Part shown: piece by piece, positions 1 to 64,000 of the stretch | Layout of the letters: every line of letters begins with the position of its first letter | Position numbering within the stretch: position 1 is the first letter of the stretch | From: Parundibacterium terreum | GTDB lineage: Bacteria > Pseudomonadota > Gammaproteobacteria > Burkholderiales > Burkholderiaceae_D | NCBI RefSeq assembly: GCF_014636315.1 | Contig: NZ_BMED01000003.1 | Span: forward strand, 1-64,000 | Direction: 5' to 3' | DNA length: 64,000 nucleotides | Position numbers and translations under genes: made by a program | Notes under the pieces: generated by a model | Seen by the model: the letters and a program-made list of their open reading frames with translations, nothing else | What the model was told of the DNA's origin: nothing | Databases searched by the model: none

Positions 1-170
1 CTGGTTCGATCGAGTTGCCGAAAGACAAAGAAATGGTCATGCCAGGCGATAACGTGTCGATCACAGTAAAACTGATCAACCCGATCGCGATGGAAGAAGG
101 TCTGCGTTTCGCGATCCGCGAAGGTGGCCGTACTGTTGGTGCTGGTGTTGTTGCAAAAATCATCGAGTAA
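1..170 (+). CDS. tuf: Elongation factor Tu, C-terminal fragment
   Basis: This is the last 55 codons of an EF-Tu gene whose start lies outside the window; the reading frame begins at position 3. The translation ends in the typical EF-Tu domain III tail, with [14 protein letters not shown] followed by [22 protein letters not shown]-Tu carries aminoacyl-tRNA to the ribosomal A site. Its position directly before rpsJ is the usual str/S10 junction of proteobacteria. A second tuf copy elsewhere is common in this group but cannot be judged here. Confidence 0.97.
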
Positions 171-206
171 TTATTTTAAATAAATACTCTCGCTCTTTGT
201 TAAATA

Positions 207-239
207 CTGCGGGCGCCTGGCGCAAGCCACCGTCCGCAG
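207..239 (+). promoter_or_regulatory. Leader hairpin between tuf and rpsJ
   Basis: CTGCGGGCG (207-215) pairs with CGTCCGCAG (231-239) with one G-T pair. An inner TGGC/GCCA stem (218-221 with 226-229) closes a GCAA tetraloop of the GNRA type. There is no T-run after it, so it is not a typical terminator. It lies in the spacer just before rpsJ and could be an mRNA processing or translational control element. The pairing is seen; the function is inferred. Confidence 0.55.
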
Positions 240-262
240 ATCGCTCTTTATAAGGAAGTAAC

Positions 263-580
263 ATGTCTGCTACAAATCAAAAAATCCGTATCCGTCTGAA
301 AGCTTTCGATTACAAGTTGATCGATCAGTCGGCACTCGAAATCGTTGAAACAGCAAAGCGCACCGGCGCTGTTGTTAAAGGTCCAGTTCCTTTGCCAACA
401 CGTATCCAGCGTTTCGACGTTCTTCGTTCCCCACACGTGAACAAAACTTCCCGTGACCAGTTTGAAATCCGCACTCACCAACGCCTGATGGACATCGTTG
501 ATCCAACAGACAAAACAGTTGATGCGTTGATGAAACTGGACTTGCCAGCAGGCGTGGACGTAGAAATCAAATTGCAATAA
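263..580 (+). CDS. rpsJ: 30S ribosomal protein S10 (NusE)
   Basis: The 105-residue product has the S10 pattern [16 protein letters not shown] near the N-terminus and [17 protein letters not shown] in the middle, the long loop that enters the 30S head. S10 is a 30S head protein and, as NusE, binds NusB and NusG in antitermination and transcription-translation coupling. The ATG at 263 follows an AAGGAAG ribosome binding site. It is the first gene of the S10 operon, after tuf. A 245-bp spacer with its own promoter separates it from rplC, which is wider than the usual spacing. Confidence 0.97.
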
Positions 581-699
581 TAGAAATTCGAAGAATCCGG
601 CTTTTGGTTTTTATTGAGCTGATTGCCGGAGATTTCAAAGTTTCAAATTATTGGAAAATGTCACATACCACAATTTTTGGCATTTTCAAACAAATAGTC

Positions 700-728
700 T
701 TGTAAAACTTTTTTCTGCAAGCTATAAT
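700..728 (+). promoter_or_regulatory. Sigma-70 promoter upstream of rplC
   Basis: The -35 box TTGTAA (700-705) and a perfect -10 box TATAAT (723-728) are separated by exactly 17 bp. Transcription should start near 735, giving a leader of about 90 nt before rplC at 826. This implies that most of the S10 operon, from rplC onward, can be transcribed independently of rpsJ. It is based on consensus match only. Confidence 0.75.
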
Positions 729-744
729 CGAAGGCTTAGGTGTC

Positions 745-785
745 GGCTCGCATTTTGCGGGCCTATGCGTTTAAGTTTTTTAAAC
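745..785 (+). promoter_or_regulatory. Two-hairpin leader of rplC mRNA
   Basis: GGCTCGC (745-751) pairs with GCGGGCC (757-763), with one G-T pair, around an ATTTT loop. A weaker AT-rich hairpin follows, GTTTAA (769-774) with TTAAAC (780-785). The hairpins lie between the predicted start site near 735 and the rplC start codon at 826. In Escherichia coli the S10 operon leader is the target of L4 autoregulation. A similar role here is only an inference, because the leader sits before rplC instead of rpsJ. Confidence 0.45.
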
Positions 786-825
786 AGTCAGCCTCACCCA
801 ATCGTAGGTGAGAATGGAGAAAACA

Positions 826-1482
826 ATGAGCTTGGGCCTTGTTGGTCGCAAGGTTGGTATGATGCGTATCTTTACTGATGACGGGGATTCAATTCCAGTT
901 ACAGTATTGGATGTATCCAACAACCGCGTGACACAAATCAAAACTCCTGAAACAGATGGTTATTCCGCTGTTCAGGTAACTTTCGGTCAGCGCCGTGCGT
1001 CGCGTGTTACTAAAGCGGCAGCCGGTCACCTTGCAAAAGCAGGTGTTGAAGCTGGTACTGTCCTCAAAGAATTCCGCGTTGAATCTGCAAAAGCCTCAGA
1101 AATGAAGGCAGGCGATGTTGTGCCTGTTGGATTGTTTGAAGCTGGTCAGAAAGTGGACGTGCAGGGCGTGACAATTGGTAAAGGCTATGCCGGTACCATC
1201 AAACGCCATCACTTCTCTTCTGGTCGTGCAACTCACGGTAACTCCCGTTCGCATAATGTACCTGGTTCTATCGGTATGGCGCAGGATCCAGGTCGTGTTT
1301 TCCCTGGTAAGCGCATGACTGGTCACCTGGGTGATGCGACTCGCACTGTGCAAAATCTGGAAATCGCTCGCGTTGACGCTGAGCGCCAGTTGTTGCTGGT
1401 GAAGGGTGCCGTACCAGGCGCGAAAAATGGTCAGGTGATTGTTTCGCCTGCTGTTAAAGTTAAAGCCAAGAAGGGAGCTTAA
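826..1482 (+). CDS. rplC: 50S ribosomal protein L3
   Basis: The 218-residue protein begins [11 protein letters not shown] as in other L3 proteins. It contains the central loop [18 protein letters not shown], whose glutamine is the residue methylated by PrmB in E. coli. L3 is an early assembly protein that reaches toward the peptidyl transferase centre. The start is set at the ATG at 826, six codons inside the longest open frame that begins with GTG at 808, because AGAATGGAGA gives a good ribosome binding site and the N-terminus then matches the family. It is the first gene behind the internal promoter at 700-728. Confidence 0.97.
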
Positions 1483-1485
1483 TCT

Positions 1486-2109
1486 ATGGAACTGAAGCTC
1501 CTAAATGCACAAGGCCAGGCAGCGTCCAACGTTGCTGCACCTGACACTATTTTTGGTCGTGATTACAACGAAGCCTTGATTCATCAAGTCGTTGTTGCAT
1601 TCCAAGCGAATGCACGTAGCGGTAATCGCAAACAGAAAGATCGTGAAGAAGTTCACCACACAACCAAGAAGCCTTGGCGTCAAAAGGGTACAGGCCGTGC
1701 ACGTGCCGGTATGTCCTCTTCTCCATTGTGGCGCGGCGGTGGTCGTATTTTCCCGAACTCCCCAGACGAAAACTTCTCTCACAAAGTTAACAAGAAGATG
1801 TATCGCGCAGGTATCTGCTCGATCCTGTCTCAGTTGGCTCGTGAAGACCGTTTGAGTGTGGTTGATAGCCTGACTGTTGAAGCTCCTAAGACAAAACTGT
1901 TGTCCGAAAAGCTGAAAGCATTGGGTTGTCTGGATTCCGTTCTGGTTATCACTGAAGAATTCAATGAAAACCTGATGTTGGCAGCCCGCAATCTGGCGAA
2001 TGTCCTGGTTGTTGAGCCGCGTTATGCTGATCCAGTTTCCTTGGTTTTCTTCAAGAAAGTGTTGATCACTAAAGCAGCGTTGGCAAAGATTGAGGAGATG
2101 CTGGCATGA
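1486..2109 (+). CDS. rplD: 50S ribosomal protein L4
   Basis: The 207-residue protein carries the long basic loop of L4 (residues about 45-90, including [16 protein letters not shown] and [10 protein letters not shown]) that lines the exit tunnel. In E. coli L4 also represses its own S10 operon by binding the leader RNA, so it is the natural candidate ligand for the rplC leader described here. It starts 3 nt after the rplC stop and ends overlapping the rplW start in an ATGA, implying translational coupling. Confidence 0.97.
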
Positions 2110-2420
2110 ACGCAATAGTTAAGCACAGCGAAGAGCGCCTGATGAAAGTGCTGCTGGCTCCAGTTATTTCCGAAAAAGCGACTATGGTCGCTGAGAAAAA
2201 CGAGCAAGTAGTTTTCCTGGTAATGCCAGATGCGACCAAGCCGGAAATCAAAGCAGCAGTTGAACTGTTGTTTAAAGTCCAGGTTGAGTCCGTTCAAGTG
2301 GCTAACCGTCAAGGCAAACAAAAACGTACCGGTAAATTTAATGGCCGCCGCAACCATACAAGACGCGCTTTTGTATGCTTGAAGCCAGGTCAGGAAATTA
2401 ACTTCACCGAGGGGGCATAA
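2106..2420 (+). CDS. rplW: 50S ribosomal protein L23
   Basis: The 104-residue product has the L23 pattern [17 protein letters not shown] followed by the basic loop [17 protein letters not shown]23 sits at the tunnel exit and is the docking point for trigger factor and the signal recognition particle. The start overlaps the rplD stop by 4 nt. An internal ATG that would give [12 protein letters not shown] (11 codons in) is a possible alternative start, but the ATGA overlap favours the first ATG. Confidence 0.96.
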
Positions 2421-2422
2421 GC

Positions 2423-3250
2423 ATGGCACTCGTTAAAATGAAGCCAACCTCGCCAGGTCGTCGTGGTATGGTAAAAGTGGTAACAGAAGGCCTGTACAAA
2501 GGTCGTCCGTTTGCCGCTCTGTTGGAAAAGAAATCGAAAACTGCCGGCCGTAACAACAACGGTCACATCACTACCCGTCATATCGGTGGTGGTCACAAGC
2601 AGCACTATCGTGTCATCGACTTCCGTCGCAATAAAGACGGTATCACGGCAAAAGTAGAGCGTATTGAATACGATCCTAACCGTACAGCGCACATCGCTTT
2701 GTTGTGCTATGCGGATGGTGAGCGTCAATACATCATCGCTCCAAAAGGTCTGTCCGTTGGCGATCAGGTAATGAACGGTTCGCAAGCTCCGATCAAAACC
2801 GGTAACTGCCTGCCAATTCGCAACATCCCAGTCGGTACAACCATGCACTGCGTGGAAATGTTGCCAGGCAAAGGTGCGCAAATTGCTCGTACAGCCGGCG
2901 CCGCAGTTGTTCTGATGGCTCGTGATGGTACTTACGCTCAGGTGCGCTTGCGCTCCGGCGAAGTTCGTCGCATCCATATCGAATGCCGCGCGACAGTTGG
3001 TGAAGTAGGTAATGGCGAACATAACCTGCGCAAAATTGGTAAAGCTGGTGCGATGCGTTGGCGTGGTGTTCGTCCTACCGTTCGCGGTGTGGTCATGAAC
3101 CCGGTCGATCACCCGCACGGTGGTGGTGAAGGTAAAACTGCAGCCGGCCGTCATCCAGTATCGCCATGGGGTCAACAGACCAAGGGTAAGAAGACACGTC
3201 GCAACAAGCGCACGACTTCGATGATCGTCTCACGCCGTGGTAAGAAATAA
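2423..3250 (+). CDS. rplB: 50S ribosomal protein L2
   Basis: The 275-residue protein starts [18 protein letters not shown] and contains the conserved [14 protein letters not shown] motif, whose histidine is essential near the peptidyl transferase centre. The C-terminal tail is strongly basic ([11 protein letters not shown]). L2 bridges the two subunits and is required for subunit association. It starts 2 nt after rplW. Confidence 0.98.
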
Positions 3251-3260
3251 GGGATAACTC

Positions 3261-3536
3261 ATGACACGTTCATTGAAAAAAGGGCCGTTCTGCGACGCCC
3301 ACCTGGTGAAAAAAGTCGAGGCTGCGCAAGCAATCAAAGACAAAAAGCCAATCAAGACATGGTCACGTCGTTCGACAATTATGCCGGACTTCATAGGCTT
3401 GACGATCGCTGTACATAACGGCAAGCAACACGTGCCTGTGTATGTATCCGAAAACATGGTTGGTCACAAACTTGGCGAATTCGCGCTGACTCGTACGTTC
3501 AAGGGTCACGCCGCCGATAAAAAGGCTAAGAAATAG
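3261..3536 (+). CDS. rpsS: 30S ribosomal protein S19
   Basis: The 91-residue protein matches S19 throughout ([57 protein letters not shown]). S19 is in the 30S head, pairs with S13 and contacts the A-site tRNA and the L5 bridge. It lies between rplB and rplV with short spacers, as in the classical S10 operon. Confidence 0.97.
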
Positions 3537-3541
3537 GTGCG

Positions 3542-3874
3542 ATGATGGAAACTAAAGCAATTCTGCGCGGTGTGCGTCTGTCTGAGCAAAAAGGTCGTCT
3601 GGTGGCTGACCTGATTCGCGGTAAAAAAGTAGATCAAGCATTGAACATCTTGGCCTTCAGCCCGAAAAAAGGCGCAACAATCATCAAGAAAGTTCTGGAG
3701 TCTGCAATTGCAAACGCCGAACACAATGATGGCGCTGACATCGATGAGTTGAAAGTAAAGACTATCTATGTTGAAAAAGGTGCGATCTTGAAGCGCTTCA
3801 CAGCGCGTGCTAAAGGTCGTGGTGATCGTATCTCTAAACAATCCTGTCACATCTACGTGACTGTAGGTAACTAA
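3542..3874 (+). CDS. rplV: 50S ribosomal protein L22
   Basis: The 110-residue protein has the L22 core [17 protein letters not shown] and the tunnel hairpin with [19 protein letters not shown]22, together with L4, forms the exit tunnel constriction where macrolide resistance mutations arise. Two ATG codons lie in tandem (3542 and 3545). The family usually begins METKA, so 3545 may be the true start; the difference is one residue. Only 5 nt separate it from rpsS. Confidence 0.96.
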
Positions 3875-3883
3875 GGAGTCACG

Positions 3884-4723
3884 ATGGGACAGAAGATACA
3901 TCCAACCGGTTTCCGTCTTGCGGTTACACGTAACTGGTCTTCCCGCTGGTATGCAGGCAATGGTAACTTTGCCTCCATGCTCGGTGAAGATCTGAAGGTA
4001 CGTGAATACCTGAAGAAGAAACTGAAAAACGCATCAGTAGGTCGTATCACTATTGAGCGTCCAGCAAAAAATGCCCGTATTACTATTTACAGCTCCCGTC
4101 CAGGCGTTGTAATCGGTAAAAAAGGCGAAGACATTGAAATCCTGAAGGCAGATCTCGCGAAATTGATGGGCGTACCTGTACACGTCAATATCGAAGAAAT
4201 CCGCAAGCCAGAAATCGACGCACAACTGATCGCTGATTCTATCGCTCAGCAGCTCGAAAAACGTATCATGTTCCGTCGCGCAATGAAGCGCGCGATGCAA
4301 AACGCGATGCGCCTGGGTGCCAAGGGTATCAAGATCATGTCCGGCGGACGTTTGAATGGTATCGAAATCGCGCGTAAAGAATGGTATCGCGAAGGCCGTG
4401 TGCCTCTGCATACTCTGCGTGCTGATATCGACTACGGCTTCGGCGAAGCATCGACTACATACGGCATTATTGGCGTTAAGGTTTGGGTTTACAAAGGCGA
4501 TCGTCTGGCAAACGGCGATGCACCTGTAATCGAATCCACTCCAGAAGACGACAAAAAACGTCGTGGTCCGCGTCGTGATGATGGTAAGCCAAATAGCCGT
4601 CCTCGCGCCAAGCGCCCAGAAGGACAAAACACACCCGGTACAGCAGCAGCTCCCGCAGCTAAACGTGTTCGCACCAAGGCTGATGGCGCAGTAGCAGCAC
4701 CGGCTGAGAAAGCAGGAGAATAA
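3884..4723 (+). CDS. rpsC: 30S ribosomal protein S3, with long C-terminal tail
   Basis: The 279-residue protein has the S3 N-terminal region, a KH domain with the GxxG loop in [13 protein letters not shown], and the C-terminal S3 domain ending near [15 protein letters not shown]3 forms part of the mRNA entry channel helicase. About 65 residues of charged, alanine- and proline-rich tail follow the folded part ([14 protein letters not shown], then [15 protein letters not shown]). This makes the protein roughly 45 residues longer than the 233-residue E. coli S3. The tail is probably disordered. The next gene, rplP, starts 2 nt downstream. Confidence 0.97.
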
Positions 4724-4725
4724 TC

Positions 4726-5145
4726 ATGCTGCAACCAGCACGCAGAAAGTATCGTAAAGAGCAAAAAGGCCGCAACAAGGGTATCTCGCATACCCGTGGT
4801 ACTGCTGTTTCTTTTGGTGAGTTTGGTCTGAAAGCGGTTGGCCGCGGTCGTATTACTGCGCGTCAAATCGAAGCTGCACGTCGTGCGATGACTCGTCACA
4901 TCAAACGTGGTGGCCGTATCTGGATCCGTATTTTCCCAGATAAGCCAATTTCACAAAAACCTGCTGAAGTCCGTATGGGTAACGGTAAGGGTAATCCTGA
5001 GTACTATGTTGCCGAGATTCAACCAGGCAAGATGCTGTACGAGATGGATGGTGTCGATGAAGCGCTGGCACGCGAAGCGTTCCGCTTGGCTGCAGCTAAA
5101 CTGCCGTTATTGACAACGTTCGTCGTCCGTCAAGTCGGCCAATAA
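4726..5145 (+). CDS. rplP: 50S ribosomal protein L16
   Basis: The 139-residue product starts [19 protein letters not shown], as expected for L16. It carries the conserved [14 protein letters not shown] segment, whose second arginine corresponds to the residue hydroxylated in E. coli by YcfD. L16 helps position tRNA in the A site of the 50S subunit. It follows rpsC directly and is followed by rpmC after a TAGGAG ribosome binding site. Confidence 0.97.
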
Positions 5146-5157
5146 TAGGAGTTGAAA

Positions 5158-5349
5158 ATGAAAGTATCTGAACTCCAGGGCAAGGACCAGGCGGCTTTGA
5201 CCAAAGAGCTGAATGAACTGCTGAAGGCCCAGTTTAGCCTGCGTATGCAAATCGCTACGCAACAACTGAGCAATACTTCCCAGCTCAAGAAAGTTCGTCG
5301 TGATATCGCACGCGTAAAAACTGTCATGAATCAGAAGGATGCCAAATAA
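5158..5349 (+). CDS. rpmC: 50S ribosomal protein L29
   Basis: The 63-residue, largely helical protein matches L29 ([18 protein letters not shown], then [18 protein letters not shown]). The open frame could begin at a TTG two codons upstream (5152). The ATG at 5158 is preferred because TAGGAG at 5146-5151 has ideal spacing to it and the N-terminus fits the family. L29 lies near the tunnel exit next to L23. Its stop overlaps the rpsQ start by one base. Confidence 0.96.
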
Positions 5350-5621
5350 TGAACGATCAAGTTAAAGTGGCATTGAAGCGCACATTGATTGGCAAGGTTG
5401 TTTCCGACAAGATGAACAAGACCGTAACAGTGGTCGTTGAGCGTCACGTCAAGCATCCTTTGTATGGCAAGATCATCGTTCGTACTAACAAGTACCACGC
5501 ACACGATGAAGCGAACCAGGCAAAGGCCGGCGACACCGTTGAAATTCAAGAAGGTCGTCCTATCTCCAAGACTAAAGCTTGGACAGTGACACGTGTGGTT
5601 CAAGTCGCACAAGTAGTATAA
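5349..5621 (+). CDS. rpsQ: 30S ribosomal protein S17
   Basis: The 90-residue protein shows the S17 OB-fold pattern: [20 protein letters not shown], then [12 protein letters not shown] and [11 protein letters not shown]17 is a primary binder of the 16S rRNA 5' domain. It is the last gene of the S10 operon. A 253-bp spacer with a strong hairpin separates it from rplN, the first gene of the spc operon. Confidence 0.97.
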
Positions 5622-5659
5622 ATTTATTGCACAATTCGTTTTTTAGTGTAATAATAGTT

Positions 5660-5692
5660 GGCTGTCATTTGCAAAGCATGCGAATGACAGCC
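5660..5692 (+). promoter_or_regulatory. 14-bp stem hairpin at the S10/spc operon junction
   Basis: GGCTGTCATT (5660-5669) pairs perfectly with AATGACAGCC (5683-5692). The stem continues inward through a T-G pair and three Watson-Crick pairs around a short loop. No T-run follows, so it is not a standard intrinsic terminator. It sits in the 253-bp gap where E. coli has the spc promoter and could be an mRNA end-protecting or regulatory structure. No convincing promoter was found by eye in the gap. Confidence 0.55.
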
Positions 5693-5874
5693 TAAATGCC
5701 TTTCATGACACGCAGTTGTTGTGGAAGTGGTTAAAAAATTCGTCCACCTAATCAGTTGGCTCGTGCATTGTTAGTTGTTAATTCTGACAAATAGTGGGTT
5801 GGCTGGCGGGACCAAGACTGACTACAAATTTGCATTGTGCGGATTATGTGGATTAAGTTGGGAAAGAGAACATT

Positions 5875-6243
5875 ATGATTCAAACAGAAAGCCGGCTGGA
5901 AGTGGCTGACAATACTGGTGCGCGCGAAGTTTTGTGCATCAAGGTATTGGGCGGCTCCAAGCGTCGTTATGCAGGTATCGGTGACGTAATCAAAGTTACT
6001 GTGAAATCTGCTGCTCCTCGCGGTCGTGTAAAAAAAGGTGAGATTTACAACGCTGTTGTTGTCCGCACAGCCAAGGGCGTACGTCGTCAAGACGGTTCCC
6101 TGGTGAAGTTCGACGGCAATGCTGCAGTATTGTTAAATGCAAAACTCGAACCAATCGGAACTCGTATTTTCGGCCCAGTGACACGCGAACTGCGTACTGA
6201 GCGCTTCATGAAAATCGTTTCGCTGGCTCCAGAAGTGCTGTAA
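5875..6243 (+). CDS. rplN: 50S ribosomal protein L14
   Basis: The 122-residue protein matches L14 from [28 protein letters not shown] to FGPVTRELR. It forms an intersubunit bridge and is the docking site of the silencing factor RsfS. It opens the spc operon here, as in E. coli, after a spacer with a large hairpin. A GGGAAAGAGA ribosome binding region precedes the ATG. Confidence 0.97.
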
Positions 6244-6252
6244 GGGGTTGTG

Positions 6253-6567
6253 ATGAGCAAAATTCTGAAAAACGACGAAGTCATCGTCTTGACGGGTAAA
6301 GACAAAGGTAAGCGTGGTCAAGTGCTGCAAAGCATTGATGGCGAATACGTTGTTGTCGCAGGTGTTAACGTTGCTAAAAAAGCGACTAAGCCTAACCCAA
6401 TGACTGGCGCAGTTGGTGGCATCGTGGATAAAGTGATGCCGATTCATGTTTCAAATGTTGCGTTGTTTAACGCTGCATCTGGCAAAGCAGACCGTGTAGG
6501 CTTCAAGGTAGTGGATGGCAAGAAAGTCCGTATCTACAAGTCGACTGGCGAAGTTGTGAAGGCGTAA
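6253..6567 (+). CDS. rplX: 50S ribosomal protein L24
   Basis: The 104-residue protein has an N-terminal KOW motif ([18 protein letters not shown]) and the typical L24 segment [14 protein letters not shown]24 nucleates 50S assembly. A GTG lies immediately upstream at 6250. The ATG at 6253 is chosen because it gives the usual MSK start and AGGGG is well placed before it. In E. coli the rplX-rplE region carries the S8 repression site; no equivalent was resolved here. Confidence 0.96.
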
Positions 6568-6569
6568 TC

Positions 6570-7109
6570 ATGGCCCGTCTACAAGCATTTTATAAAGACA
6601 AAGTTGTTGGCGATTTGACAGAGAAGTTCTCTTACAAATCAGTAATGGAAGTGCCTCGCATTACCAAGATCACCCTGAATATGGGTTTGTCGGAAGCTAT
6701 TGCCGACAAAAAGATCATTGAGCACGCCGTTGGTGATTTGACTAAGATTGCTGGTCAAAAGCCAGTCGTAACCAAAGCGCGTAAAGCGATTGCTGGTTTC
6801 AAAATTCGTGAAGGTTACCCAATTGGTTGTATGGTAACTTTGCGTGGCGCTCAGATGTATGAATTCCTGGATCGTTTCATTACTGTGGCTCTGCCGCGTG
6901 TACGTGACTTCCGTGGTGTGTCTGGTCGTGCGTTTGATGGTCGTGGTAATTACAACATCGGTGTCAAGGAACAGATCATTTTCCCTGAGATCGAGTACGA
7001 CAAGATTGACGCGCTGCGTGGTATGAATATTAGTATCACAACGACAGCAAAGACCGACGAAGAAGCGAAAGCGCTCCTCGCCGCATTTAAATTCCCGTTC
7101 AGAAACTGA
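6570..7109 (+). CDS. rplE: 50S ribosomal protein L5
   Basis: The 179-residue protein matches L5 over its length ([54 protein letters not shown]). L5 is part of the central protuberance, binds 5S rRNA with L18 and contacts the P-site tRNA. It starts 2 nt after rplX, so the two are probably translationally coupled. Confidence 0.97.
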
Positions 7110-7116
7110 GGTCGCC

Positions 7117-7422
7117 ATGGCAAAACTGGCACTGATTAATCGTGAGCAAAAGCGTGCTGACCTGGTGAAGAAATTCGCCGGCAAACGCGCCGAATTGAAG
7201 GCCATCATTGATGACCAATCAAAAACTGAAGAAGAGCGTTATGTTGCTCGTCTGAAGTTGCAGGCATTGCCACGTAATTCCAATCCGACTCGTCAGCGCA
7301 ATCGCTGCTCTTTGACAGGTCGCCCACGTGGAACATTCCGTAAATTCGGTTTGGGCCGTATTAAACTCCGTGAAGTCGCCATGCGTGGTGAAGTCCCGGG
7401 TATGACTAAAGCCAGCTGGTAA
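7117..7422 (+). CDS. rpsN: 30S ribosomal protein S14, zinc-free type
   Basis: The 101-residue protein is the long form of S14, with [22 protein letters not shown] and the C-terminal [15 protein letters not shown]. The short zinc-binding form has two CxxC pairs; these are absent here, so this is the zinc-independent version. S14 lies in the 30S head beside S3 and S10. It sits between rplE and rpsH as in other spc operons. Confidence 0.97.
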
Positions 7423-7436
7423 TAGGAGAATATGCA

Positions 7437-7832
7437 ATGAGTATGAGCGATCCTATCGCCGATATGCTGACCCGCATCCGTAACGCACAAGTTGTTCAAA
7501 AGACTGTCGTTGCAATGCCATCCTCCAAAGTCAAGATTGCTATCGCTAGCGTCCTGAAGGATGAAGGTTACATTGAAGATTTCGCAGTTTCTGAAGCTGC
7601 AGGCAAATCCGAATTGAAAATCGGATTGAAATATTACGCAGGACGTCCTGTTATTGAGCGTTTGGAGCGTGTTTCACGCCCAGGTCTCCGTATTTACAAA
7701 GGTAAAGACGAGATTCCAAATGTGATGAACGGTTTGGGAGTGGCGATTGTTTCCACACCAAAAGGCGTTATGACTGACCGCAAAGCGCGCGCAACCGGTG
7801 TCGGTGGCGAAGTGATTTGCTACGTCGCCTAA
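7437..7832 (+). CDS. rpsH: 30S ribosomal protein S8
   Basis: The 131-residue product begins [18 protein letters not shown] and ends in the RNA-binding core with [15 protein letters not shown]8 binds the central domain of 16S rRNA and in E. coli represses its own spc operon. An ATG two codons in (7443) is an alternative start. The ribosome binding site TAGGAGAAT precedes 7437. Confidence 0.97.
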
Positions 7833-7842
7833 GGAGTGCAAG

Positions 7843-8376
7843 ATGTCTCGAGTAGGTAAAATGCCAATCGCTTTGCCAGCAGGTGCTGAAGTTAAGATCT
7901 CGGCAGAGCAGATTACAGTAAAAGGCCCTTTGGGCGCGCTGACACAAGGTCTGAACGGCCTGGTAACAGTAGCAAACGACAACGGTACACTCAGTTTTTC
8001 TCCGGCTAATGACGGACGTGAAGCCAATGCAATGACCGGCACCCTGCGTGCTCTGGTCAACAACATGGTCAACGGCGTTACTAAAGGCTTCGAGCGTAAA
8101 TTGACCCTGGTTGGCGTTGGTTACAAAGCGCAAGCACAAGGCGATAAATTGAATCTGTCCTTGGGTTTTTCACACCCAGTTATCCACCAAATGCCGCAAG
8201 GCGTGACGTGTGCTACAGCAACGCCGACTGAGATCCTGATCAAAGGGATTGACAAGCAACGCGTAGGTCAGGTGGCAGCTGAAGTTCGTGCATACCGCAG
8301 CCCAGAGCCTTATAAAGGCAAGGGTGTCCGCTACGCGGACGAAGTGGTTGTGATTAAAGAAACCAAGAAGAAGTAA
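7843..8376 (+). CDS. rplF: 50S ribosomal protein L6
   Basis: The 177-residue protein shows the two L6 repeats. The N-terminal one is [14 protein letters not shown] with VKGPLGALT. The C-terminal one holds the signature [27 protein letters not shown]6 sits near the sarcin-ricin loop and the factor-binding site. It begins 10 nt after rpsH. Confidence 0.97.
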
Positions 8377-8388
8377 TAGGGGTTGACG

Positions 8389-8751
8389 ATGGACAAGAAA
8401 CAATCACGTCTGCGCCGCGCACGTCAAACCCGTGCCAAGATCGCAGAACTCAAAGTGACCCGCCTGGCCGTGCATCGTACCAACCAGCACATCTACGCGA
8501 ACATCATTGGCGCAGATGCCAAAGTGTTGGCGTCGGCTTCCACCGTAGAGGCGGAAGTACGTGCAGAGTTGGCAGCAGCATCCGGCAATGGCGGCAACGC
8601 AGCAGCAGCAACTCTGGTTGGCAAGCGCGTTGCGGAGAAAGCATTGAAAGCAGGGGTTACCGAAGTTGCGTTTGACCGCTCCGGTTTCCGTTACCATGGC
8701 CGCATCAAGGCGTTGGCAGAAGCCGCGCGTGAAGCTGGCTTGAAGTTCTAA
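8389..8751 (+). CDS. rplR: 50S ribosomal protein L18
   Basis: The 120-residue protein starts [21 protein letters not shown] and carries [33 protein letters not shown], the L18 5S rRNA-binding fold. A TTG upstream (8383) would extend it by two residues. The ATG at 8389 has TAGGGGTTG before it and matches the family. The middle has an alanine- and glycine-rich loop. It is followed by rpsE after 12 nt. Confidence 0.96.
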
Positions 8752-8763
8752 GGAAAATTCGTC

Positions 8764-9282
8764 ATGGCAAAAATGCAAGCGAAAACAGCGGCTGACAAGC
8801 CGGATGATGGCATGCGCGAAAAAATGATCGCGATCAACCGTGTAACCAAAGTGGTTAAGGGTGGTCGTATCATGGGCTTCGCAGCACTGACAGTAGTAGG
8901 CGACGGCGACGGCCGTATCGGCATGGGTAAAGGAAAATCGAAAGAAGTTCCAGTAGCCGTGCAAAAAGCGATGGAAGAAGCACGTCGCAAGATGATCAAA
9001 GTGACTTTGAAGAACGGTACTCTGCAACACACCGTTACCGGCAAGCACGGCGCGTCATCTGTGATGATCTCTCCTGCAAAAGACGGTACTGGCGTTATCG
9101 CCGGCGGCCCAATGCGCGCGATTTTTGAAGTAATGGGTATTGTGAACGTTGTGGCTAAGTCCAACGGCTCCACTAATCCTTACAACATGGTTCGTGCTAC
9201 TTTGAATGGTTTGTCCAAGATGAGTACTCCTTCGGAAATCGCTGCCAAGCGCGGCAAGACCGTTGAAGAAATTCTGGGCTAA
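8764..9282 (+). CDS. rpsE: 30S ribosomal protein S5
   Basis: The 172-residue product has the N-terminal double-stranded RNA-binding fold with [40 protein letters not shown], and a C-terminal domain with [20 protein letters not shown]5 takes part in translational accuracy and in the mRNA entry helicase. Spectinomycin resistance maps to its N-terminal loop. rpmD follows after 10 nt. Confidence 0.97.
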
Positions 9283-9292
9283 GGTGAGCGAA

Positions 9293-9472
9293 ATGACAAA
9301 GACAGTAAAAGTAACTTTGGTCAAAGGCTTGATCGGGACTCGTGAGTCCCATCGTGCAACCGTTCGCGGTTTGGGTCTGCGTCGCGTTAATTCGGTATCC
9401 GAATTGCAAGACACGCCATCCGTACGCGGCATGATCAACAAAGTCTCGTATCTTGTGAAGGTTGTATCGTAA
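9293..9472 (+). CDS. rpmD: 50S ribosomal protein L30
   Basis: The 59-residue protein ([20 protein letters not shown], then [21 protein letters not shown]) is the standard bacterial L30. The open frame extends 10 codons upstream into rpsE. The ATG at 9293 is the start because AAGGTGAG precedes it and the length then equals the family norm. It lies between rpsE and rplO. Confidence 0.96.
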
Positions 9473-9500
9473 GCCGTCAGGTTTGCGATCGGAGCAAATT

Positions 9501-9932
9501 ATGGAATTGAATAGCATACAGCCAGCAGATGGCGCAAAACACTACAAACGTCGTGTTGGTCGCGGCATTGGTTCTGGTTTGGGTAAGACAGCGGGTCGCG
9601 GCCACAAAGGTCAAAAATCCCGTTCAGGCGGCTTTCATAAAGTCGGCTTCGAAGGCGGTCAGATGCCTTTGCAACGCCGTTTGCCTAAACGTGGTTTTAA
9701 ATCCTTGGCAACGCCTTATAAAGCAGAAGTTCGTTTGACCGACCTGGAAAATCTGCCAGTGTCCGAAATCGATATCCTGGCTTTGAAACAAGCTGGTGTC
9801 ATCGGCGACCTCGCACGTGTAGTACGTGTGATCCTGTCCGGCGCGATCACTAAAAAAGTTACTTTGAACGGCTTGATCGTCACTAAGGGCGCGAAAGCTG
9901 CAATCGAAGCTGTTGGCGGCACAGTCGCTTAA
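9501..9932 (+). CDS. rplO: 50S ribosomal protein L15
   Basis: The 143-residue protein has the glycine- and arginine-rich N-terminus of L15 ([29 protein letters not shown]) and the C-terminal globular part. The ATG at 9501 follows CGGAG and gives the family start MELNSIQPA; the longer frame from 9462 overlaps rpmD and is not needed. L15 is a late 50S assembly protein that binds 23S rRNA. secY follows. Confidence 0.96.
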
Positions 9933-9957
9933 TAGAGTGCTGACACCGGAGCAATAA

Positions 9958-11295
9958 TTGGCAACATCTCCACAACAAGCTAAAAGTGCTGCAAGCGGAT
10001 TCCCATGGGGAAGACTGTGGTTTTTGCTGGCGGCGCTGGTTGTATACAGGATTGGTACGCATATACCTGTTCCAGGTATAGACCCGAATGCACTGGCTGA
10101 CCTGTTTAAGCAAAACCAGGGTGGTATCCTGGGTATGTTTAATATGTTCTCCGGTGGGGCGTTGTCGCGTTTTGCAGTATTTGCACTGGGTATTACGCCG
10201 TACATTTCGGCGTCTATCATCATGCAATTGCTGTCGATCGTCTCTCCGCAGCTGGAAGCCTTGAAAAAAGAAGGCGAATCCGGTCGCAGGAAGATAACGC
10301 AGTACACGCGTTATGGCACGCTGGTGTTGGCTCTTGTTCAGGCTTACTTCATTGCGTTCGGATTGGAAGGCCAGCCGGGCTTGGTGATTGCACCTGGTAT
10401 CGCATTCCGTCTGACGACGTCGATTACTCTGGTTACCGGCACCATGTTTCTGATGTGGCTCGGCGAACAGATTACCGAACGAGGTCTGGGTAATGGTATT
10501 TCCATCATTATCTTTGCCGGTATCGCAGCAGGTTTGCCAGGTGCTCTGGGTGGTTTGTTCTCGCTGGTGAATACCGGTGCGATGAGCGCGATATCCGCGA
10601 TTCTGATTTGTTTGATCGTTGCAGCAGTGACTTTCCTGGTTGTGTTTATCGAGCGCGGTCAGCGCAAGATCTTGGTGAATTATGCCAAGCGCCAGGTCGG
10701 TAACAAGGTGTACGGTGGTCAAAGCAGCCATTTGCCTTTGAAGTTGAATATGGCGGGTGTTATTCCTCCTATTTTCGCTTCGTCGATTATTTTGTTCCCG
10801 GCGACGATAGTCAGCTGGTTTACAAAAGGCGCCGAGTCTTCCAATAGCGGTTTTGTCCGCTTCCTGAAAGACCTGGCGGCATCGATGGGACCTGGTGAGC
10901 CTATCCACGCCTTGCTGTATGCGATTGCAATTGTATTCTTCTGCTTCTTCTACACTGCGTTGGTATTCAACAGCAAGGAAACAGCAGAGAACCTGAAGAA
11001 AAGCGGTGCGTTTGTTCCTGGAATTCGTCCTGGTGACCAGACAGCTCGTTACATTGACAAGATTTTGATGCGTTTGACACTGGCTGGTGCGGTTTATATC
11101 ACGCTGGTCTGCTTGTTGCCTGAGTTCATGCAAGCGCGTTGGAAGGTACCGTTCTATTTCGGTGGTACGTCTTTGTTGATTATCGTAGTTGTCACCATGG
11201 ATTTCATGGCACAAGTACAAAACTATGTGATGTCACAGCAATACGAATCGCTTCTTCGTAAAGCAAATTTCAAGGGCGGAATTCCTTCTAGGTAG
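9958..11295 (+). CDS. secY: Preprotein translocase subunit SecY
   Basis: The 445-residue protein has about ten hydrophobic helices and SecY signatures such as [28 protein letters not shown] near the channel and [14 protein letters not shown] in the plug region. SecY forms the protein-conducting channel of the inner membrane with SecE and SecG. The best start is a TTG at 9958, preceded by a CGGAG site 6 nt upstream; no ATG occurs near the family N-terminus. It ends the spc operon, with infA 22 nt downstream. Confidence 0.97.
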
Positions 11296-11317
11296 GCCCA
11301 GAGGAACAGCAGATCGA

Positions 11318-11536
11318 ATGGCAAAAGACGACGTTATACAGATGCAGGGCGAGATTCTAGAGAATCTTCCGAATGCAACATTTCGAGTTAAGTTGGAAAA
11401 CGGGCATGTTGTACTTGGCCATATTTCCGGGAAGATGCGAATGAACTACATCCGCATCCTTCCAGGTGATAAGGTGACAGTGGAATTGACGCCTTATGAT
11501 TTGAGCCGGGCGCGAATAGTGTTCCGAACCAAGTAA
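11318..11536 (+). CDS. infA: Translation initiation factor IF-1
   Basis: The 72-residue S1-type OB-fold protein matches IF-1 ([43 protein letters not shown]). IF-1 blocks the A site during 30S initiation. Its location between secY and rpmJ is typical of betaproteobacteria and many Gram-positive bacteria, while E. coli keeps infA elsewhere. Confidence 0.97.
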
Positions 11537-11574
11537 ATTAAAAGTGAATTAGAAGCAAAGGAAAGAGGGCAAAA

Positions 11575-11688
11575 ATGAAAGTTCTCGCATCAGTTAAGCG
11601 GATTTGCCGCAATTGCAAGATCATCAAGCGCAAGGGTGTTGTTCGTGTTATTTGCACAGAACCACGCCATAAGCAGCGCCAAGGTTAA
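11575..11688 (+). CDS. rpmJ: 50S ribosomal protein L36, zinc-ribbon type
   Basis: This 37-residue gene reads [19 protein letters not shown] and ends [12 protein letters not shown]. Cys11, Cys14, Cys27 and His32 are the classical zinc ligands of L36, so this is the zinc-dependent form. L36 organises 23S rRNA near the factor-binding region. AGGAAAGAGG precedes the ATG. Spacing to infA (38 nt) and rpsM (28 nt) fits one transcript. Confidence 0.97.
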
Positions 11689-11716
11689 TTTAACGTTATT
11701 GATCGAGGAATAACGA

Positions 11717-12082
11717 ATGGCACGTATAGCAGGGGTTAATATCCCAAATCATCAGCATACCGTAATCGGCTTGACAGCTATCTATGGTATTGGCCGCCCA
11801 CGCGCAGAACACATCTGCGAGGCAACCGGTGTATTGACCAATAAAAAGGTCAAAGATCTGGATGACAACGAATTAGAAAAGCTTCGCGATGAAATTGCAA
11901 AATTCATCGTTGAAGGTGATCTGCGTCGTGAAATCTCGATGAACATCAAACGTTTGATGGACTTAGGTTGCTACCGCGGCCTGCGTCATCGTAAGGGCTT
12001 GCCTTGCCGTGGTCAGCGTACACGTACTAATGCACGTACACGCAAAGGTCCACGTAAAGCAGCGCAATCTCTGAAGAAATAA
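11717..12082 (+). CDS. rpsM: 30S ribosomal protein S13
   Basis: The 121-residue protein begins [26 protein letters not shown] and ends with the basic tail [18 protein letters not shown], which touches P-site tRNA. It is the first gene of the alpha operon proper. In E. coli the S4 repressor site lies just upstream of rpsM. Here the 28-nt spacer after rpmJ is too short for a comparable pseudoknot, and a candidate structure lies before rpsD instead. Confidence 0.97.
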
Positions 12083-12126
12083 TCCTAGTAAGCAGTTAAA
12101 CTAGCCTACGGATTCAAGGAATAGTC

Positions 12127-12531
12127 ATGGCAAAAGCACAAAACAACGCGGCCGCAGCACGCGCTCGTAAAAAAGTTAAAAAGAACGTCGCTGAAGGTAT
12201 TGCACACGTTCACGCTTCTTTTAACAACACCATCATCACGATCACTGATCGTCAAGGCAATGCGCTGTCATGGGCAACTGCTGGCGGTGCTGGTTTTAAA
12301 GGTTCGCGTAAATCGACACCGTTTGCAGCGCAGGTTGCAGCAGAAGCAGCTGGTAAAGTTGCTGTTGAATGCGGCGTCAAGAATCTGGAAGTTCGTATCA
12401 AAGGACCAGGCCCAGGCCGTGAATCCTCTGTACGCGCACTGAACAACCTGGGCATCAAGATCTCCCTGATCCAGGACGTTACTCCAGTTCCACACAACGG
12501 CTGCCGCCCTCCAAAGCGTCGTCGTATCTAA
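12127..12531 (+). CDS. rpsK: 30S ribosomal protein S11
   Basis: The 134-residue protein has the S11 signature region ([38 protein letters not shown]) and the C-terminal [18 protein letters not shown]11 lies on the platform of the 30S subunit by the mRNA exit. It starts 44 nt after rpsM behind CAAGGAATAG. A 165-bp structured spacer follows before rpsD. Confidence 0.97.
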
Positions 12532-12579
12532 TAGTAGAGAACCTACTATCTTTCTGACGGTTTTACCGTTAGAATGCAA

Positions 12580-12604
12580 CCCGCCAATAAATTTGGTGGG
12601 TTTT
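12580..12604 (+). terminator. Terminator-like hairpin after rpsK
   Basis: CCCGCCA (12580-12586) pairs with TGGTGGG (12594-12600) with one G-T pair, and TTTT follows before a G. The stem is short and the T-run is weak, so it may attenuate transcription but probably does not stop it fully. It lies 49 nt after the rpsK stop and before the structured rpsD leader. Confidence 0.4.
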
Positions 12605-12619
12605 GTTCGTAAGACCACC

Positions 12620-12673
12620 GTCTGATAGCAGGCAGATCAGACTAGCGCAGCGGGGTAATGTCCCTGCTCTGCG
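12620..12673 (+). promoter_or_regulatory. Candidate rpsD leader pseudoknot
   Basis: Hairpin 1 is GTCTGAT (12620-12626) with ATCAGAC (12636-12642), perfect, with a 9-nt loop AGCAGGCAG. Hairpin 2 is CGCAG (12646-12650) with CTGCG (12669-12673), plus GGG (12652-12654) with CCC (12662-12664). The loop bases AGCAGG (12627-12632) are exactly complementary to CCTGCT (12663-12668) on the 3' arm of hairpin 2, so a pseudoknot or a switch between two folds is possible. It ends 23 nt before the rpsD GTG start. S4 is known in E. coli to bind a pseudoknot in its operon mRNA; the link here is inferred. Confidence 0.5.
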
Positions 12674-12696
12674 TCATTTAATAAAAGGAAATTATC

Positions 12697-13320
12697 GTGG
12701 CACGTTATATCGGACCAAAAGCAAAGCTATCCCGTCGCGAAGGCACGGACCTGTTTCTGAAAAGCGCACGTCGCTCTTTGGATTCAAAATGCAAATTAGA
12801 TGCAAAACCAGGCCAGCATGGTCGCACTTCCGGTGCTCGTACCTCTGACTTCGGTAACCAATTGCGTGAAAAGCAAAAAGTTAAACGTATGTACGGTGTT
12901 CTGGAGCGTCAATTCCGCCGTTATTTCGCTGAAGCCGATCGTCAAAAAGGCAACACAGGCGAAACACTGTTGAAACTGCTCGAATCCCGTCTGGACAACG
13001 TTGCTTACCGTATGGGCTTCGGCTCCACGCGCGCTGAAGCACGTCAATTGGTCAGCCACAAAGCATTCACAGTTAACAACATCGTTGTTAACATCGCTTC
13101 TTACACAGTAAAAGCCGGCGACGTTATCGCTGTTCGTGAAAAAGCTAAAAAACAAGTGCGTATCGCTGAAGCTCTGTCCCTGGCAGAACAAAGCGGCATG
13201 CCTTCATGGGTAGCTGTTGATGCGAAGAAAATGGAAGGTACTTTCAAGTCCATGCCAGACCGCAGCGACATCGCTCATGACGTCAACGAATCCCTGATCG
13301 TCGAATTGTATTCACGTTAA
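12697..13320 (+). CDS. rpsD: 30S ribosomal protein S4
   Basis: The 207-residue protein starts [20 protein letters not shown] and holds an S4 domain at about residues 97-160 ([30 protein letters not shown]). S4 binds the 5' domain of 16S rRNA and nucleates 30S assembly; in E. coli it also represses the alpha operon. The start codon is GTG at 12697 with AAAAGGAA upstream. The unusual start and the structured leader both fit tight translational control. A perfect terminator follows the gene. Confidence 0.97.
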
Positions 13321-13335
13321 TATTCAAGTTTCACC

Positions 13336-13365
13336 GCCTGCCTATACCCATAGGCAGGCTTTTTT
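13336..13365 (+). terminator. Intrinsic terminator between rpsD and rpoA
   Basis: GCCTGCCTAT (13336-13345) pairs perfectly with ATAGGCAGGC (13350-13359) around an ACCC loop, followed by six T residues. This is a textbook rho-independent terminator. In E. coli rpsD and rpoA are on one transcript, so here rpoA must rely on readthrough or on a promoter inside the spacer. Confidence 0.85.
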
Positions 13366-13385
13366 CTTTGTGCCACCAGGTGATT

Positions 13386-13406
13386 TATACATCCTTGCGA
13401 TGTATA
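13386..13406. repeat. 8-bp perfect inverted repeat before rpoA
   Basis: TATACATC (13386-13393) and GATGTATA (13399-13406) are perfect inverted repeats around CTTGC. The pair lies 20 bp after the rpsD terminator T-run and 55 bp before the rpoA ATG. It could be a protein-binding operator or an mRNA hairpin in an rpoA leader. Only the symmetry is seen. Confidence 0.45.
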
Positions 13407-13461
13407 GAAAACCATTCAGCCTTATCGGTGTAACGAGCCGAGGGTATTGAAAAGGACTTTC

Positions 13462-14439
13462 ATGCAAAACAATCTGTTGAAGCCACGTATTATCGATGTG
13501 GAAATGCTGGGTGCCGGTCACGCTAAAGTCGTGATGGAACCGTTTGAACGTGGCTATGGCCACACACTGGGCAATGCTCTGCGCCGTGTATTGTTGTCCT
13601 CGATGGTAGGCTACGCGCCGACCGAAGTGACAATCGCCGGTGTTGTTCACGAATATTCTTCCCTGGACGGCGTTCAGGAAGACGTAGTTGACATCCTGTT
13701 GAACTTGAAAGGTATCGTTTTCAAGCTGCACAACCGTGATGAAGTCACACTAACATTGAAAAAAGATGGCGAAGGCGCCGTATTGGCTTCCGACATCGAT
13801 CTGCCGCATGACGTAGAACTGATCAACCCGGATCACGTTATTGCCAATCTGACTGCCGGCGGTAAGCTGGACATGCAGATCAAGGTAGAAAAAGGCCGTG
13901 GCTATGTGCCAGGTAACGTTCGCCGTCTGAGCGAAGATGCGAACAAGACTATCGGCCGTATCATTCTGGATGCATCGTTCTCCCCAGTACGCCGTGTTTC
14001 CTATGCAGTTGAATCTGCACGTGTGGAACAGCGTACCGATCTGGACAAACTGGTTATCAATATCGAAACCAATGGCGTGATCACTCCTGAAGAAGCAATT
14101 CGTCAGTCCGCTCGCGTTCTGGTTGACCAATTGAACGTATTTGCCGCCCTGGAAGGCACCGAAGCTGCAGCGGAAGCACCGTCCCGCGCACCTATGGTCG
14201 ATCCAGTGTTACTGCGTCCAGTGGACGATCTGGAACTGACAGTACGTTCCGCAAACTGCCTGAAAGCCGAAAATATCTACTACATCGGCGATCTGATCCA
14301 GCGCAGCGAAAACGAACTGTTGAAGACACCAAACCTGGGTCGCAAATCCTTGAACGAAATCAAGGAAGTTCTGGCATCCCGTGGTCTGTCCTTGGGCATG
14401 AAGCTGGAAAACTGGCCACCAGCCGGTCTGGAAAAATAA
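13462..14439 (+). CDS. rpoA: RNA polymerase alpha subunit
   Basis: The 325-residue protein has the dimerising N-terminal domain (about residues 1-230, with [20 protein letters not shown]) and the C-terminal domain (about 245-320). The DNA- and activator-contacting helix of the latter contains [14 protein letters not shown] and [13 protein letters not shown]. The ATG at 13462 follows AAAGGAC and gives the family start MQNNLLKPR; a TTG at 13447 would add five residues. An unusual terminator lies upstream between it and rpsD. rplQ is 130 nt downstream. Confidence 0.98.
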
Positions 14440-14448
14440 TTTGTAGTG

Positions 14449-14530
14449 TGGGCAGCCTGGCTGCCCATTAGTCCGTAGTACCTGTATTACCGGCCCGCAC
14501 TGCCGCGCTGTTCAGTCAGCACCGGCAGTG
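14449..14530 (+). promoter_or_regulatory. Two strong hairpins between rpoA and rplQ
   Basis: The first hairpin is TGGGCAG (14449-14455) with CTGCCCA (14461-14467), perfect, loop CCTGG. The second is CACTGCCG (14498-14505) with CGGCAGTG (14523-14530), perfect, extended inside by GCTG/CAGC (14507-14510 with 14517-14520). Neither has a T-run. The second ends 39 nt before the rplQ ATG. They may modulate rplQ expression or act as RNA processing sites. Confidence 0.5.
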
Positions 14531-14569
14531 ATAGAAGAGCTGGAATTTTTTAAATCGAAAGGAAATACC

Positions 14570-14965
14570 ATGCGTCACCGTCACGGCTTACGTAAGCTGA
14601 ATCGTACTTCTTCCCATCGCTTGGCGATGCTGCGCAACATGACAGTATCCCTGCTGCGTCACGAAGCAATCAAAACAACTTTGCCAAAAGCAAAAGAACT
14701 GCGCCGCGTTATCGAGCCGATTCTGACTTTGGGTAAAACAGATACACTGGCAAACAAGCGTCTGGCATTCAACCGCCTGCGCGACCGCGAAATGGTTGTC
14801 AAACTGTTCGCAGAACTGGGCCCACGTTACGCTAACCGCAATGGCGGCTACCTGCGTATCCTGAAAATGGGTTTCCGCGTTGGCGACAATGCTCCTATGG
14901 CATACGTAGAACTGCTGGACCGTCCAGAAGTCACTGATGCTGCAGACGCACCGACAGCAGAATAA
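14570..14965 (+). CDS. rplQ: 50S ribosomal protein L17
   Basis: The 131-residue protein starts [24 protein letters not shown] and carries [32 protein letters not shown], both typical of L17. The ATG at 14570 follows AAAGGAAA; an upstream frame from 14528 adds residues without family match. L17 is an early 50S assembly protein near the tunnel exit. It closes the alpha operon and is followed by a strong terminator. Confidence 0.97.
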
Positions 14966-15009
14966 TTCTGCTTTCATGTCGACCTAGTGTCAGACAAGTA
15001 ATACTTAAA

Positions 15010-15035
15010 AGCCAGGCTAAGCCTGGCTTTTTTTT
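15010..15035 (+). terminator. Intrinsic terminator of the alpha operon
   Basis: AGCCAGGC (15010-15017) pairs with GCCTGGCT (15021-15028) around a TAA loop and is followed by a run of eight T residues. It lies 45 nt after the rplQ stop and ends the ribosomal block. Confidence 0.9.
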
Positions 15036-15130
15036 CGCCCGCGCCCAGGATTTTTTGGTCCCGCGCAAGAATCGGCCCATATTGCTACAATAGAGAGTGT
15101 TACTGCAAGCGAGACGTCCAGTATCAAGGC

Positions 15131-15463
15131 GTGAGCAAAATGGATCAAATTCTGCTGGTTATCTGCAATGTACCGGACGCAGCAAGTGCGCAGCAACTGG
15201 CTGAAGAAATACTTAAAAATAATTATGCGGCTTGCGTGAACGTAATGCCGGAAATGCGGTCTTTCTACAACTGGAATGGCCGGCAGGAAACATCAACAGA
15301 ATTTGCCTTGCTGATCAAATCCACTCAGACAAGGTACGCGGAATTGCAGGCTTTGATAGAAAACCTGCATCCGTATGAAGTACCGGAAATCATCGCAATC
15401 CCGGTCGCAGCTGGCTTACCCGCCTATCTGCAATGGGTCCTCAAGGAAACAGGAAGTAAATGA
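15131..15463 (+). CDS. cutA: Divalent cation tolerance protein CutA
   Basis: The 110-residue protein matches the CutA family: LVICNVPDAASAQQLAEEIL at the N-terminus, AACVNVMPEMRSFYNWNG in the middle and the HPYEVPEIIAIPVAAG motif near the C-terminus. CutA forms stable trimers; a role in copper tolerance was proposed in E. coli but its true function is unclear. The start is GTG at 15131 (with AAGG upstream) or ATG at 15140. It overlaps dsbD by 4 nt, the cutA-dsbD pairing known from many proteobacteria. Confidence 0.93.
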   Translation: MSKMDQILLVICNVPDAASAQQLAEEILKNNYAACVNVMPEMRSFYNWNGRQETSTEFALLIKSTQTRYAELQALIENLHPYEVPEIIAIPVAAGLPAYLQWVLKETGSK

Positions 15464-17313
15464 ATACTTTGGCATTTGAATATAAGACCAGCAACGGACA
15501 GCGCATGATCCGGTTTTTGGGCGCACTGGTGATGCTCTGCATGGCGGCATTGCTGTTCAGCATGTCCGCGCATGCGGAAGATGAATTCCTGGATCCGGAG
15601 GTGGCATTCAAATTTTCTGCCAAGATGGTAGAGCCGGGCGTTGCCGAAGTGACTTATCAGATCGCCGACGGCTACTACATGTATCGTGAACGCCTGCAGT
15701 TCAAGGCAGACAATGCGACGCTGGGAACACCGGAGCTGCCAAAAGGCAAGGTCAAGTTCGACGAAACCTTCCAGAAGGAAGTGGAAACCTACCGCAAGAG
15801 CCTGGTATTCCGCGTCCCTGTACAGGCATCCGGCGACTTCAACCTGCGTATCACCAGCCAGGGTTGTGCTGACCAGGGCCTGTGCTACTCACCGATGGAA
15901 TCGGTTGCCAAGTTGACGGTGGCTGGCGGCACCAGCAGCGGCAATGCTGCTCCGGCACCGACCCCGACCGTTAGCCTCGGCGCCCAGACACCTGCGAACG
16001 CGTCCAGTGAAGTGCCTGCGGAAGGCCCCAGCGTGGCAGATGATGCAGAGAGCAGCAGCATCAGTTCTGCATTGAAAAGCGGCAAGCTGACCGTGATCAT
16101 GCCCTTGTTCCTGTTGCTGGGCCTGGGCCTGTCCTTCACACCGTGCGTATTGCCCATGGTGCCTATCGTGTCTTTCATTATCGTCGGCGAAGGCGCCGGA
16201 GTGAGCCGTCGCCGCGGCTTTATCCTGTCTTTCAGTTATGTGATGGGTATGGCCCTGGTGTACACGGCATTGGGCGTTGCTGCCGGCTTGCTGGGCGGCG
16301 GATTGGCCGCGACCTTGCAGAACCCTTGGGTGCTGGGTGCGTTCGCTCTGCTGATGGTCATACTCTCCTTGTCAATGTTCGATGTTTACCAGTTGCAGGT
16401 GCCGGGCGCACTGCAAACCAAGCTGAGCGCGGCTTCTGACGGCCAGCGCCGCGGCAAATTGATGGGTGTGTTCGTCATGGGCGCGATCTCGGCGTTGATA
16501 GTTGGCCCATGCGTGGCTGCGCCTTTGGCTGGAGCCCTGGTGTATCTGAGTCAGACCCGTGACGTGGTGGTTGGCGGCGCTGCGCTGTTTGCGATGGCGA
16601 TAGGTATGGGCGTGCCCCTGTTGCTGGTAGGCGTGTCCGCCGGCAGCATATTGCCGCGCGCCGGCATGTGGATGGAGAGCATCAAGCAATTCTTCGGCGT
16701 GCTGATGCTGGCAATGGCTTTGTGGCTGGTATCGCCTGTATTGCCTGCCTGGCTGCAGATGGCGGGTTGGGCTGCATTGCTGATCGGCTATGGCCTTTAC
16801 CTGCTGTTCTTGCGTAAAAATAGCGGTAATGTCGCCAAGGCATTTGCCTTGATATTTACGCTGCTGGGTGCCGTACAACTGATCGGCGTCAGCACCGGTG
16901 GGCGTGATGTTTTCGCGCCGCTGGCGCATTTTGGCGGAAACCAGGAGCACGGCGTTAAATTCACGCGCATCCGCTCTGTGTCTGAGCTGGACCAGGCGCT
17001 GGCGCAGTCCAAGGGCAAGACAGCAGTATTGGATTTCTATGCCGACTGGTGCGTGTCTTGCAAGGAAATGGAAAAGCTGACTTTCACCAACCAGAAAATC
17101 AAGTCCAGGATGGATGAGATGCTGCTGTTGCAGGTTGACGTTACTGCCAATAATGCCGACGACAAAGCGCTGCTGAAACGCTTCAATCTGTTTGGGCCTC
17201 CCGGCATCATCTTTTTCAATAAGCAGGGCCAGGAAATCAAGGGCGGACGCGTGATCGGCTACCAGAATCCGGACAAGTTTGCCGGTTCACTGGGACGGGT
17301 AGAGGGAATTTAA
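15460..17313 (+). CDS. dsbD: Thiol:disulfide interchange protein DsbD
   Basis: This 617-residue inner-membrane protein passes electrons from cytoplasmic thioredoxin to periplasmic DsbC, CcmG-like and related proteins. A signal peptide (about residues 16-39, ending SAHAE) leads to the N-terminal periplasmic domain with Cys136 and Cys142 (CADQGLC). Next come eight membrane helices with the redox pair Cys229 (FTPCVLP) and Cys351 (GPCVAAP). A C-terminal thioredoxin-like domain has WCVSCK (Cys531, Cys534). All six active cysteines are present. An ATG at 15505 is an alternative start right at the signal peptide. It is coupled to cutA. Confidence 0.96.
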   Translation: MNTLAFEYKTSNGQRMIRFLGALVMLCMAALLFSMSAHAEDEFLDPEVAFKFSAKMVEPGVAEVTYQIADGYYMYRERLQFKADNATLGTPELPKGKVKFDETFQKEVETYRKSLVFRVPVQASGDFNLRITSQGCADQGLCYSPMESVAKLTVAGGTSSGNAAPAPTPTVSLGAQTPANASSEVPAEGPSVADDAESSSISSALKSGKLTVIMPLFLLLGLGLSFTPCVLPMVPIVSFIIVGEGAGVSRRRGFILSFSYVMGMALVYTALGVAAGLLGGGLAATLQNPWVLGAFALLMVILSLSMFDVYQLQVPGALQTKLSAASDGQRRGKLMGVFVMGAISALIVGPCVAAPLAGALVYLSQTRDVVVGGAALFAMAIGMGVPLLLVGVSAGSILPRAGMWMESIKQFFGVLMLAMALWLVSPVLPAWLQMAGWAALLIGYGLYLLFLRKNSGNVAKAFALIFTLLGAVQLIGVSTGGRDVFAPLAHFGGNQEHGVKFTRIRSVSELDQALAQSKGKTAVLDFYADWCVSCKEMEKLTFTNQKIKSRMDEMLLLQVDVTANNADDKALLKRFNLFGPPGIIFFNKQGQEIKGGRVIGYQNPDKFAGSLGRVEGI

Positions 17314-17393
17314 GCGAAGCTGAGTGTGGAAGCTTAGTGCGCGGCATAGGCAGCATATACGCCTGTAGATATAAGCATTTGACAAGTTTGTTG

Positions 17394-17422
17394 TTGAACT
17401 TGCATCCTACTGGCATTATATT
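17394..17422 (+). promoter_or_regulatory. Sigma-70 promoter of the peroxiredoxin gene
   Basis: TTGAAC (17394-17399) and TATATT (17417-17422) are separated by 17 bp, and the gene's ATG follows 29 nt after the -10 box. A second -35-like TTGACA lies at 17379-17384 but has no well-spaced -10. The call rests on consensus match. Confidence 0.6.
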
Positions 17423-17451
17423 GATACTTTCAGCTTTTATTGGAGAACACT

Positions 17452-18090
17452 ATGACACTGCGTTTAGGCGACACCGCTCCTGATTTCGAGCAAGATTCCT
17501 CTATCGGTAAAATCAAGTTCCATGATTGGGCAGGCGATTCCTGGGTCGTCCTGTTTTCACACCCCGCCGACTTTACCCCGGTCTGCACGACAGAGCTGGG
17601 TCTGACGGCCAAGCTGAAACCTGAATTCGACAAACGCAATGTCAAGGCCATTGCGCTGTCTGTCGATCCTGCAGAAACTCATCTGCAATGGATCAAGGAT
17701 ATTGAAGATACGCAAAAGACTGTAGTCGGCTTCCCGATTGTTGCCGATGCTGATAAGTCGGTGGCTGGCCTGTACGACATGATCCATCCCAATCAGTCTG
17801 AAACTGCGACCGTGCGTTCGCTGTTTGTGATTGATCCCAAGAAAAAAGTCCGTTTGATCATCACCTATCCGATGAGCACAGGCCGTAACTTCGACGAAGT
17901 GCTGAGGGTAATCGATGCACTGCAGTTGACGGATGGCTATACAGTCGCTACCCCAGGCAACTGGCGCGACGGTGATGACGTGATCATTCCTCTGTCGGTC
18001 AAGGATGAAGAAGTGATCAAGCAGAAGTATCCCAAGGGCTATACTTCACCACGCCCGTATCTGCGCATTACGCCGCAACCGAACAAATAA
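17452..18090 (+). CDS. 1-Cys peroxiredoxin (Prx6/AhpC-TSA family)
   Basis: The 212-residue protein has the peroxidatic cysteine Cys45 in HPADFTPVCTTELG, the Prx6-type motif. Its long C-terminal domain (about residues 165-212, with GDDVIIPLSVKDEEVIKQKYPKGY) is characteristic of the 1-Cys subfamily. No clear resolving cysteine follows. It should reduce hydrogen peroxide or organic peroxides with an external thiol donor. The ATG at 17452 follows TGGAG; the frame also opens at a TTG at 17440. It is monocistronic, with its own promoter and a shared terminator. Confidence 0.92.
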   Translation: MTLRLGDTAPDFEQDSSIGKIKFHDWAGDSWVVLFSHPADFTPVCTTELGLTAKLKPEFDKRNVKAIALSVDPAETHLQWIKDIEDTQKTVVGFPIVADADKSVAGLYDMIHPNQSETATVRSLFVIDPKKKVRLIITYPMSTGRNFDEVLRVIDALQLTDGYTVATPGNWRDGDDVIIPLSVKDEEVIKQKYPKGYTSPRPYLRITPQPNK

Positions 18091-18109
18091 ACGGCCATTT
18101 ACTGGCAAT

Positions 18110-18142
18110 AAAAAAAGCGCCTGTTTTGCAGGCGCTTTTTTT
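18110..18142. terminator. Bidirectional terminator between peroxiredoxin gene and sbcB
   Basis: GCGCCTG (18117-18123) pairs with CAGGCGC (18129-18135), flanked by seven A residues on the left and seven T residues on the right. The genes on both sides converge on it, so it can end transcription in both directions. Confidence 0.9.
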
Positions 18143-18153
18143 ATTTGCGGGCC

Positions 18154-19593
18154 CTAGCCTTCCAGTGGCTCCGGCATGATTAGTTCGGCGTAATCATATA
18201 GCGCGCCCAGTATCGCTTCTTCCCGCTCGCCGGCAGTTTCCGCCAGTGCGTCTATCTGGCCAAAATAGTCGTCCACCGTCAGCGCATTGGCATAGCCGTC
18301 ATACAATCTGGCGGCGCGGTGTTCTTCCCATTGCTGATGCTCTTCCGGCGTCAGGCTGTCCGGGAAATTGCGGGCGCGGTAACGGAATAGCAATTCCGTC
18401 AGCCTTGCATCCTGAAAGCCAGGCCTGGCCTTGGCCAATTGTTCTACGCTCATCAGGCGCAGATCATTCAACAGGCGTCGATCGGTATTGCCGACGAAGC
18501 CGCCATACAAGTCCTCGTCCACGTCTGCTGCCGCTGTCTGCGGCCGGTCAAATACCTGCTCCCAGATAATGCTCATGTCAGGGCCGGACAGCGCCAGTTG
18601 CGCATGATGCTGTATCAATGCGGTATCGATACCCCATTGCTGCGCTCTGGCTGCGCTGAGGGTATTGAGGTTGCCGATAACGACCGGGGATTTATTCAGG
18701 TGTATGGTTTTCACCGGCAACCTGCTCACTCCCTCCGGTAGCGAGTCGGCCTTGCTGAACATGCGGGTCTGTATGCTGGCGGCATCCAGGGTGAATAGTT
18801 CACTCGGATCTTGCGTCAAGTCCCAGGCAATCACTTCATTCTTGTTTTGCGGGTGCATGGCCAGCGGCCACATCGCAGTGATGCAGCCGCGTTCTACCGG
18901 GATCATGCCGGACACGTGCAGGAAGGGCTTGCGGGCAGGTAAGCCCATTTCAGCAGAAACACGGTCTTTCTTGTGCAGGGCTAGGCAAAAGTCGAACAGC
19001 TTGGGCTGGTGCTGGCGTATCAGCCTTGCCAGCGCAATGGTGGCCCGCACGTCGGATAAGGCATCATGCGCCGCCTCATGTACCAGTCCGTTGGCGGCGC
19101 TCAGGTGCTCCAGTTTAAAGCTGGGCCTGCCGTCTTCGTGCTTGTGCCAGTTGATGCCTTCCGGCCGCAGCGCAAACGTCGTGCGCACCATATCCAGGAT
19201 ATCCCAGCGGCCACACTGATTTTGCCATTCACGCGCGTACGGGTCGATCAGATTGCGCCAGAACATGAAGCGCGTGATTTCATCGTCAAAGCGTATCGTG
19301 TTGTAGCCCACGCCTATCGTGCCGCTTTGCGAGAAGGCTTTTTCTATCTGCGCCGCAAACTGGTATTCCGGAATACCGCGTTCCAGGCAGGTTTGCGGTG
19401 TGATACCGGTAATCAGGCAGGCTTCCGGGTTGGGCAGAAAATCCGGCGCCGGCTGGCAATACAGCATGATGGGTTCGCCGATTTCATTCAGCTCGGCATC
19501 GGTGCGTATTGCGGCGAACTGCGAAGGGCGGTCTCGCCGCGCCTGCGCGCCGAAGGTTTCATAATCGTGCCAAAGAAAGGTGTGCTGGGACAT
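18154..19593 (-). CDS. sbcB: Exodeoxyribonuclease I
   Basis: The 479-residue protein is a DEDDh 3'-5' exonuclease of the SbcB family: the first motif is HDYETFG (Asp10, Glu12), followed by GVGYNTIRFDDEITRFMFWRNL and the HDALSDVRATIAL motif with the catalytic His and Asp. The C-terminal ExoI region (SH3-like and helical) is present, so the length is close to the 475 residues of E. coli. It degrades single-stranded DNA and works with SSB and in recombination and mismatch repair. It is transcribed convergently with the peroxiredoxin gene. Confidence 0.95.
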   Translation of the reverse strand: MSQHTFLWHDYETFGAQARRDRPSQFAAIRTDAELNEIGEPIMLYCQPAPDFLPNPEACLITGITPQTCLERGIPEYQFAAQIEKAFSQSGTIGVGYNTIRFDDEITRFMFWRNLIDPYAREWQNQCGRWDILDMVRTTFALRPEGINWHKHEDGRPSFKLEHLSAANGLVHEAAHDALSDVRATIALARLIRQHQPKLFDFCLALHKKDRVSAEMGLPARKPFLHVSGMIPVERGCITAMWPLAMHPQNKNEVIAWDLTQDPSELFTLDAASIQTRMFSKADSLPEGVSRLPVKTIHLNKSPVVIGNLNTLSAARAQQWGIDTALIQHHAQLALSGPDMSIIWEQVFDRPQTAAADVDEDLYGGFVGNTDRRLLNDLRLMSVEQLAKARPGFQDARLTELLFRYRARNFPDSLTPEEHQQWEEHRAARLYDGYANALTVDDYFGQIDALAETAGEREEAILGALYDYAELIMPEPLEG

Positions 19594-19649
19594 GGAGTGT
19601 GTGGCGAGTAATATGAGTGCGGAAGTGTAGACCGGAGCAGGCTATTTGC

Positions 19650-20747
19650 CTATACCCGGCCTTCCAGGTAGCGTCTGCTGCGGAAGTAGATCAGCAGCAC
19701 GACCACGATGAAGAGCATGATGCCCATCGTGATCCAGAATCCTGACGCATGCTTGAGCAGGGGCATGACCTCGAAGTTCATGCCAAAGATGCCGGTAATC
19801 AGGGTCAGCGGCATGAACAGCGCGGTAATCACGGTCAGAGTGCGCATGATCTCGCTGGTACGGTGCGCCATCGCGGCGAAGTGGATCTGCACCGCTGATT
19901 CCAGCGAAGCCTCCAGCCTGCGCGCATGGTTCAGTACGCGGCTGATATGCTCTATGACGTCGTTGACACGCACCAGCAGCAAATCCTTGGCGCGGCTGCT
20001 GCCGTCATGTGTATCGACGATATGGTCGCGCAGCTCCTGCATCGCATCGTGCTGTTCTTCGCAAAGGCTGTCCAGCTTGCGTAGTTCTATGCGTGAGTCC
20101 AGCAGCGCCAGCCAGTTGTTGAAGGGACGACGCGGATCCAGCAAGGCATGCTGCCAGCGGTCCAGTTGCTGCGTCAGCGGTTGCCGCAATTCCAGGTACT
20201 GGTCCACCATGGCGTTCAGCAGGCGCAGCATCAGCTCTTCCGGCGATGTCGGCAGGCGGCTGGAGTGGGTGCTGCCGTCGGCTTTCGGTTTATAGTCCAG
20301 CAGGCGCGCGCGCGTGCTTTCTATCGTGCGGCTCTTGCTGGAGCGTACTGTGACCAGGCCGCGGTTGACCAGTAAAAAAGAGACAGGCTGCGTTGCCAGT
20401 TTGTTCAAGGCCGCAGGCATCTTGCGTTTCAGGATGTCTGATACATCGTCAGTAGGCTTGGGCGCCGCTTCTCCATTCAGCGCCAGCTTGCGAAAGACCA
20501 CCATTTCGTAATCCTGGGTGGAATCGAAATACGAGGGATGGGACAGGTTGGTCACATCCTTCAGATGCAGGTCATACAGATGGGTGCCGGTGATGCGGGC
20601 GATTTTTTCACGCCAGGCCTCCGGATCGGCGCTGACTTCGTCGTGGCAGGTATCTACCCATAAAAAGCCGTTGCTGATCTCGGCGCAGGTCGGAGGATCA
20701 GCCGGATTCAGCGTCACCTGATTGTCGTTAATGTACAGGATGTCCAT
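19650..20747 (-). CDS. CorA/ZntB-type divalent cation transporter
   Basis: The 365-residue protein has a large cytoplasmic N-terminal domain rich in charged helices, then two C-terminal membrane helices with the signature GMN (in TGIFGMNFEVMP) between them. This is the CorA superfamily, pentameric channels for magnesium, or zinc in the ZntB branch; the substrate cannot be decided from sequence. The ATG at 20747 gives MDILYINDNQVTL. The open frame extends 47 codons upstream, but that part overlaps the neighbouring gene and has a biased composition. The start overlaps the end of the desaturase-like gene by 20 nt. Confidence 0.88.
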   Translation of the reverse strand: MDILYINDNQVTLNPADPPTCAEISNGFLWVDTCHDEVSADPEAWREKIARITGTHLYDLHLKDVTNLSHPSYFDSTQDYEMVVFRKLALNGEAAPKPTDDVSDILKRKMPAALNKLATQPVSFLLVNRGLVTVRSSKSRTIESTRARLLDYKPKADGSTHSSRLPTSPEELMLRLLNAMVDQYLELRQPLTQQLDRWQHALLDPRRPFNNWLALLDSRIELRKLDSLCEEQHDAMQELRDHIVDTHDGSSRAKDLLLVRVNDVIEHISRVLNHARRLEASLESAVQIHFAAMAHRTSEIMRTLTVITALFMPLTLITGIFGMNFEVMPLLKHASGFWITMGIMLFIVVVLLIYFRSRRYLEGRV

Positions 20748-21978
20748 AGTGGTCGCGATGTTTGAAGATGGGCCACAAGGCGCACAGGGAGGCGATGCAG
20801 ATGACGGCGATGACTGCCTGGGCCGCGGCGGATAAGGCAAAAGTGCCAAACCAGTTACCGCTGAGCACAACGATGAGCAGGCTGGCAATCAACCTGGCGA
20901 TTTCCAGTTGCAGATAGGGGCTGCGTTTTTCCATCAAGCCACCGACTATCCACAGACCGGCCACCAGCCATGCCGCATAGGCCAGCCCGGCACCGACGGA
21001 GACGCTACGATGGGCAGTCAGGAAGTGTGTAGCGATTTGCAGTATCACGACGAACTGGGCCAGGCAGTACCACATCGGAGCACCCTTTAAAGGCGGATCG
21101 TAGAGCGGGCGGTTGATATCGAAAGCCTTGGATGGATAGGCGGCGGCCACATCGGCCGGACGCCAGCCCGGCGGGCGGAACCAGATCTGAATCTTGTCCA
21201 ACCAGTTGCGGGAGCGCCAGGCGTCCACCGCGACTGCCTTGTACACCTCCAGATTGGCCCACAAGGGGTTCCAGCTACGCAGGGGGCTGCGGGTGCCGTA
21301 CACAACGGGGTGTTCATCCATCTCGTCAATGAAGGTACCGAACAGCCTATCCCACAGGATCAGGATACCGCCGTAATTCTTGTCCAGGTAGATGTCGTTG
21401 ACGGCATGGTGCACGCGATGATTGGACGGCGACACGAACACGCGATCAAACCAGCCCAGCTTGCCTATCTGCTGCGTATGCACCCAGAACTGGTATAGCA
21501 GATCGATCAGTGCAATCGCAATGAAGACATCGACCGGATAGCCCAGCAATGCCAGCGGCAGATAAAAGATCCAGCCGAACAAGGAACCTGTGCTGGTTTG
21601 TCTCAATGCAGTGGTGAGATTGTATTCTTCACTCTGGTGATGCACGACATGCGCGGCCCACAGGATGGCTGTTTCATGCCCCATGCGATGCAGCCAGTAA
21701 TACATGAAATCGTACAGCAGCAAACCGGATACCCAGACCCACACGCTGTCGCCCGGCAGCTTGAACCAGGACCAGTTTGTGTACACCCACGCATACACGC
21801 CGACGGCCAGCACTTTCAGGAACACGCCGACGATCTGGCTCATGACGCCAAGGCTAAGACTGTTCAGTGCATCATTGATGCGATAGGTATTGCGCTGGCG
21901 CCGCATACCCACGATGAACTCTATGGCGATCAACAGGAAAAATACCGGGCTGGCAAATGTAATAATTTTTTCTTGCAT
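20728..21978 (-). CDS. Sterol desaturase / fatty acid hydroxylase family membrane protein
   Basis: The 416-residue membrane protein has the histidine clusters of the fatty acid hydroxylase superfamily: HRMGHE, HVVHHQSEEYN and HRVHHAVN, which bind a di-iron centre. About four helices surround this catalytic part. A hydrophobic C-terminal extension (from about residue 300) adds further helices not found in the smallest family members. The substrate is unknown; bacterial relatives hydroxylate fatty acids, sterols or hopanoid-like lipids. It lies 67 nt after the YhhN gene and overlaps the CorA-type gene. Confidence 0.85.
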   Translation of the reverse strand: MQEKIITFASPVFFLLIAIEFIVGMRRQRNTYRINDALNSLSLGVMSQIVGVFLKVLAVGVYAWVYTNWSWFKLPGDSVWVWVSGLLLYDFMYYWLHRMGHETAILWAAHVVHHQSEEYNLTTALRQTSTGSLFGWIFYLPLALLGYPVDVFIAIALIDLLYQFWVHTQQIGKLGWFDRVFVSPSNHRVHHAVNDIYLDKNYGGILILWDRLFGTFIDEMDEHPVVYGTRSPLRSWNPLWANLEVYKAVAVDAWRSRNWLDKIQIWFRPPGWRPADVAAAYPSKAFDINRPLYDPPLKGAPMWYCLAQFVVILQIATHFLTAHRSVSVGAGLAYAAWLVAGLWIVGGLMEKRSPYLQLEIARLIASLLIVVLSGNWFGTFALSAAAQAVIAVICIASLCALWPIFKHRDHYGHPVH

Positions 21979-22045
21979 GGTGTGCCGTTTGCCTGAAGGG
22001 GATAAGGTGAAAAAATGGCGCAGTGATAGGGATGATACTGGGATA

Positions 22046-23814
<1,769 letters not shown>

Positions 23815-23869
23815 TTAAATGCAAAGAATTTAATTCAGGGTAATGAAACTTGTTGATGGATGCAAGTTC

Positions 23870-24001
23870 TTAGAACAAGCTTTCGAACTTGTCGCTATCC
23901 CGCTGAACGGGCACCGGTTTCACTGCCCTGTCTGGCGTTATTACCCTGGCGCTTTCGAACGCCGGATTTTTTGCTTCGGGGCTTGCCGGTGCAGACTGCA
24001 T
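23870..24001 (-). CDS. Possible 43-residue protein between engB and hemB
   Basis: A short open frame reads MQSAPASPEAKNPAFE at the start and VQRDSDKFESLF at the end, with an ATG at 24001. It is proline- and alanine-rich, polar and probably disordered, with no membrane segment or known motif. It is the only candidate gene in the 338-bp space between engB and hemB and lies on their strand. No strong ribosome binding site is visible, and the frame stays open upstream of the ATG without another start codon. I do not recognise it. Confidence 0.4.
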   Translation of the reverse strand: MQSAPASPEAKNPAFESARVITPDRAVKPVPVQRDSDKFESLF

Positions 24002-24088
24002 TCTAACAATGTTGTTGCCTAAGGGGTGTGCAGGTGCAAAAACCTTGGTGACGGTGGAGAGGGTGCTGAGAGCGGAAGGGAGGGGGAT

Positions 24089-24116
24089 CCCCTCGAAATC
24101 AGGAAATTTCGAGGGG
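24089..24116. repeat. 11-bp perfect inverted repeat behind engB
   Basis: CCCCTCGAAAT (24089-24099) and ATTTCGAGGGG (24106-24116) form a perfect hairpin with a 6-nt loop, 13 bp after the engB stop. On the engB strand the T-run lies before the stem, so it is not a normal terminator. The left arm overlaps another palindrome, GGGGATCCCC (24083-24092), so the two foldings exclude each other. Confidence 0.5.
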
Positions 24117-24128
24117 TGGAAAAAAAGC

Positions 24129-24860
24129 TCAGGAAGCGGCGGATTCGCCGGAAGCTGGATCTGCTTCAGCAGGATTGGTTTCTATCGCTTCCGGCACGAC
24201 ATCCAGACCCAGCAACTGCTGGATTTTTGCGTCTGCCTCTTCTATGCCTTCGCGTTTCAATGCCGAGAACAGTTGTACTGTGAACGGAAAGGGCTGACCC
24301 TCGGCGTCTACATAGCTGGACAAAACCGTGCGTGCCTGGCGCAAGGCATTCGCGGATTCATTTTTGTTCAGCTTGTCGGACTTGGTCAGGATGCAATGGA
24401 TAGGGCGGCCGCTAGGGGCAAACCATTCCAGCATCTGGATATCCAGCTCGGTGAAGGGGCGGCGGGAATCCATGATCAGGATCAATGCAGCCAGCTGGTC
24501 GCGCCGCTGCACATAGTTGCCCAGCAATTTGTTCCAGTGGTCTTTGGCGGCACCAGGCACCTCTGCATAGCCGTAACCGGGGAGGTCAACCAGCAAGGCG
24601 CGGATCTCATCGACCCGGGTCTCATCCTTGCGGTGCTGTCCTACGTGGGCCCCACCTATGGAGAAATAGTTGATATGCTGCGTGCGCCCTGGGGTTTTGG
24701 AGGCAAAGCAGAGTTTTTTCTGGTTGCACAGGGTGTTGATCGCGGTGGATTTACCGGCATTGGAGCGCCCGGCGAAAGCGACTTCCGGCACATGGGTGCT
24801 GGGTAAATCACGCAAATGATTGACCGTTGTAAAAAAGCGGGCTTGCCAAAGGATGGACAT
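24129..24860 (-). CDS. engB: Ribosome biogenesis GTPase EngB (YihA/YsxC)
   Basis: The 243-residue GTPase shows G1 ([11 protein letters not shown]), G3 ([10 protein letters not shown]) and G4 (TKSDKL) motifs and the TPGRTQ switch I segment. EngB is needed for a late step of 50S assembly and is essential in several bacteria. The protein carries a short acidic tail after the GTPase core (about residues 215-243). It opens a leftward cluster that includes hemB and diverges from the cytochrome c4 gene. Confidence 0.95.
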
Positions 24861-25195
24861 ATGAAAATAGTAATACGTAAGTGCGGGAGCTGCCTGACCA
24901 TGTTGTTACATGGATATGTCTCGATTGAGACGGGGGCGAAATCAGTCTGGACAGTTGTTAAAAAGCTGTCAAGAACTTCCCTAATGGAAAAATGCAACAG
25001 AAGTAAGCAAAAACGCTATAAAGCTATTGTACAATAAGGGGTTACCTATTGGGCAGTTGTATAAGTCTGCGCCCGATCTGTGTTTTTGCCTTTTTTGTAT
25101 TAAAAACAGGCAGAAATATGCTCCAAATAGCTGTGTTGTTTGTTTTCGCGTCGCCAACAGGGCAGATTTCCATTATTTAGTCTCAGGGTGTTTGA
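24861..25195. other. Intergenic region between engB and the cytochrome c4 gene
   Basis: This 335-bp divergent spacer is AT-rich. It should hold the promoters of both engB and the cytochrome gene, but no convincing -35/-10 pair was found. TACAAT at 25030-25035 is a possible -10 box. A hairpin-forming stretch, TGCCTTTTTT (25087-25096) with AAAAACAGGCA (25102-25112) and one bulged C, would lie in the cytochrome mRNA leader. No ORF here is credible. Confidence 0.4.
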
Positions 25196-25855
25196 ATGAA
25201 CCGTGCTTTTTTACCGTTATTGAAGTCTCTCGGCATCGCGATTCTGGCGGTGTCCTCCGTTGCATACGCTAACGAAGAACCTAAAGCTGCCAAGGCTGAC
25301 CCTGCCAAAGGCGAGGCTTTGTACACCAATGGCGATGCGGCCCGCAATATTACGGCTTGCGTTTCTTGCCACGGTGCTGCCGGCAATTCCACCATTTCTA
25401 CCAATCCGAAACTGGCTGGCCAGCACGAAGCCTATATTGCCAAGCAATTGGATAATTTCAAGGGCCCTGACCGCAATAACGCGATCATGACGACCTTCGC
25501 CAAGGCGATGACTGCGGATGATGTTAAAAACGTCGCGGCATTCCTGAGCGCACAAAAACCTAAGGCCGGCGCCGCAAAGAGCAAAGACACTGTAGAACTG
25601 GGCAAGCAAATCTATCGCGGTGGTATCGCCGAGAAGAATGTTCCTGCCTGCGCAGGCTGCCACAGCCCTAACGGTGCGGGTATTCCTGCGCAATTCCCGC
25701 GTATCGCCGGTCAGCACCAGGATTATACGCATGCGCAATTGGTCAGCTTCGGTGCCGGCACACGTAAAAACAGCATACAGATGACGACGATTGCCAAGCG
25801 CATGTCGGATGATGAAATGAAAGCAGTTTCCGACTATGTCGCTGGTTTGAAATAA
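25196..25855 (+). CDS. Dihaem cytochrome c4
   Basis: The 219-residue periplasmic protein begins with a signal peptide (about residues 1-25, ending SVAYA). It has two class I cytochrome c domains, with CVSCH at Cys55-His59 and CAGCH at Cys152-His156, and methionine ligands likely in MTTFAKAM and MTTIAKRM. Cytochrome c4 is an electron donor to terminal oxidases. The next two genes (resB, ccsA) encode its maturation machinery. It is followed by a perfect terminator, so it can be expressed at a higher level than resB. Confidence 0.93.
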   Translation: MNRAFLPLLKSLGIAILAVSSVAYANEEPKAAKADPAKGEALYTNGDAARNITACVSCHGAAGNSTISTNPKLAGQHEAYIAKQLDNFKGPDRNNAIMTTFAKAMTADDVKNVAAFLSAQKPKAGAAKSKDTVELGKQIYRGGIAEKNVPACAGCHSPNGAGIPAQFPRIAGQHQDYTHAQLVSFGAGTRKNSIQMTTIAKRMSDDEMKAVSDYVAGLK

Positions 25856-25888
25856 GCAAGTCCTTACCGCTAGAGCAAATAATTGGAG

Positions 25889-25914
25889 GGGGTGGCGCAA
25901 GCCACCCCTTTTTT
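25889..25914 (+). terminator. Intrinsic terminator after the cytochrome c4 gene
   Basis: GGGGTGGC (25889-25896) pairs with GCCACCCC (25901-25908) around a GCAA tetraloop, followed by six T residues. It lies 33 nt after the stop. Confidence 0.9.
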
Positions 25915-26040
25915 CATTTCCGTACGGTAAGCAGATTTGGATAAGGAGCTTTACAATGGCGGCAGCCTTGCGATGCCGAGCTGGCGTGCCAGCACCGGTC
26001 TTGAATAGATTAATCAGTTTCTCAGGATATTTAGGTTTCC

Positions 26041-28203
26041 ATGGATACAAGTAGCATTGATACAGGCGGCATGCAATTGAATACCAAGCGCCGCTGGCTG
26101 GCCGAGGCGGTGGAATTGTTTTCCTCCATGCGTTTTGCCATCAGCCTGCTGACCCTGATTGCGATTGCGGCAGTGATAGGTACGGTGCTCAAACAAAATG
26201 AGCCTATGCCCAATTACATCAACCAGTTCGGTCCGTTCTGGTTCGATGTGTTTGGCAAACTGAGCTTATATGCGGTGTATTCGGCCTGGTGGTTCCTGTT
26301 GATCATGGCCTTCCTGGTACTCTCTACCAGCCTGTGCATCATCCGCAATGCGCCCAAGATGCTGAAAGACATGAGCAGCTGGCGCGACAATGTGCGCGAG
26401 CAATCACTGCGTAATTTTCATCATCGGGCAGAGTGGCGCAGTACCGCATCACGCACCGAGTTGCTGCAGCAATTGACGGCGCATATCGGCCGCATAGGCT
26501 ATAAGTTCAAGGTAGTGGAAAAAGAGAATGCGACGCTGGTCGCCGCCAAGCGCGGCGCGGCCAACAAGTGGGGTTATATCTTTGCCCACAGCGCAATCGT
26601 CATCATCTGTATCGGTGGCTTGCTGGATTCCGATATGCCCATCCGTCTTCAGCAGTGGTTCATGGGCAAGGTGCCTTTTGACGGTAGCGGCGTTATTGCC
26701 CAGATACCTGAGAAACATCGGCTGCCTCTGGGTAATCCTACCTTCCGGGGCAACACGCTGATACCAGAGGGCACGTCGAGTGAAACGGCGATCATCCCGC
26801 AGCAAACCGGGGTACTGATCCAGGATCTGCCATTCACGATACAACTGAATAAATTCATTATCGAATACTACTCGACCGGCATGCCTAAGCTGTTTGCCAG
26901 TGAAGTGGTGGTCAAGGATCATGAGACCGGCAAGACTTTCCCTGCCACTATCAAGGTCAATGAACCTCTGATCTATAAGGGTATTGCGGTGTATCAATCC
27001 AGTTTTGAAGATGGCGGCAGCCACCTGAAACTGACCGGCTATCCGATGACAGGTTCCAAGGCAGTAACGTTTGCGATGTCCGGCGATGTAGGCGGCAGCA
27101 CGCCCTTGAAAAATAGCAACGGCAATGACTACACGGTCGAGTGGTCGGGCTTTCGTGCCGCCAACGTGGAAAACATGTCCCGGAACGGCCAGGATGTACG
27201 CGCGGTCAATGCCAAGCAGAGCTTTAATGAGCAGCTTAGCACCGATATCAGCAAGCATCTGGGTTCTGCCGCCAAAAATGCCAATAACAAGGACCTGAAG
27301 AACGTCGGCCCCAGCGTGCAATACAAGCTGCGCGACAAGAACGGCCAGGCAAAAGAATTCAATAATTACATGCAGCCGATGCTGATTGACGGCGCCTATA
27401 TGTTCCTGGCCGGTACGCGCGATAGCCCGTCTGAAGCCTTCCGCTACCTGCGCATTCCTGCCGATGATGAGGATACCGTTGCAGAGTGGATGCGCCTCAG
27501 GGCCGCCATTGCCAATCCTGAGTTGCGCTCTGTTGCCGCGCAGCGCTATGCGGAGCGCGCGATGCCCGACGCCAATGGCCAGGTACAAAAACTACGTGAG
27601 CAACTGGCGGAGTCATCGAAAAAGGGCCTGGCCATTTTTGCCGGTGACGGTGGGCAGGCATCCGGTTATTTTGCGATCTCGAAGTTCCTGGAGCAGATTC
27701 CTGCGGTGGATCAGGAAAAGGCCGCCGACGTGTTCATGAAGATACTGAACGGCAGCTTGTGGGATTTATGGCAAGTGGCGCGCGAGAAAGATGGCTTGCC
27801 GGCGATTACTTTGGATGAAAAGCATGCTCGTTTCCTGCAATTGGCCACCAACGCGGTATCGGACTCTTTCTTTTACGGTGCGCCGGTGTATCTGCAGTTG
27901 AGCGGCTTTGACGAGATCAAGGCTTCGGTACTGCAGGTAACCCGCTCCCCAGGCAAGAAAGTGGTGTATCTGGGCTGCCTGCTGCTGGTGCTTGGCGTGT
28001 TTTCCATGTTCTACATCCGTGAGCGGCGCTTGTGGATCTGGGTCAGGGATGAGGCTACTGCCGGCGGCAATGGTGCGCACGCGATGATGGCATTGAGTTC
28101 TCAGCGCAAGACTCTGGATTTTGAGCATGAATTTGAAGACTTGAAGCAGCAGTTAATGCAGGGGAATATGCCTATCACTGCGGAAGCGCATGAGCGGGCG
28201 TAA
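26041..28203 (+). CDS. resB: ResB-family cytochrome c biogenesis protein
   Basis: The 720-residue protein has three N-terminal membrane helices (starting SSMRFAISLLTLIAIAAVIG), a large periplasmic domain and a final helix near residues 635-660 (YLGCLLLVLGVFSMFYIRERR). This is the ResB/CcsB layout of System II. With CcsA it exports haem and attaches it to CxxCH motifs of apocytochromes. An extra ATG at codon 11 (26071) is an alternative start. It lies between the cytochrome c4 gene and ccsA. Confidence 0.93.
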   Translation: MDTSSIDTGGMQLNTKRRWLAEAVELFSSMRFAISLLTLIAIAAVIGTVLKQNEPMPNYINQFGPFWFDVFGKLSLYAVYSAWWFLLIMAFLVLSTSLCIIRNAPKMLKDMSSWRDNVREQSLRNFHHRAEWRSTASRTELLQQLTAHIGRIGYKFKVVEKENATLVAAKRGAANKWGYIFAHSAIVIICIGGLLDSDMPIRLQQWFMGKVPFDGSGVIAQIPEKHRLPLGNPTFRGNTLIPEGTSSETAIIPQQTGVLIQDLPFTIQLNKFIIEYYSTGMPKLFASEVVVKDHETGKTFPATIKVNEPLIYKGIAVYQSSFEDGGSHLKLTGYPMTGSKAVTFAMSGDVGGSTPLKNSNGNDYTVEWSGFRAANVENMSRNGQDVRAVNAKQSFNEQLSTDISKHLGSAAKNANNKDLKNVGPSVQYKLRDKNGQAKEFNNYMQPMLIDGAYMFLAGTRDSPSEAFRYLRIPADDEDTVAEWMRLRAAIANPELRSVAAQRYAERAMPDANGQVQKLREQLAESSKKGLAIFAGDGGQASGYFAISKFLEQIPAVDQEKAADVFMKILNGSLWDLWQVAREKDGLPAITLDEKHARFLQLATNAVSDSFFYGAPVYLQLSGFDEIKASVLQVTRSPGKKVVYLGCLLLVLGVFSMFYIRERRLWIWVRDEATAGGNGAHAMMALSSQRKTLDFEHEFEDLKQQLMQGNMPITAEAHERA

Positions 28204-28315
28204 TCGACTAAACTACGGGCAATTGAAATAAATCGTCTCATGTCCGGCGCGATTGGCCGGTCTTGTGAAAATGGCACGGGAGCATGAGCGCTGCCGTGCA
28301 AAGTCACCAGGGAAT

Positions 28316-29464
28316 ATGATGGAAATTACACAAAACTACACGCCTTACCAGGGGTACTTCAAACGCCTGTCCGTGGTGGATTGGCTTTATGCAGCCGTCT
28401 TGTTCACCGCCGCATTGTTTGCGCTGAATCGTTACGGCGCGCACATGGATGTGTATGAAAAAGGCATTCTGTTTCTGGCCGCTCCCACTTTCACCTGGCT
28501 GGGCTGGAACTGGAAACCTGTACGTAAGCTGTTGCTGATCCTGGCGGTGCTGTCCCTGTTTGCGATCAACCTGTACGGTGGCTCGCTGGATATGGCGAAC
28601 AAGAAATTCTTCCTGAAATATTTACTCTCCAGCCAGTCAGCGATTTTGTGGATGAGCTTCCTGTTTGTGCTGTCCACCGTGTTCTACTGGGGGGGCCTGG
28701 TAGCACGCTCCAACTTCGGTGCATCGGTAGGCTCCGTGTTGTGCTGGGCGGCGGTAGTCATGGGTTTTACCGGCATGCTGGTGCGCTGGTATGAGTCCTA
28801 TCTGATAGGCAGCGATGTCGGCCATATCCCAGTCTCCAACCTGTATGAAGTGTTCATTCTGTTTTCGATGATCACTGCCTTGTTTTATCTGTATTACGAA
28901 CAACAGTACAAGACCCGCCAACTGGGCGCTTTTGTATTGCTGGTGATTACAGCAGCGGTTGGTTTCCTGCTGTGGTACACGATACAGCGCGACGCTGCCG
29001 AGATACAGCCGCTGGTACCGGCTTTGCAAAGCTGGTGGATGAAGATACACGTGCCTGCAAACTTCATCGGTTACGGCACTTTCTCGCTGGCGGCGATGGT
29101 ATCGGTGGCCTATCTGCTGAAGTCCAACGGTTATCTGCAAGACCGGTTGCCTGCGCTGGAAGTGCTGGACGATGTGATGTACAAGGCTATCGCAGTGGGT
29201 TTTGCTTTCTTTACCATCGCCACCATCCTCGGCGCACTGTGGGCTGCTGAAGCCTGGGGCGGCTACTGGTCCTGGGATCCCAAGGAAACCTGGGCGCTGA
29301 TCGTCTGGCTGAACTATGCTGCGTGGCTGCACATGCGTCTGATGAAGGGCTTGCGCGGCAAGGTTGCGGCCTGGTGGGCGCTGGTGGGTCTGCTGGTCAC
29401 AACATTCGCTTTCCTGGGCGTGAACATGTTCTTGTCTGGTTTGCATTCCTACGGAACCTTGTAG
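28316..29464 (+). CDS. ccsA: System II cytochrome c synthase subunit CcsA
   Basis: The 382-residue membrane protein has about eight helices and the tryptophan-rich haem-handling motif WGGYWSWDPKETWALIVWL near residues 320-338, with conserved histidines in flanking helices. CcsA works with ResB as haem exporter and ligase. The start is put at 28316 (ATGATG) because CAGGGA sits just before it; the frame opens 21 codons earlier at a TTG. It follows resB by 112 nt. The final segment FLGVNMFLSGLHSYG is typical of the family. Confidence 0.94.
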   Translation: MMEITQNYTPYQGYFKRLSVVDWLYAAVLFTAALFALNRYGAHMDVYEKGILFLAAPTFTWLGWNWKPVRKLLLILAVLSLFAINLYGGSLDMANKKFFLKYLLSSQSAILWMSFLFVLSTVFYWGGLVARSNFGASVGSVLCWAAVVMGFTGMLVRWYESYLIGSDVGHIPVSNLYEVFILFSMITALFYLYYEQQYKTRQLGAFVLLVITAAVGFLLWYTIQRDAAEIQPLVPALQSWWMKIHVPANFIGYGTFSLAAMVSVAYLLKSNGYLQDRLPALEVLDDVMYKAIAVGFAFFTIATILGALWAAEAWGGYWSWDPKETWALIVWLNYAAWLHMRLMKGLRGKVAAWWALVGLLVTTFAFLGVNMFLSGLHSYGTL

Positions 29465-29749
29465 GCTTGGTATTGCTAAGCTTGCACTTTCTATCACAGA
29501 TGGTAGTGCGGGCTACGCAGAGCGTGCTCATTCTGTAGTTGTCCGGCCAAGATATGCCGGGCCGGTGTGACAAATTGTATCGGACGTGTAAGTTCTGGCG
29601 GGTAATAGCGACTGATGAGAAACTATTTATGCTCTCGGGCATCGAATAGCTTCACTGTTCATCTACTTGGATTTTTATAGAACTTGCTTTGCCGTGAGCC
29701 GCGTCGGTTTGCATGGCATACAAGGTACTTAATGCATACCGGAGTCATC
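29465..29749. other. Spacer between ccsA and msrP
   Basis: This 285-bp spacer contains a CCGGCC (29543-29548) / GGCCGG (29560-29565) hairpin with an 11-nt loop and no T-run, which may mark the end of the ccsA transcript. The rest should include the msrP promoter, but no convincing boxes were found. Confidence 0.35.
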
Positions 29750-30730
29750 ATGCTGATCAAACGTAGCCCCAATGGAATCGACCTTCCGTACCCTTCCGAA
29801 ATCACGCCGCGCGAAATTTATGAATCGCGCCGCGATTTCATCCGCCAACTGGCGGTAGGTTCCATCGCCAGCGGTGCTCTGCTGGAACTGGCCGGCCGTG
29901 AGGCGTATGCGCAGACGCCCGGCGCGACTAAGCTGGCCGCTGCCGCCAATCCCGCTTATATGCTGATAGAAAAAAAGACCGCATATAAGGATGCCACTAC
30001 CTACAATAATTTCTACGAATTCGGTACCGACAAAGCGGAACCCGCACAAAATGCAGGAACGCTGAAGACGCGCCCATGGTCGATATCGATCGAGGGCGAG
30101 GTCAAGAAACCGATGACACTGGATATCGACAGCCTGATGAAGCTGGCGCCTATGGAAGAGCGTGTTTACCGCCTGCGTTGCGTTGAGGGCTGGTCGATGG
30201 TGATACCGTGGATAGGGTATTCGCTGTCCAATCTGATCAAAAAGGCTGAGCCGACCGGCAACGCGAAATTCATCGAGTTCGTGACCCTGGAAGACAAGAA
30301 GCAGATGCCGGGGCAGCGTCGTGCTGTGCTGGAGTGGCCTTACGTGGAGGGGCTGCGCATGGATGAGGCCAACCATCCGCTGGCGTTGCTGACCTTCGGC
30401 ATGTATGGCGAAGTGCTGCCCAACCAGAATGGCGCGCCGGTACGCATTATCGTGCCTTGGAAATACGGTTTCAAATCGGTTAAATCCATCGTCAAGATAC
30501 GCTTCAGCAAGGAGCAGCCCAAGACTGCATGGAATCTCGCAGCTGCCAATGAATACGGTTTTTATTCGAATGTGAATCCGGACGTGGATCACCCGCGCTG
30601 GTCGCAGGCGACCGAACGCCGCATCGGCGAGGATGGGATTTTTACCAAGAAACGCAAGACGCTGATGTTCAACGGCTACAACGAAGTGGCGCCGCTGTAT
30701 GCGGGCATGGACTTGAAGAAGTTTTATTGA
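29750..30730 (+). CDS. msrP: Methionine sulfoxide reductase catalytic subunit MsrP (YedY)
   Basis: The 326-residue molybdoenzyme has a Tat signal peptide with the twin arginine SRRDFIRQL (about residues 32-40) and an AYA-Q cleavage site. Cys144 in YRLRCVEGW is the molybdenum ligand. MsrP repairs oxidised methionine in periplasmic proteins with electrons from MsrQ. The start is ATG at 29750 behind CCGGAG. The longer frame from 29684 adds residues without family match. It is followed by msrQ after 38 nt. Confidence 0.95.
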
Positions 30731-30768
30731 GCCGCTAACGGCTTGCCCACATTCTTGCCCATCACATC

Positions 30769-31398
30769 ATGATCAATCCTACCCCCAAGCAAATCAGCAT
30801 CCTGAAAAGCATACTGTTTGTGCTGGCGCTGTTGCCTTTTGTCCGGCTGGTGGCGTTTGTGTTCCTGGACAGGCTGGGCGCCAATCCGGTTGAATTCATT
30901 ACTCGCAATACCGGCGACTGGACGCTGTATTTCCTGTGCATCACCTTGGGTGTGACGCCGCTGCGCAAACTGAGCAAGTGGAACTGGCTGATCAAGCTGC
31001 GGCGCATGATAGGCCTGTATGCCTTCTTTTATGCGACGCTGCATTTCACCACTTTTCTGTGGTTCGATCATTTCTTCGATGTTGCTGAAATGTGGAAGGA
31101 TGTTGTCAAACGGCCCTTCATCACGGTCGGCTTCATCGCTTTTGTCTTGCTGATTCCACTGGCTGTCACCAGCACCAATGGCATGGTCAAGCGCCTGGGT
31201 GGCAAACGCTGGTTGTGGATACACAGGCTGGTGTATCTGATCGCCCCGCTGGGTATCTTGCATTACTTCTGGATGAAGGCGGGCAAGCATGATTTTGCCC
31301 AGCCCTTCCTGTTTGGCGCCATCGTTGCTGCGTTGCTGGCACTACGGCTGGTATGGCGCTGGCAAGGCAAACGCGTGCAACAGCGGGCGGCGGCGTAG
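30769..31398 (+). CDS. msrQ: Haem-binding membrane subunit MsrQ (YedZ)
   Basis: The 209-residue membrane protein has about six helices of the ferric reductase-like type, with conserved histidines in FYATLHFTTFLW, WLWIHRLVYLIAPLGILHYFW. It binds haem b and passes electrons from the quinone pool to MsrP. Arginine-rich loops such as KLRRMIGLYAF precede the helices. It is the partner of the preceding msrP gene. Confidence 0.94.
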   Translation: MINPTPKQISILKSILFVLALLPFVRLVAFVFLDRLGANPVEFITRNTGDWTLYFLCITLGVTPLRKLSKWNWLIKLRRMIGLYAFFYATLHFTTFLWFDHFFDVAEMWKDVVKRPFITVGFIAFVLLIPLAVTSTNGMVKRLGGKRWLWIHRLVYLIAPLGILHYFWMKAGKHDFAQPFLFGAIVAALLALRLVWRWQGKRVQQRAAA

Positions 31399-31454
31399 CT
31401 TTATATCGCCAATGCGCTCGCTGCTTACGCTATCGAACCAGTGCCTGCTGTATT

Positions 31455-32189
31455 TTATTGATAACGCATAGTCAGACCGATCCCCAGCCTTTTCTCTGTA
31501 TTGCCGGCAATGCGCTCGCGCCGGATGCCCACGTCCAGATCCATATTGGTATTGGGTGAGTAGATGATGCCGCCCAGCAAATAGACGGGCCGGCTGGAAA
31601 CCGCTTTGCTGTCTGCCTGCGTGAAGCCGGTGTCGACAGTCAGCGTCCATTTTGCATTGGCCTGATACATGACGGCCGTTGAGGCGCGCCACACCATCTT
31701 GCGATTCTCCGCTCTGTCCTCGCTATGCTGATAGCGGCTTGCAGTCAGCATCAGATTGCCGTGTACGGTCCATGCGGAACGGGTGTAGCTGTCTATCAAG
31801 CCCATGTCCAGGCTGTAGCGCCCTTGTCCTATTCCCCGCTGCTGATTTCCGCTAGGCAAAAATAACGCAGCCTTAAACGCCAGCAAATGCCCGAGATATT
31901 CCTTGAATTGCCATTTGCCGCCGGCTGACACATCGGCAATGCCGGATGGCCGGGATAAATTCATGGGCAGGTTGAGAAACGCGTCCAGATCGTCGTTGAC
32001 GCCATACGTATAGGTGATATCTCCGACCTGCACTCGCTCCCCCTGGAAACGGACACTATCAGTATTCAGTTCCAGTTGCTGCTTGTCCTTGCCTTGTACC
32101 ACGCTGTCATCCGAACTCAGAGGATGCGCTGCAAACGCCGATTTGATCAGTAAACCCAAAATAAGTAAGATGGCAGACTTGCTTTTCAT
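31455..32189 (-). CDS. Putative outer-membrane protein, MetA phenol-degradation-like family
   Basis: The 244-residue protein has a signal peptide (about residues 1-20, MKSKSAILLILGLLIKSAFA). It then shows alternating strands with an aromatic C-terminal end (GIGLTMRYQ), as in outer-membrane beta barrels. The pattern GDITYTYGVNDDLDAFLNLP resembles the MetA-pathway phenol degradation protein family. Substrate and role are unknown. The start is the ATG at 32189, with GGGAGAAA upstream. It is divergent from the acyltransferase gene. It lies alone, with no degradation genes nearby. Confidence 0.65.
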   Translation of the reverse strand: MKSKSAILLILGLLIKSAFAAHPLSSDDSVVQGKDKQQLELNTDSVRFQGERVQVGDITYTYGVNDDLDAFLNLPMNLSRPSGIADVSAGGKWQFKEYLGHLLAFKAALFLPSGNQQRGIGQGRYSLDMGLIDSYTRSAWTVHGNLMLTASRYQHSEDRAENRKMVWRASTAVMYQANAKWTLTVDTGFTQADSKAVSSRPVYLLGGIIYSPNTNMDLDVGIRRERIAGNTEKRLGIGLTMRYQ

Positions 32190-32233
32190 TATTATTTTCT
32201 CCCCATGGTTTGGGGTAATCATAATCAAAATTT

Positions 32234-32866
32234 ATGACAGCATTTCTACTTCGTGAACAGGAAGCGCCTAGCAGGTTGCAGCGGTCGGCATTGAGAATAT
32301 TGGGCTGGATAGGCTGGCGGGTCAGGTTTCAAGCCTTGCCGGGGCCGCGTGGCGTGGTGATAGTTTATCCACATACCTCCAACTGGGACGTACCTGTTGG
32401 TATTTTGGCAAAATGGGGGATAGGCCTGCCGTTTCGCTTTGTTGCCAAGGCTTCCCTATTCGAAGGCTTGACGGGAGCGACGGTGGGACGTTTGCTGCGT
32501 CGCCTGGGCGGCGAGCCGATAGAGCGGGGTATTGCCACCGGATCCATTTCGCGCCTGGCCGACAAGATCAATGCATCCGACTGGTTCTGGCTGGCGATTA
32601 CTCCTGAGGGCACACGCAGCTACAAGGAATACTGGCGTAGCGGTTTTTACCATATCGCGCTGGCGGCTAAACTGCCTGTCGGTTGCGCCCGCTTCGATTA
32701 TGCAAAAAAAGAAATTGCGCTGGTGGACTATATCCAGCTGAGCGGCAATATGGAGCAGGATATGGAGGCCATCCGATTGCTCTATGCAGGCACGCAGGGT
32801 TTGCGCCCCGAGCTGGCTTCCGCGATTGCCCTGCGTCCGGACGAAACCTCAAAAAAGCCGGTTTGA
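32234..32866 (+). CDS. 1-acylglycerol-3-phosphate acyltransferase-like protein
   Basis: The 210-residue protein has the acyltransferase motifs HTSNWD (HX4D, near residue 47) and TPEGTR (near residue 123) of the PlsC family. No long membrane helix is seen beyond the N-terminal amphipathic part. It could acylate lysophosphatidate or a related lysolipid. The ATG at 32234 has no strong ribosome binding site. The gene converges on lptM, with 10 bp between the stops. Confidence 0.8.
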   Translation: MTAFLLREQEAPSRLQRSALRILGWIGWRVRFQALPGPRGVVIVYPHTSNWDVPVGILAKWGIGLPFRFVAKASLFEGLTGATVGRLLRRLGGEPIERGIATGSISRLADKINASDWFWLAITPEGTRSYKEYWRSGFYHIALAAKLPVGCARFDYAKKEIALVDYIQLSGNMEQDMEAIRLLYAGTQGLRPELASAIALRPDETSKKPV

Positions 32867-32876
32867 TCAGGCAGAC

Positions 32877-33095
32877 TTAATTGTCCTTGTCTTCTACCGG
32901 AGGCGGGGCTGGCGTAACAGGTGCGGAAACATCAGCAGGCACATTCGATGGCGTGCTCACGGGCTGCGTCTTGCTTGTGGCTATCCCCGCCGGCTTCTTG
33001 GGGAGGTAAAGGGGGCCTCGCTGGCCGCATGCGCTCAGGCTGAGGAGGGCAAGGCTAAGTAAGGCTATTGCCGGGGTAGGGGTATGCGTCTTCAA
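32877..33095 (-). CDS. lptM: LPS translocon lipoprotein LptM (YifL-type)
   Basis: The small lipoprotein has a signal peptide ending in the lipobox LSAC, followed directly by GQRGPLYLPKK, the conserved LptM signature, and a proline-rich tail (about 40 residues). In E. coli LptM helps assembly of the LptD translocon. The start is uncertain: TTG at 33095 gives a 72-residue protein and GTG at 33107 gives 76 residues. It is divergent from cyaY, as is usual. lysA, which normally follows, is replaced here by the convergent acyltransferase gene. Confidence 0.82.
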   Translation of the reverse strand: MKTHTPTPAIALLSLALLSLSACGQRGPLYLPKKPAGIATSKTQPVSTPSNVPADVSAPVTPAPPPVEDKDN

Positions 33096-33146
33096 AATGG
33101 CTAACACCGTATAGAATGGCGGTTTATCAATGCGGTGGAGTGTAGC

Positions 33147-33467
33147 ATGACTGAAACAGAATTTTTGAGCCTGGCAGATGTGACTTTGCGCCAGATCGAG
33201 GATGCCTTTGACAGGGCATATCAAAATGATACCTTGGACATAGAGTGCAGCCGCAGCGGCAATGTGCTGGAAATCGAATTTATCGATAACGGCTCCAAGC
33301 TCATCGTCAACAGCCAGGCACCGATGCAAGAGATGTGGGTTGCTGCCCGCTCTGGCGGCTTTCACTATAAATATGACGGCCAGAAATGGCTGAATACCCG
33401 TGACGGCTCCGAATTGTTTGCGACTCTGGCCGGGATTGCGCAAGACCAGGGCGGTGGCGCCCTATAG
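33147..33467 (+). CDS. cyaY: Frataxin-like iron donor protein CyaY
   Basis: The 106-residue protein has the frataxin fold: an acidic first helix (EFLSLADVTLRQIEDAFD) with iron-binding acidic residues, then the strands IEFIDNGSKLIVNSQAPMQEMWVAARSGGFHY. CyaY binds iron and modulates iron-sulfur cluster assembly with IscS. The ATG at 33147 follows GTGGAG; a GTG at 33135 lies inside this site. It diverges from lptM. Confidence 0.94.
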   Translation: MTETEFLSLADVTLRQIEDAFDRAYQNDTLDIECSRSGNVLEIEFIDNGSKLIVNSQAPMQEMWVAARSGGFHYKYDGQKWLNTRDGSELFATLAGIAQDQGGGAL

Positions 33468-33488
33468 GCGAAATAAGCCTCTGTAAAT

Positions 33489-33526
33489 AAAAAAGCCTGC
33501 TGTGAAATCTCGCAGCAGGCTTTTTT
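33489..33526. terminator. Bidirectional terminator between cyaY and mrcA
   Basis: GCCTGCTG (33495-33502) pairs with CAGCAGGC (33513-33520), with a run of A on the left and six T residues on the right. The two genes converge on it, so it can serve both. Confidence 0.88.
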
Positions 33527-33539
33527 CATTTCCGCAAAT

Positions 33540-35885
33540 CTAGTTCGTATTGTTGGAGTTTTCTTCGGTGACCGATGCCGGAGCCTCGGTATCTCCCAGG
33601 CTATGTATGCTGGCCGACGGAGGGTTCTCTGCATAGAAGAAATCGCCTTCCGCCTGGATAATGCCCGGCGGAACCGGCCTTTCTTCCATTGGTATGCCCT
33701 TCAAGGCCTGCTGCATGAAGCCTATCCAGATCGGCAAAGCCAGGCCGCCGCCGGTTTCCCGGTTACCCAGGTTACGCGGCTGGTCGAAACCTATCCAGGC
33801 AATCCCCACCAGCTTGGCCTGGTAGCCTGCAAACCAGGCGTCAAAGGAATCATTGGTCGTGCCTGTCTTGCCGGCCAGGTCGGTACGCTTCAGCACCATG
33901 GCCTTGGCGGCAGTGCCGTACCTGACCACATCCTTCAGCATGCTGTCCATCAGGAAGGCATTGCGTTCGTCAATGACACGATTGCCTTCGTCGCCGGCTT
34001 TTTCCGGAGCGGCTGCTGTCAGCACCTTGCCGGTGCTATCGGTAATTTTTGAAATCAGATAGGGATTGATCTTGTAGCCGCCATTGGCGAATACCGCATA
34101 GGCCCCGGCCATCTGCAGCGGAGTGACTGCGCCCGCACCCAGGGCCAGGGTCAGGTAAGGAGGGTTTTTCTCAGGCAGGAAGCCGAAGCGGGTCGTGTAT
34201 TCCTGTCCATATTTCGCGCCGACTTTATGCAGGATACGGATGGAGATCATGTTCTTGGATTTGGTCAAACCCTTGCGCATGGTCATCGGACCTTCGTATT
34301 TGCCGTCGTAATTCTTGGGCTCCCAAGCCTGGCCGCCGGTTTGGCCGGAATCGAAGCTAATCGGCGCATCATTGATGATCGTGGCCGGCGACAGACCTTT
34401 TTCCAGTGACGAGGAATAAATGAAAGGCTTGAAGCTGGAGCCCGGCTGGCGCCATGCCTGCGTCACATGGTTAAACTTGTTCATGTTGTAGTCGAAACCG
34501 CCGACCAGTGCCCGGATAGCGCCATCGGTAGTGCTGGCCGCAACGAAGGCTGACTGCACCTCGGGTATTTGCGTGATATTCCAGTTTTTACCTTCCTGCA
34601 TGACACGGATGACTGCACCACGCTGGATGCGCTTGTTGGCAGGCGCATTATTCGACAGGCCGCTCGCGCCGAATGTCAGGCCGGGGCCGGTGATTTGTAT
34701 CTCCTCGCCGGAGGACAATACCGCCCTGACCAGCTTGGGTGAGGCTTCCAGCACCATGGCGGCAATAATGTCGTCGCTGTCGCCATGCTCCGCCAGTTCT
34801 TTTTCGATGGCTTCGTCGGCTGCTTCCTTGCCCTTTGGTATTTCTATGATGGCTTCAGGGCCGCGGTAAGGATGGCGTTTTTCATATTCCATCACTCCTT
34901 TGCGCAGGGACAGGTAGGCCGCATCCTGGTCAGCCTTGGTGATCGTGGTGTATACGTTCAGGCCGCGAGTGTAAGTCTCTTCTTTGAACTGCTCATAGAC
35001 CAACTGCCTGGCCATCTCGGCGACATATTCTGCATGGATGCCAAACTCGGCACTGTCTGTCTTGATATGCAATTCTTCAGTCCTGGCATTCTCGTACTGC
35101 GCTTCCGTGATATAGCCCAGTTGCTTCATGCGCAGCAGGATGTATTGCTGGCGCACTGCAGCCCGCTTGGGATTGGCGACAGGATTGTAGGCGGAGGGAG
35201 CCTTAGGGAGGCCCGCCAGCATCGCCGCCTCGGCAACGCTGATGTCCTGCAGTTTTTTGCCGAAATAGATCTGCGCCGCAGAAGAAAAACCATAAGCGCG
35301 CTGGCCCAGGTAAATCTGGTTCATGTAGATCTCCAGAATCTGGTCCTTGCTCAGATTTTGCTCTATCTTCCAGGCCAGCAGGATTTCATAGATTTTACGT
35401 TTGAAGGTTTGCTCGCTCGAAAGGAAGAAGTTGCGCGCTACCTGTTGAGTAATCGTTGATGCGCCTTGTTTGGCGCCGCCGGTCAGATTGTGCAGCGCTG
35501 CGCGGGTGATGCCCAGGTAATCGACACCGCCGTGTTCGTAGAAGCGGTCATCTTCGATGGCCAGCACGGCTTTTTTCATCACATCGGGGATTTCATTGAA
35601 ACGGACTACATTGCGCCGTTCTTCGCCGAATTCTGCGATCAGCATGTTGTCCGCAGTAAATACCCGTAATGGCATCTTGGGCCTGTAGCTGGTGATGGAG
35701 TCCAGCTCAGGCAAATTGGGATAGGCCATCGTTAATGCAAAACCGACAATTAATGCTCCCGCCAAAACCAGGCCCAAGAACAGTCCGCCGGTGCCGAGCA
35801 GGATGCGTAGTGCCAGATTGCCTTTTTTTGCGGGTGAGGCTTGTTTTTCCGGTTTGCTGGAAGAGGGTGGAGCTTTGGCTGGCAT
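33540..35885 (-). CDS. mrcA: Penicillin-binding protein 1A
   Basis: The 781-residue bifunctional peptidoglycan synthase has an N-terminal membrane anchor (about residues 25-55), a glycosyltransferase domain with EDDRFYEHGGVDYLG and a transpeptidase domain. The transpeptidase motifs are SSFKPFIYSS (active serine), SKN in LTKSKNMISIR and KTGTTNDSFDAW. It polymerises and crosslinks cell wall glycan strands. The ATG at 35885 is preferred; a GTG at 35918 would add 11 residues. It diverges from the pilMNOPQ operon, the common pairing in proteobacteria. Confidence 0.95.
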   Translation of the reverse strand: MPAKAPPSSSKPEKQASPAKKGNLALRILLGTGGLFLGLVLAGALIVGFALTMAYPNLPELDSITSYRPKMPLRVFTADNMLIAEFGEERRNVVRFNEIPDVMKKAVLAIEDDRFYEHGGVDYLGITRAALHNLTGGAKQGASTITQQVARNFFLSSEQTFKRKIYEILLAWKIEQNLSKDQILEIYMNQIYLGQRAYGFSSAAQIYFGKKLQDISVAEAAMLAGLPKAPSAYNPVANPKRAAVRQQYILLRMKQLGYITEAQYENARTEELHIKTDSAEFGIHAEYVAEMARQLVYEQFKEETYTRGLNVYTTITKADQDAAYLSLRKGVMEYEKRHPYRGPEAIIEIPKGKEAADEAIEKELAEHGDSDDIIAAMVLEASPKLVRAVLSSGEEIQITGPGLTFGASGLSNNAPANKRIQRGAVIRVMQEGKNWNITQIPEVQSAFVAASTTDGAIRALVGGFDYNMNKFNHVTQAWRQPGSSFKPFIYSSSLEKGLSPATIINDAPISFDSGQTGGQAWEPKNYDGKYEGPMTMRKGLTKSKNMISIRILHKVGAKYGQEYTTRFGFLPEKNPPYLTLALGAGAVTPLQMAGAYAVFANGGYKINPYLISKITDSTGKVLTAAAPEKAGDEGNRVIDERNAFLMDSMLKDVVRYGTAAKAMVLKRTDLAGKTGTTNDSFDAWFAGYQAKLVGIAWIGFDQPRNLGNRETGGGLALPIWIGFMQQALKGIPMEERPVPPGIIQAEGDFFYAENPPSASIHSLGDTEAPASVTEENSNNTN

Positions 35886-36381
35886 AAAAAGCAATTTCAG
35901 GAAAGTTGATCGCAGCACGCATTATAACTTTAGCTGCATGGTGCTTAGGAATGTACCGGGATAGTACTGAGGTTTGCCTGAAAACGTGGCAATTTACGCC
36001 TCTTTTGGGCCGAAGTGGGGAAATGGCAACGCATTATGGTAGTGCTGGATGGAAAGTGCTTTACACAGTCGGAAAGTTATTGCTAGGATTTAATGTAAGC
36101 TTGGATAATTGTCTGCTAAATAGCGGTTTTTAAAAGAAATTTTGCCATTCCGAAAAATGCGGAAGGTCCAATTTAGTTCTTTATTGCAATAAAAATCAGC
36201 ATTTAAAAACAGCTACATGCTTTTCGTGGTTTTATAGAAACGGCGTAATCAATCGGTAGCAAAAAACTGACATAGTCGCGAAGTTCTCGCATATTTATGT
36301 GGCCAATGCGGTTCCGCTGCCGTTCGTGCAGTAGAATATTGATCAGAAGAAATAAAATGGCGTTTTTATGAGGGGATATCC
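35886..36381. other. Divergent spacer between mrcA and pilM
   Basis: This 496-bp, relatively AT-rich region must hold the promoters of mrcA (leftward) and of pilMNOPQ (rightward). No -35/-10 pair is convincing. It contains a perfect 14-bp palindrome, TTTATTGCAATAAA (36180-36193), about 190 bp before pilM, and a pyrimidine-rich stretch. No credible ORF is seen. Confidence 0.4.
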
Positions 36382-37461
36382 TTGGCTCTAGATCTGGCAT
36401 CATTGCTCGGCAGAAGAAATCCACCATTAATTGGTTTGGATATCAGCACTTCTGGCATCAAGCTCGTCGAGCTGTCCCTGGGGGCAAACAGTAATTACAA
36501 GCTGGAACGTTACGGTTCCGAGCCTTTGCCGCGTGGCGCCGTCGTGGACGGCAATATTGAAAATATTGAACAAGTCTCCGAGGCGATTCGCCGCGTTATC
36601 AAGAAAAGCGGCACGAATGTTAAAAATGCAGCGCTGGCCATGCCGGCTTCTGCTGTCATCACCAAGAAAATCATCCTGGCAGCGCATCTGAGTGAGCAGG
36701 CGCTGGAGGTGCAGGTTGAGTCAGAGGCAAATCAATACATTCCATTTGCGATGGATGAGGTGAGCCTGGATTTTTGCGTACTGGGGCCAGTTGCCAATTC
36801 CGAGGAAGATATCGAGGTTTTGCTGGCAGCATCCCGCAAAGAAAAAATCGAGGACCGTGTAGCTGTTATTGAGGCAGCCGGCATGCAGGCCAAGGTCATG
36901 GATATTGAATCCTATGCGGCCAGAGCGGCTATCGACAGGCTGATAGAGCAGCAGCCGAACGCCGGTCAGGACCAGATTTATGCCTTGTTCCAGATCGGTG
37001 CTAAAACCACTTATATCTCCATATTGCTGAATGGGCAGGTCATTTATGAGCGTGACCAGCAATTCGGCGGCAGCCAACTGACGCAGGATATCGTGCGCAA
37101 CTATGGTTTGTCGTTCGAAGAGGCCGAGGCGAAGAAAAAGATCGGCGATCTGCCGGACAGCTATGAAATGGAGCTGGTGGAGCCCTTCCTGGAGAGTGCT
37201 GCGCTCGAGGTTACTCGCGCGATACAGTTCTTTTTTACTTCCACACCCTATACCCGCGTTGACCAGATTTTCCTGGCCGGCGGCTGCGCTGTGATTCCTG
37301 GCCTGGTTGATATCGTTGCCGAGCGCACCAAAATCTCCACGACGGTTGTCAGCCCTTTCAAAGGTATGGATATTTCCTCCAATGTGAACGAGAAATGGCT
37401 GCGCAATGATGCACCTTCCTACCTGGTTGCCTGTGGACTGGCGATGCGGAGATTTGGCTGA
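36382..37461 (+). CDS. pilM: Type IV pilus inner-membrane platform protein PilM
   Basis: The 359-residue cytoplasmic, actin-like protein begins with the PilM pattern PPLIGLDISTSGIKLVELS and carries the ATPase-fold segments ALFQIGAKTTYISI and FLAGGCAVIPGL. It binds the N-terminus of PilN. The start is TTG at 36382 behind AGGGGATAT; no in-frame ATG is better placed. It is the first gene of the operon that builds the pilus alignment complex. Confidence 0.94.
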   Translation: MALDLASLLGRRNPPLIGLDISTSGIKLVELSLGANSNYKLERYGSEPLPRGAVVDGNIENIEQVSEAIRRVIKKSGTNVKNAALAMPASAVITKKIILAAHLSEQALEVQVESEANQYIPFAMDEVSLDFCVLGPVANSEEDIEVLLAASRKEKIEDRVAVIEAAGMQAKVMDIESYAARAAIDRLIEQQPNAGQDQIYALFQIGAKTTYISILLNGQVIYERDQQFGGSQLTQDIVRNYGLSFEEAEAKKKIGDLPDSYEMELVEPFLESAALEVTRAIQFFFTSTPYTRVDQIFLAGGCAVIPGLVDIVAERTKISTTVVSPFKGMDISSNVNEKWLRNDAPSYLVACGLAMRRFG

Positions 37462-38078
37462 TGATAAAAATTAACCTGCTTCCTCACCGCGAAGAGAAGC
37501 GTAAGCAACTCAAGAAGGATTTTTACTCTTTGCTGGCGCTCGCCGCCATCATTGGCGCCTTGATCGTTATTGCTGTCGGCGCGTACTACGCGACGCAGAT
37601 ATCAGCGCAAACCGACCGCAACAATTTCATCAAAGCCGAAAATGCAAAGCTCGATGAAAAAATAAAAGAGGTTGCGAGCCTCAAGCAGGAAATCGACGGC
37701 CTTAAAGCCCGCCAGCAAGCTGTTGAAGATTTGCAGGCTGATCGTAATCAGCCGGTGTATCTGTTGGATGAACTGGTCAAGTTGACTCCTGAAGGCGTTT
37801 ACATCCGTACCTTGAAGCAGGAAGGGCAGCGAGTAGTGTTGACCGGATATGCCCAGTCAAATGAACGTGTGTCCGAATTCTTGCGCAACCTTGGCAACAA
37901 GTCTCCCTGGATGAATAAGCCTGACCTGATAGAAATTAAATCTGCCGGGATCGGACAGGGCAGGGACGCCAAGAAGGTGTTTGACTTTACAGTCAATGTG
38001 GGTATCCAGCGTCCGCGTGAACTTGAGGCCGCATCGGCAAGTAATGCCGCTTCAGCTCCCGCCGTCAACAAACCGTGA
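37461..38078 (+). CDS. pilN: Type IV pilus assembly protein PilN
   Basis: The 205-residue protein starts INLLPHREEKRKQLKKDF, the conserved PilM-binding motif. One membrane helix follows (about residues 20-45, LLALAAIIGALIVIAVGAYYA), then a periplasmic coiled coil and a ferredoxin-like fold. PilN dimerises with PilO. The ATG overlaps the pilM stop by one base. The C-terminal 15 residues are alanine- and serine-rich. Confidence 0.94.
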   Translation: MIKINLLPHREEKRKQLKKDFYSLLALAAIIGALIVIAVGAYYATQISAQTDRNNFIKAENAKLDEKIKEVASLKQEIDGLKARQQAVEDLQADRNQPVYLLDELVKLTPEGVYIRTLKQEGQRVVLTGYAQSNERVSEFLRNLGNKSPWMNKPDLIEIKSAGIGQGRDAKKVFDFTVNVGIQRPRELEAASASNAASAPAVNKP

Positions 38079-38098
38079 AAAAGTGACGAGAGATCAAA

Positions 38099-38743
38099 AT
38101 GGACGTTAAAGAGTTTGGCGAATCAGTCGCTTCGCAATTTCGTGATTTGAATGGCTTGCACCCAGGTTTGTGGCCTTTGGCACCGAGGCTGATGTCTGCA
38201 GTATGTTTGCTGTTCTTTGTTACTTTGGTTGGCTGGTATTTCTATTGGAGCGACCAAACCGATACCCTGGAGCAAGGGCAGCAGGAAGAACTGAAGCTGA
38301 AGGACTCCTATAAGCAAAAAATGCAGCAGGCAATCAGCCTGGATGCATTGAAAGAGCAGAGGAAATTGGTTTTGCAGTACGTTGCGACGATGGAAAAGCA
38401 ATTGCCTAGCAAAGCGGAGATGGATGCTCTGCTGTCGGATATTAACCAGGCAGGTTTGGGACGGGGTTTGCAGTTCGACTTGTTCAAGCCTGGTCAGGCG
38501 CTGGTGAAAGACTATTACGCCGAGCTGCCGATCAATATACGTTTGCTGGGTAATTATCACGATATGGGTGAGTTCGTTAGCGATATTGCTAAATTGCCGC
38601 GTATTGTTACCTTAAATAATCTTGCAGTCTCCAGTGGCAAAGACGGCACCCTCGTATTGGATGTGGTGGCGAAGACCTTCCGTTATCTGGATAAGGATGA
38701 GCTGTCTGCACAGGCTGCGTTGAAAAAAGGGGCGAAGAAATGA
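38099..38743 (+). CDS. pilO: Type IV pilus assembly protein PilO
   Basis: The 214-residue protein has a short cytoplasmic part, one membrane helix (about residues 30-50, RLMSAVCLLFFVTLVGWYFY), a coiled coil and a periplasmic domain with ELPINIRLLGNYHDMGEFV. PilO pairs with PilN and contacts the lipoprotein PilP. It lies 20 nt after pilN and overlaps pilP by 4 nt. Confidence 0.94.
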   Translation: MDVKEFGESVASQFRDLNGLHPGLWPLAPRLMSAVCLLFFVTLVGWYFYWSDQTDTLEQGQQEELKLKDSYKQKMQQAISLDALKEQRKLVLQYVATMEKQLPSKAEMDALLSDINQAGLGRGLQFDLFKPGQALVKDYYAELPINIRLLGNYHDMGEFVSDIAKLPRIVTLNNLAVSSGKDGTLVLDVVAKTFRYLDKDELSAQAALKKGAKK

Positions 38744-39279
38744 TGCGTCCTAATAGTAGGTCGACAGGAGTATTGCTCGCTACACTGGCTCTTGCCGGGT
38801 GCGGAGACAATGGTTTGACGGAAGTGCGGCAATGGATGGACGGGGTCAAGAAAGAAACGCGCGTTATCGTCCCGAAAATCAGTGAGCCCAAGATCTATGT
38901 CCCGGTCGCTTATACGGGGAAAGACCAGATCGAGCCGTTCAATCCGAATAAATTATTGATCGCCTTGGCCAAGATCAGGGCAGAGTCAGATAACGGCTTG
39001 AAGCCGGATATGAACCGGCGCCGCGAGGCGTTGGAGGCTTTTCCGCTGGACACATTGAAAATGGTCGGAATTATTGAAAGACCGAATATGAAGAACGCTT
39101 TGATACAGGTAGATAAGTCCATTTATCAGGCCAAGATCGGCAATTACTTAGGACAGAATTTCGGCATGATTACCAAGATTACAGACTCCGAGGTAGAAGT
39201 TAAGGAAATTGTGCAGGACGCCGCCGGTGACTGGACCGAGAGGATGACCAAGTTGGAGTTGCAGGAGGCGAAAAAATGA
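38740..39279 (+). CDS. pilP: Type IV pilus lipoprotein PilP
   Basis: The 179-residue inner-membrane lipoprotein has a lipobox LALAGC near residue 21. The PilP beta-sandwich region follows (FPLDTLKMVGIIERPNMKNALIQVDKSIYQAKIGNYLGQNFG). PilP links the PilN-PilO complex to the secretin PilQ. The start and the end each overlap the neighbouring gene by 4 nt, so translation is coupled through the operon. Confidence 0.94.
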   Translation: MMRPNSRSTGVLLATLALAGCGDNGLTEVRQWMDGVKKETRVIVPKISEPKIYVPVAYTGKDQIEPFNPNKLLIALAKIRAESDNGLKPDMNRRREALEAFPLDTLKMVGIIERPNMKNALIQVDKSIYQAKIGNYLGQNFGMITKITDSEVEVKEIVQDAAGDWTERMTKLELQEAKK

Positions 39280-41444
39280 ATGCGTTGATAAATACAAGTA
39301 AAAGGAGCGCTATGCGTTTTTCTTTCTATGCCCGCTTGATGTCCGCTGCCCTGCTGGGCTTGGCCTTTTTGGCTCCCGCCGCCCACGCGCAGTCCAATGC
39401 GATTGAGTCCATAGTGGCCAATCAGCAGGGTGCGAATATCATTGTCAAAATTGCGCTGAAAAATCCTGTTGTCAAACCGCCTCTGGGATTTGCGATTACC
39501 AGTCCGGCCAGGATAGCGCTGGATTTTGCAGATACTTCGAATGGCACCGGCAAGAGCACAACCGATATTGCAATGGGCGATGTGCGTAACGTCAATGTGG
39601 TGGAAGCGACTGGCCGCTCGCGCCTGGTCTTCAATCTGAACAAGCCGCTCAATTATGCTACCGCTATTGAGGGTAATACGGTCATCGTGACGATAGACGG
39701 CTCTGGGGGCATTGCAACAGCCGTCAATTCCGCAGGCTTGCCTGTAGTTTCTGCTCCTGCGGCGCAGACCAAACAGAATTTGCGCGATATCGATTTCCGT
39801 AAGGGTGTGGCTGGTGAAGGTCGCGTGGTAGTGGATCTTCCAAGCAGCCAGGTCGTGGTTGACGTGCGTCAACAAGGTCAAAAAATCGTTGTTGACCTGA
39901 TGAAGGTCGGCCTGCCGGAGGTATTGCGCCGTAATCTGGACGTCACCGATTTTGGTACGCCGATCCAGAAAGTAACGACCATGCCCCAGGGCGAAAATGT
40001 CAGGATGACGATAGAGCCTAAGGGCCTGTGGGAACACAGCGTCTATCAAAGCGACTCTCAGTTGGTGATCGAGGTCAAACCGATTAAGGAAGATCCAAAC
40101 AAGCTGACCCAGGGTACACAAGGCTACCGTGGCGAACGCCTGTCGCTGAATTTCCAGAATATAGAAGTCAGGGCCTTGTTGCAGGTGATTGCCGATTTTA
40201 ATGGCCTTAACATCATTACCAGCGACACAGTGAATGGCAGTCTGACTCTGCGTCTCAAAGACGTGCCTTGGGATCAGGCACTGGATATCATCATGCAGTC
40301 CAAAGGCCTGGATATGCGTAAGAACGGTTCGGTATTGTGGATCGCTCCTAAAGATGAATTGCTGACCAAAGAAAAACTGGAACTGGAACAAAAGGCGCAA
40401 ATCGCCGATCTGGAGCCCCTGAGGACCGAGTCCTTCCAGTTGAACTATCAAAAAGCGGAAGCTTTCAAACAAGTCTTCGGCGTGGATGGCTCCAGCACTA
40501 ACCGTATCTTGTCGAAACGCGGCAGTGCAGTGATTGAGCCGCGCACCAACCAGTTGTTCGTCACCGATATTGCCTCCAAGCTGGAAGATGTCAGGAAGCT
40601 GATCCAGAAGACGGATATCGCCTCCAGGCAGGTATTGATTGAGGCGCGCATAGTCGAGGCGGATGACACCTTCAGCAAAAATCTTGGAGCCAAGCTTGGC
40701 TTCGCCGATCTGCGCGGATTACAAGGCGGAACTGCCGGTTATCAGGTGTCCGGTAATCAGCGTATCGCGCTGACAGGTAACTATCTGGGGGTAGGTGAGC
40801 AGACCGGCCAGGCAAAAATTACCGATCAGAGCTATATCCCGAATACGCAATTTGTCAGCTTGCCTGCTGCCGGTATCAACGGTTTGAATCCTGGCAGCTT
40901 GGCGGTGAGCCTGTTTTCCTCTGCAGCCAACCGCTTTTTGAATCTGGAGTTGTCTGCGCTGGAAGCTGACGGTAAGGGCAAAATCATTTCCAGTCCGCGG
41001 ATTGTTACTGCAGATCAGTTAAAGGCTTCTATTGAGCAGGGTACGGAATTGCCGTATCAGGTTGCAACCAGCAGCGGCGCGACTTCCATCGCATTCCGTA
41101 AGGCATCATTGAAACTGGAAGTGACGCCACAAATCACGCCGGACGGCAACGTCATCCTGGAAGTTGAAGTGCATAAAGACAGTGTCGGTGATCAGACAAC
41201 AGCAGGCTTTGCGATTAATACCAAGGAAGTAAAGACCATGGTTCTGGTTGAAAACGGCGGGACCGTCGTGCTGGGTGGTATTTATCAGCAAACTGAAGCG
41301 GACAATGTGACAAAGATTCCTTTCTTTGGTGACATCCCTCTGCTCGGAAATTTGTTTAAGACGACTGGGCGCACCAATGATAAAACTGAGTTGCTGGTGT
41401 TCATCACGCCGAAGATCATTGCCGACCGTATGTCTGTAAAATGA
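39276..41444 (+). CDS. pilQ: Type IV pilus secretin PilQ
   Basis: The 722-residue outer-membrane protein has a signal peptide (ending AAHAQ) and two AMIN domains (about residues 40-270) that bind peptidoglycan. A secretin STN/N0 domain (LSLNFQNIEVRALLQVIADFNGLNI) and the C-terminal secretin pore with VPWDQALDIIM and GTVVLGGIYQQTEADNVTKIPF follow. It forms the gated channel through which the pilus leaves. An alternative ATG at 39312 has a very good AAAGGAG site. The first ATG overlaps the pilP stop and has a GGAGG site, so either is possible. Confidence 0.95.
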   Translation: MNALINTSKRSAMRFSFYARLMSAALLGLAFLAPAAHAQSNAIESIVANQQGANIIVKIALKNPVVKPPLGFAITSPARIALDFADTSNGTGKSTTDIAMGDVRNVNVVEATGRSRLVFNLNKPLNYATAIEGNTVIVTIDGSGGIATAVNSAGLPVVSAPAAQTKQNLRDIDFRKGVAGEGRVVVDLPSSQVVVDVRQQGQKIVVDLMKVGLPEVLRRNLDVTDFGTPIQKVTTMPQGENVRMTIEPKGLWEHSVYQSDSQLVIEVKPIKEDPNKLTQGTQGYRGERLSLNFQNIEVRALLQVIADFNGLNIITSDTVNGSLTLRLKDVPWDQALDIIMQSKGLDMRKNGSVLWIAPKDELLTKEKLELEQKAQIADLEPLRTESFQLNYQKAEAFKQVFGVDGSSTNRILSKRGSAVIEPRTNQLFVTDIASKLEDVRKLIQKTDIASRQVLIEARIVEADDTFSKNLGAKLGFADLRGLQGGTAGYQVSGNQRIALTGNYLGVGEQTGQAKITDQSYIPNTQFVSLPAAGINGLNPGSLAVSLFSSAANRFLNLELSALEADGKGKIISSPRIVTADQLKASIEQGTELPYQVATSSGATSIAFRKASLKLEVTPQITPDGNVILEVEVHKDSVGDQTTAGFAINTKEVKTMVLVENGGTVVLGGIYQQTEADNVTKIPFFGDIPLLGNLFKTTGRTNDKTELLVFITPKIIADRMSVK

Positions 41445-41495
41445 TAAAATGACAATCCAAATTAAAGATTCAAACTTATTCTGCAGGAGTATCGC

Positions 41496-42965
41496 GTGGT
41501 AAAACAATTTAAAGCCTTGATGGGGTCCCTATTAATAGCCACGCTTGCAGCTTGCGGCGGCGGTGGCGGTTCTGCTGGTACGCCAGTGCAGGGTGGCGGT
41601 ACTGGAGGGACTGGTACTACGGCGAATGGTAAGATCAGCGTTAGCTTGTTTGATTCCACTGGTGCCGCAAGCAATATCCTTTCCAGTTCAGGACTGAACG
41701 CAAAGGCGGTAGTTACTGATGCGAATGGCGCTGTGGCAAAAAATATCGTTGTAACATTTACCTTGGATAACGCGACGATTGCCAGTGTTTCGCCCGTGAG
41801 TGGTACGGCATTGACTGATGCTAACGGTGTTGCGCAAATTAGCCTGAAGAGCGGAACTGGAACGGGTGCCGCAACTTTGACGGCATCTGCCACGGTAGTA
41901 GGCACTACTGCTATAACAGCAACTGCGACTTTTTCTGTTACTGCAACGACAATAACACCTAGCGCAATTAACTTCACATCTGCTGTGCCTGCTGATAAGT
42001 CTATTGTATTGAAAGGCGCTGGCGGCAATGGCCGCACTGAGGCTGCTTTGCTTGTGTTTACCGTTGTTGACAGCAACAACGTGGGTATTCCAAACATCAA
42101 AGTCAATTTCAGTGTGCCTGCTACCACTTCTGTTACTCTGGGCGCGACCTCGAGTCTTACGGATGCCACAGGCAAGGCCAGCATTACGGTGAACTCAGGT
42201 TCGACACCGACGACGGTGCGTGTGGTCGCGACGGTAGATGGAACTGCAATTTCCGCGTTGTCGGATACGGTAACGGTCACCACGGGCCAGCCTACTCAAG
42301 CTGCGCTGTCAATTGCACGTGCAAAATCGGATATTGAAGGTATTGATTTTGATGGCGAAGTAAATACGATTACTGTTTCCATGGCGGATCAGTTTGGGGG
42401 TGTGGTTGCCAACGGTACTCAGGCTGTATTTACGACAAATGCAGGTGCGATCATCGGTGATGGCGGCACTTCGGATACCTCACGCTGTTTGACAGTGAAT
42501 GGCCAATGCACGGTTTCATGGAGAAGCCAGAATCCTCGCGCATCGGTTGTTACTGTGCTCGTGACATCTGCAAATGCCACAGAGACATTGACCGGTAGCA
42601 CTTCCTTTATAAATAGTGGCTCGAACGCCTTATTTACAGCTATTCCTACTCTTGCATTTGGCTCGAATTGCGCTTCACCTCAAAAAGTGAGCTTTACCGT
42701 TACTGATCAAAGAGGCTACATATTGCCTACTGGTACCTCGATTACTATAGAGAATCTTTCTGGCGCAACCGTTGTACCATATCCAGCCTCAATTCCAGAG
42801 CCAGTCACCAGTGCTCCGGGAGGCACTTCGATAGAGTTGACGGTTGCTCCAACTGCGTGCTCTGCTACCGGCACTCCTAAAACGATTAACCCGACTTTGG
42901 TCGTAACGACACCAAAAGGTAAACGCTCAACTCAACAGTTGACGATTACATATATTGGGACATAG
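41496..42965 (+). CDS. Ig-like-repeat lipoprotein behind pilQ
   Basis: The 489-residue protein begins with a signal peptide and lipobox LAAC, with Cys20 followed by GGGGGSAGT. About four beta-rich repeats then follow, of the bacterial Ig-like (invasin/BIg1) type. The first three (about residues 48-150, 165-265, 270-370) show paired motifs such as AKAVVTDANGAVAKNIVVTF and LTDANGVAQISL. The third has a cysteine pair in SRCLTVNGQC. The start is GTG at 41496 with CAGGAG upstream. It stands between pilQ and aroKB, where other bacteria have no gene. Surface or pilus-related adhesion is possible, but not shown. Confidence 0.75.
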   Translation: MVKQFKALMGSLLIATLAACGGGGGSAGTPVQGGGTGGTGTTANGKISVSLFDSTGAASNILSSSGLNAKAVVTDANGAVAKNIVVTFTLDNATIASVSPVSGTALTDANGVAQISLKSGTGTGAATLTASATVVGTTAITATATFSVTATTITPSAINFTSAVPADKSIVLKGAGGNGRTEAALLVFTVVDSNNVGIPNIKVNFSVPATTSVTLGATSSLTDATGKASITVNSGSTPTTVRVVATVDGTAISALSDTVTVTTGQPTQAALSIARAKSDIEGIDFDGEVNTITVSMADQFGGVVANGTQAVFTTNAGAIIGDGGTSDTSRCLTVNGQCTVSWRSQNPRASVVTVLVTSANATETLTGSTSFINSGSNALFTAIPTLAFGSNCASPQKVSFTVTDQRGYILPTGTSITIENLSGATVVPYPASIPEPVTSAPGGTSIELTVAPTACSATGTPKTINPTLVVTTPKGKRSTQQLTITYIGT

Positions 42966-43001
42966 TTTTTCTGCCCTGAAAAGGGTGGGTACTGGTTTTG
43001 A

Positions 43002-44645
43002 ATGCCTGGAAATATATTTTTAGTAGGCCTGATGGGTTCCGGCAAAACTACGGTTGGCCGGGCCCTGGCAAAAAAACTCAACAAGCGTTTCATTGATTCG
43101 GATCACGAAATAGAGGCCCGTACCGGGGTTTCTATTCCCGTGATTTTTGAAATTGAAGGCGAAGCCAGCTTTCGCCAGCGGGAAGCGGATGTCATCCGCG
43201 ACCTGACTGCACAAGACGATATCGTACTCGCCACCGGTGGCGGTGCCATCCTGAATGAGCAGAGCCGGCAGTATCTGAACAGCCGTGGTACAGTCATTTA
43301 TCTGCGAGCCGGCATCAATAGTATTTTGCAGCGTACGCGCCACGACAAAAACCGCCCTCTGCTGAGGACTGCGGATCCGCGCAAGAAACTGGAAGACCTG
43401 GCTGTGCAGCGTGAACCTTTTTATCAGGAGGTTGCGCATTTGGTCATAGAAACCGGTCGTCCAAACGTGCAGCATCTGGTGCTATCCATCTTGACTCAAC
43501 TGGACCAGTTGCCCGGCGCTGGCGATTCCAGGCTTATTGAAGCTCCATTTATGCAGCAAACCTCACAACATTCACTGCAAGTCGATCTCGGCGAGCGCAG
43601 CTATCCCATCGACATTGGTACCTCATTGCTAGGTAATCCGCAGTTGGTCGGGCGCCATATCAAGGGTGAGCGGGTGGCTGTGGTGACCAATACGGTGGTT
43701 GCGCCGCTGTATCTGGAGACCTTGCTGAACACTTTGCGTGCGGCAGGCAAACAAGTAGTGCCGATTATCCTGCCCGACGGGGAAGAGCATAAAACCTGGT
43801 CCAGCCTGATGCTGGTATTTGATGCCTTGCTGCAGGCCAAATGCGACCGCAAGACCACGCTGATCGCCCTGGGCGGCGGTGTGATCGGTGATTTGACCGG
43901 CTATGCAGCTGCGTCTTACATGCGCGGTGTGCCCTTTATCCAGATACCGACTACCTTGCTGTCACAGGTGGACTCATCGGTAGGTGGCAAGACCGGTATC
44001 AATCACCCGTTAGGCAAGAACATGATAGGCGCGTTCTACCAGCCGCAGGCTGTGATCGCAGATATCGCGACTCTGAATACCTTGCCTGACCGTGAGTTGT
44101 CTGCTGGTCTTGCGGAAGTGATCAAGCATGGCGCGATCATTGATGCTGCCTTCTTCGACTGGATAGAAGCCAATATACAAAAACTGCGCGCCAAAGATCC
44201 TGCTGCGCTTGCGTATGCGGTTCTGCGCTCCTGCCAGATCAAGGCTGATGTGGTGCGCCAGGATGAGCGCGAAGGCGGCTTGCGCGCGATCCTGAACTTT
44301 GGTCACACCTTTGGCCATGCGATAGAGTCCGGCATGGGATATGGCAACTGGCTGCACGGCGAGGCGGTCGGTTGCGGCATGGTAATGGCTGCCGACCTGT
44401 CCTACCGCATGGGGCATATCGACTATGTCAGCAAGGTCAGGCTGCAAAACCTGGTGGAAGCCGCCGGCTTGCCGGTCGTTGCGCCAGATCTGGGAGAGGA
44501 GCGCTGGCTGGAACTGATGGAAGTCGACAAGAAAAATGAAGGCGGCCAGATCAAGTTCATTTTGCTCAAACCCCTGGGCGCTCCGCTGATTACCGCTGCG
44601 CCCAAGGATCATCTGCTGGCCAGCTTGCGCGCCTGTATCTGCTGA
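43002..44645 (+). CDS. aroKB: Bifunctional shikimate kinase / 3-dehydroquinate synthase fusion
   Basis: One 547-residue open frame covers both enzymes. Residues 1-175 are shikimate kinase (P-loop GLMGSGKTT, Asp in DSDHEIE, lid with [16 protein letters not shown]). Residues from about 184 are 3-dehydroquinate synthase, with NAD-binding [33 protein letters not shown] and metal ligands in [20 protein letters not shown] and GEAVGCGM. There is no stop between them. An ATG at 43551 just before the aroB part could act as internal start, but has no strong ribosome binding site. The pair catalyses steps 2 and 5 of aromatic amino acid synthesis. The usual genes are adjacent but separate. Confidence 0.93.
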
Positions 44646-44646
44646 T

Positions 44647-45792
44647 ATGATACTCAGGGACGCCACGTTAGCCTCCTATGCCGCACAAGCTGCCACCTCG
44701 CGTGGACGCCGCTTTTCACAAGATGCATCCCAGTCCCGTACCGAATACCAGCGCGACCGTGACCGCATTATTCATTCAACAGCATTTCGCCGCCTGGAAT
44801 ACAAAACCCAGGTCTTCGTCAATCATGAGGGAGACCTGTTCCGCACCCGTCTGACGCATAGCCTGGAAGTAGCGCAGATAGCGCGCTCCATTGCGCGGCA
44901 ACTAAACCTGAATGAGGATCTGGTCGAGGCGATCTCACTGGCGCATGATTTGGGCCACACGCCCTTCGGCCATGCCGGGCAGGATGCGCTAAACGACTGC
45001 ATGAAGAATTTCGGCGGCTTTGAGCATAACCTGCAAAGCTTGCGCGTTGTAGACGAACTTGAAGAGCGCTATGGCGCATTTGACGGCCTGAACCTGACGT
45101 TTGAAACACGCGAAGGCATACTGAAGCATTGTTCGCTGTCGAATGCCAAAAACCTCGGCGATATAGGCCAGCGTTTCATCGACAAGAAACAGCCTACGTT
45201 GGAAGCGCAGCTGGCCAATCTGGCTGACGAGATTGCCTATAACAACCATGATATCGACGATGGCCTGCGCTCCGGCCTGATGCAGGAAGCCCAACTGATG
45301 GAGCTGGATTTTTTCGCGCGCTACCGGCGTGAAGTAGAAGCGGAATACCCAGGGCTGGTTGGCCGCAGGGCGATTGCGGAAACCATACGCCGCATGATCA
45401 ATGCATTGATCGTTGATTTGATCGTGAACTCGGAAAAGCGAATTGCCGAGTATGCACCCCAATCTGTGGACGACGTGCGCAACGCGCCCGGCATGATCTC
45501 TTTTTCCGAAGAAATGCGCATCCAGGCAAACCTGTTGAAGCGTTTCCTGCACGAAAATCTGTACAGGCATTACCTCGTCAATCGCATGACGGCCAAGGCC
45601 AGAAGAACCATACGCGCCTTGTTTGATGCGATGCAGGCGGAACCCATCCTGCTGCCGCCAGACTATCAGGTAAAGGCAGCGGACCCGGGCGGTCAATTGC
45701 AGGCACGCAAGATTGCCGACTATATCGCCGGTATGACCGACCGTTATGCGATGCGCGAATATCGCCGCTTGTTTGCTGTAGACGAAGTTTGA
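44647..45792 (+). CDS. dgt: dGTP triphosphohydrolase
   Basis: The 381-residue protein is an HD-domain hydrolase of the dGTPase family: [29 protein letters not shown], then [18 protein letters not shown], the metal-binding HD motif, and [18 protein letters not shown]. It hydrolyses deoxynucleoside triphosphates to nucleosides and tripolyphosphate. It begins one base after the aroKB stop, so it is coupled to that gene. Placement after aroB is common in betaproteobacteria. Confidence 0.92.
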
Positions 45793-45909
45793 ATCACGCT
45801 TAGTCTCAGTGCTGCCAGGCAACGCTTGCAGTGACACAATTCATTGCATTGCAGCCACGTCTGGCATGCTAAAGTAAATGCCGGTTAATTCTTATCCAAG
45901 GAGATCAGC

Positions 45910-46605
45910 ATGCGCTTCACAAAACCCATCCAACCCTTCCTCACATGTTCTTTGCTGGTGATTTCCAGTGTTGCATTTGCGGCCTCGTTAAACGACTTGA
46001 GCAATCAGGATGCCAGTGCCGGTCTGAAGGCTGCACTGGATAAAGGCGCGTCGCAAGCGGTATCCAAACTGGGTGTGGAGAACGGCTTCCTGAATAATGA
46101 CAAAGTCAAAATCCAGTTGCCGTCCATACTGGAAAAAGCCCGGCCCATATTGAAGATGACGGGGCAGGGCCAGCAACTGGATGATCTGGTGGTCTCTATG
46201 AACCACGCTGCAGAGGCAGCCGTGCCTATGGCCAAGCCCTTGCTGGTCAATGCGGTGAAGTCGATGTCTGTGACGGATGCTAAAAATATCCTGACCGGCG
46301 GCGATACCTCGGTCACCGACTTTTTTCGGGGAAAAACCTCGACCCAGTTGTCCGATCAATTTTTGCCTATCGTGAAAAAAGTCACTGACAAGGCCGGCTT
46401 GTCGGCCAAATACAATAGTGTGATGGGGCAGGCCTCCAAATTCGGGGCAGTTTCAGGCAAGGAAGCAACCGTAGAGGGCTATGTAACGCAGCGCGCTGTC
46501 GATGGCCTGTACCTGATGATCGCCGAAGAGGAAAAAGCGATACGCCAGGATCCTATCGGTTCCGGTAGCAAGATCATAGGCAAGGTATTTGGTTTGCTGA
46601 AGTAA
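45910..46605 (+). CDS. DUF4197 family periplasmic protein
   Basis: The 231-residue protein has a signal peptide (about residues 1-24, ending SVAFA). The DUF4197 fold follows, with LNDLSNQDASAGLKAALDKGASQAVSKLG at the start and DGLYLMIAEEEKAIRQDPIGSGSKIIGKVFG at the end. The function is unknown; it is a helical periplasmic protein. It has no evident operon partner; dgt ends 117 bp upstream and a 399-bp spacer follows. Confidence 0.85.
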   Translation: MRFTKPIQPFLTCSLLVISSVAFAASLNDLSNQDASAGLKAALDKGASQAVSKLGVENGFLNNDKVKIQLPSILEKARPILKMTGQGQQLDDLVVSMNHAAEAAVPMAKPLLVNAVKSMSVTDAKNILTGGDTSVTDFFRGKTSTQLSDQFLPIVKKVTDKAGLSAKYNSVMGQASKFGAVSGKEATVEGYVTQRAVDGLYLMIAEEEKAIRQDPIGSGSKIIGKVFGLLK

Positions 46606-47004
46606 GTTTAGTGCAAGCTTCAGGGAACACCATAGGATATGCATCGATATTCCGTGCTGATTTTGGCCCTGGGGTAGAGGGGGAGGCAGTTACCAGCCGC
46701 TCAGATGAAAAAGATTTCAGCTTAGGATGAAAAGCTTTTAGGACAAAAGAAAATCCTTTTCTTGTTTCTGGATTAAGCTCTACCAGCCCGTGGCTTCATG
46801 CTGCAAGAGAACGTCGAAGTTGGCAGGAGTTCGCATCTCAATTTCGACCGTTCTCGGTAGTACCACTTAAGTAGCTTATGTTGCGCTGCCACATGGGTTT
46901 TTGATTGATGCATGGATTTAACGCACATACAATTTGTAGCTATAACAAAAAAAGAACTATTGATGTATCCGTAGTCACGATAATTCATATAACAGGAGAT
47001 AGAC
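46606..47004. other. Spacer before livK
   Basis: This 399-bp spacer has no credible gene. A promoter-like pair, TTGATG (46905-46910) and TACAAT (46928-46933) with 17 bp between them, is placed for the livK transcript. That would give an mRNA leader of about 65 nt. The upstream half shows nothing recognisable. A longer antisense frame that enters livK has no family similarity. Confidence 0.4.
46905..46933 (+). promoter_or_regulatory. Candidate sigma-70 promoter of livK
   Basis: TTGATG (46905-46910) is followed after 17 bp by TACAAT (46928-46933). The ATG of livK lies 72 bp beyond. The call rests on consensus match only. Confidence 0.45.
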
Positions 47005-48162
47005 ATGTCATACAAGATGAAAAGCTTGATTGCCACTGCGTTGCTGAGCTGGACTGTAGCGGGCAATGCTGCTGAACCGATCAAGATCGGCGTATCCGGT
47101 CCTTTCACAGGCGGTTCCGCTCCCATGGGCGTATCCATGCGTGACGGCGTGAAACTTGCCGTATCCGAAATCAATGCCAAAGGCGGCGTGCTGGGCCGTC
47201 AGTTCCAGGTAGTTGAGCGCGATGACGAAGCGAAAAACGAACGCGGCGTGCAGGTCGCACAGGAATTGATCAACAAGGAAAAAGTCGTTGCTACTCTGGG
47301 CTTCATCAATACCGGTGTGGCACTGGCTGCGCAGCGCTTTTATCAGGAAGCGCAAATTCCCGTCATCAACAACGTTGCTACTGGCAGCGTGATCACCAAG
47401 CAGTTTGCAGCGCCGGAACATAAAGATAACTATATCTTCCGCACATCCGCCAATGACACTATCCAGTCGGCGATGATCGTGGATGAGGCAATCACCAAAC
47501 ACAAATTCACCAAGGTCGCTATCCTGGCCGACTCCACCAACTACGGCCAACTGGGCCGCGAAGATCTGGAGAAAGCACTGGCGACCAAAGGCATCAAACC
47601 AGTTGCGATTGAAAAATACAACATCAAAGACGTGGACATGACGGCGCAGTTGCTGAAAGCCAAACAAGGTGGCGCTCAGGTCGTGCTGACCTATGGCATC
47701 GGCCCTGAGTTGGCACAGATCGCCAACGGCATGGAAAAATTGAACTGGAAAGTGCCGATGATAGGCAGCTGGCCTTTGTCCATGGGTAACTTCCTGGATA
47801 ACGCCGGCAAGAATGGCGACGGCACGCTGATGCCGCAGACTTTTATCCAGGATCCAAACACGCCAAAACGCAAGTCCTTCATCGAGGGCTATCAGAAGGC
47901 TTACAAAGTAGACCGTATGCCATCCGCAGTGTCTGCTGCGCAAGGCTACGACTCAGTGTACCTGCTGGCTGCAGCGATCAAACAGGCCGGTACTACTGAT
48001 GGTCCGAAAGTGCGCGAAGCACTGGAAAACCTGAATGAAAAAGTCGAAGGCGTGGTTGCGACTTACAACAAGCCATTCAGCCACGACGATCACGAAGCCA
48101 TCAAACCTGGCATGCCTGTCATTGGCGAAGTGAAGAACGCACGCGTCGTTCTCGCCAAATAA
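47005..48162 (+). CDS. livK: Branched-chain amino acid ABC transporter substrate-binding protein
   Basis: The 385-residue periplasmic protein has a signal peptide (about residues 1-22) and then the family opening EPIKIGVSGPFTGGSAPMGVSMRDGVKLAVSEINAKGG. It is a type I binding protein (Peripla_BP_6), likely for leucine, isoleucine and valine or related amides. Substrate specificity cannot be fixed. ACAGGAGAT gives a good ribosome binding site. It leads a transporter operon, and a terminator-like hairpin after it can raise its level over the membrane parts. Confidence 0.9.
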   Translation: MSYKMKSLIATALLSWTVAGNAAEPIKIGVSGPFTGGSAPMGVSMRDGVKLAVSEINAKGGVLGRQFQVVERDDEAKNERGVQVAQELINKEKVVATLGFINTGVALAAQRFYQEAQIPVINNVATGSVITKQFAAPEHKDNYIFRTSANDTIQSAMIVDEAITKHKFTKVAILADSTNYGQLGREDLEKALATKGIKPVAIEKYNIKDVDMTAQLLKAKQGGAQVVLTYGIGPELAQIANGMEKLNWKVPMIGSWPLSMGNFLDNAGKNGDGTLMPQTFIQDPNTPKRKSFIEGYQKAYKVDRMPSAVSAAQGYDSVYLLAAAIKQAGTTDGPKVREALENLNEKVEGVVATYNKPFSHDDHEAIKPGMPVIGEVKNARVVLAK

Positions 48163-48213
48163 TTCGGCAAAGTTCTCATACTCGATACCGAGATAGAACT
48201 CAGATCCGCAATT

Positions 48214-48247
48214 GGGCCAGACCTTGTTCTAAGGACTGGCCCTTTTC
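48214..48247 (+). terminator. Terminator-like hairpin between livK and livH
   Basis: GGGCCAG (48214-48220) pairs with CTGGCCC (48236-48242), and an inner CCTT/AAGG pairing (48222-48225 with 48231-48234) extends it. TTTTCTT follows. Incomplete termination here would give the binding protein in excess over the permease, a common pattern. Confidence 0.7.
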
Positions 48248-48289
48248 TTAAGAATTACGGCAAATGCTGCCGTCTGTCAGGTGGATAAA

Positions 48290-49180
48290 ATGGAAATTCT
48301 CTTACAACTTGTGTTCAGCGGTATCGCGCTAGGCATGATCTACGCGGTCGTCGCTTTCGGTTACCAGCTGACATTCGCTACTTCGGGCACGCTGAATTTC
48401 GGCCAGGGCGAGGCCTTGATGCTGGGCGCCATGGTGGGTCTCAGTCTGGTCGGCAATGTACACGGCGGTCCCTATATGAACTACTGGCTGATGATACCGG
48501 TGGTGCTAGTTTTTGGCGCGCTGCAAGGCATGCTGGTGGAGTGGATAGGCGTGCGGCCGGCGATCAAGATCAAGTCCGAATTCGGATGGATCATGTCGAC
48601 GATCGCGCTGGCAATCATCTTCAAGAACATTGCTGAAAATATCTGGGGCAAGGATGACGTGCCTTTCCCTTCACCGTTGTCAGCTGCGCCTTTCCAAGTG
48701 TTTGGAGCCAATGTTCAACCCATGCAAATCGTCGTTGTGATCGGTGCGCTGGCGATCATGGCTGCAGTGGAAATCTTCAATCGCAAATCGATCTATGGCA
48801 AAGCCGTCGTCGCGACGTCGAACGACAGGGATGCCGCCGGTCTGATGGGTATCAATACCCGCATGGTCATCACCTTTTCCTATGCGCTGTCTTCTGCGGC
48901 GGCAGCCTTCGCAGGCGTATTGATTGCGCCGCTGGTGCCTACCGGTGTGACGATAGGTTCAGCGCTGGGCCTGAAAGCTTTTGCGGTGGCGATCATCGGT
49001 GGCCTGACCTCCGGCGTCGGTGCGATCGTCGGCGGCCTGATACTGGGGATTGCTGAAAAACTGACTGGCTTCTACCTGTCCACTGGTTATCAGGAAGTGC
49101 CGGGTTTGCTGTTGTTATTGCTGGTCCTGGCGTTCAAGCCGGCCGGCCTGTTTGGCAAAGCTGCAATCAAGAAAGTATAG
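48290..49180 (+). CDS. livH: Branched-chain amino acid ABC transporter permease LivH
   Basis: The 296-residue protein has about eight helices of the LivH type: LVFSGIALGMIYAVVAFGYQLTFATSGTLNFGQGEALMLGAM, and the coupling region SNDRDAAGLMGINTRMVITF. The ATG at 48290 has CAGGTGG upstream; a GTG at 48281 would add three residues and is part of this site. It forms the membrane channel with the LivM part of the next gene. Confidence 0.93.
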   Translation: MEILLQLVFSGIALGMIYAVVAFGYQLTFATSGTLNFGQGEALMLGAMVGLSLVGNVHGGPYMNYWLMIPVVLVFGALQGMLVEWIGVRPAIKIKSEFGWIMSTIALAIIFKNIAENIWGKDDVPFPSPLSAAPFQVFGANVQPMQIVVVIGALAIMAAVEIFNRKSIYGKAVVATSNDRDAAGLMGINTRMVITFSYALSSAAAAFAGVLIAPLVPTGVTIGSALGLKAFAVAIIGGLTSGVGAIVGGLILGIAEKLTGFYLSTGYQEVPGLLLLLLVLAFKPAGLFGKAAIKKV

Positions 49181-49183
49181 AAC

Positions 49184-51136
49184 ATGAACAAGAAAATACT
49201 TGTGCTTTCAGTACTGGGTATCGCTGCGCTGGTGATATTCCCTATGCTGGTTCATAACCCCTATTATATTCACCTGGCAGAAACCATCCTCATCTACGCC
49301 ATTCTTTTGTTTGGCCTGGATATCGTGGTTGGCTACACCGGGCAGGTATCGCTTGGCCACGCCGGTCTGTTTGGCATCGGCGCCTACACCACGGGCGTGC
49401 TGTACTTCAAGCTGGGTTTGCCTTTCCTGGTCGCGATGCCGGCCAGTATCGTCGTCACTGCGATTTTTGGCGCCATCCTGGCCTTACCGGCATTGCGGGT
49501 GACCGGCCCTTATCTGGCGATGGTGACGCTGGCCTTTGGTACCATTATTCAGATATTGATCAATGAGATGAGTTTCCTGACTGAAGGCCCCATGGGCCTG
49601 AAGATTCCCAAGCCGATTTTCTTTGGACAGAAATTGAACGAGGTCGGTTATTTCTACCTGGTGGCGGTGCTGATGGTGCTGTCGCTGATCGTCGTGCACA
49701 GGATACTCAAATCCTATCTGGGGCGCGCCTTCGAAGCCTTGCGCGACAGCCCTATCGCTTCCGATTGCATGGGCGTTTCAGTGTATCGCTACAAAGTCTA
49801 TGCGTTTGTGATCAGTGCCGCGCTGGCGGGTTTGTCCGGCAGCTTATATGCGTATTCCGAAGAATATATTTCGCCCAATACCTATAACTTTGAGTTGACC
49901 ATTCTGTTCCTGCTGGCGGTAATCATGGGCGGGCGCAAGACCCGTAGCGGCTCGCTGCTCGGTGCGCTGATCGTGGTCATGCTGCCCAGCTTGCTGGCGG
50001 ATATTGACCTGTTCCGCAAGATCGCGACCGTTGCGGCCGTCGCTGCAGTTGCCGCTTCAGCCTACCTGCTGGCCACCAAAAAGAAAACCGTGCGTGATGT
50101 GATCGTACCAGTAGTGGCAACACTGGGCATGGCGCTGTTCTCGTACAAACTGGAAAATATCACCGACTGGCGCCTCACCATCTTCGGCTTCATGACCCTG
50201 TTTGTCGTGTATTACCTGCAGGATGGCATTATCGGTTTCATCAATGGCTTCTTCAGCAAAGGCCGCCGGAAGCATGTGGAAGCCTTGTCTGCATCGTCCA
50301 GTGTTGCCGCAGTTGCGACAGCGGCCGATAGCGGCAAGACCGGTTATTTGCTGGCTGCCAAATCCCTGTTGATGCAGTTCGGCGGATTGAAGGCGCTGAA
50401 TATGGTAGACCTGAACATTGCCAAGGGCTCTGTGCATGGGCTGATCGGGCCTAACGGTTCAGGCAAAAGCACGATGATGAATGTGCTGACCGGCATCTAC
50501 AAGCCGACTGACGGCACCGTTGAATTTAATGGCGTGCAGATATCCGGCGATACGCCTTCCGCCATTGCATTGGGCGGTGTCGCGCGTACCTTCCAGAACG
50601 TGCAGTTGTTCGGTGAAATGACTGCAACAGAAAACGTACTGGTCGGCTTACACCACACCTTCCGCAGCAATGTATTCGACGTGATGCTGGGCACGCCGCG
50701 GTATCGCCGTGAAGAACTGGCGGCGCGCGAGCGGGCTGCCAGCATCCTGCGTTTCGCCGGTCTGGCGGACTTGGCGAATGAAGAGGCGCGCAATCTGCCT
50801 TACGGCAAGCAGCGCGTGCTGGAAATCGGCAGGGCGCTTGGTCTGAATCCGCAATTGCTATTACTGGACGAACCCGCGGCGGGCCTGACCGCGCCGGATA
50901 TCAAAGAGCTGGTCGCCATCATTCGCAAGATACGCGAACACGGTATCACCATCATCCTGATCGAGCATCACATGGACGTTGTGATGTCGATTTCAGATAC
51001 GGTAACGGTGCTGGATTTCGGCCAGAAAATTTCCGAAGGCAAGCCGGCGGATGTGCAGGCTGATCCCAAAGTGATAGAGGCTTATCTCGGTGGTAGCGCC
51101 GGCGATACGCCTGCTCACGAAACTGTTTCAGCTTAA
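49184..51136 (+). CDS. livMG: Fused LivM permease and LivG ATPase
   Basis: The 650-residue protein joins two transporter subunits. Residues 1-350 are LivM-like permease helices (GYTGQVSLGHAGLFGIGAYTTG, then RDSPIASDCMGVSVYRYKVYAF). A 60-residue stretch with two extra helices (about residues 275-330) lies before the last helix, unlike usual LivM. A linker of about 45 residues leads to the LivG ATPase, with Walker A GPNGSGKST (near residue 420), the degenerate signature LPYGKQRVLEIGRAL and Walker B LLLLDEPAAG. In most bacteria these are two genes. It starts 3 nt after livH. Confidence 0.92.
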   Translation: MNKKILVLSVLGIAALVIFPMLVHNPYYIHLAETILIYAILLFGLDIVVGYTGQVSLGHAGLFGIGAYTTGVLYFKLGLPFLVAMPASIVVTAIFGAILALPALRVTGPYLAMVTLAFGTIIQILINEMSFLTEGPMGLKIPKPIFFGQKLNEVGYFYLVAVLMVLSLIVVHRILKSYLGRAFEALRDSPIASDCMGVSVYRYKVYAFVISAALAGLSGSLYAYSEEYISPNTYNFELTILFLLAVIMGGRKTRSGSLLGALIVVMLPSLLADIDLFRKIATVAAVAAVAASAYLLATKKKTVRDVIVPVVATLGMALFSYKLENITDWRLTIFGFMTLFVVYYLQDGIIGFINGFFSKGRRKHVEALSASSSVAAVATAADSGKTGYLLAAKSLLMQFGGLKALNMVDLNIAKGSVHGLIGPNGSGKSTMMNVLTGIYKPTDGTVEFNGVQISGDTPSAIALGGVARTFQNVQLFGEMTATENVLVGLHHTFRSNVFDVMLGTPRYRREELAARERAASILRFAGLADLANEEARNLPYGKQRVLEIGRALGLNPQLLLLDEPAAGLTAPDIKELVAIIRKIREHGITIILIEHHMDVVMSISDTVTVLDFGQKISEGKPADVQADPKVIEAYLGGSAGDTPAHETVSA

Positions 51137-51147
51137 GCGAGGCAACC

Positions 51148-51876
51148 ATGTTAAGCATTTCAAACTTACACGCCGCCTATGGCAAAGTCGAAGTATTGCA
51201 CGGCATTTCGCTGGAAGTTCCAAAGGGAAAAGTTGTCACGCTGATTGGCTCTAATGGCGCCGGCAAGACCACGACGATGCGCGCCATCTCCGGCATGCTG
51301 AAACCGAAGCAGGGCACGGTGACTCTGGGTGGCAAGGACGTCACAGGCTTGGACTCACACAAGATCGCGCGTGCCGGCCTGGCCCATTCGCCGGAAGGCC
51401 GCCGTGTGTTCGCGACGATGAGTGTGACCGATAATCTGCTGCTGGGAGCCTTCCCGCGGTTTACCGGTTCGCGCCCGCGTGGCGACATCAAGATCGACCT
51501 GGAAAAAGCGCTGGAGCTATTTCCACGCCTGAAAGAACGTCAGCATCAGTTGGCCGGGACTTTGTCCGGCGGTGAACAGCAGATGCTGGCAATGGCCAGG
51601 GCAGTTATGCTCAACCCTGAGGTCGTGCTATTGGACGAGCCTTCCATGGGGCTGGCGCCCATTCTGGTGGATGAAGTCTTCCGCATTATCCAGCGCTTGA
51701 AAGAAGAGGGCACGACGATGCTGCTGGTGGAGCAGTTCGCCGCCGCGGCCTTGAATGTGGCTGATTATGGCTACGTACTGGAGAATGGCAAGATTTCAGT
51801 CCATGGCCCTGCAGCCAGCCTGAAAAATGATCCGGCGGTAAAAGCCGCCTATCTCGGCGGTGGCCAGCAACACTAA
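51148..51876 (+). CDS. livF: Branched-chain amino acid ABC transporter ATPase LivF
   Basis: The 242-residue ATPase has Walker A GSNGAGKTTTM, the LivF-type signature LSGGEQQMLAMARA and Walker B VVLLDEPSMGL, then an H-loop region replaced by VEQF as is typical for LivF. It pairs with the LivG part of the preceding fusion. It closes the transporter operon, 11 nt behind livMG, and is followed by a strong terminator. Confidence 0.94.
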   Translation: MLSISNLHAAYGKVEVLHGISLEVPKGKVVTLIGSNGAGKTTTMRAISGMLKPKQGTVTLGGKDVTGLDSHKIARAGLAHSPEGRRVFATMSVTDNLLLGAFPRFTGSRPRGDIKIDLEKALELFPRLKERQHQLAGTLSGGEQQMLAMARAVMLNPEVVLLDEPSMGLAPILVDEVFRIIQRLKEEGTTMLLVEQFAAAALNVADYGYVLENGKISVHGPAASLKNDPAVKAAYLGGGQQH

Positions 51877-51901
51877 GCCTTGCGCATAGTTTCATTAAAA
51901 A

Positions 51902-51932
51902 AAGGGAGCCAATATACATTGGCTCCTTTTTT
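51902..51932. terminator. Bidirectional terminator after livF
   Basis: GGAGCCAAT (51905-51913) pairs with ATTGGCTCC (51918-51926) around ATAC, with A residues on the left and six T residues on the right. It lies between two convergent genes, livF and the hydrolase-like gene. Confidence 0.88.
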
Positions 51933-51959
51933 ATTGGGGCAGGCTTTGCTTAATTTTAC

Positions 51960-53051
51960 TCAATCGAGATGCCGCAATGGATGGGCATGATCCGGCCATG
52001 CAGATACAAAGAAGGGCGCGACCATTTCCTGGGTAACCTCTGCCAGGCTAGGCGGCGCCCATTTGGGCGTGTTGTCCTTGTCTACCACTAGCGCACGTAC
52101 ACCCTCCAGCACTTCTCCATGCTTGAAGCAATAACGTACCATGTCGCGCTCCATGCGCAGGCAAGCTGCGACTGTCAACCCGGCGCCGCGGCGTAGTTGT
52201 TCCAGCGTCACACTAACCAGTAGCGGCGAACGCTTCTGCATAACGGAGAGGGTTTGCTGTGCGAATGGGCTGCCGTCATCGGACAAGGTATCGACAATGG
52301 CTTGCACCTGATTGGCAGAAAAATGCTGGTCGATCAGGCTGCGGTGCGTTGCCAGCATGCTGTCCTCCAGCTTGATTTCTGCGGCGAACGGCGCTGCAAA
52401 CTCGCGGATGGCGGCGCGGATATCTGCCTGCTGTGTGGATGTCAGCAATTGCATCAGCGCCGGTATGGCGCTGGTGGGAATATACACGTCAGCCAGCTCC
52501 GCATAGATCGCATCGGCGGCCCTGATGATTTCACCGGTCAGGCCCAGGTAAGTGCCCAATTGGCCCGGCGCGCGTGACAGGAAGTAGCCGCCGCCCACGT
52601 CAGGAAACAGGCCGATATTTACTTCCGGCATCGCCATCTTGGTCTTTTCAGTCACGATGCGCATACGGCAGGATGGCCCCGCTTGCGCAATACCCATGCC
52701 GCCGCCCATCACCACGCCATTCAACAAGGCGATATACGGCTTGGGGTAGAAATGGATAAGGTGGTTCAGCGCATATTCTTCAGTGAAAAAATCTTCCAGC
52801 AAGGCGCTGTCGCCTTTCGGCGTTGCGGTGCCGGCGTCATAGAAGAAACGGATGTCCCCCCCGGCGCAGAAAGCCTTTTCGCTGGAGCTGGAGATAAATA
52901 CCGCACCGACATTGTCTGCGTCGCGCCATTGCAGCAATACCTGGGTAATTTCCCGGATCATGTCCAGGGAGAGGGAGTTGAGTGCCTTGGGTCTGTCCAG
53001 CGTGATAAAGCCTATCTGGTTCTGGACGAAGGTCTGGACGTATTCGCTCAT
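51960..53051 (-). CDS. 3-hydroxyisobutyryl-CoA hydrolase-like protein (enoyl-CoA hydratase family)
   Basis: The 363-residue crotonase-fold protein has the oxyanion-hole segments SSSEKAFCAGGDIRFFYDAG and LLNGVVMGGGMGIAQAG, and the long C-terminal ECH_2 domain typical of 3-hydroxyisobutyryl-CoA hydrolases in valine breakdown. A general enoyl-CoA hydratase/isomerase role is possible too. It ends near the branched-chain amino acid transporter, a possible functional link through valine metabolism. It is a single gene. Confidence 0.8.
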   Translation of the reverse strand: MSEYVQTFVQNQIGFITLDRPKALNSLSLDMIREITQVLLQWRDADNVGAVFISSSSEKAFCAGGDIRFFYDAGTATPKGDSALLEDFFTEEYALNHLIHFYPKPYIALLNGVVMGGGMGIAQAGPSCRMRIVTEKTKMAMPEVNIGLFPDVGGGYFLSRAPGQLGTYLGLTGEIIRAADAIYAELADVYIPTSAIPALMQLLTSTQQADIRAAIREFAAPFAAEIKLEDSMLATHRSLIDQHFSANQVQAIVDTLSDDGSPFAQQTLSVMQKRSPLLVSVTLEQLRRGAGLTVAACLRMERDMVRYCFKHGEVLEGVRALVVDKDNTPKWAPPSLAEVTQEMVAPFFVSAWPDHAHPLRHLD

Positions 53052-53204
53052 GGGAAGATCGTTTCCGGATGAAAAGCCTATTTTAGCCTAAGCGCGTCGC
53101 CGAGGCTGACAAGGAGTGCTCAAGAAAATTTTCTGGTCGCATAAACTTATGCGGAGCGGCTTGCAGAAGCATGCTTTCTTGTCGTGGGAATGGTTGCGGG
53201 CAAC

Positions 53205-53232
53205 AAAAAAGGATGCTGAAAAGCATCCTTTG
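53205..53232 (-). terminator. Terminator of the hpf transcript
   Basis: On the minus strand AGGATGCT pairs with AGCATCCT (53222-53229 with 53210-53217) around TTTC, followed by a run of T residues. It lies 25 bp past the hpf stop and ends the leftward lpt-rpoN-hpf operon. Confidence 0.85.
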
Positions 53233-53256
53233 TCTGGTTTCTCTACGTATGGCCGT

Positions 53257-53607
53257 TTAGGCAGAGGCGGAGGCGGGATCAGGTATGTATTTAATCGCGT
53301 CGTTTTTATGCGCCTGGATTTTATCTTTGTGTTTGATGACTTGCCTGTCCAGCTTGTCGATGAGGGTATCTATCGCTGCGTACAGGTCTTGCGCGAGGCT
53401 TTCAACGTGTATGTCTTTGCCGCTGATGTGCAGATTGATGTCTGCCTTGTGACGTTTCTCTTTTTCGCGGAGCTTGTCTACTGTCAGGATGACTGCAATA
53501 TCAATGACTTGGTCGAAGTGTCGCCTTATCCTCTCTAGCTTGTTTTGCACGTGTTCACGGATTGCTGGAGTAACTTCGAGGTGATGTCCACTGATGGTGA
53601 GATTCAT
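53257..53607 (-). CDS. hpf: Ribosome hibernation promoting factor
   Basis: The 116-residue protein is a short-form HPF/Yfi[33 protein letters not shown] at the N-terminus and [40 protein letters not shown] further on. It binds the 30S subunit at the A and P sites and promotes 100S dimers in stationary phase. The position after rpoN is conserved in proteobacteria. Confidence 0.93.
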
Positions 53608-53794
53608 ACGGCGCTCCTATGGTAGATGTTACTTGCTACAAAATAAGTCAGCCCAAAAGCATTGAGCTAAATTATATATAGCAATGCAAAACTCGATTAC
53701 AAGAACTTGTTACAGAAAATTTAAAAAAACAGATGCTCTACCGTAAGGTAGTGCCGTCGGGAATTTTTAAGGTTTCAAAGATTTTCAAGGATTC

Positions 53795-55282
53795 TTATAA
53801 GGATTTTCGCAGACTCACTGGAGGGATTTTCAGGGCTTCCCGGTATTTCGCGACGGTACGTCGCGCGATGACCATGCCTTGTTCACCCAGCATGTCTGCG
53901 ATCTTGCTGTCAGAGAGTGGGTTTTTCTGGTCTTCTGCTCCTATCAATTGCTTGATGAGTGCCCGTATTGCGGTGGATGAAGCTTCACCCCCAGTTTCCG
54001 TCGCAACGTGGCTACCGAAAAAGTATTTCAACTCAAACATACCATGAGGGGTAAGCATGTATTTTTGAGTTGTGACACGAGAAATAGTACTCTCGTGTAA
54101 ACCCAGTGTATCAGCAATTTCGCGCAAAACAAGAGGTCTCATCGCAACTGCGCCATGTGTGAAAAAATTGCGTTGTCTTTCCACTATCGCTTGTGCGACG
54201 CGCAAAATAGTATCGAAGCGCTGGCGCATATTCTTGATCAGCCAGCGTGCCTCTTGTAGCTGGGAACTCAGCGTGCCGTCGCCGCGATTTTGCTTCATGA
54301 TGTTGGCATACATACTATTTACACGCAGACGCGGCATCACGTCCTGGTTCAGCAACACCTGCCAGCCATTCTTTGATTTTCTGACAATGACGTCCGGCAC
54401 CACATAGTCCGATGCGTCAGCGGTGAACTCTGCACCCGGATGGGGTTTGCACTGCTTGATGACAACTTGCGCTTCGCGCAAATCTTCATCGTCGCAAGTC
54501 AGTACTTTTTTCAGCTTATTGAAATCGCGTTGCGCAAATAAAGCCAAATGCTTTTCCACAATATCCAGGGCCAGCCTGCGCGTCACGAATGCAATCTTCG
54601 GCAGGCGCTTGATCTGTATGGACAGGCATTCTGAGAGGCTGCGCGCACCGACGCCGGCAGGATCAAAACTCTGTAGCATGTTCAGCGCAAAATTCAGCTC
54701 TTCGGGTTCCACGCATAGCTCAAGCGGCAACGCGCCATGTATGTCTTCCAGCGATTCGGTCAGGTAGCCGTTGCCATCCAGTGCATCGATGATCAGTTCG
54801 ATCAATGCGCGGTCTCTCAGTTCCTTGACGGTCACGCGCATCTGTTCCAGCAGATGTTCCCTGAGCGAAATCTGGGCACACTCCAACTGCGGGCGGCCTT
54901 CATCTTCTTCCGGGCCCTTGGAGCCCTGCGGCACATCGTCAAAGCTCCAGTCTTCTTCGTTGGCACTGGTGGTATCGGCTGCATTGGGCGCGTCAGCGCC
55001 GTCGCCATTGTCCGACGCTGGAGAGGAGTCTTCATTGCCTGTATTCGCCGCACCGCTGTCATTGTCCGACGTACTGCTTGCACTGATGGCACCATCCGCC
55101 AGCAGCCTGACGGCATTGTCCATGGGATCGTCTACGCGCTCCAGCATCGGGTTTTCGGTCAGCAGGTTTTCCAGCTCCTGATGCAGTTCAAGCGTAGACA
55201 ACTGCAGCAAACGTATTGATTGCTGCAGTTGTGGCGTTAATGCCAGATGTTGAGAGGTACGGAGTTGTAGGCTTTGTTTCAT
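53795..55282 (-). CDS. rpoN: RNA polymerase sigma-54 factor
   Basis: The 495-residue protein has the glutamine- and leucine-rich N-terminal activator region ([31 protein letters not shown]) and an acidic linker of about 70 residues (region II). The core-binding domain and the C-terminal RpoN box [10 protein letters not shown], which contacts the -24 element, complete it. It serves nitrogen, flagellar and related genes. The start is the ATG at 55282; an ATG at 55294 is an alternative adding four residues. It follows lptB closely in the lpt cluster. Confidence 0.95.
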
Positions 55283-55297
55283 AGAGATAGACATCCG

Positions 55298-56041
55298 TTA
55301 CATACGGAAGTGCTCTCCCAGATAAACTTTACGCACAGACTCGTTGGCGACGATTTCATCCGGTCGGCCGCTGGCCAGCACCGCACCCTGGTTGATGATG
55401 TAGGCGTGGTCGCAAATGCCCAGCGTTTCGCGCACATTGTGGTCGGTGATCAGCACGCCTATGCCGCGTTCTTTCAGGAAGCGCACAATACGCTGGATCT
55501 CTATCACCGCAATCGGGTCGACGCCTGCAAAGGGTTCATCCAGCAGCACAAAGCGCGGATTGGTCGCCAGTGCCCTGGCTATTTCCACGCGCCGGCGTTC
55601 GCCGCCGGACAGGGAGAGTGCCTGGTTTTCGCGGATTTTTTCTATCTGCAGCTCGGCCAGCAGCATGTCCAGCCGCTCTTCGATTTTCGTTTTTTCCAGA
55701 AACTTGCCGTCTTCATCCCTTTGCAGTTCCAGCACTGCACGGATATTGTCTTCTACCGACAACTTACGGAAGACCGAGGCCTCCTGCGGCAGATAGGATA
55801 ATCCCAACAATGCGCGCTTGTGGATAGGCAGATGCGAAATATCGGTGCCATTGACATCGATCTTGCCGGCATCCGATGGCACCAGGCCTACAATCATGTA
55901 AAACGAAGTGGTCTTGCCGGCGCCATTCGGGCCCAGCAAGCCAACCACTTCTCCGCTTTTAACCTCCAGTGATACGTCGCGCACAACCTGGCGCGCACCG
56001 TATTTCTTCTGCAGGCCGCTGATAATCAGAGTACTCGTCAT
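55298..56041 (-). CDS. lptB: LPS export ABC transporter ATPase LptB
   Basis: The 247-residue ATPase has Walker [17 protein letters not shown], signature [16 protein letters not shown] and Walker [14 protein letters not shown]. LptB drives lipopolysaccharide extraction by LptF-LptG-LptC. It starts one base after lptA and ends just before rpoN, so it is part of a tightly packed transcript. Confidence 0.95.
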
Positions 56042-56042
56042 A

Positions 56043-56627
56043 TTATTTTTTCTGTTCTTCTGGCTTCGGTTGTTCCAGCTTTGGCTGTATGGTCAGCTTG
56101 ATCCTGCCTGACCCGGGGACGCTTTGGCCCGAGGCTGTATTGGCACCGATGAAATTTTCGTTTTTGCTGTCATAGGAAAGAAATTCGCCTTCCTGTTCCT
56201 GCGTGACTTTTTTATTTTCGAGATACTTTACGTGTGCCTTCGTGATGAACTTAACCAGTTCGGTCTTTTCATCGTATTCCACCCTGCTGGCAACGCCTTC
56301 GACCCACAGGTCTGGACCGCCATCGCGTTTTTGTCTGAAAAATACTTGGCCGCCTGGGCCGCCGGTCAAGACGACAAACATGGTGCCCTCCGCAGTTTCT
56401 GTGTTGACTGCTTTCGCTGATTTGATTGTTAGCGTTCCGCGCGTAACGACGACATCGCCCGTTAGTACGGTAATTTTTTTTCTATCGTCACTGGCGTAAT
56501 GTTCCGCTTCGATATCTGTTTTTTTGTACCTGTCGGCCTGTTCGGCAACCGCAGTGGCCGAAAACAAAAAAGCACAGGCAGCCAGGATCAGTGATTTCGA
56601 TAGAGGTGCGAAAGTAGGTTGGGTCAT
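56043..56627 (-). CDS. lptA: LPS periplasmic bridge protein LptA
   Basis: The 194-residue protein has a signal peptide (about residues 1-28, ending TAVAE). The OstA-type domain follows, with [36 protein letters not shown]. LptA forms the bridge that carries LPS across the periplasm between LptC and LptD. The tail is rich in proline, lysine and glutamate ([11 protein letters not shown]). It is between lptC and lptB with short gaps. Confidence 0.94.
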
Positions 56628-56649
56628 GATTGTCCTAAGATAAGGCTCG

Positions 56650-57294
56650 TTATTTGTTCGGGTGCCGCGACAAGGCTGGGTTGCTATTGAAAGTCGCTTT
56701 TACTTTGCTGAGTAATTGCGTTTCCTGGGTCGCATTATTGACAATCATGCCGATTGCATGCACTTCACCGCGGGCACTCGTGATCGTTACGGGTTTGTCG
56801 GTTTTCATGATATTGATATCCGGAAGCAGCAGCAGATACTCCGATTCCAGCCTGGTACGCTTTGTCGTCGGGCTGTCGGGGCGATCCACGCTGACGTTGC
56901 CGAACAGATGGATCTCATCGCTATCTTTCGGCGCCTGGTTGGCTGCCCCTTTTTGCGCAATGACGGCACGGTCCGCGATGACTGTAACCGGTACCTTGTC
57001 GGCGTCGAAGCTGTTGATTTGCGGCTGAAACACCTCATAGTCATCATCCCGTGGCCGGTGCGTCATGCGCTTGCCTATGATGTGGTAGTTGGTCTTGCCG
57101 TTATTGGACAGCCGGATGAAATTAAAATTTTCCACATAGTAGTCCGGTGTCGTGCGCGGAGCGGAGCGCGAATTGCCCTCTTCATTATTCCTGCGCATCG
57201 CTTCCAGTATCCAGAAGCTGCCCAGTGCGACGACCGCCAGCAAGGCGACCATCAGCCACAGGCGGAAACGATCGGCGGTGAATACATATCTCAT
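56650..57294 (-). CDS. lptC: LPS export protein LptC
   Basis: The 214-residue protein has one N-terminal membrane helix (about residues 12-32, LWLMVALLAVVALGSFWILEAM) and a periplasmic OstA-like beta domain. LptC links the LptBFG complex to LptA. It lies between kdsC (14 nt) and lptA (22 nt). Confidence 0.92.
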   Translation of the reverse strand: MRYVFTADRFRLWLMVALLAVVALGSFWILEAMRRNNEEGNSRSAPRTTPDYYVENFNFIRLSNNGKTNYHIIGKRMTHRPRDDDYEVFQPQINSFDADKVPVTVIADRAVIAQKGAANQAPKDSDEIHLFGNVSVDRPDSPTTKRTRLESEYLLLLPDINIMKTDKPVTITSARGEVHAIGMIVNNATQETQLLSKVKATFNSNPALSRHPNK

Positions 57295-57308
57295 GTCAGC
57301 TCACCTGC

Positions 57309-57836
57309 TCACGCCAGGAACGGCGCAAGCGCCTGTTCATATTTACCCTGTGCCTTCAGGATGAAATCGCACACTTCGCGCGCTGCTCCACGGCCACCGC
57401 TCGCCTGGGTCACATAATGCACCCGTGCTTTTACTTCCGGATGCGCATTCGGCACGCTGGCGGCGAAACCGACTCGGCTTAATACCGGCAAGTCGATCAC
57501 GTCGTCACCGATAAAGCCGCATTCCGCTGGTGCTATATGCAATTCGGCTAGCAATTCCAGGAAAGCGGCTTTCTTGTCATGGATGCCCTGGCGCAGATGG
57601 GCGATGTCCAGGTCTGCAGCGCGCTTGGAGACGATAGGCGATTTACGTGCGCTGATAATCGCCGTGGCTATGCCAGACTGCTGCAGCAGCTTGATGCCCT
57701 GGCCGTCCAGTACATTGAACGTCTTCATCATTTCGCCGTCCGGCCCAAAATGCAGGCTGCCGTCGGTCAGGATGCCGTCGACGTCGAAGATCATCAACTT
57801 GATTTGAGCGGCCCTGCTGATATCGGAGGCACTCAT
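57309..57836 (-). CDS. kdsC: 3-deoxy-D-manno-octulosonate 8-phosphate phosphatase
   Basis: The 175-residue HAD-family phosphatase has the catalytic motif FDVDGILTDG (nucleophile Asp), ISARKS and the metal-binding GFIGDDVIDLPVL. It makes Kdo from Kdo 8-phosphate for lipid A-core synthesis. The start overlaps the kdsD stop by one base, giving a coupled pair for Kdo synthesis. Confidence 0.94.
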   Translation of the reverse strand: MSASDISRAAQIKLMIFDVDGILTDGSLHFGPDGEMMKTFNVLDGQGIKLLQQSGIATAIISARKSPIVSKRAADLDIAHLRQGIHDKKAAFLELLAELHIAPAECGFIGDDVIDLPVLSRVGFAASVPNAHPEVKARVHYVTQASGGRGAAREVCDFILKAQGKYEQALAPFLA

Positions 57837-58876
57837 CAGATCACCTTGGCGCGTGTCAGGTCATGGATGTGGAGCGCACCGACCAGCTTGCCGGAGTCGT
57901 CTGCCACCAGCAACTGGTTGATTCTGTGGGTTTCCATCAGTTCCACAGCTTCCACGGCCAGCTGCTCAGCACGCACGGTACGCGGATTTTTGTGCATCAC
58001 GTCAGCAATGATGACTTGTGAAAAGTCCTGCACTTTTTCCATCAGGCGGCGCAAGTCGCCATCGGTGAACACGCCCAGCACGCGCTGGTCGTGGTCCACG
58101 ATCGCAGTCATCGCCAGGCCTTTTTTGGTGATTTCCAGCAGGGCTGTAGTCAGACGGGTGTCCGGCGTTACCTGCGGTATTGCCTCGCCGGTGCGCATCA
58201 CATCGCGTACATGGGTCAGCAAGCGGCGGCCTAATGCGCCGCCGGGATGGGAGCGGGCAAAATCTTCTTCGCCGAAGCCGCGCGCATCCAGCATGGAGAC
58301 CGCCAGCGCATCGCCAAGCGCCAGCGTTGCCGTGGTGCTGGTGGTTGGCGCCAGATTCAGCGGGCAGGCTTCCTTGTCTACCTTGACGTCCAGATGGACA
58401 TCGGCCCAGCCGGCCAGACTGGAGGAGGCATTGCCTGTCATCGCGATCAGGCGGGTGCCCAGTCGCTTGATGGTCGGGATGATGGCCGCCAGCTCCGAGG
58501 ATTCGCCGGAGTAGGAAATGGCAATGACCACGTCCTGGGGGGTAATCATGCCCAGGTCGCCGTGCGCGGCTTCGCCGGGGTGGACAAACATGGCCGGAGT
58601 GCCGGTGGATGCGAAGGTCGCCGCCATCTTGCGCGCGATATGGCCGGATTTGCCCATGCCGGATACGACGACCCGTCCGTGGCAATTCATCAATAAGGCC
58701 ATCGCTTGTGCAAAGCTGGCACTGCCTTCACCGGCCAGCCTTAGTTTCAGGGACTGGATGGCCTCGGCTTCGGCATGCAAGGTCTCGCAGGCAAGCGCCA
58801 ATGCACGTTCGGCATCAAACGTGACGGCACCGGATTTGTTGGGGGTGGCATTAAGATTGCTGGTAATTGAGCTCAT
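57836..58876 (-). CDS. kdsD: D-arabinose 5-phosphate isomerase
   Basis: The 346-residue enzyme has a SIS sugar isomerase domain (about residues 50-190, with GMGKSGHIARKMAATFASTGTPAMFVHPGEAAHGDLGM). Two CBS domains follow at the C-terminus. It converts ribulose 5-phosphate to arabinose 5-phosphate, the first step to Kdo. It is the first gene of a leftward operon that also includes kdsC and the lpt genes, and it diverges from the antiporter gene. Confidence 0.94.
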   Translation of the reverse strand: MSSITSNLNATPNKSGAVTFDAERALALACETLHAEAEAIQSLKLRLAGEGSASFAQAMALLMNCHGRVVVSGMGKSGHIARKMAATFASTGTPAMFVHPGEAAHGDLGMITPQDVVIAISYSGESSELAAIIPTIKRLGTRLIAMTGNASSSLAGWADVHLDVKVDKEACPLNLAPTTSTTATLALGDALAVSMLDARGFGEEDFARSHPGGALGRRLLTHVRDVMRTGEAIPQVTPDTRLTTALLEITKKGLAMTAIVDHDQRVLGVFTDGDLRRLMEKVQDFSQVIIADVMHKNPRTVRAEQLAVEAVELMETHRINQLLVADDSGKLVGALHIHDLTRAKVI

Positions 58877-59069
58877 GCCGAAAGTATAAACGAAATTCGT
58901 TAAGCAAAAACTTTGCCAGATACTTTAGATTGAGTGTTGCTGCACTGCAAATATATCTTTATATCGGAGTAATGTGTCGAGGTAATACCTCAAGTTAATC
59001 CGGTATTAGTAATTGTCCGTCAGAGGATTAATTGAATGTGAATGAATTATTTAAGTAATAATAAGCAAC

Positions 59070-61052
59070 ATGACAGCCTTGGACACAACACTACTGCTTT
59101 TGGGCGCTGCCGTGCTCGGCGTGGTGGCTTTTCGCATGATGCAATTGCCGCCTATGCTGGGTTACTTGGTAGTCGGGATATTGATAGGCCCGTATGGGCT
59201 GGGTCTGGCGCAAAACGACGCGACGACGCATGAGCTGGCGGAGTTCGGTGTTGTTTTTTTGATGTTCTCCATAGGCCTGGAATTTTCCCTGCAAAAGCTG
59301 ATGTCCATGCGCAAGGCGGTGTTTGGCTTGGGCATGGCGCAGGTACTGGTGACCATCGTTGCGACCATGGCCTTTGGCGGACTGATGGCCTATTTCCTGC
59401 CGCTCAAATTCAATATCAGTTGGGAAGCTTCGTTTGCCCTGGGCGGCGCATTGGCGATGTCGTCCACCGCGATCGTTTCCAAGATGCTGACTGAAAAGCT
59501 GGAGCTGGAAAGCCCGCATGGACGGCAGATTATCAGCGTGCTGCTATTTCAGGATCTGGCAGTGGTTCCCTTGCTGATCCTGGTGCCGGCACTGGCCTCG
59601 CACTCCGGCAATTTAATGGAAACCCTGTTGTGGGCCAGTGCCAAGGCTGCCTTTGTGCTGTTTGTGCTGCTGTTCATCGGCCAAAAGCTGATGCGGCGCT
59701 GGTTCAGCATCGTCGTAAAGCGCCGCTCGCAGGAATTGTTCATGCTGAACCTGCTGCTGGTGACGCTGGGCGCCGCCTGGATCACAGATTATGCAGGTTT
59801 GTCTATGGCCCTCGGTGCCTTTGTCGCTGGCATGCTGATCTCTGAAACAGAATACCGGCACCAGGTGGAAGAGGACATCAAGCCTTTCCGCGACGTGCTG
59901 CTGGGACTGTTTTTTGTCACGATAGGCATGCTGCTGAATGTCAGGCTGGTCATTGCCAATGGCTGGCTGATCCTGTTGCTGCTGATGGGGCCCGTGCTAT
60001 TGAAGTTCGGTCTGATCACCGCGCTGGCCAGACTGTTTGGCGCCTCCACCAGCGTTGCCTTGCGTACCGGCCTGGGCTTGGCGCAGGCGGGCGAATTCGG
60101 TTTTGTGCTGCTGAACCAGGCCGGCGGCTTGCAACTGGTGGATCCTTTGCTGGTGCAGTTGATCCTGGCCTCGATGGTACTGTCCATGCTGGCTTCGCCA
60201 TTCATCCTGGCGAAGTCGGATGCGATCGTGATGAAGCTGTCCGCCAATGAATGGATGATGCAGTCGCTGGCGCTGACCCAGATCGCGACCCGCACGATGG
60301 CGACCAAGAAGCATGTGATCATCGCCGGCTTCGGCCGCAGCGGCCAAAGCCTGGCCAAGCTGCTTAGCGAGGAAAAAATTGATTATCACGCGCTGGATCT
60401 GGACCCGGACCGCATACGCGAAGCGCAGATCGCCGGTGCCAATGTGTCTTACGGCGATGCAGCACGCCGCGAGAGCCTGGTGGCCGCCGGTATCAACCGC
60501 GCTGCAGCGCTGGTTGTGACTTATACCAATACCGCGTCGGCGCTGAAGGTGCTGCATTTTGTCAGCGAATTAAATCCGACTTTGCCCGTCATTGTGCGTA
60601 GCCAGGACGATACCGACCTGAATAAATTGCGGGAGGCGGGCGCCACCGAAGTAGTGCCGGAACTGCTGGAGGGCAGCCTGATGCTGGCCTCGCATGCGCT
60701 GGTGTTGCTGGGCGTGCCTTTGCGCCGCGTCGTGCACAGGGTGCAGGCGGCGCGTGACGAACGCTATGAATCTCTGCGCGGCTATTTTCACGGCGCCAGC
60801 GATGCCGGCGACAGCCCGGAGAGCATGCAGGTGCGCCTGCACACGGTACTTCTGCATGAAAGGGCCAAGTCCCTGGGCAAAAAGCTGGAAGAGCTGAATC
60901 TGTCAGAACTGGAAGTCGATGTGACCGCAGTGCGACGCGGCAAGCAAAGGCTGGAACTGGCCCAGCAGATCGTTTTGCAGGAGGGGGACGTGGTTGTGGT
61001 GCGCGGTATCGCAGAAGCTGTCGCTAGGGCAGAGCATCGCCTGTTAAAATAG
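59070..61052 (+). CDS. Kef-type monovalent cation:proton antiporter (CPA2)
   Basis: The 660-residue protein has about twelve helices of the CPA2/KefB family, with MFSIGLEFSLQKL and SSTAIVSKMLTEK in the transport core. A TrkA-N domain (Rossmann motif HVIIAGFGRSGQSLAKLL, near residue 410) and a C-terminal TrkA-C domain (about residues 580-658) follow. It is likely a regulated K+ or Na+/H+ exchanger. The ATG at 59070 has only a weak ribosome binding site. It diverges from kdsD; the palindromic element follows it. Confidence 0.88.
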   Translation: MTALDTTLLLLGAAVLGVVAFRMMQLPPMLGYLVVGILIGPYGLGLAQNDATTHELAEFGVVFLMFSIGLEFSLQKLMSMRKAVFGLGMAQVLVTIVATMAFGGLMAYFLPLKFNISWEASFALGGALAMSSTAIVSKMLTEKLELESPHGRQIISVLLFQDLAVVPLLILVPALASHSGNLMETLLWASAKAAFVLFVLLFIGQKLMRRWFSIVVKRRSQELFMLNLLLVTLGAAWITDYAGLSMALGAFVAGMLISETEYRHQVEEDIKPFRDVLLGLFFVTIGMLLNVRLVIANGWLILLLLMGPVLLKFGLITALARLFGASTSVALRTGLGLAQAGEFGFVLLNQAGGLQLVDPLLVQLILASMVLSMLASPFILAKSDAIVMKLSANEWMMQSLALTQIATRTMATKKHVIIAGFGRSGQSLAKLLSEEKIDYHALDLDPDRIREAQIAGANVSYGDAARRESLVAAGINRAAALVVTYTNTASALKVLHFVSELNPTLPVIVRSQDDTDLNKLREAGATEVVPELLEGSLMLASHALVLLGVPLRRVVHRVQAARDERYESLRGYFHGASDAGDSPESMQVRLHTVLLHERAKSLGKKLEELNLSELEVDVTAVRRGKQRLELAQQIVLQEGDVVVVRGIAEAVARAEHRLLK

Positions 61053-61118
61053 CGCCTGCCGCCAAAATAGCTTGTTGTGTTTTTGAAAATGCAACAGGCT
61101 TTTTTACGCCATTTTTAA

Positions 61119-61387
61119 TAGAACTCATTTCATCAATAGGAGCGAGTGCGAACGAGTCCATTTGGGATGCAGTGCGAGGCGCGTCGCGACGCAAAGACTG
61201 GCCGTCTTTGCTAGCGGCGCAACGCTGCAATGCGCCCAAATGGGCCGTTCCCGGAGGGTTTGTCTTAAAAGTGGCGCTGGACTGCGTTGCACTCGTTGTC
61301 AATAGCTCGCTATTGACGCCTTGCACGCCTTGCCAGCGCCGCTTTTAAGGCAAACGCATCTCACTCCTATTGATGAAATGAGTTCTA
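61119..61387. mobile_element. 269-bp palindromic element with 24-bp terminal inverted repeats (MITE-like)
   Basis: The ends are perfect 24-bp inverted repeats: TAGAACTCATTT at 61119 runs to GAG at 61142, and CTC at 61364 runs to GAGTTCTA at 61387. Both start and end with TA, which fits a target-site duplication of the IS630/mariner kind. Inside are two arms. Arm A pairs CCATTTGGG (61158-61166) with CCCAAATGG (61235-61243) and GCAAAGAC (61191-61198) with GTCTTTGC (61204-61211). Arm B pairs 61264-61280 with 61333-61349 (17 bp with one G-T pair) and GTCAATAG (61298-61305) with CTATTGAC (61310-61317). No protein is encoded. It lies between the antiporter gene and apt. Confidence 0.7.
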
Positions 61388-61421
61388 GCAACCGAAGTAA
61401 TCGAAAGAAGGACATCACGCG

Positions 61422-61964
61422 ATGTTAAACGCATCCCAATACATCAAGGAACATATCCGCACAGTGGAAAACTGGCCGCAACAAGGGGTCATGTTCCGTG
61501 ATATTACGCCCTTGCTGCAAGATCCCAAGACCTTCCGCGTCTTGATCGACCTGTTTGTGCACCGTTACATGGATGCCAAGCTGGACATGGTGGCGGGCCT
61601 GGATGCGCGCGGCTTTATCATAGGCTCGGTACTGGCCTATGAGCTCAACCTCGGTTTTGTGCCCATCCGCAAGAAAGGCAAGCTGCCTTTCACTACTTTG
61701 TCGGAACAATACGAACTCGAATACGGTAGTGCTACCGTAGAATTGCACGCCGATGCCTGCAAGCCAGGCGATCGCGTGGTACTGATAGACGATCTGATCG
61801 CTACCGGCGGCACCATGATGGCCGGCAAGAAACTGCTGGAACGCCTGGGCGCGGAAGTAGTGGAAGGCGCGGTCATCGTCGATTTGCCGGAACTGGGCGG
61901 CTCCAAGCTGCTGAAATCCAGCGGGCTGCAGTTGTACACCGTATGTGACTTCGACGGGCATTGA
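61422..61964 (+). CDS. apt: Adenine phosphoribosyltransferase
   Basis: The 180-residue enzyme has the family opening [25 protein letters not shown] and the PRPP-binding motif [17 protein letters not shown]. It salvages adenine to AMP. AGAAGGACATC gives a ribosome binding region before the ATG at 61422. The palindromic element lies 34 bp upstream, so the element may affect apt expression. A strong terminator follows. Confidence 0.95.
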
Positions 61965-61990
61965 TAGGATGGGCTGAGCTTGTCAGCAAA

Positions 61991-62036
61991 ATAAAGCCGG
62001 TTTGCCTGAAGGGCGCGCCGGCTTTATTTATTATTT
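61991..62036 (+). terminator. Terminator after apt
   Basis: ATAAAGCCGG (61991-62000) pairs perfectly with CCGGCTTTAT (62018-62027) around a 17-nt loop, followed by the T-rich TTATTATTTT. It lies 27 nt after the apt stop and insulates the riboswitch-controlled ahcY. Confidence 0.8.
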
Positions 62037-62119
62037 TCATAATTATTGCCAGCGAGAATACTCATCAATAATAATCAAGCATAAAGGCCTGCTTTTCCTC
62101 TGCATACTGGAATTTGCGC

Positions 62120-62125
62120 TATACT
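62120..62125 (+). promoter_or_regulatory. Candidate -10 box of the ahcY transcript
   Basis: TATACT at 62120-62125 would place the transcription start near 62132, directly at the 5' end of the SAH riboswitch. No good -35 hexamer was found at the expected distance, so the promoter may need an activator. The call rests on the -10 box and the fit to the aptamer start. Confidence 0.45.
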
Positions 62126-62132
62126 TCTGCAA

Positions 62133-62208
62133 TTCCAAGGAGCGTTGCGACGAAATTAGCGAGCCCTCTCCAATTTCGCCAGGCTTGGAACATGCAACTG
62201 CGCTCACG
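62133..62208 (+). promoter_or_regulatory. S-adenosylhomocysteine (SAH) riboswitch
   Basis: The pattern fits the SAH riboswitch known upstream of ahcY in beta- and gammaproteobacteria. P1 is CCAAG (62135-62139) with CTTGG (62184-62188). A long stem is CGAAATT (62151-62157) with AATTTCG (62172-62178). The conserved GGAGCGTTGC core (62139-62148) forms a pseudoknot with GCAACTGCGCTC (62194-62205), with GAGCG pairing CGCTC and TTGC pairing GCAA. It ends 29 nt before the ahcY start. By analogy, bound SAH turns ahcY expression on. Confidence 0.92.
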
Positions 62209-62237
62209 TTACTTTTTTCACAAGAAAGGAGGGCGTG

Positions 62238-63662
62238 ATGAACGCCTCTATATCCCCCGTGCAGAAACCCGATCAAGACTTCCTGGTAGCCGACATTAGC
62301 TTGGCTGGCTGGGGTCAAAAAGAAATCAAGATTGCTGAAACAGAAATGCCGGGCCTGATGGCGATTCGCGAAGAATACGCCGCCAGCCAGCCATTGAAGG
62401 GCGCGCGCATTACCGGTTCGCTGCACATGACGATCCAGACTGCGGTGCTTATCGAAACGCTGAACGCACTCGGCGCGCAAGTACGCTGGGCTTCCTGCAA
62501 TATCTATTCGACACAAGACCACGCGGCTGCAGCGATTGCAGCCGGCGGTACGCCGGTGTTTGCATTCAAAGGCGAAAACCTGGATGAATACTGGGAATTC
62601 ACGCACCGTATTTTCGAATGGAAAGACGGCGGCTATTCCAACATGATCCTGGATGACGGCGGCGATGCAACCCTGCTGCTGCACTTGGGTACGCGTGCGG
62701 AGAAAGATATCTCCGTACTGGCCAATCCAGGCTCGGAAGAAGAAATCTGCCTGTTCAACGCGATCAAGAAGCACCTGGCGACTGAGCCTGACTGGTATTC
62801 TAAGCGTCTGGCCGCCATCAAGGGTGTGACGGAAGAAACCACGACCGGCGTGCACCGCCTGTACCAGATGCACAAGGAAGGCAAGCTGGCTTTCCCGGCC
62901 ATTAACGTCAATGATTCCGTCACCAAATCCAAGTTCGACAATCTGTACGGCTGCCGCGAATCGCTGGTAGACGGTATCAAGCGCGCCACCGACGTGATGA
63001 TCGCAGGCAAGGTTGCCGTGATCGCCGGTTACGGTGACGTGGGCAAGGGCTCCGCGCAGGCAATGCGCGCCTTGTCGGCGCAAGTCTGGGTAACTGAAAT
63101 CGATCCTATCTGCGCACTGCAGGCAGCGATGGAAGGTTATCGCGTCGTGACGATGGACTATGCTGCAGAACACGGCGACATCTTTGTAACGACTACTGGT
63201 AACTACCACGTGATCAGCCACGAGCATATGCTGAAGATGAAGGATCAGGCCATCGTCTGCAATATCGGCCACTTCGATAATGAAATCGACGTCGCTTCAC
63301 TGAAGAAATACACCTGGGACAATATCAAGCCCCAGGTTGATCATGTGATTTTCCCTGACGGTAAACGCATCATCCTGTTGGCAGAAGGCCGCCTGGTGAA
63401 CCTGGGTTGCGGTACCGGCCATCCTTCCTATGTGATGAGCTCTTCCTTCGCCAACCAGACTATCGCTCAGATCGAACTGTTCCTGAACAATGACAAGTAT
63501 CCTGTCGGCGTCTACACTTTGCCTAAGCACCTGGATGAAAAAGTCGCTCGTTTGCAACTGAAGAAACTCAATGCGCAACTGAGCGAATTGACGGACGAGC
63601 AGGCTGCCTACATCGGCGTCAGCAAGAACGGCCCGTACAAGGCTGACCACTACCGTTATTGA
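62238..63662 (+). CDS. ahcY: S-adenosylhomocysteine hydrolase
   Basis: The 474-residue enzyme splits SAH into adenosine and homocysteine, keeping methylation going. Signature regions are [16 protein letters not shown], the NAD-binding [15 protein letters not shown] and [11 protein letters not shown]. The ATG at 62238 follows AAGGAGGG; a GTG directly upstream (62235) would add one residue. The SAH riboswitch upstream links expression to its own substrate. The product adenosine and the nearby apt gene both concern adenine salvage. Confidence 0.97.
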
Positions 63663-63673
63663 TGGTCAAAACC

Positions 63674-63692
63674 TGGCGCTAAATTAGCGCCA
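63674..63692. repeat. 9-bp inverted repeat after ahcY
   Basis: TGGCGCTAA (63674-63682) and TTAGCGCCA (63684-63692) are perfect inverted repeats around a single A, just behind the ahcY stop. There is no T-run directly after it. A second hairpin with T-rich tail follows at 63751, which is the likely terminator. Confidence 0.5.
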
Positions 63693-63750
63693 AGTAAGTA
63701 ACTAAGTAACAGTCGCCGGTATCCGCTGCTGTTACTGTTGTATATGATTG

Positions 63751-63783
63751 TGGGTGAGGTAGGCTACTCACCCATTTATTTTC
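63751..63783 (+). terminator. Terminator of ahcY transcript
   Basis: TGGGTGAG (63751-63758) pairs with CTCACCCA (63767-63774), followed by the T-rich TTTATTTTC. It lies just before the next gene and may allow some readthrough into it. Confidence 0.6.
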
Positions 63784-63799
63784 TTATACGGAGATCTGC

Positions 63800-64000
63800 A
63801 TGCGCTTGTTAGCAACCTGGTTGATCAATGCCCTGGCTTTACTTGCTTTACCCTATCTGATGCACTCGGTGCAGATAGACAGCTTCATGACCGCGCTGAT
63901 CGTGGCCGTGGTGCTGGGTTTTGTGAATACCGTGCTGCGACCTATTTTGCTGATCCTGACCTTGCCGGCAACGCTGTTGACGATGGGCCTGTTTATTTTT
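63800..64000 (+). CDS. Small membrane protein of the phage-holin superfamily IV type, partial
   Basis: The 67 codons visible up to the window edge encode a very hydrophobic protein: MRLLATWLINALALLALPYL, then ALIVAVVLGFVNTVLRPILLILTLP. This is the pattern of the small four-helix membrane proteins often found between ahcY and metF in betaproteobacteria (PF04020-like). The function is unknown; the holin label is by family name only. CGGAG precedes the ATG at 63800. The rest of the gene is cut off. Confidence 0.8.
   Translation, partial: MRLLATWLINALALLALPYLMHSVQIDSFMTALIVAVVLGFVNTVLRPILLILTLPATLLTMGLFIF

Follow-up and report, generated by a model that had tools for sequence, protein, structure and literature searches.

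The window, by which is meant the whole 64,000-nucleotide stretch of the Parundibacterium terreum genome that was analysed, contains a palindromic element of 269 bp between a Kef-type antiporter gene and apt. This element is quite probably a MITE that bears the ends of an IS5-family insertion sequence (IS), is moved in trans, and carries two mirrored modules that are structured as single strands, likely RNA. The parts of the element and its neighbours are as follows.

61119 to 61387, + strand: whole element, 269 bp, with the sense strand of arm 1 on + and that of arm 2 on -
61119 to 61146, + strand: left terminal inverted repeat, from the sequence
61360 to 61387, - strand: right terminal inverted repeat, from the sequence
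61119 to 61120, no strand: left TA, one copy of the duplicated target dinucleotide (TA duplication seen at another copy)
61386 to 61387, no strand: right TA (TA duplication seen at another copy)
61156 to 61245, sense +: arm 1, a long hairpin with the core GTGCGAGGCG ... GCAACGCTGC, from the fold and the models
61250 to 61258, no strand: CCCGGAGGG hairpin between the arms, from the fold, with a CCC-N2-4-GGG linker in other loci
61258 to 61355, - strand: arm 2, a long hairpin with the core GGCAAGGCG ... GCAACGCAG on the - strand, from the sequence and the model
61069 to 61100, + strand: terminator-like hairpin of the Kef-type gene, a neighbour outside the element
61422 to 61964, + strand: apt ORF, a neighbour outside the element, its start codon 34 bp behind it
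59070 to 61052: Kef-type ORF, a neighbour

The terminal arms (61119-61146 and 61360-61387) are 28 nt long and 96% complementary, the outermost 24 pairs being perfect, and the inner closed stems are GCAAAGAC/GTCTTTGC and GTCAATAGC/GCTATTGAC. A preliminary description of this DNA had placed the palindrome at 61119-61387, between the Kef-type gene and apt, with 24 perfect outer pairs, two inner stems and TA at both ends, and all of these points stand. Its three-way junction accounts for the two long arms and the outer stem, and becomes a junction of four helices if the CCCGGAGGG hairpin is counted; its statement that the element has no coding capacity was slightly loose, since an antisense ORF of 100 aa (61024-61326), probably a product of chance, crosses most of the element. 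The predicted fold of the 269 nt has a minimum free energy of -166.5 kcal/mol; 200 dinucleotide shuffles average -91.0 (sd 5.2), and none of them folded equally well (z = -14.5). Within arm 1 the covariance model R2 matches at 61162-61238 (+) and R1, the covariance model of arm 2, at 61169-61232 (+); within arm 2, where an internal loop is present twice, R1 matches at 61275-61339 (-). No sigma-70-like promoter was found in 60950-61480.

A strong fold that ends 34 bp before apt might be read as a structured RNA of that one locus, either a leader of apt or an sRNA. Against this stand the copies dispersed beside other genes, the fact that the genome that best matches the flanks has no element at apt, and the result of a search with Rfam 15, in which the window region gave no match above the gathering score and two weak ones (E 0.59 and 0.88) far below it. 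The reading is refuted by the copies and empty sites described below, and we give it practically no credence.

The window's genome (G000; 6.37 Mb in 16 contigs) contains 24 copies, 203-358 bp long, with an end on either side. The 24-bp end occurs there 57 times at up to 3 mismatches, as opposed to no occurrence of the same pattern read backwards. By ORF heuristics, 16 of the 24 copies lie between tandem genes, 5 between divergent and 3 between convergent ones. There are also near-empty end pairs of about 38-54 bp (C2:697841-697894, C1:1073670-1073721, C1:1360480-1360517 and C8:8061-8111), which seem to be copies of minimal size or with deletions. Longer copies in several genera have a further hairpin module, CCCTTGCAGGGCGC ... 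CGTTACGCAGGC ... CCCTGC, inserted in their arms (L028, L029, L019:5460-5799, L099, L109, L192).

Beyond this genome, a search that scored at most 7 candidates per genome found matches to the element at E <= 0.001 in 33 of 98 genomes (G000 included), some of them only short matches to an inner stretch; among the matches listed are full-length copies, 73-85% identical, in ten other genomes of the genus. Within the family, 48 of 294 genomes and 11 of 44 genera have the exact 20-bp end pattern, and none has the control pattern. Its carriers among the matches listed include Undibacterium, Herbaspirillum, Herminiimonas, Collimonas, Noviherbaspirillum and Keguizhuia; the same matches include single ones in unrelated genomes, e.g. 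Psychrobacillus, Lysinibacillus and Runella, which may be due to chance or contamination. The plasmid collection gave no relative at E 1e-5. Viral contigs yielded one match, on a contig of 56,756 bp whose size and match position equal those of a Noviherbaspirillum humi contig.

Comparison of occupied and empty sites indicates that the palindrome is a real element and is mobile, moving now or formerly. Among 43 genomes of the genus, the best match to the joined Kef-apt flanks is G040, which has no element between the two genes and aligns with the flanks without a break over 406 columns at 86% identity; its intergenic part is too diverged for an exact reading of the target at this site. The target can be read at another copy, which in G027, from a sister species, splits a gene that occurs in 5 of the 43 genomes and whose protein is uninterrupted in G042, G039, G035 and G019. 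At this position G042 (95% identical) has GACAGGCACATAATA and G027 has GACAGGCACA, then TA-element-TA, then ATA; one TA in the former against two in the latter means that TA was duplicated at the target. Among 107 distinct non-IS elements, 79 are bounded by TA on both sides; a pyrimidine lies next outside the TA at 134 of these 158 ends, which makes the target YTAR. A copy in G004 (L058:1500-1769) sits within a second palindromic repeat, versions of which are free of the copy in two other genomes. This landing site is a repeat of about 140 bp (AACCTGT...ACAGGTT) and is found uninterrupted in L210:93-235 and L227:5880-6019.

Six insertion sequences of 839-859 bp have the same 20-bp ends; their hosts are Herbaspirillum GW103, G108, a Herminiimonas MAG, Noviherbaspirillum malthae, Keguizhuia sedimenti and Undibacterium squillarum. 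A seventh, of 859 bp, resides in G042, which belongs to the genus of the window's genome. The outermost 20 bp of the element are those of the IS ends except at the variable position 16 (C in the element, A in the IS). The transposases of the Herminiimonas MAG and GW103 elements match DUF4096 and DDE_Tnp_1, and also NF033580 (IS5 family transposase) at E 1.9e-62, above the cut-off. Derivation from IS630/Tc1-mariner elements was therefore rejected, as the partner transposases belong to the IS5 family. The transposase gene of the GW103 and G108 copies occupies two frames that meet at GGCAAAAAAAGGGGCC, apparently a site of programmed frameshifting. The IS of G108 lies in an ORF for a resolvase-type recombinase that reads through if the two parts are rejoined at one TA; in the rejoined protein, which also has a Recombinase domain, the Resolvase domain (residues 19-162) spans the insertion site at about residue 134.

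The partner transposase was searched for in 13 genomes, five of which match at E <= 1e-10, G019 among them by a fragment only; none was found in G000 or in the 7 others, and the element thus looks stranded in the window's genome. Nor was the module found in the same-end insertion sequences: R1 gave nothing in 10 loci (the best match, E 0.11, lies outside the IS) and R2 nothing at E <= 1 in 7 loci. Some insertion sequences with TAGAACTC ends (L096, L106, L388) have a remnant of another end type, TAGGGTCTGTTAAC or TAGGGCCTGTTAAC, just inside one end, as if they had gained new outer ends. In G042 (L386:1-240), what appears to be the end of a TAGAACTC element has an IS with ends of the second type inserted at its terminal TA (AAATGAGTTC-TA-GGGGCTG).

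The proposal of the preliminary description that the palindrome is a MITE with a duplicated TA is thus borne out by the dispersed copies, the empty Kef-apt site and the single TA in the intact orthologue of the interrupted gene. The genome-wide search for copies with the same ends and the comparison of occupied with empty sites, both of which it had suggested, gave the 24 end-bounded copies and the TA duplication seen in G027 against G042. A single copy always found beside apt, with no empty sites, was the pattern that it had set against mobility, and dispersed copies and an empty site were found instead. Its assignment to the IS630/mariner type did not hold: the IS630-like transposase with matching ends that it had proposed to look for turned out to be of the IS5 family in the same-end partners.

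The inside of the element is the more unusual part. A common core, with GCAAGGCG on one side and GCAACGC on the opposite one, is found in arm 1 and, when reverse-complemented, in arm 2, so that the arms stand in mirror orientation, with their sense strands opposite, and are joined by a CCC-N3-GGG-like hairpin. An alignment of 65 end-defined elements of 262-290 bp has 101 consensus pairs, which together comprise 6518 cells: 6119 are Watson-Crick, 191 G.T, 87 A.C and 121 others, and 43 of the 101 pairs show at least two Watson-Crick types, each seen twice or more. Among 15 diverse copies per arm, cells changed on both sides number 52 and 49 in the two arms, against shuffled means of 19.1 and 14.3, and none of 500 shuffles reached these counts; weaker measures were reached by shuffles in arm 2 (pairs changed on both sides by 10 of 500, further pair types by 129 of 500). 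Of the 15 copies of arm 2, 8 have G-C and 7 have C-G as the central pair of the second loop. Compensatory changes, for which the preliminary description had advised testing the stems, are hence present in both inner arms, and the loops are conserved.

A further constraint appears when mismatches are counted on the sense strand of each arm. Counted over the 65 end-defined elements, independently of any covariance model, arm 2 has 107 G.T and 7 A.C cells plus 63 with other mismatches, and arm 1 has 124, 9 and 59 respectively, the cells not being independent of one another; the counted pairs were chosen from sense-strand folds, which may favour G.T somewhat. At 90% non-redundancy the counts are 36:3 in arm 2 and 29:3 in arm 1, although 15 of the 29 G.T cells of arm 1 are a single fixed T.G column, and leaving it out gives 14:3. 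The outer stem, as a control, has 16 G.T and 28 A.C cells, or 14 and 9 when one column is left out. Such an excess of about 14:1 in each arm, absent from the outer stem, is consistent with a constraint on the module in its folded, single-stranded form, and a mutational bias on one strand of the element cannot have produced both, as the arms are mirrored. Two tests on the whole element, an energy test of both strands (33/65) and a count of mismatch columns, showed no strand preference; we attribute the null result of the energy test to the mirrored arms, which cancel each other.

These counts also bear on the proposal that the palindromes are kept only by template-switch copying (quasi-palindrome correction) or as cruciform DNA, with no selection on a single strand. 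In its favour, Watson-Crick pairs make up nearly all of the paired cells, with swaps such as C-G to G-C, and it is in keeping with the energy test that found no strand preference. It is, however, at odds with the contrast in G.T to A.C between the arms and the outer stem, and with the conserved asymmetric internal loops, which would be corrected away. For the arms it is largely refuted, while it may hold for the outer stem, and as an account of the whole it seems to us very improbable.

The strand-constrained module is most likely RNA. RNA is put before single-stranded DNA because 16 of the 24 copies lie between tandem genes, where read-through is plausible; G.T is the best-tolerated mismatch in single-stranded DNA too, so the bias does not prove RNA. 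An alternative that we regard as unlikely, but to be taken more seriously than the preceding one, is that the arms act as folded single-stranded DNA, e.g. on a strand exposed in replication or transposition, the mirrored pair serving both strands. DNA hairpins tolerate G.T wobbles, the elements are DNA transposons by their ends, and the strand bias fits a folded single strand of either kind. The same-end insertion sequences, on the other hand, are free of the module, and we know of no single-stranded DNA step in the cut-and-paste movement of IS5-type elements. The preliminary description had named a structured RNA as an alternative to a mobile element; a structured RNA is probably true in addition to a mobile element rather than in place of it, as the inner arms covary and have a strand-specific G.T bias.

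The module is more widely distributed than the ends that bound it in the window. In G000, R1 matches 30 places, of which seven, one of them diverged, belong to a second family with other ends (CTAGGGCCTGTTAACA-like). This family (L039-L045) has the same two-arm interior under its ends (TAGGGCCTGTTAACAATT). Two elements of 837 bp in G042 (G042:C1:4996430-4997266 and C2:98611-99447) have ends similar to those of the second family (3 mismatches) and ORFs in two frames that look like those of an IS5-type transposase. A third repeat, of about 180-195 bp with AACCCAGATTTTCCATTAGG ends, occurs in other genomes of the genus (L067-L080) and has a tip hairpin GTCAATAGCGAGCTATTGAC and weak R1 matches.

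R1 matched 11 of 13 chosen genomes, some of which had been chosen on hints from the earlier search with the element, and in an even sample of the class it matched 47 of 229 genomes and 41 of 196 genera (G000 included) at E <= 1e-4. At least two matches per genome were found in 32 of the 47, these copy numbers being lower bounds, as 22 candidates were scored per genome. A decoy model, made of the same arms read backwards, matched none of the 229 genomes; since there are no positives for the decoy itself, this result carries weight only insofar as R1 matches those same genomes. Inverted ends surround 26 of 39 R1 matches; the spans that they bound measure 265-276 bp in 13 cases and 159-167 bp in 6, leaving 7 others, and both arms are matched by a model in 11 of the 13 long spans and in none of the 6 short ones. 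The module thus lies within repeats of either about 160 bp, with one arm, or about 270 bp, with two. By reading, at least 15 clearly different end sequences occur around it. The linker CCC-N(2-4)-GGG is present between the arms in 31 of 32 two-arm loci, from 20 genomes. The 115 matches aligned to R1 have a covariation score of 0.654, as compared with 0.181 when shuffled. In the non-redundant model-aligned rows the ratio of G.T to A.C is 84:6 for R1 and 137:8 for R2, rows that were fitted to these models and so lean towards them. The recurrence of the module under quite different ends suggests that the fold itself does a job.

Among known systems the nearest are the MITEs of IS5-family insertion sequences, which are likewise short and non-coding, have a TA target and ends identical to those of IS5-family elements, and encode no transposase of their own. 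The element departs from them in having, in place of IS sequence, an interior formed by a conserved structured module that also occurs in repeats with other ends. The SINE families of eukaryotes have a shared structured core and move through RNA and reverse transcriptase. They resemble the element in having a common core while their other parts match different partners, but the element has the ends of a DNA transposon, and the likeness is an analogy only.

Correia (NEMIS) elements of Neisseria resemble the element in their TA ends, the length of these ends and their stem-loop transcripts. The comparison with them made in the preliminary description holds as a general resemblance only, the covariance models having no match to the Correia element: kinship was rejected at 4.0 bits for R1 and 7.4 bits for R2 on L384 (filters off), with a negative strict motif scan. 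Correia elements of Neisseria gonorrhoeae (L384, L385; NZ_CP119140.1, NZ_CP119142.1) have CAAGGCG and CAACGCCG just inside their ends, in the order of the module, a coincidence that is suggestive all the same. Both records are filed as plasmids, though with 2.17 Mb they are of chromosome size.

Kinship with ERIC was likewise rejected, as five E. coli stretches gave no match at E <= 1 (the best scored 5.0 and 4.5 bits with filters off) and the strict motif scan was negative. The ERIC loop is presumably similar to that of the module. ERIC (IRU) of enterobacteria, a TA-ended imperfect palindrome and to that extent of a similar kind to the element, is described as acting on mRNA (PMC10969869, PMC2229807). 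RUP of Streptococcus pneumoniae, as given in the available part of PMC2229807, is 107 bp long, has a TA target and is thought to be mobilised in trans by IS630-Spn1 through matching ends. RUP is thus like the element in its target and in using IS ends in trans, and unlike it in having an IS630 rather than an IS5 partner; the description in that part of PMC2229807 includes no two-arm module. CIR of Caulobacter and Brucella, according to the same part of that source, has an RNA fold of two arms and a linker, as the element does, and is without such terminal inverted repeats (PMC2229807); it is this description, and not sequence, that sets the two apart.

A search of 20 loci with Rfam 15 gave nothing above the gathering score (MIR2646 reached 37.6 bits on L277, against the 245 required, with E 1.8e-4). 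No published description of the module, or of MITEs in these genera, was found among the titles and openings of abstracts covered, from part of the journals.

As to mechanism, an IS5-family transposase supplied in trans would have cut and pasted the element into YTAR sites, and the cognate transposase would now be absent from the window's genome or diverged there. Each arm would function in the form of a folded single strand, RNA being the most likely, and with the pair mirrored, transcription of either strand would yield one working arm; elements with one arm exist, so the pair is not essential. As for what the fold binds, a guess would be some RNA-binding component of the host, e.g. the ribosome or a ribonuclease. 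A wider scenario, which we put forward tentatively as a possibility that falls well short of probable, is that of a MITE superfamily across the Gammaproteobacteria (as delimited in GTDB) with one structured RNA core, whose ends were exchanged for those of different IS5-like transposases. In this scenario the RNA would be independent of insertion orientation thanks to the mirrored pair, and its core may aid the capture of a transposase with a normal preference for its own gene, e.g. by attaching to a ribosome in the act of translation.

The common view of bacterial MITEs is that they are remnants of insertion sequences whose inside is of little importance. The element described here differs from this picture, as its inside is conserved and its ends change, and its module is present in 40 other genera of the 229-genome sample. 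The covariance models provide an annotation tool for a class of repeats that has no Rfam 15 match above the gathering score, and it has become possible to test in what way such elements are mobilised in trans and whether their RNA is of any consequence.
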